Assembly (NCBI GenBank): GCA_022538095.1
Contig: JAKYXN010000039.1
Span: 1 to 50,592 of the forward strand
Direction of reading: 5' to 3'
Length of the DNA: 50,592 nt
Origin: Puniceicoccaceae bacterium K14
GTDB taxonomy: Bacteria > Verrucomicrobiota > Verrucomicrobiia > Opitutales > Opitutaceae
A program made the position numbers and the translations under genes. Below, one piece after another: positions 1 to 50,592 of this stretch. Positions within the stretch are counted from its first letter, which is position 1. Each line of letters starts with the position of its first letter. The notes under the pieces are model-generated. The model did no database searches. It saw nothing but the letters and a program-made list of their open reading frames with translations, and was not told where the DNA came from.

Positions 1-160
1 AAACTGCCAAAGATTACAAACTTCGAAGCGGAACACCTCACTCCAAAGAACTGGAAGCAAAGCAAAGTCAACACGCCCTAAGACGGACGCTTACCTCAAT
101 TAGCTAAGTACCTTTCTTTTAGACCGCCAGAATACGGCGTTAAACAAGCACAAGTCCCAC
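1..160. other. Left-edge stretch, possibly the 3' end of a truncated gene
   Basis: The first 81 bases read in plus frame 1 as an open stretch ending in TAA (79-81), with a C-terminus reading FEAEHLTPKNWKQSKVNTP. The other two plus frames are also open over this short distance, so the reading cannot be proven. No family was recognised. The rest, up to the atp terminator at 161, holds nothing identifiable. Confidence 0.25.
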
Positions 161-190
161 AAAAAAAGCCGCTCCAAAAACGGAACGGCT
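161..190 (-). terminator. Rho-independent terminator of the atp operon
   Basis: Read on the minus strand, a 9-bp stem (AGCCGTTCC paired with GGAGCGGCT, one G-U pair) closes a GTTTTT loop and is followed directly by a run of seven T. It lies 25 bases beyond the atpC stop codon, where the end of the eight-gene transcript is expected. Confidence 0.85.
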
Positions 191-215
191 TAGAAAATTT
201 GTAATAGCTAAACGA

Positions 216-623
216 CTAACGCTTCTTTTGCTTAAGCAACAACTGGATGTGTGCGTATTGAATCGTTGTTTCCAACATTTCAACTTCTTCATCAGTCATG
301 CTTTCAGCATTCTTCAGAGCTTCCTCGGCATCTGCCTGTGCCTTGGCAACCGCATCTTCGTCAATAGACTGAATATCGATTGCGTCTTCAGCCAAAACAG
401 AAATACGATCTCCGACGCATTGAGCGAATCCTTTACTCGTCGCAAGCATCTCAGTTGATCCACCTTTTTGAACGATGATCTCACCTGCTTGGATTTCCGT
501 CATCAATGGCACGTGACCTGGCAAAACACCGATTTCGCCACTTGATGTAGGAAGCGTTACCGAATCAACGGTGGCCTCATATACTTTGGCCTCAGGAGTT
601 ACGATTTCTAGCTCTAGTGACAT
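216..623 (-). CDS. atpC: ATP synthase F1 epsilon subunit
   Basis: A 135-residue protein, normal for the family. It is the small central-stalk subunit that couples rotation of gamma to the c-ring and can inhibit ATP hydrolysis. The N-terminal beta-sandwich (about 1-85) carries the conserved LPTSSGEIGVLPGH segment. The C-terminal part (about 86-135) is a charged helical hairpin, the movable inhibitory arm in this family. It is the last gene of the operon, 32 bases after atpD and followed by a terminator. The start is ATG with no Shine-Dalgarno sequence, as elsewhere in this operon. Confidence 0.95.
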   Translation of the reverse strand: MSLELEIVTPEAKVYEATVDSVTLPTSSGEIGVLPGHVPLMTEIQAGEIIVQKGGSTEMLATSKGFAQCVGDRISVLAEDAIDIQSIDEDAVAKAQADAEEALKNAESMTDEEVEMLETTIQYAHIQLLLKQKKR

Positions 624-655
624 TACTTTTTATGGGTACTCAGTTACCAAACTGA

Positions 656-2999
<2,344 letters not shown>

Positions 3000-3035
3000 C
3001 TGTTTCTAGTTTCGTTTAGCAGTAGTACGAACTGA

Positions 3036-4571
3036 TTAAGCAGAGAATGTTGGCTTCCACTCTTCAAATGCCTTCTTCAATTCATCATTAAGCGTATCGT
3101 CGAGCTTCGCCTTGTTTCGGATAGAATCGAGGAGAGATTCTTTGCGGCTGGTAAAAAACTCTCCTACCGATCCTGCAGCTGCCACAATGTCGGAGACATC
3201 AACAGCATCGTAATAGTTGTTTTGCATGCCCCAGAGGATAGCAACTTGAAGCTCGATGGATACCGGGCTAAATGCTGGCTGCTTGAAGAGCTCAACGATG
3301 CGAGCTCCACGATCTAACTGAGACTTGGTTTTGGCATCAAGGTCAGATCCAAACTGAGCAAATGCCGCCAATTCACGGAACTGAGCGAGCTCAAGCTTCA
3401 ACTTACCCGCAACTTGCTTCGTTGCCTTGATCTGTGCGGCAGAACCAACACGAGAAACTGAAAGACCAACCGAAACCGCCGGGCGGATACCTTGGTTGAA
3501 AAGATCTGTTTCCAAGAAGATCTGACCATCAGTAATCGAGATAACGTTGGTTGGGATGTAAGCCGCAAGGTCACCCGCAAGTGTTTCAATAATTGGAAGA
3601 GCCGTTACCGAACCATTTCCGTTCTCTTCGTTAACGCGAGCAGAGCGCTCGAGCAGACGTGAGTGAAGATAGAAGACATCACCTGGATATGCTTCACGAC
3701 CAGAAGGACGCTTCAAAATTAGAGACATCTGGCGGTAAGCCGCCGCATGCTTGGAAAGATCATCATAAACGATCAACGCATCCATGCCATTGTGCATGAA
3801 GTACTCACTCATAGCAGCACCTGCATAAGGAGCGATGTATTGATTCGCAGCCGCGTCTGCAGCTGGAGCAGATACGATAATTGTGTACTCAAGAGCGCCT
3901 GCTTCTTCGAGAACACCAATGGTACGAGCAACATTAGAATTCTTTTGTCCAACTGCTACGTAGATTGAGTAAACCGGGCGGAAATTTTCGTCGCCTGATG
4001 CCAAACCAACTTTGTTGATGTTCGCTTGGTTGATAATAGTATCGAGAGCGATGGACGTTTTTCCAGTACCACGGTCTCCGATGATAAGCTCACGTTGACC
4101 ACGACCGATTGGAATCATGGAATCAACTGACTTAATCCCTGTCATCAACGGCTGATCAACTGACTTACGAGCGATAACACCAGGAGCGATACGCTCAACT
4201 GGGTAAGTATCAGAGCTTTCAATCGCTCCCTTGCCGTCGATTGGTTGACCCAATGCGTTAACGACGCGACCGAGAAGGCCCTTGCCTACTGGAACAGAGA
4301 GAAGCTGTCCCGTGCACTTACACTCGTCGCCTTGCTTCAAGTGATTTGCTTCGCCGAGAATTACGACACCGACTTCATCTTCTTCAAGATTCAATGCGAT
4401 CCCGATTGCTCCTCCTGGGAACTCGATCATCTCATTGTACATAACCTCTGAAAGGCCATCTACTTTTGCAACGCCATCAGCAACTTGGACGATCTTACCC
4501 GTGTTACTTTTTACAGCCTTGGTTTGGAGGTTAGCGATTTGTTGTTCGATCTGCTCGATGACGGAACTCAT
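3036..4571 (-). CDS. atpA: ATP synthase F1 alpha subunit
   Basis: A 511-residue non-catalytic nucleotide-binding subunit of F1, of normal length. The N-terminal helix (about 1-25) binds the delta subunit. A beta-barrel follows, then the nucleotide-binding domain with P-loop GDRGTGKT at 165-172 (usually GDRQTGKT; Q to G is a mild variant). The [14 protein letters not shown] segment carries the arginine finger. The adjacent genes are atpH upstream and atpG downstream. The ATG start has no visible Shine-Dalgarno sequence. Confidence 0.97.
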
Positions 4572-4609
4572 GATATTAGTGCGTTAAAAAGATCTAAGGT
4601 TTTTATTTT

Positions 4610-5002
4610 TTAAAGAGATGACTCGAGGCTAGCGAGTGAACTAGCGATCGAAGATTCGTAAACGTCGCAATCAACGCGAACTCGAACACCGGCAATGAGG
4701 CTTGGTTCTTCGCGAGTAATGACGCTGATGGATCGTCCGTATTCTGAGGAAAGATTCGACTGAATCGCATCCAATCCAGCTTGGCTTAGCTCTCCTGCAT
4801 AATCAACAAGAGCTGTGCTGCGTGCCACATCTTGTTCAGCAAGCTTAAGATAAGCCTTCAAGACTGCTTGATAGTGACGTGGAGGGTTCGCTTCCAACGA
4901 TTTCAAGACTGCTTCAACTTTCTCTTCCGATAGCGTTTCGCCATCTTTGCTGATCTGAAGAAGCTTCTTCGCGTACTCTTTGATCTGTTTGTCTTGCTTC
5001 AT
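4610..5002 (-). CDS. atpH: ATP synthase F1 delta subunit (OSCP), short form
   Basis: This peripheral-stalk subunit joins the top of F1 to the b subunits. At 130 residues it is clearly shorter than the usual about 175-180. The helical N-terminal domain appears reduced. The C-terminal OSCP signature (LIAGVRVRVDCDVYESSIASSLASL) is recognisable at about 103-127. Position between atpF and atpA fixes the assignment. The reading frame is uninterrupted, so this looks like a lineage-specific short form and not a damaged gene. Confidence 0.85.
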   Translation of the reverse strand: MKQDKQIKEYAKKLLQISKDGETLSEEKVEAVLKSLEANPPRHYQAVLKAYLKLAEQDVARSTALVDYAGELSQAGLDAIQSNLSSEYGRSISVITREEPSLIAGVRVRVDCDVYESSIASSLASLESSL

Positions 5003-5017
5003 TCAGTAAGAGGAAAA

Positions 5018-5575
5018 TTAGTTACTTTGACCGGTAAGTGTCGTACTAGCAGAATCTGCGAAGCGGCTCTTTTCTTCAGGAGTAAGCTCCTTGGCCAAAA
5101 CCTTTGCAGTTGTATCAACTACGAGACGAGCAATTTCTGAACGAGCTTCGTCGATCATTTGCTTGCGATCCATATCGATTTGCTTGTTTGCCTTGCCAAG
5201 CATTTCTTCTGTCTTGCCTGCTGCTTCTTGAGTAGCCTTTGCAATCTTGTCTTCAGCGATCTTCCGAGCATCGTCTACGATGACTTGGGCTTCTTGTGAC
5301 GCCTTCTGGATAGCTGCAGCGCTTTGGGCTTCAGCATCCGCCAACTTAGCCTTCATATCGTCAGCATAGTTGAGACCGTCTTCGATCTTCTTTTGGCGCT
5401 CGTCAATCGTTGAAAGAACTGGTTTGAAACCGAACTTCCAAAGTATTGCAGTAAGGACCAAGAAACTGAACACCTGCATCCCGATGTATTGCCATTCTAA
5501 GCCGAATTTTTCAGGGATGCTTTCTGAAGCTGCATGTGGATCTGCCGCAGCGATAACGTAAATTAGGTCGAGCAT
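5018..5575 (-). CDS. atpF: ATP synthase Fo b subunit
   Basis: A 185-residue peripheral-stalk subunit. One transmembrane helix (about 32-48, around QVFSFLVLTAILWKFGF) is followed by a long, highly charged Ala/Lys/Glu-rich coiled coil (about 55-175) that dimerises and reaches up to delta. The N-terminal 25 residues contain a second hydrophobic stretch (LDLIYVIAAA) before the membrane anchor. It lies 15 bases upstream of atpH. A GC-rich hairpin precedes it in the transcript. Confidence 0.93.
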   Translation of the reverse strand: MLDLIYVIAAADPHAASESIPEKFGLEWQYIGMQVFSFLVLTAILWKFGFKPVLSTIDERQKKIEDGLNYADDMKAKLADAEAQSAAAIQKASQEAQVIVDDARKIAEDKIAKATQEAAGKTEEMLGKANKQIDMDRKQMIDEARSEIARLVVDTTAKVLAKELTPEEKSRFADSASTTLTGQSN

Positions 5576-5621
5576 TTCAGATTGAAGGAAATTTGTTTTA
5601 AACGAAAAAGGAAATAATCGC

Positions 5622-5641
5622 GCCGCCGTTCTATCGGCGGC
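5622..5641 (-). promoter_or_regulatory. GC-rich stem-loop between atpE and atpF
   Basis: A perfect 7-bp GCCGCCG/CGGCGGC stem closes a six-base loop in the 86-base gap between the c-ring gene and atpF. No T-run follows, so it is not a full terminator. By position it could stabilise the upstream atpE message or slow 3'-to-5' decay. That would fit the need for many c subunits per enzyme, but the function is inferred. Confidence 0.5.
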
Positions 5642-5661
5642 ACGACGAAAGTGTTAACGAA

Positions 5662-5895
<234 letters not shown>

Positions 5896-5954
5896 TTATG
5901 ATGACGCCCACATTTTAGGTACATGGTCCCGCCAACAAAAGTTATTGAAATTGA

Positions 5955-6827
5955 TTAGTGATGTTCGCCGTCGCCGTGGTTACAAATGAGTCCCACATAA
6001 ACGCTGAATAGAAGAATAAACACGAGAGCTTGAACAAATCCAACCATGAGTTCCAAGAAGTAGAACGCTGGAAAGAAATTGGTAGCGTGAAGAAGGTTTT
6101 CACCCCCGAAGATATTTCCGAAGAGACGAACAGAAAGAGTGAATGGTCGGATACAAATAGAAACAACTTCGATAACACCAACAACAAGGAACACGGGCCA
6201 CAATGCCATCCACATAGCTGCACCTACTTCTTTCTTGTCTGCTTTGTTACCAAAGAGATCAGCAATCAATACGCCGAGACCCGCTTTTGTTAGGCAAATG
6301 TACAGCCAAGCGCACATAGCGACAAGGGCTAGAGCAATCGTTCCATTCCAATCCGCATTTGCTGGACGAATGAACGGGCGAGTCATGTGGAAGTGACCTT
6401 CCGCATCAGTTACACCAAATCCAATGCTTCCAACTCCTGGAAATAATCCGCTCCAATTTTGGATAAGTATATAGAAGAAGAACCCGAGCACGAATGGGAG
6501 TGTCGCTCCAATTGCCTTTTTACCCGTTATCGGTTCCGCTGTATCGCGTAACCAAAGCAAGAAGCTTTCGATAACTGCCTGCCCTCTTGAAGGAACAAGC
6601 GAAGGTTTTCCAACCATCATTCGTATCCCAAATAAAAGAAGGAGAGATACGACCCAACCAGTGAGAATACTGTTGGAGACTGGAAGACCCAAGGGTGCAA
6701 ATTCGTCTGCAGATGGCGATACGGCTGCCAATGAATCAGCCATTGGAATCGCTATGCTAGAGAGGGAAAATATGAGTGTTTTCTTGCCAGGCATAAGATT
6801 GAAGGAATCGCTTTGTTGGCTTATCAT
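5955..6827 (-). CDS. atpB: ATP synthase Fo a subunit
   Basis: A 290-residue polytopic membrane subunit that supplies the proton half-channels next to the c-ring. The essential arginine sits in SVRLFGNIFGGENLL, in the second-last helix. About five to six hydrophobic segments are visible. The N-terminus (about 1-35) resembles a cleavable signal segment, and an internal ATG at 6794 (MPGKKTLIF) is an equally plausible start. It is the first gene of the operon; no atpI or atpQ/R precedes it. A candidate promoter lies 80-110 bases upstream. Confidence 0.93.
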   Translation of the reverse strand: MISQQSDSFNLMPGKKTLIFSLSSIAIPMADSLAAVSPSADEFAPLGLPVSNSILTGWVVSLLLLFGIRMMVGKPSLVPSRGQAVIESFLLWLRDTAEPITGKKAIGATLPFVLGFFFYILIQNWSGLFPGVGSIGFGVTDAEGHFHMTRPFIRPANADWNGTIALALVAMCAWLYICLTKAGLGVLIADLFGNKADKKEVGAAMWMALWPVFLVVGVIEVVSICIRPFTLSVRLFGNIFGGENLLHATNFFPAFYFLELMVGFVQALVFILLFSVYVGLICNHGDGEHH

Positions 6828-6908
6828 TTTGAGCTCGTCAACCCTCTAAATCAAATTAGCTCTATATCTGGAATTTTTTCTCAGAGAAAACCAATTTCGT
6901 TAACAAGT

Positions 6909-6938
6909 CTTATAACTTGTATAACATTTTGTGTTCAA
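6909..6938 (-). promoter_or_regulatory. Candidate promoter of the atp operon
   Basis: On the minus strand, TTGAAC (6938-6933) and TATAAG (6914-6909) are separated by 18 bases, upstream of atpB. An inverted repeat, ACAAGT-CTTATA-ACTTGT (6903-6920), is centred on the -10 box and could be an operator. The same 130-base region must also drive the divergent small gene at 6965. This rests on sequence match only. Confidence 0.4.
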
Positions 6939-6964
6939 TGTCACCTATTTGAAACGAAAAAACC

Positions 6965-7189
6965 ATGGCCGATAAAAATCTTACCAATGCGCTTTTTACT
7001 TTGAAGGAAAAGGACGCCAAAGCATCGTCCACTTCTCCAAAGCCAAAAAAAGAAATTCCCACGCTGGAAAATGCAAAACCAGACCTCCCCTATCGGAAAC
7101 GTTCTTTCGATTCCTTCTTCGTTTTCTCGGTTATCCTACTTGCAGTCACCTTACTCGCACAGGTGATCTCAATCGTCTATTATAGTTAG
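6965..7189 (+). CDS. Small tail-anchored membrane protein of unknown function
   Basis: A 74-residue protein, family not recognised. The first 48 residues are hydrophilic and rich in Lys, Pro and Ser (SSTSPKPKKEIP). Residues about 50-72 (FVFSVILLAVTLLAQVISIVYY) form one C-terminal transmembrane helix, so it is probably anchored in the inner membrane with its N-terminus in the cytoplasm. It is transcribed divergently from atp. Its stop overlaps the trmB stop by 4 bases in convergent orientation. A role with ATP synthase would be guesswork. Confidence 0.65.
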   Translation: MADKNLTNALFTLKEKDAKASSTSPKPKKEIPTLENAKPDLPYRKRSFDSFFVFSVILLAVTLLAQVISIVYYS

Positions 7190-7770
7190 ACGCGGCGAAA
7201 AATTAGCGAATGATAGGATTCGGAGCGTTCCTGAAAGACAGTCGCACGCTCAAACGGCCATTCGATGTCAGTCGTGATCTCCCAATTTGGATGTCCACCG
7301 ACAACTTCGATTGCCCAGTTATAGTAGTCTTCTACATCAGTCCTAAAATGCGTGATGACTCCCTGCTGGCAAAAAGTCGCTAGCTGAGAAAGAAACTTCG
7401 GGTTGATAATACGATTTTTCCAATGGCGTTTTTTCGGCCACGGATCTGGAAAGAGAATGAACACCTCTTCAAGTTTGATCTTTTCTGGTAGTGTTTCCAA
7501 TACTTCGAACGCTTCTCCCTGAACAAAGCGCACATTGGGAAGCCCGGAGCGCTCCTGTTTCTTTATGCACCTCCGAATGCGACTCCCCATCATATCGATA
7601 CCCAAACAAAACTTCTCCTGATTGGCTGCAGCATAATCAACTAGCCAGTGCCCGTGACCGCAGCCGATCTCCAAAGATATTTCAGAAAATCCAGAGAGTT
7701 CCTTCTCAAGTTTTCCTTTGAGCTCTTCTTTTCGTTGATTGACCCGAACAATGTGCTGATCGTAAGGCAT
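7186..7770 (-). CDS. trmB: tRNA (guanine-N7-)-methyltransferase
   Basis: TrmB methylates G46 in the variable loop of tRNAs using S-adenosylmethionine. The SAM-binding motif LEIGCGHGHW and the family signature FPDPWPKKRHWKNRI are intact, as is the C-terminal RTDVEDYYNWA segment. The ATG at 7770 (MPYDQHIVRV) gives 194 residues and starts where similarity to the family should begin. An upstream ATG at 7809 would add 13 unconserved residues. It is the last gene after phoB-phoR, probably in the same transcript. Confidence 0.9.
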   Translation of the reverse strand: MPYDQHIVRVNQRKEELKGKLEKELSGFSEISLEIGCGHGHWLVDYAAANQEKFCLGIDMMGSRIRRCIKKQERSGLPNVRFVQGEAFEVLETLPEKIKLEEVFILFPDPWPKKRHWKNRIINPKFLSQLATFCQQGVITHFRTDVEDYYNWAIEVVGGHPNWEITTDIEWPFERATVFQERSESYHSLIFRRV

Positions 7771-7827
7771 AGGAGAACAGGTAAAAACCAAGCTTTCTCT
7801 CGAATGCAAGTCTGCTAACGATTCTCG

Positions 7828-9132
7828 TCAAACAAGCTCTGCCGTAGAAACATTCGTCAACTGCTCTACGATCGGGAGACTGAACACGATCCTCAATCCA
7901 CCGGTTTCAGCATTCTCCGCCCAAATTTTACCCTCATGCCACTCGATGATATGTTTGACGATGCTTAGTCCCAAGCCTGTGCCCCCGGTCTCACGAGAAC
8001 GACCTTTGTCTACACGGTAGAAACGTTCGAAGATTTGCAAAAGATCCGCTTCGGGAACACCGGGTCCCTCGTCCTTTACCCAGATATGCAATTCTTCTCC
8101 CGCAACCACTGCTCCCAGCTCAATACATCCTTCCTTGGGAGTATACTTATTCGCATTTTCCACCAAGTTGTCGAAGACCTGTCGCAGTTTCAAAACGTCA
8201 AAACGGACCCAGGCCTCCATATTCTCAGGCAATGTTGCAAAAAAGCATCGGTCTTCGCCTTTTAGGTTCAATTCGTAGTCTGCGGAAATCTCTCTTAGCC
8301 ACCCTATTATATTACTGTGACTCCACTCGAGGGTAGGCGCCTCACTTTCCAAACGCGATAGACTCAAGAGATCGTTTATTAGGAGCGAAAGTCGTTCCGC
8401 GTGACGATGAATCGTATTTAAAAAACGATCTCGGTCTTCTATTTCCATTGTATGGTGGTCGGAGACAAGCGTTTCGGAATAGCCTTTGATAATAGCAACG
8501 GGAGTTTTCAGCTCGTGCGAGGCATTGGCTACGAAGTTCTTTCTCACCTGCTCCAAACGCATCAACTGGCTAATATCGTGAAGCACAAAAAGAAACCAAG
8601 GGCCATTGCCCTCTTCAGCTTGCGTCAACTTGGAAGCAGAAACCTCCATCCAAACCTGTTGTTGACCTTTCGAAAAGCTGAGTTCCTTGCGCAACTCACC
8701 CTCTCCCCGCTTTACATCGCGAATAAATTTCAAGAAATCCGAGCTTCGTAAGCAAACTTCAACTCGCTTCCCCACTCCGGAACCGACAGACGGAAACAAA
8801 GATCCCAATGCAGTATTAGCCATCAAGACGTAATTGTCTCTATCGATGATCAAAACCCCTTCCTGCAAATTGCTGAAAGTTGTATCAATCTGATTCAAGC
8901 GACCCGTACTCTGGCGCTCCAGTTTTTGGAAATCACTAATGATTTGATTGAGCTCTCCCAACAAAGAACTCCAGTGCTTATTATTTCCACGAAATTCTTT
9001 TGAGTGCGTAAGAATCGACGTCCGTGTAACAAGCGACTCAGAGAGTTGTTTAATCGCCTCTTTTTGCCGAAAATACTTGGTCGCGAAAACAAGAGTCGTC
9101 GCGAAAAAGGCTATAAGAAACAAATACTCCAT
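7828..9132 (-). CDS. phoR: PhoR-type sensor histidine kinase
   Basis: A 434-residue kinase. It has a single N-terminal transmembrane helix (about 2-19), a linker, a PAS-like domain (about 80-190), the HisKA dimerisation domain with phospho-acceptor H206 in NASHELKTP, and the ATPase domain with N-box (NLVENANKYTP) and G-boxes (DEGPGVP, GGTGLGLSI). The domain order matches PhoR of the phosphate-starvation system. The partner phoB is 15 bases upstream. No pst or phoU genes are nearby, so phosphate as the signal is inferred from family resemblance. Confidence 0.85.
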   Translation of the reverse strand: MEYLFLIAFFATTLVFATKYFRQKEAIKQLSESLVTRTSILTHSKEFRGNNKHWSSLLGELNQIISDFQKLERQSTGRLNQIDTTFSNLQEGVLIIDRDNYVLMANTALGSLFPSVGSGVGKRVEVCLRSSDFLKFIRDVKRGEGELRKELSFSKGQQQVWMEVSASKLTQAEEGNGPWFLFVLHDISQLMRLEQVRKNFVANASHELKTPVAIIKGYSETLVSDHHTMEIEDRDRFLNTIHRHAERLSLLINDLLSLSRLESEAPTLEWSHSNIIGWLREISADYELNLKGEDRCFFATLPENMEAWVRFDVLKLRQVFDNLVENANKYTPKEGCIELGAVVAGEELHIWVKDEGPGVPEADLLQIFERFYRVDKGRSRETGGTGLGLSIVKHIIEWHEGKIWAENAETGGLRIVFSLPIVEQLTNVSTAELV

Positions 9133-9147
9133 GAGATGACAGAAAAC

Positions 9148-9849
9148 CTAGCGTCGTTCTATCATGCGATACCCCACACCTCTTACTGTCTCAAGCCAAG
9201 AGGCCTCTTCGCCCAATTTTTCTCTCAAACGGCGCATGTGAGTATCAACAGTGCGCGTTTCAATATCGTTTTCGTAATTCCAAACCTTCTGCAAGAGAAC
9301 CTCTCTCGTCTGAACTTTTCCACGTTCCAGCATTAAAAGCTTCAACAAGCGAAACTCGGTAGCCGTCAATTCGATCGGATTGCCTTCGACCTTAACCTTG
9401 TGGTGTTCGATATCCATCTCAATACCATTTATTTCGATGTTCGCCGGTTCATCATCACTGTCGCCAAAACGCTTCAAAATCGCCATCACCCTGAGCATCA
9501 ACTCTTTAGGGCTAAATGGTTTGCAAACATAGTCGTCCGCACCACTTTCAAACCCTTCGATTCGGTCACCCTCCTCCGTCTTCGCACTCAGAAATATGAT
9601 CGGAATAGTCTTCAGACGCGAATCTGCGCGCATCATGCGACAAACCTGCAGTCCGCTAAGACCTGGCATCATTATATCCAAAACAACAAGGTCCGGAGTA
9701 AACATTCGTGCGGCTTCCAATACACGTTTAGGATCGTTAACCGCTTGAACCACAAACCCCCTCTGACGAAGGTGATAGCTTAGTAGTTCAGTTACATCAA
9801 TTTCGTCGTCTACAACGAGTATCTTTTTCTGTGAAACAGTATCGATCAT
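9148..9849 (-). CDS. phoB: PhoB-type response regulator (OmpR family)
   Basis: A 233-residue DNA-binding regulator. The receiver domain (about 8-125) has the acidic pocket VVDDE, phospho-acceptor D58 in VVLDIMMPG, and the conserved lysine in KPFSPKEL. The C-terminal winged helix (about 135-232) has the ELTATEFRLLKLL and TVDTHMRRLREKLG motifs. It lies immediately upstream of its kinase. No convincing Pho box was seen in the 120 bases before it. Confidence 0.88.
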   Translation of the reverse strand: MIDTVSQKKILVVDDEIDVTELLSYHLRQRGFVVQAVNDPKRVLEAARMFTPDLVVLDIMMPGLSGLQVCRMMRADSRLKTIPIIFLSAKTEEGDRIEGFESGADDYVCKPFSPKELMLRVMAILKRFGDSDDEPANIEINGIEMDIEHHKVKVEGNPIELTATEFRLLKLLMLERGKVQTREVLLQKVWNYENDIETRTVDTHMRRLREKLGEEASWLETVRGVGYRMIERR

Positions 9850-9968
9850 GGCAAATATGGTATCTACAAATATTCTTCGTGGAACATATAGAAACAGGCA
9901 ACAGCCAATAGGTTACAATTAGGTGAAATAGAGCATTAAAACCATGTAAATAATTTATAATCAATATC

Positions 9969-11819
9969 TTAACTGGAAAAACGTATCATTAAGATGCTAA
10001 TATCCGCAGGATTCACTCCACTGATTCGGCTCGCTTGCCCCAAATTCGCAGGCTGAAAGTCATTCAACTTGAGAGCGCACTCTTTCTTCAAACCATTCAC
10101 GGTTAGGAAATCAAAACCAACAGGTATCTTAATATTCTCTACATTCTTAAGCTTTTCCACCTGCTTCCACTCTCGTTTTAAATAACCATCGTATTTAACC
10201 TGGTACATCGCTTCATCACGTACCTCTTTCGAATAGCCCATCAATTCCTTTGGCATTTCAAAATCCGGTTGGTTGCGTCTCACCAAATTCGCCCAAGTCA
10301 ACTCCCCTACTCTATTCGAGTTCATCCACTTGATACACCCCTCAATATCCGACCTCTTTTTTTCGATCTTAGAAATTCTAGAATCAGCCAAAAGTCTATA
10401 TTTCTTGGCATAATCAAACATACGATTCTCCGAGCTTCCGTGATTAAAGAGTAAACGATGTTCCGCCCTACTCGTGAACATTCGGTAAGGTTCTTGAGTA
10501 CCCTTTGTAACCAAGTCATCTATTAGGACGCCAATATACCCATCATGACGTTTGAGCACGAGCGGTTCGTCTCCCCTCACCTTTAGTGCTGCATTCACTC
10601 CAGCAACCAATCCCTGACAAGCTGCTTCTTCGTAACCCGATGTGCCATTGATTTGTCCAGCAAAGAACAAATTCTCCACCTTTTTGCTTTCTAAATGTGG
10701 AAAAACCTGTGTTGGAGGAGCAAAATCGTACTCCACTGCGTACGCAGGCCTCAGCAGTTGAGCCTCTTCCAAACCAGAAATCGAACGAATCATTTCTATC
10801 TGAGTCTCAAACGGCAAACTCGTTGATAGCCCATTGATGTAATATTCATCAGTATGCCGCCCTTCCGGTTCGAGAAACAACAAATGGCGTGACCTATCCG
10901 CAAACCGAACGAACTTATCCTCAATGCTTGGACAATACCGTGGACCGGTTCCTTCTATCTCTCCTCCATACATTGCAGACAGATGCAGGTTCTCGTTCAC
11001 AACATTCGCAGTTTGCTCAGACGTATATGTTATCCAGCATGAAACTTGATCTGTTCCAGGCTTCCAACCAGCTAGAGTTTCACCTTTCTGTTCCACGTGG
11101 AACAAGTCTCGTTCATCCCTCGTGTCATGAAACGCAAACAGGGTTGGGTCAAAATCCCCCTTTTGTTCTTCCAAATTATTGAAATCAATCGTTCTTCCTA
11201 AAAGCCGCGGCGGCGTTCCCGTCTTCAATCGTTCAAGTTCGATTCCAGCTTCGAGAAAGCTCCCAGACAAGGTTTTCGCAGAATAATCGCCCATGCGACC
11301 ACCTTCGTTCTTATTTTTCCCAATATGCATCAATCCTCGTAAGAATGTGCCTGTAGTAATGACAACCGTCTTGGCATGGAAATCCACATCGATATTCGTA
11401 CGACATCCGACGACTTTTCCATCCTTAAAGATTAATCCTGTCACAGTCGCTTGAAAAACCTGCAGGTTTTCCTGGAGTTCCAAAACATGCTTCATTCGCA
11501 AAGCATACGCTCGCTTATCGCATTGAGCTCTTGGAGATTGGACTGCTGGACCTTTGGACGCATTCAGTAAACGGAACTGAATACCAGTCACATCTGTATT
11601 TACAGCCATTTCGCCGCCAAGAGCGTCAATCTCTCGAACTATCTGTCCCTTAGCGACGCCCCCAATAGCTGGATTGCAACTCATTTGTGCGATAGTATCG
11701 ATATTGCCGCTTAAAACGAGTGTACGAACACCCATACGAGCGGCAGCAAGCGCAGCTTCACATCCAGCGTGACCAGCCCCACAAACGATTACATCAAAAG
11801 GATCCTTCAAGAAATTCAT
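9969..11819 (-). CDS. mnmG: tRNA uridine-34 modification enzyme, FAD subunit (MnmG/GidA)
   Basis: A 616-residue partner of MnmE that installs the 5-carboxymethylaminomethyl group on wobble uridine 34 of certain tRNAs. The FAD-binding GAGHAGCEAALAAARMG lies near residue 14. The conserved CNPAIGGVAKGQ and CPSIEDKFVRF segments and the C-terminal NLGQASRISGVNPADI tail are all present. The length is normal. mnmE is 81 bases upstream, so the two are probably co-transcribed. A strong leader hairpin ends at its start codon, and its coding sequence contains a parS-like palindrome at 11089-11104. Confidence 0.95.
   Translation of the reverse strand: MNFLKDPFDVIVCGAGHAGCEAALAAARMGVRTLVLSGNIDTIAQMSCNPAIGGVAKGQIVREIDALGGEMAVNTDVTGIQFRLLNASKGPAVQSPRAQCDKRAYALRMKHVLELQENLQVFQATVTGLIFKDGKVVGCRTNIDVDFHAKTVVITTGTFLRGLMHIGKNKNEGGRMGDYSAKTLSGSFLEAGIELERLKTGTPPRLLGRTIDFNNLEEQKGDFDPTLFAFHDTRDERDLFHVEQKGETLAGWKPGTDQVSCWITYTSEQTANVVNENLHLSAMYGGEIEGTGPRYCPSIEDKFVRFADRSRHLLFLEPEGRHTDEYYINGLSTSLPFETQIEMIRSISGLEEAQLLRPAYAVEYDFAPPTQVFPHLESKKVENLFFAGQINGTSGYEEAACQGLVAGVNAALKVRGDEPLVLKRHDGYIGVLIDDLVTKGTQEPYRMFTSRAEHRLLFNHGSSENRMFDYAKKYRLLADSRISKIEKKRSDIEGCIKWMNSNRVGELTWANLVRRNQPDFEMPKELMGYSKEVRDEAMYQVKYDGYLKREWKQVEKLKNVENIKIPVGFDFLTVNGLKKECALKLNDFQPANLGQASRISGVNPADISILMIRFSS
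11089..11104. promoter_or_regulatory. parS-like 16-bp palindrome inside mnmG
   Basis: TGTTCCACGTGGAACA is a perfect 16-bp palindrome that fits the widely conserved chromosomal parS consensus (GTTNCACGTGNAAC core), the site bound by ParB in chromosome segregation. It lies within the mnmG reading frame, which is compatible with parS since such sites are often intragenic. Weaker relatives with about 13 of 16 matches lie at 13343-13358 and 14135-14150. parA and parB are not in the window. Confidence 0.7.
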
Positions 11820-11820
11820 A

Positions 11821-11861
11821 TCGGCTGGACCATAGCCATGCTAGGTATGAGCTCAAGCCGA
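11821..11861 (-). promoter_or_regulatory. Leader hairpin ending at the mnmG start codon
   Basis: On the minus strand, TCGGCT (11861-11856) pairs with AGCCGA (11826-11821). Nested inside, ACCTAGC pairs with GCTATGGT around an ATG loop, with one bulged T. The outer arm ends one base before the mnmG ATG, so the structure would cover the ribosome-binding region. This suggests translational control or RNA processing between mnmE and mnmG, but it is inferred. Confidence 0.45.
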
Positions 11862-11882
11862 TAAAAGGGGGAAGGGACCCCC
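11862..11882 (-). terminator. Weak terminator-like hairpin after mnmE
   Basis: On the minus strand, GGGGG (11882-11878) pairs with CCCCC (11871-11867) around TCCCTT and is followed by TTTTAT. A 5-bp all-GC stem with a short T tract may act as a partial terminator or attenuator between mnmE and mnmG. Confidence 0.35.
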
Positions 11883-11900
11883 AAATCATCCATAAAACGA

Positions 11901-13259
11901 CTATTTACCGATGCAAAACGATGAGAACAACACGTCGAGCATGTCTTCGTTGTCTATCCGACCCAATATGCGTCCAATCGCATCAATCGCACCACGCATG
12001 TCGCTCGCAATGAGTTCTGCAGATTCGTCTAATTCGAACTTCGCCAACGCCTGCTCTAAGCATTCCTTTAACTCATTCAATGCCAAGCTATGCCTAGCGT
12101 TAATTAGAATAAGCTCATCATCTGCACTCGAAAAATTACTATCGATCAAAGAGAATAGAGTATTCCGTAAACCTTCTAAACCGTTTCCGTCTTTGGCACA
12201 TATGGAGACGCTACTGAAACCACTTAAAATGGAATAACCTTCCTCAGACTTAGGTAAATCCTCCTTATTTCGAATAACTATCGTATTTTCAGAGTTCATT
12301 TTCCCCAAAATCTCTTCAGGAAGCGTAGGGCAGGGGAGTGATCCATCAACGACCAATAAAAATACGTCAGCCTCCTCAGCTAGTTCTATCGTTTTCAGAA
12401 TTCCCTGGCGCTCAATCGTTCCTTCTGCTTCTCTCAGGCCAGCAGTATCTAACAATTGAATACTATAATCACCCAAAATAAGTCTTTCTTGGAGAAAATC
12501 ACGAGTAGTACCTGGTTCTTCGCTGACGATCGCTCGATCAAAGCCAAGAAGGCAATTCAACAAAGAACTTTTACCTGCGTTCGGTTCACCCAATATTAAA
12601 GTCTTAACGCCGTCACGCAACAAGGCGGCATACTTACTACTATCAATCAGGCGAGAGCAAAAAGTCATTACTTTCTGAATACCATTTATTTGAGCTTGTT
12701 TCTGCTCCTCCGGCAAGTCTTCTTCGGGAAAATCAATGTAAGCCTCTATAACAGCAACATTAGACAATAATTGATCTTTAAGAACAGCTAGCTGCTTACC
12801 AAACGCTCCACGTAGCTGATTGTTTGCTACTCGAATCGCCTTATCGCTACGAGCTTGAATCAATTCCATAACTGCTTCTGCCTGAGTAAGATCGATACGT
12901 CCGTTTAGAAACGCACGTTGTGTGAATTCGCCTGGATCTGCCTGCCTGCAACCGCGGCCGACAAGATCATGTAGAACTTTCGAAGCAATGAGCGGGTTAC
13001 CGTGGCACATTATCTCCAAAGAATCTTCGCCTGTGTAAGAAGAGGGGCCTTGGTAGTAACAATAAACAACGTCATCCAATAACTCGTCACTCAATGAAAT
13101 GTAGTCTCCATGAGAAGATCTTCGCGGGCGGGGAGGGGACTTTCGCTTGAAAACGTTATCAACCAGGCTCAAGCACTTCGGTCCACTTATTCGAAGCATA
13201 GAGATAGCGCTTTCGCCATGAGGCGTTGCCACAGCAACGATTGTATCCTGATCATTCAT
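11901..13259 (-). CDS. mnmE: tRNA modification GTPase MnmE (TrmE)
   Basis: A 452-residue GTPase that works with MnmG on wobble uridine 34. The N-terminal tetrahydrofolate-binding domain (about 1-120) includes SSYTGEDSLEIMCHGNP. The central helical domain holds the inserted G domain: P-loop GEPNAGKS (224-231), TTRD (251-254), DTAGLRE (271-277) and NKED. The C-terminal FCIGK motif, with the catalytic cysteine region, is intact. It starts about 120 bases after recA's stop on the opposite side of the recA terminator, so it has its own promoter or is read from further upstream. Confidence 0.95.
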   Translation of the reverse strand: MNDQDTIVAVATPHGESAISMLRISGPKCLSLVDNVFKRKSPPRPRRSSHGDYISLSDELLDDVVYCYYQGPSSYTGEDSLEIMCHGNPLIASKVLHDLVGRGCRQADPGEFTQRAFLNGRIDLTQAEAVMELIQARSDKAIRVANNQLRGAFGKQLAVLKDQLLSNVAVIEAYIDFPEEDLPEEQKQAQINGIQKVMTFCSRLIDSSKYAALLRDGVKTLILGEPNAGKSSLLNCLLGFDRAIVSEEPGTTRDFLQERLILGDYSIQLLDTAGLREAEGTIERQGILKTIELAEEADVFLLVVDGSLPCPTLPEEILGKMNSENTIVIRNKEDLPKSEEGYSILSGFSSVSICAKDGNGLEGLRNTLFSLIDSNFSSADDELILINARHSLALNELKECLEQALAKFELDESAELIASDMRGAIDAIGRILGRIDNEDMLDVLFSSFCIGK

Positions 13260-13299
13260 ACCGACTTCAATTCTTTAAACTTTGACACCTTATTCCTTC

Positions 13300-13327
13300 A
13301 AAGAAAAGGACCGCATGAAAGCGGTCC
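13300..13327 (-). terminator. Rho-independent terminator of recA
   Basis: On the minus strand, GGACCGC and GCGGTCC form a 7-bp stem around TTTCAT, followed by TTTTCTTT. It lies about 50 bases after the recA stop and separates recA from mnmE. Confidence 0.75.
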
Positions 13328-13377
13328 CGAGTAAATAGATTTTGTTCTACGTAGAAAATTTGCCGCAGAAGGCGAAC

Positions 13378-14451
<1,074 letters not shown>

Positions 14452-14764
14452 AATTCGTATGCTTTATTTGTGTAATTTTATTAAAGATGCAGTGAGGCGG
14501 TTACCTTCTTTTATTTACCCAAATCTGGATCCACCTAAATCAGCTGGCAAGATTCGAGTATGCATTTCCGATAATAATACAGAAGGCATAAGACATAAAC
14601 TGTCCTATACTATGGAATTTCTCAAATTTGTTACGCATTCCACAGTAGTCGTGGGCAATCATAGAAAATACTTGCCAGAAAGGTGGCCTCAAAGTTGAAC
14701 ATGTCCCTTCATTGGATTAATGTGGGCATAAAACCTGCACTTAAAAAGGAGGAGATATCGAGTT
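14452..14764. other. Intergenic region between divergent recA and glutaredoxin genes
   Basis: This 313-base spacer must hold both promoters. No gene or RNA structure was recognised. The only clear signal is a strong Shine-Dalgarno sequence AGGAGGAG (14747-14754), 10 bases before the glutaredoxin ATG. That stands out because almost no other gene here has one. Confidence 0.5.
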
Positions 14765-15103
14765 ATGAAAATTAAAGCATATTTGAAACCACGTTGTGGA
14801 TGGAGCATGGGTGTCCGAGCTATCATGGAAAAGCACAACCTGGAGTATGAGGATATAGACATCATCAATTCACAGGAAAACTACGCCGAGATGGTCGCCA
14901 AATCAGGCCAGCCACTTTCACCCTGCGTGGAGATCGATGGTATCATGCTAGCAGATGTCAGCGGCGACGAAGTAGAGCAATACATGATCAGTAATGAACT
15001 GATCAAACCGACTGACGCTGAAACGGCAGCTCCGACCGACCGTGGTTGCACAGACGAGGAGCATAAAAAGATGCAACAATCTCAGCCCATCCGCTTCTTC
15101 TAA
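14765..15103 (+). CDS. Monothiol glutaredoxin-like protein (CGWS motif)
   Basis: A 112-residue thioredoxin-fold protein. The active-site motif is CGWS (about 11-14), with a single redox cysteine, close to the CGFS of monothiol glutaredoxins that handle Fe-S clusters or glutathione mixed disulfides. The cis-proline region is GQPLSPCVEIDG, with an unusual extra cysteine. The last about 30 residues extend beyond the normal fold and carry another cysteine (RGCTDEEHKK). It precedes the Fe-S enzyme glutamate synthase but has its own terminator, so a functional link is only suggested. The start is secured by a strong Shine-Dalgarno sequence. Confidence 0.82.
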   Translation: MKIKAYLKPRCGWSMGVRAIMEKHNLEYEDIDIINSQENYAEMVAKSGQPLSPCVEIDGIMLADVSGDEVEQYMISNELIKPTDAETAAPTDRGCTDEEHKKMQQSQPIRFF

Positions 15104-15138
15104 TAAATAGAAGCAACTGCAATTTTAGAAATAGCTTG

Positions 15139-15167
15139 GGCCGGATCGGAAGATACCGGCCTTTTTT
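15139..15167 (+). terminator. Rho-independent terminator after the glutaredoxin gene
   Basis: GGCCGGATC pairs with GAT-A-CCGGCC (one bulged A) around a GGAA tetraloop of the GNRA type and is followed by six T. It separates the glutaredoxin gene from gltB. Confidence 0.85.
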
Positions 15168-15215
15168 AACCTTCACGGAAATTTCCTCACCATACCAACA
15201 CTGTATTTACCACAG

Positions 15216-18200
15216 ATGAAGCAAATCAAAGCCTCTCCATTACTTTACCGCAATGAGTACGAACACGATGCCTGTGGCGTCGGCGTAATTGCCAACATAA
15301 ATGGAATTGCCTCACATGATCTTCTTAAGAAGACGCTTCAGGCACTAACAAATTTGGCTCACCGAGGAGCTGTTGATGCCGATGCGATAACCGGCGATGG
15401 AGCAGGCGTCTTGACTCAAATTCCATACGAGCTCTTTTCCGATTTTCTAGAAGAGCAGGGAATGAAGATATTTGATAAGGAGGACCTAGGCGTCGCAGCC
15501 ATTTTTCTCCGGCACAATGACGAATACGCTCAAGCCCACGGGAAAAAGATTTTCGAAGAAGCAATCAAAGGCGAAGGCCTTAAACTTCTATGCTGGCGAG
15601 ATGTCCCAGTGAATTCGAAATGCTTAGGCCGCAAAGCGGAAGAAACCCAACCAAAGATTGTCCAGGCCCTCATAGCAAAAACCTCAGATATTACGCCTGC
15701 TGAATATGAGCGCTCTCTCTTTCTCGCTCAGAAAATCGCCGAACGTAAAGCCGCCGAGGCCGAAATCCAAGACTTCTACATCTGCAGCTGCTCAAACAAA
15801 ACCATCGTTTACAAGGGAATGCTCAATTCTCCCCAGGTCCGACAATTCTTCCCGGACTTGAGAGACGAGAAATACACAACCGCTTTCGCGATCTTTCACC
15901 AGCGGTATTCGACAAACACATTCCCTCAATGGCACCTCGCTCAACCATTTCGCATGATGGCTCATAACGGGGAAATCAACACAATACGAGGCAATCGAAA
16001 TCTAATGAGAGCCCGTGAGCGCTCAAAAGTTCACGGTGTTTGGGGAGATCGTTTTTCAGATCTAAGCCCCATAATCCAACCAGGACTATCCGACTCAGCT
16101 AGTTTCGACAATGCATTGGAGCTTATTATGTTAGGCGGACGCAGTGCCATTCACGCTGCTACCATGATGATGCCCCCAGCTTGGGAAAGTAACAAAGAAA
16201 TCAGCCCAGAACGACGAGGATTCTACGAGTATCATTCCTGCATGCTCGAACCTTGGGATGGCCCAGCGGCCATTGCATTTACTGACGGTCGTTTCGTGGC
16301 TGCCACACTCGATCGTAATGGCCTACGCCCAGCTCGCTACAAAATTTATGACGACGGAACGATGCTACTAGCATCCGAGCTCGGCTTAATCGACGAAACG
16401 GATCTCAAAACAGTAAAATCTGGACGTCTGGGTCCAGGACGCATGATAGCAGTCGACCTCCAAGAAAAGAAATTCCTGGAGAACAATGAGATCAAAGAAA
16501 CAATAGCCAACGATCCAAAATACAAAGATTGGTGCGCCGAACATTTACTCAATCTCCATAAGTTTTCCGAGGATAAGCCTTACGAAGCAGCGAAGGCAGA
16601 AGACGAACAACTCAAACCGCAAATCGCGTTTGGCTACGACAAGGACGAGTACGAAATCATTCTCAAGCCAATGGCAAATACCGGAATGGAAGCTATCGGC
16701 TCCATGGGGGACGACACGCCATTGGCCGTTCTTTCGAAGAGGCCAAGATTGCTCTACAATTATTTTAAACAGCTCTTCGCTCAGGTAACGAACCCTCCAA
16801 TTGATTCAATCCGTGAACGAGCAGTCATGTCCTTGAGCATGTTCCTCGGAGGACGCCTGGCACTATTTGAAGATGTTCCGCAAACCGTTGGTTTTGTGAA
16901 ACTTAGTTCACCTGTTCTTCTAAATAGCGAACTCGATTCACTCTTTGATGTTAATTTTCTCAAAGACCATGTTGTGCGTATAGACACAACCTTCGGTGCC
17001 AAATCCGGACCCGAAGGACTCGAAGAAGCCGTTAAAAACCTTTGTGAGCGCACGCTGAAAACCGTCGAAGAAAAAGAAGCCAAGGTTGTCATCCTTTCGG
17101 ATCGCGATGTGAACTCTGATAAAATTGCTATTCCGATGCTCTTAGCGACCGGAGCGGTTCATCAGGCTTTAATCAAAGCGGGTCACAGAATGAAGTGCGA
17201 TATCGTTGCTGAAACAGGTGAAGCTCGTGATGTGCACCAAATCGCTTGTTTGCTAGGATTCGGAGCAAATGCTGTGAATCCCTACATCGCACTCTCCATT
17301 ATGCGAAATTACGCTGAGAATGGAGAACTCGACGAAGGTATCGATAGCGAAAAAGCGATCATTAACTACCGTACGGCCATCGATAAAGGTTTACTCAAAA
17401 TCATGGCGAAGATGGGTATCAGTACCCTTTACAGCTATTGTCGCGCACAAACGTTCGAAGCAATTGGGGTTTCTCAAAAAGTTATAGATCAATGTTTTAT
17501 AGGAACATCTAGCCCAATTGATGGCATATCCTACAAACAAATAGGTGAGGAAACATTCGCTCGCCATAGCCAAGCTTACAGCAAAGAAACAGACGCAGAA
17601 CTTCAAAGTGCCGGTTACTACAAAGTTGTTCGCAAAGGAGGAGAGTTTCACGCTTGGAACCCACAAGTTGTCGGTGGCATGCATCGTTTCCTAAAATCTG
17701 GAAAAAAGGAAGATTACGAAAACTACCGCAACAAGTCAGATCAACATCCTACTTATGCGGTTAAAGACTTGATCAAGGTAAACTTCCCGGAAAAGGGCGT
17801 TGATCTCTCGCAAGTTGAGCCAATCGAAGAAATCCGTCGCCGCTTCACCACTGCCGCGATGTCAATGGGAGCACTCTCACCCGAGTGCCACGAAACACTC
17901 GCCATCGCCATGAACCGCATAGGGGCCAAGTCGAATTCGGGAGAAGGTGGCGAAAATCCTCGACGCTATTCCCTATTAGAGAATGGCGACAACGCGTCAT
18001 CCGCAATAAAGCAAGTCGCTTCTGGCCGTTTCGGAGTAACTGCTGAGTACCTCTCCAACGCTAAGGAAATCGAAATTAAGATGGCCCAAGGCGCGAAGCC
18101 AGGAGAAGGGGGTCAGCTTCCTGGTCACAAAGTTTCTCCGCTTATCGCTCGGCTTCGCTTCAGCGTTCCTGGCGTCACACTCATTTCGCCACCACCACAC

Positions 18201-19772
18201 CATGACATTTACTCGATCGAAGATTTGGCTCAGTTGATCTTCGACCTTAAGGAAGTTAATCCTAGAGCAAAAGTTTGTGTTAAACTCGTATCCAGTTCAG
18301 GTGTGGGAACCGTTGCAGCAGGGGTCGCTAAAGCATATGCGGACGTAATACTTGTTTCAGGACACGACGGAGGAACCGGGGCATCTCCGCTCTCATCTGT
18401 GAAACACGCAGGATCTTCATGGGAAATCGGTCTCGCAGAAACTCACCAGGTTTTAATGCAGAACGATCTTAGGAAACGAGTCATACTTCGTACGGATGGT
18501 GGTATGAAAACCGGTCGCGATATCATTATCGCCGCAATCCTAGGAGCCGAAGAATTTAACTTTGGAACAGCAGCAATGATTGCCGCTAGTTGCGCAATGT
18601 TCCGTGTTTGTCATTTGAATACTTGCCCTGTAGGTGTCGCAACCCAAAGGGATGACCTTCGTAAGAAATACAAAGGAACTCCCGAAAACGTCATCAACTT
18701 CTTTAACGCAATTGCCGAGGAAGTTCGCCAATATTTGGCTAAACTCGGATATCGCAAAATTAACGACATCATTGGAAAGACTGAGCTTCTTGAACAAATT
18801 GATGATCCTGAAAATAGCAAAACATCGACTCTTGATCTAAGCGGTCTCTTACATAGGCCTGATCCTTCAGGTGAAGCACCGCATTACCACACTAGAGCAC
18901 GTAATGAACGCCTCGGATTCAATGGCGGTCTCGATCAAACATTCATCCAAGAATGCCACGATGTAATTGTCGGGCGACGAGCCAATTTCAAAGGGTCCTA
19001 CAATGTTGGAAACACGGACCGGTGCTTAGGTACCCATTTGTCAGGAGAAGTCGCGTATATTCGCGGAAGCAACCATTTGCCACCTGCATCCATCGACCTC
19101 GAGCTTAAAGGCACTGCCGGTCAAAGCTTCTGTACTTTGCTTACAAACGGAATTCGAATGAAGCTATTTGGCGAAGCGAATGACTACGTTGGAAAACTAA
19201 TGTCTGGCGGCGAAATCATTATTCGTCCGAAAGAAGAAGAAACCTACGTTTGGAAAGACAACATAATCGTAGGGAACACTTGCCTATACGGTGCAACCGG
19301 CGGTGTACTCTTTGCTGCTGGTAGAGGAGGGGAACGCTTCGGAGTCAGAAACAGTGGAGCAATTTCTGTTGTGGAAGGACTCGGTGATCACGCTTTTGAA
19401 TACATGACCGGTGGTGTTATCGTTACACTCGGAACCACAGGAATCAACGTGGGTGCCGGAATGAGTGGCGGCCTCGCTTTCGTTTACGACGAAGAGAATG
19501 TATTGCCAAATAGATACAACCCAGCAATGGTGGACATCGAGCGACTCGCAGAGAATAGTGAAATCGAAGCTTTGCAAAAAGTAGTTGAAGCTCACTGCGA
19601 AGCTACTCAAAGCCCACTTGCAAAGAATATCCTAAGTAGTTGGATACAGTCTAAGGATAAATTCTGGAAAGTCGTTCCTCATTCGCCTTCACAGGACATA
19701 CCAAAGAAAGTTCTTTCTTTGGAAGATATAGGAAAGATTTTGCCCAAAACTATAGAGAATTCTCAAGTTTAA
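15216..19772 (+). CDS. gltB: Glutamate synthase, large subunit
   Basis: A 1518-residue enzyme making glutamate from glutamine and 2-oxoglutarate. The N-terminal glutaminase domain has its nucleophile at C20 (EHDACGVGV), exposed after removal of a 19-residue propeptide. A central linker and the FMN-binding synthase domain (about 820-1200) follow. The 3Fe-4S cluster ligands are C1126, C1132 and C1137 (CAMFRVCHLNTC). The C-terminal beta-helix is glycine-rich. gltD is not adjacent, so the electron donor (NADPH via a distant GltD, or ferredoxin) cannot be decided here. It is flanked by terminators, so it is its own unit. Confidence 0.96.
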   Translation: MKQIKASPLLYRNEYEHDACGVGVIANINGIASHDLLKKTLQALTNLAHRGAVDADAITGDGAGVLTQIPYELFSDFLEEQGMKIFDKEDLGVAAIFLRHNDEYAQAHGKKIFEEAIKGEGLKLLCWRDVPVNSKCLGRKAEETQPKIVQALIAKTSDITPAEYERSLFLAQKIAERKAAEAEIQDFYICSCSNKTIVYKGMLNSPQVRQFFPDLRDEKYTTAFAIFHQRYSTNTFPQWHLAQPFRMMAHNGEINTIRGNRNLMRARERSKVHGVWGDRFSDLSPIIQPGLSDSASFDNALELIMLGGRSAIHAATMMMPPAWESNKEISPERRGFYEYHSCMLEPWDGPAAIAFTDGRFVAATLDRNGLRPARYKIYDDGTMLLASELGLIDETDLKTVKSGRLGPGRMIAVDLQEKKFLENNEIKETIANDPKYKDWCAEHLLNLHKFSEDKPYEAAKAEDEQLKPQIAFGYDKDEYEIILKPMANTGMEAIGSMGDDTPLAVLSKRPRLLYNYFKQLFAQVTNPPIDSIRERAVMSLSMFLGGRLALFEDVPQTVGFVKLSSPVLLNSELDSLFDVNFLKDHVVRIDTTFGAKSGPEGLEEAVKNLCERTLKTVEEKEAKVVILSDRDVNSDKIAIPMLLATGAVHQALIKAGHRMKCDIVAETGEARDVHQIACLLGFGANAVNPYIALSIMRNYAENGELDEGIDSEKAIINYRTAIDKGLLKIMAKMGISTLYSYCRAQTFEAIGVSQKVIDQCFIGTSSPIDGISYKQIGEETFARHSQAYSKETDAELQSAGYYKVVRKGGEFHAWNPQVVGGMHRFLKSGKKEDYENYRNKSDQHPTYAVKDLIKVNFPEKGVDLSQVEPIEEIRRRFTTAAMSMGALSPECHETLAIAMNRIGAKSNSGEGGENPRRYSLLENGDNASSAIKQVASGRFGVTAEYLSNAKEIEIKMAQGAKPGEGGQLPGHKVSPLIARLRFSVPGVTLISPPPHHDIYSIEDLAQLIFDLKEVNPRAKVCVKLVSSSGVGTVAAGVAKAYADVILVSGHDGGTGASPLSSVKHAGSSWEIGLAETHQVLMQNDLRKRVILRTDGGMKTGRDIIIAAILGAEEFNFGTAAMIAASCAMFRVCHLNTCPVGVATQRDDLRKKYKGTPENVINFFNAIAEEVRQYLAKLGYRKINDIIGKTELLEQIDDPENSKTSTLDLSGLLHRPDPSGEAPHYHTRARNERLGFNGGLDQTFIQECHDVIVGRRANFKGSYNVGNTDRCLGTHLSGEVAYIRGSNHLPPASIDLELKGTAGQSFCTLLTNGIRMKLFGEANDYVGKLMSGGEIIIRPKEEETYVWKDNIIVGNTCLYGATGGVLFAAGRGGERFGVRNSGAISVVEGLGDHAFEYMTGGVIVTLGTTGINVGAGMSGGLAFVYDEENVLPNRYNPAMVDIERLAENSEIEALQKVVEAHCEATQSPLAKNILSSWIQSKDKFWKVVPHSPSQDIPKKVLSLEDIGKILPKTIENSQV

Positions 19773-19778
19773 CACCTG

Positions 19779-19806
19779 AACGCCCCTTTCTTTTAAGGGG
19801 CGTTTT
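19779..19806 (+). terminator. Rho-independent terminator of gltB
   Basis: A 10-bp stem (AACGCCCCTT with AAGGGGCGTT) around TCTTTT is followed by a short T tract. It fills the 37-base gap between the convergent gltB and uvrC genes and may stop both transcripts. Confidence 0.85.
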
Positions 19807-19809
19807 AGC

Positions 19810-21306
19810 TTACAAATCCAAATCTTGTTTCTTGCTCGAATGCGTACCCAAAAATTCCTTAAGCGATCGTGCTGTTTTAGGCCCAATACCTTCAACGTTT
19901 TGTAACTCTTCGAGACTCGCTTTTTTTAGTTTTTCGAAAGAACCAAAGTGCTCGAACAGCATAGCTCGCTTTTTTGGACCTAATCCAGAAAAATCATCCA
20001 AAATGCTTTCTCGTATTCGTTTACTTCTTAGATCTGCATTATAAGTATTGGCAAACCGATGGGCCTCATCCCGAGCCCGTTGCATTAGCTGAAGACCTCC
20101 ATTCCTCAAAGGTAAACGAAGTGGCTTTCGCTCATCCGGAAAGATGATCGTTTCATGCTTCTTAGCTAAGCCAACAAGTGCAGGCGGTTCCAAATCTTGA
20201 GCAATAAATGATTTCAATGCCGACCCTACTTGCCCTAAACCTCCGTCTATAATGATAAGATCCGGAAAAGGTTTCCCTTCTCTCGCTAAGCGGCCGTACC
20301 GGCGACCGACGACCTCTTCCATTGAACGAAAATCATCGTTTCCTTCGTGATCTTTAATCTTGTAGCGACGATAGTGTTTCTTGTTAGGCAAACCATTTTC
20401 AAAATGTACCATAGATGCAACTACAAAAGTTCCTGAAATATGAGAGATGTCGAAACACTCGATGCGACGAGGTAATTCGGGCAGTTCCAATGCTTCCTGA
20501 ATTAGTTTTAGATCTTCTAAGTTATCCTTTCTCGGTAACAGTGATCTCTCAAACTTCCTATTCTTCTTCAGCGAAGATTCCAGAGCAAAAACAATGTCCC
20601 TAAGCTCTGCAGCTTTTTCAAAACGTTGTTGCATCGCCGCCTTCTGCATATCCTCTTTTAGGTCGCTGAGCCATTCCCTGGACTTTCCTTCCAAAAAACC
20701 ACACGCTTTTGCCACTCTGTCTGCATATTCGGCAGTGGTCACTGTATTGCTATGGCCATACAGTTCCGCTCGAACATCCTCATACAATAAAAACTGATCA
20801 TTTCCCAATTTTTTGGGGTTACTGTCTGAAAGCAGGATACCAAACTTGCGACGCATCTCAGCAAGCGTTTTCCGAATATGCTGAGCATGAGCAAACGGCC
20901 CGAAGTACAATGCCCCATCTTCTTTCTTAAATCGGACTAAAGTAAACCTCGGCAAATCGCGTGTGGCCTCTACTCGTACCAAGAGAAATCGTTTATCATC
21001 CGTGAAATCGGTGTTATACTTCGGCTTCCATTTTTTTATCAACTGCCCCTCGAGCAAGAGCGCTTCGGGTTCGGACTTCACCTCCATATAATCAAAATCC
21101 CTAATCATTTCCACCAAAGCTCGAATCTTGGGTTGGTGAGCAAAATTTCTCGAGGGTTGGAAGTAACTCGAAACGCGTTTCTTCAAGCTTTTCGCTTTCC
21201 CCACATATATAATGGTTCCAAGACGATCCTTCATAAGGTATACCCCAGGTTTTTGAGGAAGCCGCCTTACCTTTTCTTTTAAAATGCTAGATGCAGACGT
21301 TGGCAT
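19810..21306 (-). CDS. uvrC: UvrABC excinuclease subunit C, compact form
   Basis: UvrC makes both incisions in nucleotide excision repair. At 498 residues it is about 100 shorter than usual. The GIY-YIG nuclease (about 16-97) has PGVYLMKD, IIYVGKAKSLKKRV and the catalytic glutamate in EALLLEGQLIKK. The UvrB-interacting helical motif is at about 215-250 (QRFEKAAELRD). The RNase H-like nuclease has ECFDISHISGT, IIIDGGLGQ and RDEAHRFA. Tandem helix-hairpin-helix motifs end the protein. Two things are odd: the cysteine cluster normally found after the GIY-YIG domain is entirely missing, and the usual segment between the UVR motif and the second nuclease is absent. Confidence 0.92.
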   Translation of the reverse strand: MPTSASSILKEKVRRLPQKPGVYLMKDRLGTIIYVGKAKSLKKRVSSYFQPSRNFAHQPKIRALVEMIRDFDYMEVKSEPEALLLEGQLIKKWKPKYNTDFTDDKRFLLVRVEATRDLPRFTLVRFKKEDGALYFGPFAHAQHIRKTLAEMRRKFGILLSDSNPKKLGNDQFLLYEDVRAELYGHSNTVTTAEYADRVAKACGFLEGKSREWLSDLKEDMQKAAMQQRFEKAAELRDIVFALESSLKKNRKFERSLLPRKDNLEDLKLIQEALELPELPRRIECFDISHISGTFVVASMVHFENGLPNKKHYRRYKIKDHEGNDDFRSMEEVVGRRYGRLAREGKPFPDLIIIDGGLGQVGSALKSFIAQDLEPPALVGLAKKHETIIFPDERKPLRLPLRNGGLQLMQRARDEAHRFANTYNADLRSKRIRESILDDFSGLGPKKRAMLFEHFGSFEKLKKASLEELQNVEGIGPKTARSLKEFLGTHSSKKQDLDL

Positions 21307-21413
21307 TTCATATTTAGTGGTTATAGTTATTACGAAGATACAATTAAACTAGATCCCATTTTCCACGGAAAAAGACCCTTCGGCGACTCATCTAAGTTGC
21401 TTTTACTAACCCT

Positions 21414-22730
21414 ATGTTGCAATCCAACTTTAAGATAACTCTTATCACGATAGGAGAAGAATTATTACTTGGCCTTACTGAAAATACGCACTTGTCCTAT
21501 ATTGGCGACCAACTTCGAAGCAGAGGTATTTCGCTAACCAAGAGCCTGGTTATTTCAGATACGAGTAAGGATATTGAGAAGGATTTCTTAGAGGCTTGGG
21601 AAGAATCTGATCTCGTCATCACAACAGGTGGGCTTGGTCCAACTGTTGATGATCTTACAAAAGAATCGATAGCGACGGCTTTAAAGGAAACACTTGTTTT
21701 CGATGAGGGCATAGCTGAACAGATCAGCAGCTATTTTGTCCAAAAAAAGAAGGAAACTCCGGAGAATTCCTTAAAACAGGCTTATAAGTTCAAAGACTGT
21801 GAGATACTTCCTAACGAATTTGGAACGGCTCCTGGGTTGTATCTAAACAAAGGTGACAAGCATTTAGTTATGCTACCTGGTCCTCCTTCAGAGCTGCGTC
21901 CAATTTTTGAGACGCACGTTCTTCCTCTTCTAGAAGAATGTAGCTTACTCAACAATAAGGAAAGCTATATACAAATTCGAACAATTGGTGTTGGAGAATC
22001 AATTTTAGAAACTAAGTTAACGCCTGTATTTTCTGAATACGAAAATTTGAGCGTAGCCTTTTGCGCTCACAATGGACATGTCGATATTAGGCTGAGTTTT
22101 CCGAAGATGAGCGATGACGATCAGCTTTTGGAAGCCGCTAAAAAGTGCAAAACAGTACTCGGTCTCGATTTCCTCTGTTTTGGGCACGATTCTTTAGAAA
22201 AAGTTGTGTCCAATCTGATGAGACGAAATGGTGGGACTCTAGCGATAGCAGAAGGATGCACTGGTGGCATGCTCTCTAGCGGAATCACAGACATTCCCGG
22301 TGCCGCCAAATTTTATTTGGGCGGGCTTACCTGCTATAGCATCCAATCAAAAATCGATTTGCTACATGTGCCCGAAGACATGATACAACAACATAGCTCT
22401 ATAAGCAACGAGGTGGCAATTGCAATGGCTTCTGGGGTTGCTGAAGTGTTCGAGGCAGAGTATACACTTAGTACAACTGGGTATTCAGGACCCAAAGGAC
22501 AAGAAAATGCTGTGACCCAAGGCGTTATCTATATCGGTTTGCACACAAACCAAGGGATCTGGGCGAAGAAGCTAGAACTCGAAGGAAATAGACAGACGAT
22601 TAAAAAGAGGGTCACGCTTGAGTCACTCGACTGGCTGAGAAGAATTCTTCTAGAAATACCTGAAGACAACAGGGAGTACCTGGAACTGAGAAAAGAATCT
22701 AACGAGATTTTGGATTCCTTTTCGTCATAG
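21414..22730 (+). CDS. cinA: CinA family protein
   Basis: A 438-residue two-domain protein. The N-terminal domain (about 1-170) is MoaB/MogA-like (TIGEELLLG, TTGGLGPTVDDLT) and in this family acts as a pyrophosphatase on ADP-ribose-type nucleotides. The C-terminal domain (about 268-425) is of the PncC nicotinamide-nucleotide amidase type (GGLTCYSIQSK, GYSGPKGQ). The usual ESCTGG motif reads EGCTGG, so the serine thought to be catalytic is glycine at position 281, while the conserved lysine (K313) remains. moaA follows after 53 bases on the same strand. Confidence 0.88.
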   Translation: MLQSNFKITLITIGEELLLGLTENTHLSYIGDQLRSRGISLTKSLVISDTSKDIEKDFLEAWEESDLVITTGGLGPTVDDLTKESIATALKETLVFDEGIAEQISSYFVQKKKETPENSLKQAYKFKDCEILPNEFGTAPGLYLNKGDKHLVMLPGPPSELRPIFETHVLPLLEECSLLNNKESYIQIRTIGVGESILETKLTPVFSEYENLSVAFCAHNGHVDIRLSFPKMSDDDQLLEAAKKCKTVLGLDFLCFGHDSLEKVVSNLMRRNGGTLAIAEGCTGGMLSSGITDIPGAAKFYLGGLTCYSIQSKIDLLHVPEDMIQQHSSISNEVAIAMASGVAEVFEAEYTLSTTGYSGPKGQENAVTQGVIYIGLHTNQGIWAKKLELEGNRQTIKKRVTLESLDWLRRILLEIPEDNREYLELRKESNEILDSFSS

Positions 22731-22783
22731 CTCTCATAACACGCTTTACTCCTATTTCCTTTGAGGGTAGCCATAACCTTCGT

Positions 22784-23800
22784 ATGGCAAAGGCATTGGA
22801 CCAGTTTAGCAGACCATTGAGGGATTTGAGAATATCTGTTACAGATCAGTGTAACTTCAGATGCGCTTACTGCATGCCCAAGGAAATATTTGGTCCTGAC
22901 TATGCATTTCTTCCCAAAAGTAAGGTTCTTTCGAATTTAGAAATTCTCCGTATCGCTCAATCATTTTGTGAGCTAGGTGTGGAGAAAATTAGGCTAACAG
23001 GCGGAGAACCCCTTTTGAGAAGCGATTTGGTTGAGCTTGTTTCCTCTCTGAAAAAAGAAACCTCAATAAGAGATCTATCCCTTACTACGAATGCTTCCCT
23101 TCTGCCTCGCTACGCAAGTAAATTGAAAGAAGCTGGCTTGGATCGAATCAATATTAGTTTAGATAGCCTTAAAGATGATACCCTTGAAAAAATGAGCGGT
23201 AGAAAAACTAAGGCTACTACCGTTCTAAAAGGCATTGATTCTGCACTCTCCGTTGGCCTTAAAACAAAGGTCAACATGGTCGTAAAAAAGGGGGTGAACG
23301 ATAGCGAAATCATCTCCATGGCGACCGAGATGAGACAAAGAGCTATAACTCTTAGGTTCATCGAATATATGGATGTTGGGAACACGAACCAATGGAAATT
23401 AGATGAAGTAGTATCTGTCGATTCAATACTGAACAAGCTATCCGAGCACTTTTCTTTCGAATCATTAAAACCTACCTATAAAGGTGAAGTGGCCTCGCGC
23501 TTTAAGTACAAAGATATCAATTCCGAATTTGGTATCATAAACTCTGTTACAAAACCTTTTTGCTCAAACTGCAATCGAGCTCGTCTCTCTGCAGATGGAA
23601 AACTATTCACTTGTTTGTTCGCTTCAAAAGGCACAGATATCCGTAGCGTTGTTAGAAAAGAAATTTCGAGTAAAGAGCTTACCGAATTGCTTTATTCCAT
23701 TTGGAACAAAAGAGATGACAGATATTCAGAGCTACGCAGTAACTCGTCAAACGAACTAAATTCAGAGCCTAGAGTGGAAATGTCTTATATAGGCGGTTGA
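22784..23800 (+). CDS. moaA: GTP 3',8-cyclase (molybdenum cofactor synthesis)
   Basis: A 338-residue radical-SAM enzyme for the first step of molybdopterin synthesis. The radical-SAM cluster ligands are C23, C27 and C30 (CNFRCAYC). The second cluster is bound by C260, C263 and C277 (CSNCNRARL...FTC). The essential C-terminal Gly-Gly is the very last pair of residues, so the gene is full length. No moaC, moaD or moaE is nearby. It ends 9 bases from the stop of the convergent gene at 23810. Confidence 0.95.
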   Translation: MAKALDQFSRPLRDLRISVTDQCNFRCAYCMPKEIFGPDYAFLPKSKVLSNLEILRIAQSFCELGVEKIRLTGGEPLLRSDLVELVSSLKKETSIRDLSLTTNASLLPRYASKLKEAGLDRINISLDSLKDDTLEKMSGRKTKATTVLKGIDSALSVGLKTKVNMVVKKGVNDSEIISMATEMRQRAITLRFIEYMDVGNTNQWKLDEVVSVDSILNKLSEHFSFESLKPTYKGEVASRFKYKDINSEFGIINSVTKPFCSNCNRARLSADGKLFTCLFASKGTDIRSVVRKEISSKELTELLYSIWNKRDDRYSELRSNSSNELNSEPRVEMSYIGG

Positions 23801-23809
23801 TTGAGCACA

Positions 23810-24697
23810 TCAATGCTTGGAGCTAATACCCAGGTAATTTAGAAGCCAGACTTCTTTCCAAACTCGATAACGACCTTCCCAGCTGATTCTTCCGTGGTCC
23901 TCTTGAAGATGCCTAGGAACTAGAAAGCCTAGCTCGAGGTTTGTATTTTCAAGTGCTTTTTGGTGATCGTTAAGCATATCAATCGGAGTATCATCGAAAT
24001 TAATCAAGCCCTCGTCATCCACACGCTTACAGTGTTTGAAAAATAAATTATCTATTTTTCTTGTCCAAGGATGCCTGCTCAAGTCCCAGTTGTCCGGGTA
24101 AAAACCACCGAACGGAATAAACTGGTTATCTGTGACAACCCAATCGCCCGATTCGCTTTCAGAATAAAAAGATATGCTATTCGAAATATATCCGTTTGTT
24201 TGTGGCAGGAACAAAATTTGCACTCGAACCGTGTCGTCACTGCTTTGATACACAGAAGAGCGAAGTGTCATATCGTTACCCAGATCAGCCACAAGCGCTT
24301 GCATCTTCTTAAAACCGTTTTCCCTCAACCAATCTCGAATCGAAATGACCTTCGGATCTGCAGGCCATTCTTCTCCAGTTCGGTTTTCTCGAAAATAGGG
24401 AAACAAATTGAAATTACTCCGGCTTAAAGCTGTGATCGCTATCCAATTGTACAGAGTTTCTAAAAGCAACCAGCTAAGAAAACATATCACAGCTAGAGTC
24501 CAATAAGGCCTACTAGAAAACGACGATTCGTGGATTAAATAAGCTAAGCCTAAGGAGATTCCGAACCAACGTAACCAACGGTTCAAAATGCCAAGCTGAG
24601 GCGAAATCGACCGACTTTTAAGTATACTCGTTAGTATCGAAAGTCCTATAAACGAATAGACAAGCGCTTGAATATACACCGGTAGGGATGATTCCAT
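23810..24697 (-). CDS. Membrane protein of unknown function
   Basis: A 295-residue protein, family not recognised. Three hydrophobic segments lie at about 8-25, 40-55 and 65-93. A soluble domain of about 200 residues follows, rich in Trp, Tyr and Asp, with segments such as FIPFGGFYPDNWDLSRHPW. The membrane part probably anchors a soluble sensor or binding domain. It lies between moaA and dnaN, with no co-transcribed partner that would suggest its function. Confidence 0.7.
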   Translation of the reverse strand: MESSLPVYIQALVYSFIGLSILTSILKSRSISPQLGILNRWLRWFGISLGLAYLIHESSFSSRPYWTLAVICFLSWLLLETLYNWIAITALSRSNFNLFPYFRENRTGEEWPADPKVISIRDWLRENGFKKMQALVADLGNDMTLRSSVYQSSDDTVRVQILFLPQTNGYISNSISFYSESESGDWVVTDNQFIPFGGFYPDNWDLSRHPWTRKIDNLFFKHCKRVDDEGLINFDDTPIDMLNDHQKALENTNLELGFLVPRHLQEDHGRISWEGRYRVWKEVWLLNYLGISSKH

Positions 24698-24743
24698 AAT
24701 CTAAGTGGGATGAATTAGCAAAAAGTCTCTACTTTTAAAAAGC

Positions 24744-24775
24744 AAAAAACCGCACCAACTGTAATTGACGCGGCT
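24744..24775 (-). terminator. Rho-independent terminator of dnaN
   Basis: On the minus strand an 11-bp stem with three G-U pairs (AGCCGCGTCAA with TTGGTGCGGTT) closes a six-base loop and runs into a T tract. It lies about 35 bases after the dnaN stop. Confidence 0.8.
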
Positions 24776-24810
24776 TTAGTTAAAATTGTTCCGTTGAAAG
24801 GAATCACAAA

Positions 24811-25956
24811 TCAGGTCATGCGCACTGGCATGATCACACACAAGAAGCTTTCCAATGTTTTGAATACCCCCGGACTGACTTCGTCTTTCAGCTCGAAGAA
24901 GATCTCATCCTTCGACAATGACTTTAGCGGATCCATTAAAAAGCTCGGATTGAAAGCGACTTGAAGATCCGGACCGCTGTAATCGATCGCCAATGATTCG
25001 TGTGACTCGCCAAAATCTGGGCTCGATGCAGAAAGCTCCATTAAATTGCTGCTTATCTGAATCTTAACAGAGTTGGACTTATCTGTTGTTACCAACGCTG
25101 CCCGATGGATTGCTTGGAGGAAAAGCTCTCTCTCAACTTTGATACGTTGATGCGTTTCCTTTGGAATTACCTGCTGATAGTTTGGATAATTTCCTTCAAC
25201 TACCTTTGAAACCAAGTGAATATCACCCACAAACCCATCATCTTCATCCTTGGTGTGAATTTGGAAAGCAACTCGGCGATCATTAAATGCAATTTTGAGA
25301 GTTTCTCCCTTGTCCAACAAACGAATGAGCTCGGAAACAGTTTTCGCAGGGAGAATCAAACTTCCTGACATCCCGTCTCCTACGTCCATGTCATTGTCAA
25401 TTTTCGCAAGACGTCGACCATCGGTGGCCACGAGGCTCAGCTTGCCAGACTCTGCGTCTTCGCTCGCTTCCACGAAATTGAAGTATACCCCATTGAGCAT
25501 GTAGCGTGTTTCATCGCTTGATTGAGCATACGCCACGCTCTTGATCATTCCTGCAAGGACGCCTTGCTCGATAGTGAAAGAGCGATCATCGCTGAATTCT
25601 GGAAGAGCTGGAAACTCTTCGCGGTCGATCCCCATTATTTTAAAATTCGAGCCACCGGATGCAATTTTGACTTGGTGATTGGCCGAGGCTTCAACCTTCA
25701 CATCACTGTTTGGCAATTCCTTAACTATCGTGGCTAAGCGTTTGACTGGCAATGTGATCGCTCCTGGAGTTTCAACGTTAGCCTTGATCTTGGCGCAAAT
25801 CCCAAGATCGAGATTGGTAGTCGTCAACGAGATCGTTTCGCCATCTGCTTCAATGAGCACGTTGCTGAGAATCGGCATCGTGGCTTTGGAGCCTACAACA
25901 TTCAGGACTTGTTGTAGACCGTTACTGAAATGGCCTCGGTTAATTTTGAATTTCAT
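24811..25956 (-). CDS. dnaN: DNA polymerase III beta subunit (sliding clamp)
   Basis: A 381-residue processivity clamp that encircles DNA as a dimer and recruits polymerases and repair proteins. Three repeated clamp folds of about 120-125 residues are recognisable, beginning with [20 protein letters not shown]. The C-terminal pocket segment ends VIMPVRMT, equivalent to the MPMRL end of other clamps. It is not next to dnaA or recF, with which it often forms an operon. The 268-base upstream region is strongly AT-rich. Confidence 0.95.
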
Positions 25957-26224
25957 TAAATTGGATTAGGAGAGATTTTGCGGTTACTGACAATGCTTAT
26001 GATTTAGTATTCAATAACTTATTAAACAATCAGTATTACTATGCTTTGTGAATTAATTGGATAACTGCACTAAATCTTTGAACATCAAGGGATCTATAGC
26101 AAATTTGAATTGTTGATTAAGGACTAAAGTAGTGAGAAGAAAAACCAATATGTTAAAAAAAACCTAATAATCACAAGTTATTGTTTCTTTTTTAACGAGA
26201 TATTCGCAATTGATTGTTAAATTT
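25957..26224. other. AT-rich region upstream of dnaN
   Basis: This 268-base spacer is visibly AT-rich and holds no open frame of note. One near match to a DnaA box is seen in inverted orientation (TGTGAATTA, one mismatch to TGTGNATAA, near 26046). Other matches are weaker. It could hold the dnaN promoter. A replication origin was considered but is not supported. Confidence 0.35.
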
Positions 26225-27115
26225 CTACGAATTCGACTGATTTTTACGTAAACGCCTTATCATCAATAAGTGTCGGCCTAATCCATAGAGTAAGTAGGCG
26301 AGGAAGATAATGACGAAGGCGTACTGCCGAAAAAGGTATACACCGCCTCCAATCGCGAGCAGTAAAACGAATGTTCGGAAGCGGATTTTGGTAGACCAAT
26401 CAATCGTTTTGAAACTCGGATAGCGGATTGAGCTGATCATAAGGTAAGAGATGAGCAGCATAAGGAATGGCAATACGATAGCGAACCGCTGCATATCCTG
26501 TTTTGTGACTAAAAGGACCAGCGTTGAAATCATGCCAGCAGCAGCAGGTACGGGGAGACCGATGAAGTCTTTATTGCTCCGGTCAGTGTTCGCTGGATAA
26601 ACTGCGGGGTGGGTGATAACATTGAACCGTGCCAGCCGAACTCCTGCACAGAGGAGGTATACGAAGCTCAATAAGAAGCCGATTTTCCTGAAAATTTCAC
26701 TTTCCTCAGGGTTCAAAATAAGAAAGAGCACCATCAAAGCAGGCGCTAATCCAAAAGAAACCATATCGACTATGGAATCGAACTCGGCGCCGAAAAGCGA
26801 TTCACGCCCTCCCATACGAGCGACTCTGCCATCGAGTGAATCACAAAACATGGCAGCTAAGATGAAAAGTACTGCTTGGGTATAGAGCTGGTTTGGATCA
26901 CCGAAGCTAGTGTCAGAGATAGTTAGGAACCTGGCTTCGATGCAGGTGCGAATCGCCATGAAACCAAAAAACAGATTTCCGGCGGTAAACATATTGGGGA
27001 GGAGGTAGATACGGCTCGCTTGCGAGCCATCTATTTTGAATTGTTTTTCCTGATCAGGTTCCAAAGTAGGAGTTCGTTGAATGTTACTGTGACAAATGGC
27101 GATTGTTCTGCACAA
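26225..27115 (-). CDS. pssA: CDP-diacylglycerol--serine O-phosphatidyltransferase
   Basis: A 296-residue integral membrane enzyme making phosphatidylserine from CDP-diacylglycerol and serine. The CDP-alcohol phosphotransferase motif is complete: D92, D95-G96, A99-R100, G109, D113 and D117 (CDSLDGRVAR...FGAEFDSIVD). About seven hydrophobic segments follow the motif and end in a basic tail. The first 35 residues are hydrophilic and unconserved, so a start nearer the first helix is possible. Phosphatidylglycerophosphate synthase shares the motif, but the overall layout fits PssA better. Confidence 0.85.
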   Translation of the reverse strand: MCRTIAICHSNIQRTPTLEPDQEKQFKIDGSQASRIYLLPNMFTAGNLFFGFMAIRTCIEARFLTISDTSFGDPNQLYTQAVLFILAAMFCDSLDGRVARMGGRESLFGAEFDSIVDMVSFGLAPALMVLFLILNPEESEIFRKIGFLLSFVYLLCAGVRLARFNVITHPAVYPANTDRSNKDFIGLPVPAAAGMISTLVLLVTKQDMQRFAIVLPFLMLLISYLMISSIRYPSFKTIDWSTKIRFRTFVLLLAIGGGVYLFRQYAFVIIFLAYLLYGLGRHLLMIRRLRKNQSNS

Positions 27116-27316
27116 TTGAGCAGCTACTATACTGCCAAATATTGGACATTAAAGCGAATATTGGAGGTAAGCCTAGCCTTGTTTTATCAATTGTAGGGTC
27201 TCAGCTAGCTCAGTGCCTTCTACGAAAGTTTCACTCACTTCCTTTGTGAATCGATTAAAAAAGAATCTACCCATGAGCAACAGCAGCTTAACAGCATACA
27301 CAGAACTGTAGGCAAC

Positions 27317-28054
27317 CTAAAGTGGTTTGCTGAGACGTCCCTTGTATCTGCTCATCAAGTCGATATTAAATTCCTTTCCGCCTGGAGTATTCAAACTCTT
27401 CAAAAGAGGTAGCTCAATTCCCTCGGAAATAAGGTGCTCTAGAATTTCCATTTGCAGCGTGTTGATGAGTAAAGCTCCTACCATTGTAGATGTAGGTCCG
27501 GCAAATTTGCCCGTGTTAGCTAGTTCTACGATGGCATCACCCATTGAGCCACAATTATCTAAAGTGAAGTCAGCGATCTCATGAAGTTTTTTGCCGCCAG
27601 GGTGCTTCGTCTCTACTAACTGAGCCATCCCAATTGAGGTTAATGCTATAACGGTCATACCCTTACTTTTAGCGTATTCTGCGACTTCTATCGGCGAGCA
27701 ATTCTTTCCAGAGTTTGAGATAACAATGATAAATTCGCCTGCTCGCAGACCGTAGTTTCGATCGTACTTTTCAGCCAACTCTGCTCCGTAGCCATTAAGG
27801 TTTTCAATAAACCCTGCCGTGGTATCGATCATCGCACTGACGCAAACAAGGCCTCCAGCTCGCCCAACCATCTCTTTACCAATGATTTCAGAGTGCCCAC
27901 TACCAAAAGTATGGATGACTCCGCCTGACTTTACGGATTCAGCCATTAGAGGGCCCAGTTTTTCAATTGTCGCTTGGTTTTGTTTGTACGCACGGTCAAG
28001 TAAGACCTGCGTGGTTCTGTGAAAACTTTCTTTGAGCATGGGGTGCAATTGCAA
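27317..28054 (-). CDS. SIS-domain protein (UPF0309-like)
   Basis: A 245-residue protein with a sugar-isomerase (SIS) fold that binds phosphosugars. Characteristic segments are GGVIHTFGSGHSEIIG, IIVISNSGKNCSPIEVAEYA and DNCGSMGDAIVEL. It resembles the UPF0309 group and, more distantly, N-acetylmuramic acid-6-phosphate etherases. The exact substrate is unknown. It stands divergent to the transaldolase gene, which also handles sugar phosphates, but that may be chance. Confidence 0.8.
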   Translation of the reverse strand: MQLHPMLKESFHRTTQVLLDRAYKQNQATIEKLGPLMAESVKSGGVIHTFGSGHSEIIGKEMVGRAGGLVCVSAMIDTTAGFIENLNGYGAELAEKYDRNYGLRAGEFIIVISNSGKNCSPIEVAEYAKSKGMTVIALTSIGMAQLVETKHPGGKKLHEIADFTLDNCGSMGDAIVELANTGKFAGPTSTMVGALLINTLQMEILEHLISEGIELPLLKSLNTPGGKEFNIDLMSRYKGRLSKPL

Positions 28055-28199
28055 TAAGTGGATTTGCGAATAGAATTTATGAGTTTCCTATTTTTTACAA
28101 GCCAAGCGAAAGGTCACTATTATTTACGTGGACATTAGACCGCTTGCTCCGCTAATTAATGAAATTTATAGAATTTCCCTATCGAACCAAGAAAAAGAA

Positions 28200-29174
28200 A
28201 TGACAGACACATCTACTCTTAACCAATTGGATCAACTCAAGCAATTCACGACTGTGGTTGCTGACACTGGCGATTTCCAGTCCATAAAGGAATATGCTCC
28301 GCAAGATGCGACGACAAACCCGTCTTTGATTCTAAAAGCTGCTCAAAAAGAGGAATACGCAGCCCTCGTAGATCAAGCGGTTGCGAGCTTGAAAGATTCC
28401 GACCTTTCCGGTGCAGCTCTCGTAGATGCTGTAATGGACGAGCTTCTCGTCCTTTTCGGAATCGAAATTCTTAAAATTGTTCCAGGCCGCGTATCTACCG
28501 AAGTTGACGCTCGGCTTTCGTTCGATACGCAAGGAACTATCGCAAAAGCGAAGACGATTATCGCTCTCTACGAAAAAGCAGGTATCAGCCGCGACCGTAT
28601 TCTCATCAAAATCGCTTCGACTTGGGAAGGCATCAATGCAGCAAAGGAACTTGAGAAAGAAGGTATCCACTGTAATTTGACGCTTCTTTTCTCTCTTGCC
28701 CAAGCAATACACTGTGCTGAGTCAAAGATCACTTTGATATCCCCGTTCGTTGGACGTATCATGGATTGGTTCAAAGCAAGCACTGGAAAAACCTACGAAG
28801 GTGCTGAAGATCCAGGTGTTATCTCTGTTCAGTCAATTTACGACTACTACAAAAAGTTTGGATACAAGACTGAGGTTATGGGAGCGAGCTTCCGCAATAT
28901 AGGTGAAATCCTAGAACTAGCTGGGTGCGACCTTTTGACAATTTCACCGGCTCTTCTAGCTGAGCTTCAAGAATCCACAGCCGCAGTCGAGCAAAAGCTC
29001 AGCGAAGAAAAGTCAGCTGCTAAGGAAATCGAAAAGATCGAAATGAATGAGAAGACATTCCGCTGGATGATGAACGAAGATGCGATGGCTACTGAAAAGA
29101 CCGCTCAAGGTATCCGTGCCTTCGGCGTAGATATCCGCAAGCTCGAAGAACTCATCGAAAGCAAGCTCGGATAG
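28200..29174 (+). CDS. tal: Transaldolase
   Basis: A 324-residue enzyme of the pentose phosphate pathway that transfers a dihydroxyacetone unit between sugar phosphates. The Schiff-base lysine is K137 in [12 protein letters not shown]. The [11 protein letters not shown] and [12 protein letters not shown] motifs are present. The C-terminal segment [20 protein letters not shown] is typical of the long (TalB-type) family. The start [13 protein letters not shown] is chosen because it matches TalB-type N-termini. An upstream ATG at 28128 would add 24 unrelated residues. Confidence 0.95.
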
Positions 29175-29203
29175 TTTATACTTAGTAGTTTCGAATTTAT
29201 TAC

Positions 29204-29236
29204 AAAGCGAATGCTGAGAGAAGCATTCGCTTTTTT
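29204..29236 (+). terminator. Rho-independent terminator of tal
   Basis: AGCGAATGCT pairs perfectly with AGCATTCGCT around GAGAGA, flanked by A-rich sequence on the 5' side and six T on the 3' side. It lies between tal and the convergent gene at 29241 and may serve both strands. Confidence 0.9.
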
Positions 29237-29240
29237 GTTC

Positions 29241-31016
29241 CTAATAAGATGGAAATGACCAAACAGGGGATACAGTTTTGTCTAGACCTACAAAGAGTGA
29301 GTTATTCTTAACTTTTGAAGCGAAATAAGGAGATCCTTCAATTTTATTAAAACTACTTAAATTAAGCTTAATTCCATTGTAATTTCTATCAACCAAAAGA
29401 GTAGGGCGGTTACTTTTTGTGGAAATAATGAATAAAGCTTCGGTCGTTTGAACCATAATACACCGAATAGAACCGTTCCCTTGATGATATATTTTTGTAT
29501 TTACATACTCATTATCTGGTTGCTCAGAAGGATCCAAATATGCACTAAAGTCTATTGATTTGGAATATCGTTTTTCTGTGTATTCATTCCAGTATTTTGA
29601 CCAATCTTTTTCGTTAGACTGTATTTCGAAATATAGTTGAGGAGCATTAACTCGAACATTACCCCATAAATGAGACGAACTAGAGATCATTGAAACAGCA
29701 TCCCAGCGAGCTAAATTTTCTCTTAAGTAAACACTGTACTGTTTATTGTGATCATGTACAAAAATAGCTGATACACCGGAAATGAGTAGGCATATTAATA
29801 GACCTATAGGTTGCTTTTTAACTCGAACCAATTTTCCAAAATACAGTGCTAAGCAAGCAAAAATTGCACAAAGAGGGAACAATGCGAGATGACTCGTTAA
29901 GTAACTTTCGCTCCATTTGTCAGCCCAAAGTTGGTATTTTTTTGATAATGAAATAGGACCATTTATAGCTCCTAATGTAATTAGTGATAAGAGTAATAAT
30001 TTCCAGAAAGGCGTTCCAATCGTTTTCTCCCAATCGAATTTTCGGGCTCTATTTTTGGAGCAAACAATGGCGATAATCGCTACTATACCTAGTACGCTTA
30101 TAGTTAGTTCAAGGATACCTATCGATGGTATCGAATTGATCTGATACTTAAGAAGTTGATCTCCATAGATTTTGTCTCCCCAGGTGAAAGATTGGGTTGT
30201 GTTGAAGGTACCTAACCAAGGAAGCGATCCTATAGAGTAAGCTATAAAGGCCTTTATGATGCTAAAGAATGTTGTATTGCCGATCTCTAATCCTGAATAA
30301 CTTGAAGGGTGTTTTAACGACCATGTTAGGTAACAGAGTGCGTAAACGAAAACAGCTGTTCCTGTAGCAAAATAAAACCTTTGTTTAGCCTTAACTGAAA
30401 GCTCGGTTGTATAAATTATCCATGGGATTAATACAGCCGACATTAGGGCTACAGGTTCGTATTGAAAAAAACATATGAAACTTAGAATTCCTAAGATGAG
30501 TAATTTTGCCATGTTTGGTGGCTCTGTGCGTTTAGTTGATTTTCTAATTAGCAGAGCGATGGGAATCCAAAAAATGAAAGGTAAATGGTTTACGGCAGGA
30601 TAAGCAGCAGGAGGTAAGTGAGAGGTTCCAAGCCAAATGAAACAAAAGAAAAACCAAATAAAAACAAAACGAGCGATGTTTGATCTAAACACTGCATAGG
30701 AGAAGCAAAGTGGTGCGAGGGCAAATAAGCTGAATCCAACGACTTTGGCTAAATCATGGTCTGGAAATACTGCGAAAAAGACATCCACGATTTTGGTAAA
30801 ATTAAAGTAGATCCGGCCTTGTTTTCTCGCATGAGAGTACACCTCTTTGAAAATATTGGATGGATCCTCAAGAGAAAACCCAAGCTGATCCTGAGTTGCC
30901 ATACCAACATCGAAAAATGGAATAAGAATCCAAGCTATCCAGATTGCGAGGATTAATACCCAAGGAAGCAATGGGTTTGAGACAATACGCTTTAATGAAA
31001 ATGTTTTTGATTCCAT
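29241..31016 (-). CDS. Large polytopic membrane protein, possibly a glycosyltransferase
   Basis: A 591-residue protein with about ten to twelve hydrophobic helices over the first 420 residues and a soluble C-terminal domain of about 160 residues, probably periplasmic. An acidic early loop (VGMATQDQLGFSLEDP) between the first and second helices resembles that of GT-C glycosyltransferases, which carry catalytic acidic residues there. No firm family was recognised. The codon use looks more AT-rich than that of the neighbouring housekeeping genes. It could be an envelope polysaccharide or lipid modifier. Confidence 0.65.
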   Translation of the reverse strand: MESKTFSLKRIVSNPLLPWVLILAIWIAWILIPFFDVGMATQDQLGFSLEDPSNIFKEVYSHARKQGRIYFNFTKIVDVFFAVFPDHDLAKVVGFSLFALAPLCFSYAVFRSNIARFVFIWFFFCFIWLGTSHLPPAAYPAVNHLPFIFWIPIALLIRKSTKRTEPPNMAKLLILGILSFICFFQYEPVALMSAVLIPWIIYTTELSVKAKQRFYFATGTAVFVYALCYLTWSLKHPSSYSGLEIGNTTFFSIIKAFIAYSIGSLPWLGTFNTTQSFTWGDKIYGDQLLKYQINSIPSIGILELTISVLGIVAIIAIVCSKNRARKFDWEKTIGTPFWKLLLLSLITLGAINGPISLSKKYQLWADKWSESYLTSHLALFPLCAIFACLALYFGKLVRVKKQPIGLLICLLISGVSAIFVHDHNKQYSVYLRENLARWDAVSMISSSSHLWGNVRVNAPQLYFEIQSNEKDWSKYWNEYTEKRYSKSIDFSAYLDPSEQPDNEYVNTKIYHQGNGSIRCIMVQTTEALFIISTKSNRPTLLVDRNYNGIKLNLSSFNKIEGSPYFASKVKNNSLFVGLDKTVSPVWSFPSY

Positions 31017-31154
31017 TGGTTATCTTACACTCGTTATTTGGTACCACAATGAATGTGATATTTGCAGTAATGGATTCAGAAAACTAATTAGCCAAGGCCC
31101 ATAGCTCTGCTACGGATTATTATGGAGGCCGCCATGATAACTGTTAGAGGGACC

Positions 31155-32366
31155 TTAAGTTACGTTTATTGTGATGACCGCCGGATCAGAACCTTGATCG
31201 GAGAACCAACATACGTATTCTGATACGAGTTCGATACGAGCTGTGTAAATACCAATTTTTTCGAAGGTCAGTGGAATGGTCATTTCATAGGTAACGCCAG
31301 CATCGATATCGTGCGGAAAACGTGCTCGAGCATGATCAGCAATAACTTCTCCGCTACTTGGATCTATCAAGCGCGTACCCACATTAACAACACCAAATAC
31401 ATCTTCATTGTCGTGTAACCATCGGCTAGTGCCATTGTTTTCTAGTTTGAGCTTTACCTCTAGAATCTCTCCGATCTTCGCTTTGTATTCAGGTTTTTCA
31501 GGTACTATTATATGAGATAAACCTTCAGGTCTTCTACTATCCTGGACTGGATCTCCTTTTGTAAACCAGTAGATTCCTTTACTCCCTATAAAGTCTTGGA
31601 TTTTGCTGAGGCCCTGTTCGGGCATAACTCCTTGCATCAGAGAGTCGCGTTCCTCTAAGGAGAAGGCGAGAGAAGGGTCTGCGGCAACTTTGAAATAGGG
31701 TCCTTTGAATCCCACAGAATTGAACAAATCAGCCAATTTATGCATGTCCAAATCGTTTTCGAGAACAGTAAAGTCCCTCATCTCTTTTTGGGATTCGGCA
31801 CTGCTAGAGTGATCTCCTAGAGGTTCGCTGAACCCTATAATTCCTCCGTTATCGAGAACACGATAGAATTCTTTGATTACTGTTTCTTGATTAGGAACGT
31901 GGTGAAAAACATCGTAACAGATGATGCGGTCGAAATACTCATCGCTTGCATCTATTCTATGCCCATCGAAAAGTCTTCCTTCCCAATTTGATTTGGTGTT
32001 TTTTGGAACTGGATATTTTGTAACTAAATCCTCTCCTAGCTTTAATGCTTCTTCGGATACATCTGTAGACACGACTGAACAGCCCATTTGCCAAATCATT
32101 TTTGATACCCAGCAAGTGCCAGCTCCAAAGTCTAACACTTTGAGAGATGGCCCTAATTGCAAGGCTTCAAAAAGTAAGCCTAAGTGTACGAAATGTTGGG
32201 CCGTTTCGCCAGAAGCAGAAAAGGGTTTCGCTTGTTGAAAAGTCGGAAGGGGAAGCTTCTTATAATACTCGTCTGAATACTTATTAAATTCTTCGATACT
32301 TAACTCTTTGATGAGTTCTTGTGGATCGATAACTGGTTTTTCTTTTGAGAGGATTCGTTTCATCAA
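31155..32366 (-). CDS. SAM-dependent methyltransferase with C-terminal beta-sandwich domain
   Basis: A 403-residue protein. The class I methyltransferase core (about 60-220) has motif I VLDFGAGTCW (77-86), the acidic STDVSEEAL, and ICYDVFHHVPNQ. From about 290 to 403 an all-beta, Ig-like domain follows (LEVKLKLENNGTSRW...), resembling the C-terminal domains of proteins that bind polysaccharide export substrates. This suggests methylation of a glycan, possibly capping a surface polymer. The substrate is unknown. It lies next to the membrane protein at 29241. Confidence 0.75.
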   Translation of the reverse strand: MMKRILSKEKPVIDPQELIKELSIEEFNKYSDEYYKKLPLPTFQQAKPFSASGETAQHFVHLGLLFEALQLGPSLKVLDFGAGTCWVSKMIWQMGCSVVSTDVSEEALKLGEDLVTKYPVPKNTKSNWEGRLFDGHRIDASDEYFDRIICYDVFHHVPNQETVIKEFYRVLDNGGIIGFSEPLGDHSSSAESQKEMRDFTVLENDLDMHKLADLFNSVGFKGPYFKVAADPSLAFSLEERDSLMQGVMPEQGLSKIQDFIGSKGIYWFTKGDPVQDSRRPEGLSHIIVPEKPEYKAKIGEILEVKLKLENNGTSRWLHDNEDVFGVVNVGTRLIDPSSGEVIADHARARFPHDIDAGVTYEMTIPLTFEKIGIYTARIELVSEYVCWFSDQGSDPAVITINVT

Positions 32367-32441
32367 TGTGTGTACGATAAATTATTTTGAAATTGTAGAT
32401 GAATTTTGGTAAAAGGTGAGGCCCGTGTAAAGCTAGCGTAG

Positions 32442-34673
32442 CTAGTTGTTACCTTCAAATTCTTTTAGCCTTATGGTATCTTCCTCAATCCAACGGGTTA
32501 TTAGTTTAATCGCTTCTTCGTTCTTTTCATATGTTCCGAGGGGTGGCATTCGCCCTACTTCGCTTTCGATTCTTTGCAATAGTACTGAACGCTTTGTGTC
32601 GCCAAGACGAATGAGTCGATCATTGGGGTTGTCTAAATGTCGCACAGGTTTACCTTCGAGAATATTGGCTGTAAATATCGAAGTATCGATGCGGCCGTCC
32701 CAGTTTCCAATTGCTGGTCCACCTGGTTGATGGCAGTGGGCACAGTTTACATGTAGATAACTCTTAACGCGATGGGTTAGGCTAACTGATTCGTCGTTTG
32801 CAGGTGATAGTCGAGGATAGTCCCCATCAGGTAAATTTTCTTCGGAAAATATTCCTGCCTGAGCGAGCCAATCAATTTGAGACGAATGATTTTTATAGCT
32901 TCGGTTTAACTGGCCGGCATTGAAGCCTAATATATATTCGCTTTGGTTCGTGTGACAAGCCATGCAAGAAGCACTACCAGGAAAAAACCACTTCTGTGTT
33001 CGTTTTTTTCCATGTTCGTCAATAATAGGTATGTCCTTAAATAACCCCGTACTATCAGCGAGTTTGGCATCTGTTTGTTCAGAATTCCAGATGTAGCTTG
33101 AGCCAACAACTCCGTCGTCGGTTTTTACCATTATTCTTGTTTCTAAACGCACGCGGCTAGCGGGGCTCCCTCGTTTGGCATCAATTTCAAAATGCTGTAC
33201 CCAAAAAGTACCAGTTGGAAAATCCCAAGATTTATTTGTTTTGAATTCGATCGATTTTCCTTCAGGTAAAGAAACATAACGCGTTATGATAGCGTTGTCT
33301 GACCAAGAGGATACATTGATTTTGTATGGGTGAATGCCTTCAGAGGGTTCGAGATCTTTTAGGTTTTTGAATATACCAGTTTGGCTCAGAAGTTGTGTAG
33401 GCTCGTGTTGTATTTTGATGGGAACCAGTCGTTTCATTATCCAATTGTGAAAGGAAGAAATAAGCATACCTCCGTCTCTAGGGTCAGTGTCGTAGTGTGT
33501 GATTCCGAGACCAACATTTGCAATTAAGATTGGATCCAAATTATTAGGATCAGTATTCATTCCCCAGATATTTCCATTGAAGAAATCGCCGACAAGAAGT
33601 CGGCCATTTAAATTTGGATACGCTTTTCCAGAATAGACTTCCCCTACAATGATTGAAGCGCCGGATCCCCATTCGTAGTGCCAAGCGGGAGCTTCAAGCT
33701 GAACGTCTTTGGGTTTTTTGCTAAACCCTGCTATGGTTTGCGTTTTAGGGCCTTCAAAATAGGGCCATCCATAATTTTTCCCTTCAGTCACGTAGTTAAG
33801 TTCTTCGTACTGGTTACTGCCAATGTCTCCTACCCAAATCGCATTTGAATCTGGGTCGAATGTCATTCGGAATGGATTTCTAAAGCCAATAGCCCAGAAC
33901 TCAGTGCGTATACTATTAGGGTCTATTTTTTCACCATTGAACTTGGTTAAGCCAATATACGGATTGTCTGCTGGAATTCGATACGAACCTATAGAAGCTG
34001 GATGCGGATTCGGAATAAGATTTTGTGGAAGTTCATCTATATCTAATCGGATAATGGAGCTGAAGAAACCGTTAGTGATCTGTTGAGTGTTTTTGCGGAC
34101 AAATTCGATGCCACCATCACCTAGTCCAAGGTAAAGGTAACCATCTCTTCCAAAACGGATTGTTCCACCCTTATGCTCAAGGGCAGGGTCATACTGGTTA
34201 ATAAGTATTTTTTCAGAAGAGCGGTCTGCTATTAATGTATTTGGGTCTACTTTGTAACGTGCCAACCGCCTATAGTTTCCTTCACCTTGATCTGTATTAT
34301 CCATCGCGGTGAAGTAGGCAAAAAGAAATGGTTTTTCGGGGAATTGGGGGTGGAAAGCAGCGGATACCATACCACGATCTCCATCTGCAGTAGGTATTAC
34401 TAAATTGGATACGTCTAATACAATGATTCCATCAGAATTATTTTTCAAATTAATAGCTTGAATTCTACCCCTCCGCTCAACTATGAATAGGTGGTCTGGC
34501 GAGCTGCTCGATTGGAAACTTTGTACAGGTTGTAAGAATTGATAGTTGCTGAAAGTTTTCTCATTGCCAAAATTTGTCATGTTAGTTCGGCCCAAATAAT
34601 TTGATTGAGCTCCAATTGAGATAGCTGTTGAAAGAAACAAGATAGCCATGAACGAGGGAAATTTTTTGATCAT
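32442..34673 (-). CDS. Exported PQQ-type sugar dehydrogenase fused to a cytochrome c-like domain
   Basis: A 743-residue protein with an N-terminal signal peptide (about 1-22). Residues about 40-420 form a six-bladed propeller of the glucose/sorbosone dehydrogenase family (ALEHKGGTIRFGRDGYLYLGLGDGG; FRNPFRMTFDP). The C-terminal half carries two haem-binding CxxCH motifs: CMACH at 570-574 and CAHCH at 644-648. It probably oxidises a sugar in the periplasm and passes electrons to its own haems. PQQ dependence is inferred from the family; no pqq genes are in the window. Confidence 0.82.
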   Translation of the reverse strand: MIKKFPSFMAILFLSTAISIGAQSNYLGRTNMTNFGNEKTFSNYQFLQPVQSFQSSSSPDHLFIVERRGRIQAINLKNNSDGIIVLDVSNLVIPTADGDRGMVSAAFHPQFPEKPFLFAYFTAMDNTDQGEGNYRRLARYKVDPNTLIADRSSEKILINQYDPALEHKGGTIRFGRDGYLYLGLGDGGIEFVRKNTQQITNGFFSSIIRLDIDELPQNLIPNPHPASIGSYRIPADNPYIGLTKFNGEKIDPNSIRTEFWAIGFRNPFRMTFDPDSNAIWVGDIGSNQYEELNYVTEGKNYGWPYFEGPKTQTIAGFSKKPKDVQLEAPAWHYEWGSGASIIVGEVYSGKAYPNLNGRLLVGDFFNGNIWGMNTDPNNLDPILIANVGLGITHYDTDPRDGGMLISSFHNWIMKRLVPIKIQHEPTQLLSQTGIFKNLKDLEPSEGIHPYKINVSSWSDNAIITRYVSLPEGKSIEFKTNKSWDFPTGTFWVQHFEIDAKRGSPASRVRLETRIMVKTDDGVVGSSYIWNSEQTDAKLADSTGLFKDIPIIDEHGKKRTQKWFFPGSASCMACHTNQSEYILGFNAGQLNRSYKNHSSQIDWLAQAGIFSEENLPDGDYPRLSPANDESVSLTHRVKSYLHVNCAHCHQPGGPAIGNWDGRIDTSIFTANILEGKPVRHLDNPNDRLIRLGDTKRSVLLQRIESEVGRMPPLGTYEKNEEAIKLITRWIEEDTIRLKEFEGNN

Positions 34674-35074
34674 TGAGATTATAAATTAAATTATTAAAAT
34701 TCTTCTTGGGCTTTTAGTGAAAGAAGAAGGCTAAGTGATTGTTCACGCAAATGATTAATTATTTTGGCTGATATTTTTGCCTCGATTTGATTTGCATTCG
34801 AAGCTGGGAATACTTGCTGTGACGATTGTAAAATAACTCTGGGTAGGGTGCAACGGCTACGAAATCTCAGTAAATTATGCTTGTTTGGTACCGTCCACTG
34901 GCCACCAATTGACAGCCAAAACAAACCCTCGGACTTCTCGTAATATCAGGATGTTCACTTTTACATGGCCTATCTGAAATATTTGTGAGTAGCAAATAAC
35001 TGGATCGGCAGACGAAACTAGTTGAGTTCAAGTGACTGAAATCTATTTATAACAATTGTACTAATAAGCAGCGT
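34674..35074. other. Intergenic region between divergent dehydrogenase and methyltransferase genes
   Basis: These 401 bases must hold both promoters. A 76-codon open frame on the minus strand (34694-34924) has an unconvincing amino acid composition and no recognisable family; it was not called. No RNA or repeat was recognised. Confidence 0.4.
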
Positions 35075-36037
35075 ATGCCATTGACACTAGAACATATTCG
35101 TTGGGCGTATCGCCTATTTTTGGACCGTGAACCTGATTCGGATGAAACTATTAGGCCACACATCGAAGTGTGTCAGGATACGAAGCAATTGAGATACCAT
35201 CTTTTTAATTCAATTGAATACCTCGAAAAAAACCCGAGTACGTTTGTGCCGGCTGTGCCCGGAAACGGGGCTAGGTTGGAAGTTGAATTGGATTCTTCAC
35301 CAGAGAGTATGCTGCAGCTTTTTGCGAAGGTTGAATCAACATGGGAAGGGTGGGGAGACGTGGATGCTCACTGGTCTGTTATGTCGCAAAATGAATTCAA
35401 AACTGAGGAATTGGAGGTATCTAGAGACTTATTTGAGAAATCAGGAAAAGCGGATGCGGAAATTATTCGTTATACTCTTGAGAGAAATGGACTTAATCTG
35501 GATGAATGCCAGAGCTGTATTGAAATAGGCTGTGGTACCGGGCGAATTACTCGTTGGTTGTCAACGATTTTCTCCGACGTATTCGCCTACGACATATCAA
35601 GTAATCATTTACGAAAGGCAGAGGAGTATCTGAAAGCCAAAGAGGTTGAAAGGGTCTCGCTACTGAAATTCAATTCTTTGAACGATATGTCCAAACTACC
35701 AAAAACTGATTTTGTCTTCTCTGTCATAGTGCTGCAGCACAATCCGCCACCTGTGATAAAATTCATGATACAGTCAATTTTGGAGTGTTTAAACCCGGGT
35801 GGGCTCGCACTCTTTCAGGTACCTACTTATTTGAAAGACTATTCGTTCAAAATAGATAGCTATCTAAAAACACCTATTGACAGCGTTAATCTCGAAATGC
35901 ATGTGATTCCGCAATGTGATGTATTCAAGATTGCTGAAGAGTGTAATTGTTCCACAGTGGAAGTTGTTGAAGATGATTGTATTGGTAAGCCAAGAGGTAG
36001 TGTGTCAAATACCTTTCTTTTGAAGAAGCATTTGTAG
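35075..36037 (+). CDS. SAM-dependent methyltransferase with DUF4214-like N-terminus
   Basis: A 320-residue protein. Residues about 5-55 (EHIRWAYRLFLDREPDSDE) resemble the short DUF4214-type repeat found on surface-layer and glycan-modifying proteins. The class I methyltransferase core follows (about 130-300), with motif I EIGCGTGRI at 150-158, the acidic residue in YDISSNHL, and VLQHNPPP. The substrate is unknown; the N-terminal module suggests surface glycans. The stop is 7 bases before the GTG of rsmE, so the two genes are co-transcribed. Confidence 0.78.
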   Translation: MPLTLEHIRWAYRLFLDREPDSDETIRPHIEVCQDTKQLRYHLFNSIEYLEKNPSTFVPAVPGNGARLEVELDSSPESMLQLFAKVESTWEGWGDVDAHWSVMSQNEFKTEELEVSRDLFEKSGKADAEIIRYTLERNGLNLDECQSCIEIGCGTGRITRWLSTIFSDVFAYDISSNHLRKAEEYLKAKEVERVSLLKFNSLNDMSKLPKTDFVFSVIVLQHNPPPVIKFMIQSILECLNPGGLALFQVPTYLKDYSFKIDSYLKTPIDSVNLEMHVIPQCDVFKIAEECNCSTVEVVEDDCIGKPRGSVSNTFLLKKHL

Positions 36038-36044
36038 TAAAATT

Positions 36045-36755
36045 GTGAATATAGTACTATTCGATCCTACTGAAGTAAAATACTCCAAGTTTGCTCGAAC
36101 TGACAAAAGGATAGGGCATATACTCGAAGTATTGAGAAGAAAAATTGGAGACGAGACTGATGTTGGGTTGATTAATGGCCCTCGAGGAAAAGCAATTCTT
36201 CTCATTATCGAAGATGATTACGTTGAGTTAGATTTCATCTGGGGCTTGGAACCAGAACCACTGCTCGCAATTGATTTGATTGTTGGAATTTCGAGGCCGC
36301 AAACTTGCAGAAAAATTTTGCAGGAAGCGACTAGTTTAGGAGTTCGTAGTATCCGGTTTATTGAAACTGAACGTGGTGAGCCTTCATATGCATCTTCAAA
36401 ACTTTGGACAACGGAAGAGTGGAGGACTCACGTAAGGTTAGGTGTGGAGCAAGCTTTCTCTACGCGATTCCCCAAGGTGTATCCATTGCTAGATTTAAAG
36501 GAAGCGATAGCGAGTTTGGATGAGGAGACGTCACGTGTATGCTTGGATAATTACGAAGCGAAATGTGGTTTGGGAGAATTCGATAAGAATCGATTGCCGA
36601 TCACGCTGGCTATCGGTTCGGAACGCGGATGGACGGGGCTTGAGCGAGATTGCTTCCGGGCAAATGGATTTACCTTAGCTCATTTGGGCGAACGCCCTCT
36701 TCGAACAGAGACCGCGACAATTGCTGCTATTGGCATTCTAAGCGCCTTACTTTAA
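36045..36755 (+). CDS. rsmE: 16S rRNA (uracil-1498-N3)-methyltransferase
   Basis: A 236-residue SPOUT-class methyltransferase that modifies U1498 of 16S rRNA. An N-terminal PUA-like domain (about 1-65) is followed by the knotted SPOUT domain. The SAM-binding knot is clear in LAIGSERGWTGLE and LGERPLRTETATIAA. The start codon is GTG at 36045. The 3' end overlaps the convergent glycosyltransferase gene by 9 bases. Confidence 0.9.
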   Translation: MNIVLFDPTEVKYSKFARTDKRIGHILEVLRRKIGDETDVGLINGPRGKAILLIIEDDYVELDFIWGLEPEPLLAIDLIVGISRPQTCRKILQEATSLGVRSIRFIETERGEPSYASSKLWTTEEWRTHVRLGVEQAFSTRFPKVYPLLDLKEAIASLDEETSRVCLDNYEAKCGLGEFDKNRLPITLAIGSERGWTGLERDCFRANGFTLAHLGERPLRTETATIAAIGILSALL

Positions 36756-37706
36756 GTGAGTCTCAATTCCGTGACTTTCTCGAATGATAAAGAGAGGGCG
36801 TCGTTTTACTTCATCATAGATGTGCCCCAAGTATTCGCCAAGAACACCAAGCCCGATGAGTTGAACGCCTCCCATAAACAAGATGGCGACCATCAATGAA
36901 GCATAGCCAGGGACGTCGCGACCGAATGCAAGCGTGCGAATTAAGAGGAAGCTGGCATAAGAAAAAGCGGCTACAGAAAATAGCACACCCATGTATGAAA
37001 GGAAACGAAGAGGCTGAGAGCTAAATGCGAAAATGCTGCGAATGGCAAAGCCGAGCAGTTTTTTGAATCCAAACTTTGAGTTGCCGGCAGAGCGTTCTTC
37101 GCGTTTGAAAGTAACGGATGTTTGCTTAAAGCCAAGCCAAGCGAATATGCCTTTCATGAATCGATTGCGTTCGCTTATGCCTTTAAAGGCTTCCACGACT
37201 TTTCGGTCCATCAGCCGGTAATCGCCAGTATCGTACGGGAGCCTTGTTGAGGATATCATGTTAAACACCCTATAAAACCATTGAGCCGTAAAGCGCTTGG
37301 TAAAACTATCGGAGTCGCGGCTACTACGTTGAGCGGTCACGACCTCATAGCCTTCTCGCCAGAGCTTAAGCATCTCCGGGATAAGCTCGGGTGGTTCCTG
37401 TAAGTCGGCATCTATTGGGACAATCGCATTACCGGTACAGTGTTGAAGCGCCGCGCTCAAGGCTGGCTCTTTCCCGAAATTTCGAGAAAATGCTAGGATC
37501 TTTATTCGTCTGTCGTTGGACCTAAAGCCTTTGAGCTTTTCTAAAGTATTATCGCTGCTCCCATCATCTACAAATACGAGTTCGTACGGCAAATTCAACG
37601 GATCTAGGATTTCCCGAATCCGTGCGACAAAAATGTCGAGTACAGCTTCCTCGTTGTAACAGGGTATGGCGAGTGATAGTTCTACCTTCGATGCATCAGA
37701 AGACAT
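36747..37706 (-). CDS. GT2 glycosyltransferase, polyprenyl-phosphate type (GtrB/ArnC-like)
   Basis: A 319-residue membrane-associated glycosyltransferase. The GT-A fold has FVDDGSSDNTL (DDGS 47-50) and the metal-binding DADLQ (99-103). The TGDYRLMDR motif is typical of enzymes that move a sugar to undecaprenyl phosphate. Two C-terminal transmembrane helices (about 235-258 and 270-295) place the active site on the cytoplasmic face. The product would be flipped and used for envelope glycans. The sugar is unknown. Confidence 0.85.
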   Translation of the reverse strand: MSSDASKVELSLAIPCYNEEAVLDIFVARIREILDPLNLPYELVFVDDGSSDNTLEKLKGFRSNDRRIKILAFSRNFGKEPALSAALQHCTGNAIVPIDADLQEPPELIPEMLKLWREGYEVVTAQRSSRDSDSFTKRFTAQWFYRVFNMISSTRLPYDTGDYRLMDRKVVEAFKGISERNRFMKGIFAWLGFKQTSVTFKREERSAGNSKFGFKKLLGFAIRSIFAFSSQPLRFLSYMGVLFSVAAFSYASFLLIRTLAFGRDVPGYASLMVAILFMGGVQLIGLGVLGEYLGHIYDEVKRRPLFIIRESHGIETHLK

Positions 37707-37820
37707 GAAACATAATCATTATACTTCTTTGCGCGTGTCCATAGTAAATCTAAGCGATGGCGATTTGTGAATGCGTATTTAATTGACGAAACTTGCCTGA
37801 CAATGTGTCGATTTATCGTA

Positions 37821-37994
37821 ATGGAAGATAGACCACCCCCATCACTAAAGTTGCTGATATTTCCTTTAGTATTTGCTACCGCTTTAGCGGTCGGCATTCA
37901 CCTTGCATCTCCTCAATTGGGGAGCTCTGCTCCTATCGCAGCTTGGCTTGGGGCCTTTTCGATGTTGTCGATCTGGGGATTGGTGACTCGTTAA
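37821..37994 (+). CDS. Small membrane protein of unknown function
   Basis: A 57-residue protein from an ATG at 37821 (MEDRPPPSLK). An upstream ATG at 37767 would add 18 less plausible residues. Two hydrophobic segments (LLIFPLVFATALAVGIHL and AAWLGAFSMLSIWGLV) suggest a two-helix inner membrane protein. Its last bases overlap the rsmD stop region in convergent orientation. It is not recognised and could be non-coding; the hydrophobic pattern is the only support. Confidence 0.45.
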   Translation: MEDRPPPSLKLLIFPLVFATALAVGIHLASPQLGSSAPIAAWLGAFSMLSIWGLVTR

Positions 37995-38548
37995 GAGGTC
38001 CTATGATAAAGGCAACAGGTCGGGTTGTGAGCGCCTTTGCCGAATCGCTTTTTGAGAGTCCAATTGGGGTGAGTGAGGTCCAACTTTCCAGGCATTTCGA
38101 AAGCTACGATGCCGCTTTCAGTTAGAATAGAATCAAAGAGTTGAAATAACCTGGAGGATACTCGGTCAATTATTTCGTAGGGTGGGTCGACAAATACGAG
38201 ATCGAAATTTTTGTTTTCGAGGGACCATTTAGTGACGTCGATAGGGAGGATCTCTGTATCCAAACTCTGGACTGCCATACTTTTTGCTACAATCGAAATG
38301 TTAGTCTTAATCATTTGGCAGGCCTGACGGTTGTTTTCGACGAAGGTACAAGAAGTCGCTCCTCGACTCAGGGCCTCCAAACCGTAGGAACCGGTGCCAG
38401 CAAAAAGATCGCAGACCTTTGCGTCTTCGACTACACCTCCCAGGCTAGAGAAAACTGATTGACGCAGTTTGTCCATCGCTGGTCGGTGGACACCGCTTTT
38501 ACTGATACTCAATCTTACTCCTCTGGCTTTGCCTCCTGAAATTCTCAT
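37991..38548 (-). CDS. rsmD: 16S rRNA (guanine-966-N2)-methyltransferase
   Basis: A 185-residue enzyme that methylates G966 of 16S rRNA during 30S assembly. Family hallmarks are the N-terminal RISGGKARG, RPAMDKLRQSVFSSL, SAM motif DLFAGTGSYGLEALSRGA (47-64) and catalytic DPPY (121-124). The length is normal. It appears to be a single-gene unit. Confidence 0.93.
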   Translation of the reverse strand: MRISGGKARGVRLSISKSGVHRPAMDKLRQSVFSSLGGVVEDAKVCDLFAGTGSYGLEALSRGATSCTFVENNRQACQMIKTNISIVAKSMAVQSLDTEILPIDVTKWSLENKNFDLVFVDPPYEIIDRVSSRLFQLFDSILTESGIVAFEMPGKLDLTHPNWTLKKRFGKGAHNPTCCLYHRTS

Positions 38549-39070
38549 CTAAGTCAAAGTCACTCCTTAGGCTATAATTTGGCAAGGCGGTTTTTATCTG
38601 TTGAAAGAGGTTCGAGAGTCTAAATCGGAGGGTGGTTCGTTACCGTAAAAATGTTCCACGTTTTAGTTCTATGATTTGTTCTACAAATTGCTCTTCAAGT
38701 GATAATCAAAGACTTAAAAATAAGAGATATATCATTCATGCAGATCTAAAAGAGCGATTGGAGTAGACTATACATCCTAATTTTAATGAAAAAATCTTTA
38801 AGAAGAGGCTCTATTCGTTTTGTAAAAAAACGACCTATCAGCAATAGGCCCTGCAGTTTTTAGTTTGAGCGAAATTGTCGATTTGCCACCGAAACACCTT
38901 GTTCGGCAGCAAAACGATTCTAGGCTCTAACTCAGTCAGCGCTAATTGTTCTAGCCAATTCCACTAGCAATTTTTTGGTTCGCTTCTGCACTAAAACGAT
39001 AAGCTTCGGTGCCCAATGTTACAAGCCGAACGATTGGACCAGAGATAGTTGCAGAGTTACCGCATCACAT
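38549..39070. other. 522-base region without a recognisable gene
   Basis: No convincing coding sequence was found. On the minus strand, three short open stretches (37-42 codons) lie between 38840 and 39064, in different frames, with no recognisable family and lengths expected by chance. An operon terminator lies at 38824-38850. The rest (38549-38823) is AT-rich, and a 10-base half parS-like sequence occurs at 38652. An exbD gene, expected after the ExbB gene, is not here. Confidence 0.5.
38824..38850 (-). terminator. Rho-independent terminator of the HDOD-TPR-ExbB operon
   Basis: On the minus strand, GGCCTAT pairs with ATAGGTC (one G-U pair) around TGCTG, followed by G and seven T. It is about 220 bases beyond the ExbB-type gene, leaving an unusually long untranslated tail. 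Confidence 0.75.
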
Positions 39071-39805
39071 TCATCTGGCATTTGCTTGTGTTTTGTCTTC
39101 TAAAGTATCCGCTATCATGCCTGCTCTTTGAGCGTTTTCCATTATCGCGTTATTGAGGCGATTGTTGAAATAGGAATACGCAATCATTGCTGGGATTCCG
39201 ATACATAGTCCGGTTGCAGTGGTGATGAGGGCTTCGCCGATATCCCCAGCCAGGAGTTCTGGGCGCCCCATGCCACCAGATGACATGGTTTGAAAAGCAC
39301 CTATCATACCGCTTACCGTTCCAAGTAAGCCTACCATAGGTGCGACTCCCGCAACTACGTTTATGTAATGTATCCACTGACTTACGTTATTTTCTTCGAT
39401 CTCTATTTTTTCCGCGATAGCATTGTTAAATGATTCTAAGCGGTCTGCGTTAGGGACAAGTTTTGCATCCTTCACCAACGCGAATTCGAGGGAACGTCCT
39501 AGCAGAGTAGTGTCGTTTTTACAGTGATACATCGCATCTTCAATTCGTCCTGCACTGCAAAGCTTCGTGATGTGATTTGCCAATTGGTCTGTTCCAAAAT
39601 TGATCGCACGCGTTTCACGAAAACAATGAATGATTAAATAGATGAGTGTCATGGAACATATTCCCAGCGGTATCATTGCCCAACCGCCTTGACTGATCAT
39701 AGTAAATAGAGATGAATCACCATTGTTTGAGGCTTCTTGAGCAAATAAACTCTTGGAGGCCCATAGACTGAAGAACGTGAAGAGTGCGGGGTAGAATTTT
39801 ATCAT
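39071..39805 (-). CDS. MotA/TolQ/ExbB-type proton channel protein
   Basis: A 244-residue inner membrane protein. A signal-peptide-like N-terminus (about 1-21, ending SLFAQ) is followed by the first transmembrane helix (about 35-55). The conserved MotA/TolQ/ExbB core has two helices (VAGVAPMVGLLGTVSGMIGAF and EALITTATGLCIGIPAMIAY). Such proteins form a proton channel with an ExbD/TolR partner to energise outer membrane processes. The start at 39805 is chosen because it follows the upstream stop by two bases (TGA-TT-ATG) and begins the signal peptide. No ExbD follows. Confidence 0.85.
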   Translation of the reverse strand: MIKFYPALFTFFSLWASKSLFAQEASNNGDSSLFTMISQGGWAMIPLGICSMTLIYLIIHCFRETRAINFGTDQLANHITKLCSAGRIEDAMYHCKNDTTLLGRSLEFALVKDAKLVPNADRLESFNNAIAEKIEIEENNVSQWIHYINVVAGVAPMVGLLGTVSGMIGAFQTMSSGGMGRPELLAGDIGEALITTATGLCIGIPAMIAYSYFNNRLNNAIMENAQRAGMIADTLEDKTQANAR

Positions 39806-39807
39806 AA

Positions 39808-40713
39808 TCAAGGTTGGCCGAGCGTTTGATATATTTGAGTGAGGTTTAATGATTTCGATGTTCCCGGGCGGGGATCGATTTTTTCGAGGGCAATTGTATG
39901 AGAGCCTATATTCAATGTTCTGGGCAGTTCTCTGGTCCAAGCGAGCCGCCTCGCTTCCATTTCTCTTTGCAAGGATTGCTTTAAAGTCTCATCTCGTGTG
40001 CCTTCAGCTGACAAGATTGCAATTGAGTAGCAGGTCGCGAGATCGTCTGCCTCGTCAGAGGCTCCAAAAGTAATTGGCTGGAGGCTCAACCAGAGAGCTC
40101 TTTCATAGTTTTCCTTTTCAAGTTCTAGAGAGGCGAGAATCATCCATGGGGTTGGATGTAGACTGGATTTGTATCCATTCTCTATTAGTTCTTCTGCAAT
40201 TAGTTGGGCTTGGCTCGGGTCGTTTGATTTCCAAGAATAGTTTAAACTACAAAGCTCCAGAGTTTGTAGAATCTCTGCGTTCTGTATCTGAATTTCCCAG
40301 AGCTTTATTTGCCCCAGGGCCTTGCCGAATTGTTGCGTTTCACCAAGAGCGTGAATGTATTTTAAAAAAAACGCTTCCTCTTTCTTGGGAAGTAGCCCGA
40401 GGTAGGGTTCTCGTTTCTCTACCAAACGAGTGAGAAACTTTAGCGCACCGTAATAGTCGCTCTGTTCAAGGGACTGCTTTGTTGCTTCGACAAGATCATT
40501 ATCGCCAAAATGAAACAGCCTAATTGTATCGGGTGAAAATCTTCGAATCGATTGCCAGTTTTGCTCAGCATCTGCAAGACGTACATAACCTCCTTCCATT
40601 CCTTGGAGGTAACCAAATACTTTTCCACCATCGTTCAAAGTAAGTTGATCTTTGGCAACGAGCTCAAACGCGAAAATAAGCAATGCAAATATATACAGTA
40701 AACGTCTCATCAT
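39808..40713 (-). CDS. Exported protein of unknown function, TPR-like
   Basis: A 301-residue protein starting at 40713 (MMRRLLYIFALLIFAFELVAKD), which is a clear signal peptide. An N-terminal 35-residue segment (LTLNDGGKVFGYLQGMEGGYVRLAD) looks like a small beta domain. The rest is helical with tetratricopeptide-like repeats (DYYGALKFLTRLVEKREPY; PWMILASLELEKENYERAL). The ATG overlaps the stop of the large TPR gene in ATGA fashion, so translation is coupled. It is probably a periplasmic partner of its neighbours. Confidence 0.75.
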   Translation of the reverse strand: MMRRLLYIFALLIFAFELVAKDQLTLNDGGKVFGYLQGMEGGYVRLADAEQNWQSIRRFSPDTIRLFHFGDNDLVEATKQSLEQSDYYGALKFLTRLVEKREPYLGLLPKKEEAFFLKYIHALGETQQFGKALGQIKLWEIQIQNAEILQTLELCSLNYSWKSNDPSQAQLIAEELIENGYKSSLHPTPWMILASLELEKENYERALWLSLQPITFGASDEADDLATCYSIAILSAEGTRDETLKQSLQREMEARRLAWTRELPRTLNIGSHTIALEKIDPRPGTSKSLNLTQIYQTLGQP

Positions 40714-43502
40714 AGCTGAGTTGCGGCTGAGAGATTTGCCATTGCTTGCTCTAAAGTTAACTCTATTTGTGACTTGAAAGGGTGGGCCTCGAAGCGTTTT
40801 TGTCTGAGGAATTCTCTGCAAGTATTGGCTGCTTTTTCGGCTTCACCTAGTTTACCAAATAAGACGGCTGATTGTGTGTAGCTTTCTGCTACGATATTAT
40901 CGTAAGCAGGATACAAAGTGTAGATCCGTTGGTAATAGGCTATTGATTTTTCGTAATCCGCTTGAAGATGCTCGTTTCGGGCTAGCCCCAATAGGGCTTG
41001 GGCTTTGTGTTCGCTTGAAATTGTGCGTTGTCGAAGAATTTCCTCGAAAACAGTTTGAGCTGATTTGTATTCATGATTGAGGCTCAAGGCATTACCTTTT
41101 GCTAGTTGGCTTTCTTGAAAATAGGGAAACTCTGGTGTGGCTTGTGAGATCTTGTTGAGCCATGCAAGTTCCAGTATTTTATCTCCATCAAACTTGCTGG
41201 TAATCGACAATCCGTAATGAGCAAAATTTATGTATTTTGATTCTGGATAGTAGCGTAACAAATGATTTAGCATTTCTTCTCCTGCAGGAGATTGTATTCG
41301 GGCCAATTCTAGACCCGAATAAGCTAATACCTCGATTGGGAGTTTTTCGAATTCTAATTCATTTGGTAACTCAAGGAGCATAACTTCTGCTTGGTGTTTC
41401 TTTCCTTGATTTTTAAGGAATAGAGCTTGGCAAAGCTGAAGGCGGCATCGTAGGGTTATGTTTGTTTGCTGAGTGTTGTGAGCCAGAGTGGATAGGTTTT
41501 GAAAATAGTTTTCTTTCTTATTTAGTAATTGAATACAGTTTAGAATGTTTTCTGCTTCGACCTTGTTTCCATGTTTCTGCAAAACCTGTGTGACAGTTGA
41601 CTCAGCATTTTCCCACTGCCCATTCCCTAAGAAAATTCGTGCTAGCTCGTGGTGAGAATCGATTGCGTGACTTGTACCAGTCCAGTGCTGGAGTGACTGT
41701 TCCAGGGATTCGATTGCTTGGTCCACTTGCCCTGATAGCTCGTAAGCGAAAGCGATCTGGAGATGAGCGTGGAAATAGACGTCTACAAATGAACTACTAA
41801 CTTTTTGGTAGTATGCAATTGCTTCAGAGAAATTTCCCTCCTCAAGATAACAATCACCCAAAAGTAGATATGTTTCATCTTCTCTTAAGAATCCAGGATA
41901 GCTCTCAATATATGAATATAAAGATTGGATACAGTTATCGATTTCGCCGAGTGCGAATTGGCAACAAGCGATTCTGTAGAGCGATTCCGATTTGTATCTA
42001 GATTTGTTAAATTCCGAGTGATTTTTTTTGAAATGATCAAGTGATTCTCGAAACGAACCTTCCAGAAAATAGGTGAGAGCGACCCAGTTTTGAGCTTGGG
42101 TTTTAAAATGGTTGTCATCGGATGACTGAGAAACGAGAGCGAAATCGTTTCTAGCATTTGGAAACTGCTTTAGTCTGACAAAGATAATCGCACGTTGAAA
42201 GAGGGCGGGATAATAAAGATTGGGGTGTTGCTGCGATTCTATTATAGAAGTGAATACATCAAGGGCCTCGTCAAATCGTTTGAGATCAACCAAGCTAGAG
42301 CCTAGGTCGAGGAGGGTATTAGCTGCTTCCTTACTTTCGGGGTGTCTTTGTAAGTGAGCTTTGGCGATTACGATGGATTCTTCAGTTCGTTCTAAAGCCT
42401 TTGCAGATCGTATCCAATTACTGAAACCAATTGAGCTAATTTCATCGTTCACTGATTGGCTCAAATTTTCAAAAATTAGCCAGGCTTCGCGATAACGTTT
42501 TTCGTTACTGAAGGCTTTGCCTTTTCTTATCGCGAGGAACTCACTGTAATCTTCCATATTACTCAAAGCATCTAGGTGGCTTTGAGTATTGTGGAGAACG
42601 CGCCCATAGAAATCATCCCATAGATGGGCTTCCATTGAAAGTTCTCTTCGTTTGGTTTCATAACGTTGTTCTAGTTCGGCGAATGCCTCTTTCTGTAATT
42701 CTAGCAATCGGACCTTGTCTCTTACTAATCGGTAACAAAGGAGAGCTTCTCTCGGTTTGTTTTGTTGTAAGAGGTAGTCGCCAACTTCGATGGCGGAGAA
42801 GGATAGGACTGCTAGCTCAGGCATCGCATTTTCACTCCAGTGGGTTTCGAACAATACCGTTCCAGCGTTATCGAATTGCTGGTTTTCGATGTAGTTACGA
42901 ATCAGCAATAATGCGGCTTGAGTTTTTGCTCTCCCTGCGGGTGATTTCGCAAGAGTAGACACTAGCAGGTCATTCGCTTGCTTGATCTGGTTTGTTTCTT
43001 TAAGCAATCTCGCTTCATGGGTCACTGCTACCGTTGCTTGTTCTATGGATACGCTTGAATTTCGAAACGATCGGAATTGCTCAATTGCCTTTGCGGTCTC
43101 TCCGGATTCAGTGAGGGCTAAAGCTAAACAGAACGAAGCGAAATTTTCGTTTGGACTATCTTCGCTGTATTCATCGAGAAACAATTCTAGATGGTAGGAG
43201 CTGAGGTCGTATTTGGAGGCCTTGAAGGCGGTATATCCACTTATTGGGAGCAATTTCGTAGGCAGGGCTCCCGATTCCCACTCGGGCTCTTTAGAGTAGA
43301 GCTCTTCAATCTTTGCGAATGTATCCGCTGCGGTGTGGTAGTCGCCTTGAGAAAAAGCGTGGGTGCCGCGATCCAAGAGTTGAGGAAGCGTTGAGAATTC
43401 GATTCCTCCTACTGCAGTGGTAGAAAATAGTACAAGCACAGCAGAACGCCCGCTGTACAGAATTTGCCGAAGCAGTTTTAACTTGCTTGGAAGGGGTAAC
43501 AT
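40710..43502 (-). CDS. Large exported TPR-repeat protein
   Basis: A 930-residue protein with a basic N-terminus and hydrophobic segment (about 19-34) that looks like a signal peptide or anchor. Nearly all the rest consists of tetratricopeptide repeats of about 34 residues, for example DYHTAADTFAKIEELYSKEP, NFSEAIAYYQKVSSSFVDVY and DYEKSIAYYQRIYTLYPAYD. TPR arrays bind other proteins, and with the downstream TPR-like and ExbB proteins this one probably forms part of a cell-envelope complex. The function within the complex is unknown. Confidence 0.8.
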   Translation of the reverse strand: MLPLPSKLKLLRQILYSGRSAVLVLFSTTAVGGIEFSTLPQLLDRGTHAFSQGDYHTAADTFAKIEELYSKEPEWESGALPTKLLPISGYTAFKASKYDLSSYHLELFLDEYSEDSPNENFASFCLALALTESGETAKAIEQFRSFRNSSVSIEQATVAVTHEARLLKETNQIKQANDLLVSTLAKSPAGRAKTQAALLLIRNYIENQQFDNAGTVLFETHWSENAMPELAVLSFSAIEVGDYLLQQNKPREALLCYRLVRDKVRLLELQKEAFAELEQRYETKRRELSMEAHLWDDFYGRVLHNTQSHLDALSNMEDYSEFLAIRKGKAFSNEKRYREAWLIFENLSQSVNDEISSIGFSNWIRSAKALERTEESIVIAKAHLQRHPESKEAANTLLDLGSSLVDLKRFDEALDVFTSIIESQQHPNLYYPALFQRAIIFVRLKQFPNARNDFALVSQSSDDNHFKTQAQNWVALTYFLEGSFRESLDHFKKNHSEFNKSRYKSESLYRIACCQFALGEIDNCIQSLYSYIESYPGFLREDETYLLLGDCYLEEGNFSEAIAYYQKVSSSFVDVYFHAHLQIAFAYELSGQVDQAIESLEQSLQHWTGTSHAIDSHHELARIFLGNGQWENAESTVTQVLQKHGNKVEAENILNCIQLLNKKENYFQNLSTLAHNTQQTNITLRCRLQLCQALFLKNQGKKHQAEVMLLELPNELEFEKLPIEVLAYSGLELARIQSPAGEEMLNHLLRYYPESKYINFAHYGLSITSKFDGDKILELAWLNKISQATPEFPYFQESQLAKGNALSLNHEYKSAQTVFEEILRQRTISSEHKAQALLGLARNEHLQADYEKSIAYYQRIYTLYPAYDNIVAESYTQSAVLFGKLGEAEKAANTCREFLRQKRFEAHPFKSQIELTLEQAMANLSAATQL

Positions 43503-43529
43503 TGGGGTGAGTTGAATGGCCCGACTAAA

Positions 43530-44396
43530 CTATAGAAGCATTGAAAGTTGGTTGTGTCGGTCGTTGATTTCGAAGCGGCATTCGTCGATTATTGAGGGGA
43601 GGTCCAAAGCACTGATACGAAGTTCGTTCAATGCCCATTTAAGAGAAGTGGGTAAAGGCTCGTCGGAGTTGTATCCGTTTAACTGGGCGGGGATCCAAAT
43701 GGCAACTACGAGAGTCGCAGTGGGAGCTTTGAAAGCGACTGCATGCTGTGGCCAGGCCAGATTCTTAATCGCTTGCCAGATCGCTCCATCGTATTGCCAA
43801 TGTTTTAGAAGCTCCGCACCGGCTCGGTAATGGCTTATCCCAAACCTTGCTAGTTCAAATTGAGTGATCTCCATTCCTCCAGCTTTTTGGGGAATGTCGA
43901 ATTCTCGTTCTCTTTTGTGCAAATAGAGATCGATCGATAATTTGCCGATGGCATGCAAAAGACCAGTGATATAGGCAATATCTGAATCCGTTCCAGTTCG
44001 CTTAGCGAGTGTTTCTGCTGCAATAGCGACGTTTAGACTTTGGTTGGAAAATTCAGTCGCACTGATGCCGTAACAAGGGAGAGCCTGGAAGAATGAATCA
44101 TGCTCAACGATTTGGCCGAGTATATTCCTGAGTTCTTGGAACCCTATACGCGAGATGGCGGCTTCCATACTGGTTACTTTTACTGCGGCTCCATAAAATG
44201 CACTATTAGTTACGCGCAAGATATGAGCCGACAACCCAGGGTCTGTTTTTAAAAGAGATGCAATGTAATCGAGGGCAACGTCCTCGTCTTGAATAAGCTT
44301 GTCGAGTCGACTGAAGATACGCGGACTCGTTGGAAGGTTTGCAGAATACTCAAGCAACAGAGTGAGCGATAGTTTATCGTTGTCCTCGGGAGTCAT
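43530..44396 (-). CDS. HDOD-domain signalling protein
   Basis: A 288-residue protein whose residues about 15-215 form an HDOD domain, a catalytically inactive relative of HD phosphohydrolases used in signalling (SLLKTDPGLSAHILRVTNSAFYG; ISRIGFQELRNIL; YITGLLHAIGKL). No GGDEF, EAL or receiver domain is attached. It is the first gene of the four-gene unit, 27 bases before the large TPR gene, so it may regulate that envelope system. Confidence 0.85.
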   Translation of the reverse strand: MTPEDNDKLSLTLLLEYSANLPTSPRIFSRLDKLIQDEDVALDYIASLLKTDPGLSAHILRVTNSAFYGAAVKVTSMEAAISRIGFQELRNILGQIVEHDSFFQALPCYGISATEFSNQSLNVAIAAETLAKRTGTDSDIAYITGLLHAIGKLSIDLYLHKREREFDIPQKAGGMEITQFELARFGISHYRAGAELLKHWQYDGAIWQAIKNLAWPQHAVAFKAPTATLVVAIWIPAQLNGYNSDEPLPTSLKWALNELRISALDLPSIIDECRFEINDRHNQLSMLL

Positions 44397-44468
44397 TTAT
44401 AAAGGGCCTAGAATGGCAACGTCGATCAATACGTCGAACTTATGCCTGCATTTGGATTAGTATCCAGT

Positions 44469-44492
44469 AAAATCCTGTATAATAAGGATTTT
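44469..44492. repeat. Inverted repeat with TATAAT in the loop
   Basis: AAAATCCT and AGGATTTT form a perfect 8-bp inverted repeat around GTATAATA, about 75 bases upstream of the HDOD gene. The loop contains TATAAT on the plus strand and TATTAT on the minus strand. It could be an operator over a promoter or a weak bidirectional terminator. Confidence 0.35.
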
Positions 44493-44555
44493 GTTTTCGA
44501 CGGCAACTAACCCGAGTGCTTTTCACTCAACTTGTATTCGCGATCGAATCTCTCG

Positions 44556-44607
44556 TTTTGCATCGGATCATCTTTCCCAAAGGAAAAATGGTCGGGGCGA
44601 AAGGATT
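44556..44607. repeat. Direct repeat, copy A: duplicated 3' end of tRNA-Pro plus downstream flank
   Basis: These 52 bases match 44740-44791 at 50 of 52 positions. The shared part includes the last 19 bases of the tRNA-Pro gene (with the encoded CCA) and the adjoining hairpin. Copy A lacks the rest of a tRNA. One of its two changes turns a U-A pair of the hairpin into a U-G pair, so the stem is retained. Confidence 0.85.
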
Positions 44608-44739
44608 GGTCCTCTCTTCGCTCGGAGTCCTTCGGACCCATGCTTCGCATGTCCCATCTTCGCTCGCGCTGCTCGCTTCGTCGAACCTTTGTCCGGTTCT
44701 CATCCTTTCGATGAATACCTTCCGGTGAGAGGAAGACTT
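44608..44739. repeat. Hairpin-chain element between the tRNA-Pro repeats
   Basis: This 132-base segment is a chain of small hairpins with similar TTC/TTCG-like loops: GTCC-TTC-GGAC (44627-44637), ATGC-TTC-GCAT (near 44640), GAACC...GGTTC (44683-44699), CATC-CTTTC-GATG (near 44701) and ACC-TTCC-GGT. It is bounded by a 7-bp inverted pair, TCCTCTC (44610-44616) and GAGAGGA (44727-44733). It looks like a palindromic extragenic repeat; whether it recurs elsewhere in the genome cannot be seen here. Confidence 0.6.
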
Positions 44740-44791
44740 TTTTGCATCGGATCATTTTTCCAAAAGGAAAAATGGTCGGGGCGAAAGGATT
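44740..44791. repeat. Direct repeat, copy B: native tRNA-Pro 3' end and flank
   Basis: This is the partner of 44556-44607, 184 bases away. It contains the authentic 3' end of tRNA-Pro and an 8-bp hairpin, ATTTTTCC-AAAA-GGAAAAAT (44754-44773), abutting the encoded CCA. Confidence 0.85.
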
Positions 44792-44849
44792 CGAACCTTC
44801 GACCTCCTGGTCCCAAACCAGGCGCTCTACCAGGCTAAGCTACGCCCCG
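44773..44849 (-). tRNA. tRNA-Pro (anticodon TGG)
   Basis: The minus strand folds as a full 77-base tRNA with encoded CCA. The acceptor stem is CGGGGCG with CGCCCCG, discriminator A. The anticodon stem-loop CTGGTTTGGGACCAG exposes TGG. The T-arm contains GGTTCGAATCC. A perfect -35 box TTGACA lies upstream on the same strand (44895-44890), but its -10 partner is unclear. Its 3' end is duplicated 184 bases downstream. Confidence 0.95.
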
Positions 44850-45011
44850 CAAAAAAGAGAGCGGAACAAGAACCTAGAATCCAAACACCTGTCAAGAGTT
44901 TCTTGGATAATGAGTGGAGAATTTTAGCGAAAAAATGTCCATGCCCCTTAACTCGTAGCGTTTTTCATATCGCATTCGGTTTTAAAATTGTCAGAGTTTC
45001 GCAAAAACCTA

Positions 45012-45662
45012 ATGGACCACCTTTCTTCTACAGATCTCGATTCTCCTTCTAAAACGCCTTTGTTTCTCGGAATAGCGGCTCTTATTCTTGCGATCGCTGC
45101 AGTGGTACTGGCTTGGCTTGGATTTACCAAGGTAACGGCTTTAGAAGCTCAGTTAAGTGAGCTGTCTTCGGGCAATGACTCAATTGCTGCAATTGAAGGC
45201 GAGGTTGCTAAGAATTCTGATCAGCTCAAGCAGGTGATAAGTGGCGTTACCGGAATGCGTGAAGAAGTTAATAAAGCGCTTGGTGGCATCCAAGATGATA
45301 TCTCAAGTAACAAGAAGAATATTCGAGGCGTAACCATCCAAGCGGGTACAGCGCTCAAGAAGGTTAGAGAATTGGAAGCAAAAGGAGTCCAGGTCGTTGC
45401 TGCTCCTGTGGAGGCTCCCCGGGTTTCAACTTCGCCTAAAGACAACCCGGAAATTGATGTGACGAAAGCTCCAAAGGAATCTACTCCCTTGGAAGGTCGC
45501 GAGCCTGAGACGCAAAGATACCGCATCAAGAGTGGTGATTACCTGAGTAAAGTAGCCGCCCGTTTTAAAATATCTCTCAATGATATTCTTAAAGCAAACC
45601 CTGGCATTGATCCGAATCGTTTGGCGATTGGTCAGGAAATCGTAATCCCGTCTGCGGAGTAG
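45012..45662 (+). CDS. Membrane-anchored LysM protein
   Basis: A 216-residue protein. It has a transmembrane helix at about 17-38 (PLFLGIAALILAIAAVVLAW), a coiled-coil region (about 45-125), a Pro/Glu-rich linker, and a C-terminal LysM domain (about 170-214: YRIKSGDYLSKVAARFKISLNDI...). LysM binds peptidoglycan, so it probably bridges the inner membrane and the wall. A TTG start at 44988 adds 8 residues and is possible. The Nudix gene begins 2 bases after its stop. Confidence 0.8.
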   Translation: MDHLSSTDLDSPSKTPLFLGIAALILAIAAVVLAWLGFTKVTALEAQLSELSSGNDSIAAIEGEVAKNSDQLKQVISGVTGMREEVNKALGGIQDDISSNKKNIRGVTIQAGTALKKVRELEAKGVQVVAAPVEAPRVSTSPKDNPEIDVTKAPKESTPLEGREPETQRYRIKSGDYLSKVAARFKISLNDILKANPGIDPNRLAIGQEIVIPSAE

Positions 45663-45664
45663 GT

Positions 45665-46261
45665 ATGTCGGACGAGGGAAGCTTTTCTGACGAGAAAAGT
45701 CCTAGTAAGTGGGATGTCCTCAGTAGCGAGACGATAACCACAAACCAGATTTTCACTCTCAAAGCGAAACAGTATCGTCATCCTATTCGCGGCTCTGAAG
45801 GGAGCTTTTTCAGTATCGAATCTAATGATTGGGTCAAAGTGTTGCCAATCACGAAAGACGGACAAGTGGCTTTGGTTCATCAATACAGATTTGGAGTGGA
45901 GAAAACATCCTGGGAGTTGCCGGGGGGTGTTATTGATAGTGGCGAGGATCCAATTGTTGCGGGATTGAGAGAGCTGTCCGAAGAAACCGGCTTCACTTCT
46001 GAGAGGCATCGCTTGATGTGCTCGCTTCACCCCAATCCAGCGATTCAGAACAACACCTGTCATTTGGTTTTGGCAGAAGAGTGCGAGCTTACGGAAAATG
46101 TGTCCTGGGACGAGCACGAGGAATTGGAAATAAAGCTGTTTCCAATAGACGAGGTTTATCAGATGGCGCTACGTGGTGAGATTTTCCATTCTTTAAGCAT
46201 TGCTACTCTGTTCCACTATTACCCGGAGTATTTAAAATTTCAGGCCCGTCGCCGTCCCTAG
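45665..46261 (+). CDS. Nudix hydrolase (ADP-ribose pyrophosphatase-like)
   Basis: A 198-residue hydrolase that cleaves nucleoside diphosphates linked to another group. The Nudix box is perfect: G88...E94...R102-E103-L104-x-E106-E107-x-G109-F110 (within GGVIDSGEDP and LRELSEETGF). The arrangement upstream (VHQYRFGVEKTSWELPGG) is like that of ADP-ribose pyrophosphatases. The substrate is not certain. It is directly coupled to the LysM gene (2-base gap). Confidence 0.87.
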   Translation: MSDEGSFSDEKSPSKWDVLSSETITTNQIFTLKAKQYRHPIRGSEGSFFSIESNDWVKVLPITKDGQVALVHQYRFGVEKTSWELPGGVIDSGEDPIVAGLRELSEETGFTSERHRLMCSLHPNPAIQNNTCHLVLAEECELTENVSWDEHEELEIKLFPIDEVYQMALRGEIFHSLSIATLFHYYPEYLKFQARRRP

Positions 46262-46566
46262 GATTGTTGGGGGAGAGTCGATGCCAGCTGTTGGAACCGA
46301 ATTAGGTTTGGATCTTCAGCCAAGATTTTAGCAGCGGGTCGAAAATCGGGCAAAATATTGATAGCCAAGCTGTTGATATGAAAAGGAGTCATGATAAATA
46401 TTAATGCGTTGCATCGATCCCTCTTATCTTAATGAATCTTAGTGTGTTAAGGAAGATTCCTAATTGACCTAGGAAAAACATACAGCTATCTCTCTGCATC
46501 GGATTATTGGCTTCCGAAGTGCATAAGCGCTCCACCAATTTCCAATCAAATGACTATTTATTTCCG
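46262..46566. other. Upstream region of the sdh operon
   Basis: These 305 bases hold no gene. The distal part shows a GAATCTT...AAGATTC inverted repeat (46434-46459) immediately before a candidate promoter (46464-46492). A TTG at 46507 opens the sdhC frame but is a poor start. Confidence 0.5.
46434..46492 (+). promoter_or_regulatory. Candidate sdhCAB promoter with upstream inverted repeat
   Basis: TTGACC (46464-46469) and TATCTC (46487-46492) are 17 bases apart, about 75 bases before the sdhC ATG. A 7-bp inverted repeat GAATCTT/AAGATTC with a 12-base spacer ends 4 bases upstream of the -35 box, where an activator could bind. Confidence 0.4.
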
Positions 46567-47319
46567 ATGAATATCTTACACGCCCTCTTCAAAACATCTA
46601 TTGGCAAAAAGGTTATCATGGCGGTTACTGGTCTCATCCTTGTTGGATTTGTGATCGGCCACTTGATAGGTAATCTTCAGATTTTCCTTCCTCCTGAGAA
46701 GATCAATGAATACGCCCATTTTCTACAGTCGTTAGGCAAAGTCCTTTGGCTAATTCGTATCGGTCTGCTTGTGGCAGTTGTTCTGCACATTTGGATGGCC
46801 GTTTCCCTTGTGTTAGAAAACAGAGCTGCCCGAAAGAAAGGGTACCAATCGCAAAAAACGCTACGTGCTTCTTACGCATCTCGTACTATGAAGTACAGTG
46901 GATTGATCGTTTTCGCATTTATCGTGTATCACCTGTTGCATTTTACCGTTAAAAGCACCCATGGAGAAGACTTCTATCCGATGACGATGCTACACGGAGA
47001 AAAGGTCTACGATGTTCACACTATGATGGTTCTCGGCTTCCAACAGCCACTCGTATCCATTTTCTACCTAATTGCGATTGCTCTGCTTTCGCTTCATCTG
47101 AGTCATGGTTTCTCAAGTATGTTTCAGTCACTTGGGCTTCGAACCCGCAGTTGGTCCGGATTACTCGAAAAGCTAGCGATAACGATCAGTGTTCTCTACT
47201 TTCTCGGAAACGCGGCTATCGTCATTGCGGTAATGACAGGTATGGTTGGTATCCAAAATCCAGATTTCGCTTCCTGCTGCCCAGTTGAGGCTCACGAAGT
47301 CGCTAACGCAAAACACTAA
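46567..47319 (+). CDS. sdhC: Succinate dehydrogenase cytochrome b subunit
   Basis: A 250-residue membrane anchor with five transmembrane helices. Histidines at about 32 (GHLIGN), 74 (LHIWMAV), 122/125 (YHLLHF), 151 and 177/180 (LHLSHGF) are the likely ligands of two b haems, as in Bacillus-type and Bacteroidota-type enzymes with a single fused anchor. The start at 46567 (MNILHALFKTSIGKKV) matches the family; the frame extends to a TTG at 46507 but those residues are unconserved. It is followed by sdhA after 12 bases. Confidence 0.92.
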   Translation: MNILHALFKTSIGKKVIMAVTGLILVGFVIGHLIGNLQIFLPPEKINEYAHFLQSLGKVLWLIRIGLLVAVVLHIWMAVSLVLENRAARKKGYQSQKTLRASYASRTMKYSGLIVFAFIVYHLLHFTVKSTHGEDFYPMTMLHGEKVYDVHTMMVLGFQQPLVSIFYLIAIALLSLHLSHGFSSMFQSLGLRTRSWSGLLEKLAITISVLYFLGNAAIVIAVMTGMVGIQNPDFASCCPVEAHEVANAKH

Positions 47320-47331
47320 CACTTTTTTCCG

Positions 47332-49248
47332 ATGATACTCGACTCAAAGATTCCTTCCGGTCCGCTCGAAAAGAAGTGGGAAAAACACATAATGGATGGC
47401 AAACTTGTCAATCCAGCCAACAAACGCAAATACGACGTAATTATCGTAGGCTCTGGCCTCGCAGGCGCTTCCGCTGCTGCGACCTTGGGTGAGCTTGGTT
47501 ATAACGTTAAGTGCTTTACCTTTCACGACAGTCCGCGTCGTGCTCACTCAATCGCTGCCCAGGGTGGGATAAACGCAGCAAAGAATTACCAAAACGATGG
47601 CGATAGCGTGTATCGCCTCTTCTACGACACGATTAAGGGAGGCGACTTCCGTTCGCGTGAAGCAAACGTGTATCGTTTGGCACAAGTAAGTGCTAACATC
47701 ATCGACCAGTGTGTGGCTCAAGGCGTGCCATTTGCACGTGAATACGGTGGATTGCTCTCGAACCGCTCTTTTGGCGGAGCTCAAGTCTCCCGTACGTTCT
47801 ACGCTCGAGGCCAAACGGGACAGCAGCTACTTCTCGGAGCCTATTCCGCTCTAAGTCGTCAGATTGGACTCGGAAATGTGACTATGTACAACAACTCCGA
47901 GATGCTCGAGGTTGTCACCATCGATGGCCACGCTCGCGGAATTATTACCCGAAATGTGAATACGGGTAAAATTGAGCGCCATTCAGCTCATACGGTTGTT
48001 CTGGGTACTGGCGGTTACGGAAATGTTTTCTACTTATCAACAAATGCATTGAATTCCAATGTAACCGCTGCGTGGAGAGCTCACCGAAAGGGGGCTGCTT
48101 TCGCAAACCCGTGTTACACCCAAATTCACCCAACATGTATTCCAGTATCTGGTGATTACCAATCAAAGCTCACTTTGATGTCGGAGTCACTTCGCAACGA
48201 CGGTCGAATTTGGGCACCGAAGAAGAAGGGCGACAAACGTCCAGCACACGAGATTCCAGAAGACGAGCGCGATTACTATTTGGAACGTAAGTACCCAAGC
48301 TTTGGTAATTTGGCTCCACGTGATATTTCATCGCGAGCGGCGAAGGAAGCTTGCGACGACGGACGCGGAGTAGGTGACACAGGTCTTGGGGTTTACTTAG
48401 ACTTCCGCGACGCAATCCAGCGTTTGGGCGAAAGCGCGATTCGTGAACGCTATGGAAATCTCTTTGATATCTATCACGAGATTACGAACGAAAGCGCATA
48501 TAAGCAGCCAATGCGGATTTACCCAGCAGTGCACTACACAATGGGTGGCCTTTGGGTAGATTACAACTTGATGAGTTCTATCCCAGGTATGTTTGTTATG
48601 GGTGAGGCGAATTTCTCGGATCACGGCGCTAACCGTTTGGGAGCATCTGCTCTCATGCAAGGTCTGGCAGATGGATACTACGTACTTCCGTACACTCTTC
48701 CTCATTATCTCGCCAATGTTCCACGCGAAGCAGCCCCATCAACGGATCACCCGGAGTTCGTTAAAGCGGAAGAAGAGGTCAACGCTCGTACCAAAAAGCT
48801 CATCGACAACAACGGTAAGCAAACCGTGCGCAGCTTCCATAAGCGCCTCGGTAAGATTATGTGGGATAAGTGCGGAATGGCTCGAAACAAGTCTGGCTTG
48901 CAAGAAGCAATCACTGAAATCCAAGGGCTCAAGGAAGAATATTGGCAAGATGTGCGTGTCCCAGGTACTGCAGCAAGCTTGAATCAATCGCTCGAAATCG
49001 CAGGTCGCGTAGGTGACTTTATAGAACTCGGTGAAACGATGTGCCGCGATGCCCTCTCGCGCGAAGAGTCCTGTGGAGGACACTTCAGAGAAGAACACCA
49101 AACAGATGACGGCGAAGCGCTACGGGATGATGAAAAATTCCACCACGTGGCCGCTTGGGAATACAAAGGAGAAAACGAAGCGCCTGAGCGTCACGTAGAG
49201 CCTCTCATCTATGAAAGCGTAAAGTTGGCGACACGTAGCTACAAGTAA
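47332..49248 (+). CDS. sdhA: Succinate dehydrogenase flavoprotein subunit
   Basis: A 638-residue catalytic subunit that oxidises succinate to fumarate. The dinucleotide-binding motif [14 protein letters not shown] is at about 36-49. Covalent FAD attachment is at H72 in [13 protein letters not shown]. The active-site segments HPTCIP and [14 protein letters not shown] are present. The length and the order C-A-B fit the type with a single membrane anchor. Nothing is missing. Confidence 0.96.
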
Positions 49249-49280
49249 TCGTATAACAATTTGAAATAGAAAGTTTTGTC

Positions 49281-50054
49281 ATGAAAGTAACACTACGAGT
49301 TTGGCGCCAAGAAAACGAAACAGCCCAAGGCCGTTTCGAGGAATACGAAGCCGACAACCTTAACCCGAACATGTCCTTCTTAGAGATGCTCGACGTGGTT
49401 AACGAGAAATTGACCGGAGACGGGAAAGATCCTATCGCAGTGGCTCACGATTGTCGCGAAGGCATTTGTGGTACGTGTTCGAGTATGATTAACGGCGAAC
49501 CACACGGTCCAGAAAATGGAGTGACGACTTGCCAGACGTACATGCGCAGTTTTAACGATGGCGACGTAATTACCGTCGAACCATTTAGAGCCGAAGCCTT
49601 CCCTGTATTGAAGGACTTGATCACAGATCGGAAAGCTTTCGACAAGATCATGCAAGCAGGTGGGTTCATAACCGCTCGTACAGGTAGTTGTCAGGACGCA
49701 AACGCTTTGCCAATTGGTAAGGAAGTGGCAGACCTCGCGATGGATGCAGCGGCTTGTGTAGGTTGTGGCGCATGTGTGGCAGCTTGTAAAAACTCTTCTG
49801 CAATGCTTTTCGTATCCGCAAAAGCAGGTCAGCTCAACTTGCTCCCACAAGGTCAGCCCGAGAAAGATACCCGCGTACTCAACATGGTAGCAGCGATGGA
49901 CGAAGCAGGCTTCGGAAATTGTACCAATCAATATGAGTGTTCCGCGGCTTGTCCAAAGGAGATTAGTGAAGAGTTTATCAGCAAGCTCAATCGCGATTAC
50001 CTGATTGCGAGTGTTCGTTCCTCCGTGAAGGCGAAGCCGACGACCATGAAGTAA
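49281..50054 (+). CDS. sdhB: Succinate dehydrogenase iron-sulfur subunit
   Basis: A 257-residue electron-transfer subunit. The 2Fe-2S cluster is bound by C58, C63, C66 and C84. The 4Fe-4S cluster is bound by C159, C162, C165 and C169 (CVGCGACVAAC). The 3Fe-4S cluster is bound by C214, C220 and C224 with the shared distal cysteine C169. It passes electrons from FAD to the quinone site at SdhC. It is 32 bases after sdhA and is the last gene of the operon. Confidence 0.96.
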   Translation: MKVTLRVWRQENETAQGRFEEYEADNLNPNMSFLEMLDVVNEKLTGDGKDPIAVAHDCREGICGTCSSMINGEPHGPENGVTTCQTYMRSFNDGDVITVEPFRAEAFPVLKDLITDRKAFDKIMQAGGFITARTGSCQDANALPIGKEVADLAMDAAACVGCGACVAACKNSSAMLFVSAKAGQLNLLPQGQPEKDTRVLNMVAAMDEAGFGNCTNQYECSAACPKEISEEFISKLNRDYLIASVRSSVKAKPTTMK

Positions 50055-50066
50055 TTCACTGGATAC

Positions 50067-50095
50067 GATGCTTAATGCCTAGGCAATTTAGCATC
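50067..50095 (+). terminator. Possible terminator-like hairpin after sdhB
   Basis: GATGCT pairs with AGCATC, enclosing an inner TGCC/GGCA stem, about 13 bases after the sdhB stop. No clean T-run follows (CTTCTT), so termination strength is doubtful. Confidence 0.35.
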
Positions 50096-50227
50096 CTTCT
50101 TAACGCGTATTGGCATAGGCTTCTTGGAGGCTAACTTGTCTTTGCCCATAAGCTCCAATGTGATGAAGGCGGCAGCGTGCAGATCGATTGCTGCCTTGGG
50201 ATCGACTGCTTGGTAAGATTCTAAGCG
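50072..50227 (-). pseudogene. 3' fragment of a decayed gene, family unknown
   Basis: On the minus strand, 51 codons read cleanly to a TAA at 50072 with a coding-like composition (for example AAIDLHAAAFITLELMGK and KPMPIRVKKDAKLPRH). An in-frame TAG at 50228-50230 lies just upstream and no start is available, so this looks like the remnant C-terminus of a lost gene. The family was not recognised. Confidence 0.45.
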
Positions 50228-50403
50228 CTATACACACTAGGATGAACGGCTAACCTTCCGTTGGCTTGGTTACTCGTCATTTGTTTTTTGATAAGTGATA
50301 TTTCTCGCTCAATTATTCCTCCATTTGCAAATAGGGTATTTCTAGATTTATGCTTTCGTACTCATCTAACGAAGAGAACGGAGGCTTCGCATTTTTCATC
50401 ACC

Positions 50404-50496
50404 CTAAACATTGGGAACCTTGCTGGGACGTATCGATTGCTCGGTGAGGTTGTTATCGATTCGCGTTTGGCCATGTTCGATATAGGGTAAGCGTCC
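50404..50496 (-). pseudogene. Fragment of an IS66-type transposase
   Basis: Thirty-one minus-strand codons, from 50496 to the stop, contain YIEHGQTRIDNNLTEQSIRP, which closely matches the conserved C-terminal catalytic segment of IS66-family transposases (xEHGxxxIDNNLTENAIRP, with the catalytic glutamate). The frame is bounded by stops on both sides, so only a scrap remains. Confidence 0.65.
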
Positions 50497-50515
50497 GTTC
50501 TAGAGCATCTTTCAT

Positions 50516-50592
50516 TCATTCAGTCGCATAATTGGCATGCTTGAAGAATGCCTCGCAATCCTGTTTCGTGATGGATCTCAACGCATCGGCCA
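50516..50592 (-). pseudogene. C-terminal end of a transposase-like gene, cut by the window edge
   Basis: On the minus strand, 24 codons ending in TGA (50516-50518) read ADALRSITKQDCEAFFKH and so on, which resembles the C-terminal end (xxFFxHxxY) of IS630/DDE-type transposases. The gene continues past the right edge, so whether it is intact there is unknown. It is listed as pseudogene only because it sits beside other IS debris. Confidence 0.4.

Follow-up and report, generated by a model that had tools for sequence, protein, structure and literature searches.

Can a UvrC protein carry out both incisions of nucleotide excision repair when two of its customary parts are gone? The uvrC gene of Puniceicoccaceae bacterium K14, located in a stretch of 50,592 nucleotides (the window, meaning the whole stretch of DNA analysed), raises this question. 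Orthodox UvrC, as in Escherichia coli and Bacillus subtilis and as modelled by TIGR00194, is laid out as a GIY-YIG domain, a four-cysteine segment, a UVR motif, PF22920, the PF08459 nuclease and a helix-hairpin-helix (HhH) domain. Silva 2020 reportedly described a [4Fe4S] cluster in UvrC. The window protein lacks both the four-cysteine segment and PF22920.

On sequence evidence, the window very probably encodes a housekeeping dual-incision UvrC that works with neither PF22920 nor a [4Fe4S] cluster. UvrB would recruit this UvrC to the damage site through the UVR motif, the GIY-YIG domain would nick 3' of the lesion and the RNase H-like domain 5' of it, and the C-terminal HhH domain would serve as a DNA anchor. 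In Opitutales, a self-folding segment made of a beta-hairpin and a helix, with no cysteines, likely took the place of the cluster loop that directly follows the GIY-YIG domain, with UvrB binding and both active sites preserved. Ordinary packing of this replacement probably stabilises the same region of the protein. The initial annotation had proposed a reduced, metal-cluster-free excinuclease C, a description that the sequence evidence supports provided that "metal-free" refers to the four-cysteine cluster. UvrC nucleases need a divalent metal.

Domain organization

The gene and its parts, all on the minus strand, are as follows.

19810..21306 (-): uvrC, compact excinuclease ABC subunit C, 498 aa; open reading frame with ATG start and profile matches
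21013..21249 (-): GIY-YIG 3'-incision nuclease domain, residues 20-98; PF01541 match, with Y23, Y34, K37, R44, E81 and N98, and structure match
20737..20853 (-): cysteine-free replacement of the four-cysteine (Fe-S) segment, residues 152-190; from alignments and model
20578..20670 (-): UVR (UvrB-binding) motif, residues 213-243; PF02151
20500..20577 (-): short variable linker, residues 244-269, at the site of PF22920 (UvrC_RNaseH, 116 positions) in other phyla
20050..20499 (-): RNase H-like 5'-incision nuclease PF08459, residues 270-419, with D286, D325, D354 and H416; profile, alignment and structure match
19849..20004 (-): C-terminal HhH domain, residues 435-486; profile match

The protein belongs to the UvrC family as broadly defined, scoring 393.7 bits against the NCBIfam equivalog TIGR00194 (cut-off 285.45), and falls below the cut-offs of narrower UvrC models (for example, 387 versus 451 for NF001824). 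PF02151 scores 29.1 bits (cut-off 21.5), PF08459 scores 175.7 bits, and three HhH models (PF14520, PF12826 and PF00633) all exceed their cut-offs in the C-terminal domain. The order of GIY-YIG, UVR, PF08459 and HhH and the catalytic residues are thus those of orthodox UvrC, in a protein of 498 aa compared with 561-732 aa in 13 comparison rows, six of which are whole open frames with no start chosen. A glutamate synthase gene lies convergent to uvrC and a cinA-like gene divergent from it; no LexA-like box was recognised by eye in 21290-21430.

The 80 best of 107 relatives from named genomes include Pelagicoccus mobilis (74%) as the closest named isolate. Labels in this set are mostly Opitutales, Opitutaceae, Opitutae, Opitutia, Pelagicoccus, Opitutus, Ereboglobus and Lacunisphaera, from which the order group was taken to be Opitutales. 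The remaining labels are Verrucomicrobia, Verrucomicrobiota or "bacterium", apart from three metagenome-assembled genomes called Akkermansia muciniphila, apparently a loose label.

Loss of the middle domain

The stretch separating the UVR motif (end at AAELRD) from the RNase H-like nuclease (start at IECFDISH) has 44 residues in the window protein and 157-214 in the 13 UvrCs sampled outside the phylum. About 115 residues are therefore lacking, slightly more than the approximately 100 first suggested. The missing part corresponds to the ribonuclease H-like domain PF22920, which spans residues 251-368 of E. coli UvrC and 244-351 of B. subtilis UvrC. Profile searches found no PF22920 match in the window protein or its genome.

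This absence extends across the phylum. PF08459 matches 374 of 387 genomes drawn evenly from Verrucomicrobiota, and in another sample of 387 with identical tallies (311 near-complete genomes, 198 genera) PF22920 exceeds its cut-off in none. The single sub-threshold PF22920 match in that survey falls within a stretch with four stops. Control genomes match PF22920 in 11 of 14 cases and PF08459 in 12 of 14, the difference being Thermotoga maritima. The linker is 42-64 residues long in 211 aligned Verrucomicrobiota UvrCs, window included. Because of the 0/387 count and these uniformly short linkers, loss of PF22920 is a trait of the phylum rather than of the species, and it probably occurred in the ancestor of the phylum.

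The 211 aligned sequences are a subset of the genomes found, comprising best-scoring matches and loci from 40 genomes chosen to add families (30 of which yielded loci). A gene in two frames (L012) and one at a contig end (L017) were excluded before counting; L001 and L004 are the query itself. The 13 outside UvrCs were chosen from plasmid-collection matches and E. coli K-12, and breadth beyond the phylum rests on these. Alignment with the phylum and outside sets, a check proposed at the outset, bears out both losses.

Replacement of the four-cysteine segment

The initial annotation reported no UvrC cysteines at about residues 155-190, and this reading holds. The E. coli columns C154/C166/C174/C178 are occupied by S/L/E/H in the window protein, and none of the 76 order sequences has the four-cysteine motif. 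The cysteines do not reside in a differently placed insertion, as the whole protein has just two, C202 and C284.

With the motif defined as C-x(6-20)-C-x7-C-x3-C, it is present in 12 of the 13 outside UvrCs, the exception being Mesomycoplasma hyorhinis, in which the segment is deleted. Within the phylum, 50 of 51 UvrCs from other classes have the motif and all 51 retain four cysteines; in L057 of family f32 the second and third are closer together by two residues. The proportion is 64/84 in other orders of the class and 0/75 in the same order (38 of them from the same family), in addition to 0/1 for the window. The motif is also absent from all 80 named loci, whose species may overlap with the 76 order sequences. 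Both the cysteine loss and the PF22920 loss are common to 76/76 aligned order sequences, window included, which excludes a sequencing error in a single genome.

The segment is replaced by a conserved one rather than deleted, a refinement of the earlier reading. The order's version approximates FGILLxDAxPxxLxDGRWxLYDDxRxEIYG and is cysteine-free. Twenty cysteine-free UvrCs elsewhere in the class have segments that differ from it, approximating KFGVLTFGRGxPTERELKSSTYQVP in 14 and KYGVLVQGTGxPKxKDLKYSTYLVP in six. In an AlphaFold model built with 60 sequences (mean pLDDT 77.4, pTM 0.47, interdomain arrangement unsure), the order's segment is predicted to form a hairpin at residues 165-173 and a helix at 179-183, with block pLDDT of 79-86.

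The replacement might instead do the cluster's structural job by using Asp, Glu or His to bind another metal, such as Zn or Mn. All 60 rows of alignment A1 (which used 59 of 77 stop-free named loci) have D161 and D177, nearly all have E181, and the usual residue at column 169 is D, against N in the window protein. However, no metal-site motif was recognised in the segment, the column of H185 also holds F, A, G and W, and the acidic residues differ in the second replacement type of the class, making a substitute metal site improbable.

Evidence for a working nuclease

Both nuclease active sites appear intact, as originally proposed. Window residues D286, D354 and H416 align with E. coli D399, D466 and H538, and the GIY-YIG residues Y23, Y34, R44, E81 and N98 are conserved. 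Among 12 columns that we take to be catalytic or near-catalytic, 11 are unchanged in 76/76 order sequences, and D413 is found in 75/76. The model's nuclease domains match solved UvrC domains, with TMt of 0.83-0.86 for 1yd6 chains and 0.92 for 2nrr. In some class UvrCs outside the order (L195, L058, L213 and others), PF08459 stretches reach 741 bases versus about 450, reflecting insertions within the nuclease domain.

Relative pN/pS values from 19 order sequences are lowest in the GIY-YIG (0.147) and RNase H (0.188) domains, followed by residues 190-212 (0.290), the replacement segment (0.304), the UVR motif (0.305), the HhH domain (0.410) and the linker (0.578). These values serve only for ranking, because pS is about 0.8 and synonymous substitution is close to saturated. 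By that ranking, the replacement segment and the UVR motif are under similar constraint. The UvrB-binding motif has diverged in the group, since a search of the relative L237 with the Pfam UVR model gave no match at E up to 0.01.

The genome assembly (5.72 Mb, 97.4% complete, 358 contigs) has one PF08459 match, the window uvrC. The second uvrC or cho for which a check had been suggested was found in neither case. No second UvrC was seen in this assembly, although such a gene could be missed at that completeness and contig number. No Cho was found in it either; three other GIY-YIG loci (L002, L003 and L005) are stand-alone domains of 78-117 aa. The window protein is itself not Cho, scoring 38.3 bits against the Cho model NF007833 (cut-off 367) and having PF08459. 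Two PF08459 matches occur in a few other genomes, G333 and G391 in the 387-genome phylum survey and G333, G411, G414, G529, G549, G555 and G658 in another survey; the two in G411 are adjoining pieces of one frame.

The repair partners are present in the same genome, with UvrB scoring 1010.2 bits and a canonical UvrA 1161 bits. Besides this UvrA, a 1889-aa open frame (G000:C187:2925-8468, minus strand; L319-L321) contains tandem UvrA-like halves, scoring 915.4 bits and, for the second half with pieces joined, 921.4 bits.

The absence of two typical UvrC features could mean that the protein is degenerate or specialised and has no normal repair function, either as a remnant or as a nuclease with another use. 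We consider this very unlikely, as it is at odds with the status of the gene as the sole PF08459 gene in the assembly, the near-complete invariance of the examined columns, the low relative pN/pS of both nuclease domains, the presence of UvrA and UvrB, and the occurrence of PF08459 in nearly all phylum genomes surveyed.

Iron-sulfur proteins elsewhere in the genome

Cysteine loss in UvrC might also reflect a general avoidance of Fe-S clusters in the DNA repair of this lineage. PF10576 (EndIII_4Fe-2S, 17 positions) matches 14 of 87 order genomes and is absent from the window's genome, compared with 12 of 14 controls. Direct reading of this genome nevertheless finds the four-cysteine motif C-x6-C-x2-C-x5-C intact in MutY and four C-terminal cysteines (C-x4-C-x4-C-x2-C, unlike the MutY spacing) in an Nth-like protein, a homologue of endonuclease III (L330, G000:C325:40130-40537). 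A missing PF10576 match here is thus not a missing set of cysteines, and the unusual Nth-like spacing may explain it. The PF10576 census was consequently dropped as a sign of Fe-S avoidance. The named relatives include the anaerobic genera Opitutus and Ereboglobus as well as the marine aerobes of Pelagicoccus, which also speaks against avoidance. Lineage-wide avoidance is hence scarcely probable, with the cysteine reading limited to this genome. Since MutY and the Nth-like protein keep their four cysteines, the change is read as specific to UvrC.

History of the losses

The two losses differ in depth: PF22920 is missing across the sampled phylum, and the cysteines are missing in the order and in some other families of its class. 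In a quick tree of 142 rows, with the cysteine segment left out, the 29 sequences from the order group together as a clade (SH-aLRT 100), and the other cysteine-free sequences are interspersed among cysteine-bearing ones of their class. Mapping the four-cysteine label on this tree gives nine changes, four of them forced by starred branches; the outgroup and L057 had labels of their own.

On a tree of 64 of these rows, cysteine presence or absence changes at least three times. Grouping all cysteine-free rows into one clade is rejected, though weakly (p-AU 0.039), and grouping the cysteine-free type found outside the order into one clade is not (p-AU 0.072). Changes are read as losses because outside UvrCs carry the motif. 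At least two cysteine losses is the likelier reading rather than a proven one.

The sampled members of family f114 comprise five cysteine-free UvrCs (L083, L086, L087, L139 and L141) and one cysteine-bearing UvrC (L155). The five cysteine-free members, together with L149 and L166, share one type of cysteine-free segment and are scattered on the tree among cysteine-bearing UvrCs. Segment exchange, gene transfer or repeated loss could each account for this sharing.

Relation to known systems

The published precedent for cysteine loss is Mycoplasma UvrC, in which the four cysteines are missing as in the window protein. The portion of PMC1564403 available describes mycoplasma UvrCs with the Cys-rich region deleted, naming M. 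synoviae. The M. hyorhinis protein has the segment deleted and PF22920 kept in a small parasitic genome, whereas the window UvrC has the segment replaced and PF22920 lost in a genome of 5.7 Mb.

Cho and Cho-like proteins share with the window UvrC a GIY-YIG nuclease of the UvrC lineage. The available parts of PMC1564403, including its Table 1, give a four-cysteine (C4) region for UvrC, Cho and Cho-like types and describe Cho as having this region and lacking the RNase H-like nuclease and HhH. The window UvrC is the reverse of Cho in having the latter two domains and no C4 region. Clusterless MutY glycosylases, mentioned in the part of PMC11078426 available, are a further parallel: in that repair family, too, a conserved [4Fe4S] motif is missing from some members, although the enzyme and fold differ.

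The four cysteines are listed as part of UvrC in the accessible text of PMC3985635. The [4Fe4S] report on UvrC is cited in the passages available from PMC9426483 and PMC8837605, and Silva 2020 is given for it in the reference list of PMC11138216. The available portions of PMC7835731, PMC11377751 and PMC4007778 contain nothing on UvrC cysteine loss. A literature search of titles and the starts of abstracts among the papers listed, with most subscription papers outside its reach, gave none describing that the phylum has lost PF22920 or that the order has lost the cysteines.

A broader reading, which we regard as more probable than not, is that a minimal UvrC lacking PF22920 serves nucleotide excision repair throughout the phylum Verrucomicrobiota, and that within it unrelated cysteine-free folds have taken the place of the [4Fe4S] loop at least twice. 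If so, dual incision would require neither the iron-sulfur cluster nor the RNase H-like middle domain, and these bacteria would either manage without the proposed redox or charge-transport role of the cluster or have something else fulfil it. The role of the cluster is a recent question, so a clade with both forms is useful. With PF22920 absent from all of them, the closely related UvrCs of this clade that have or lack the cluster provide matched natural pairs for testing each part. The compact UvrC is not a new system; its value lies in having related forms with and without the cluster side by side. Among the matches listed, the solved structures matching UvrC cover a half or a single domain and never the full length, and a compact UvrC may be easier to crystallise or image whole.
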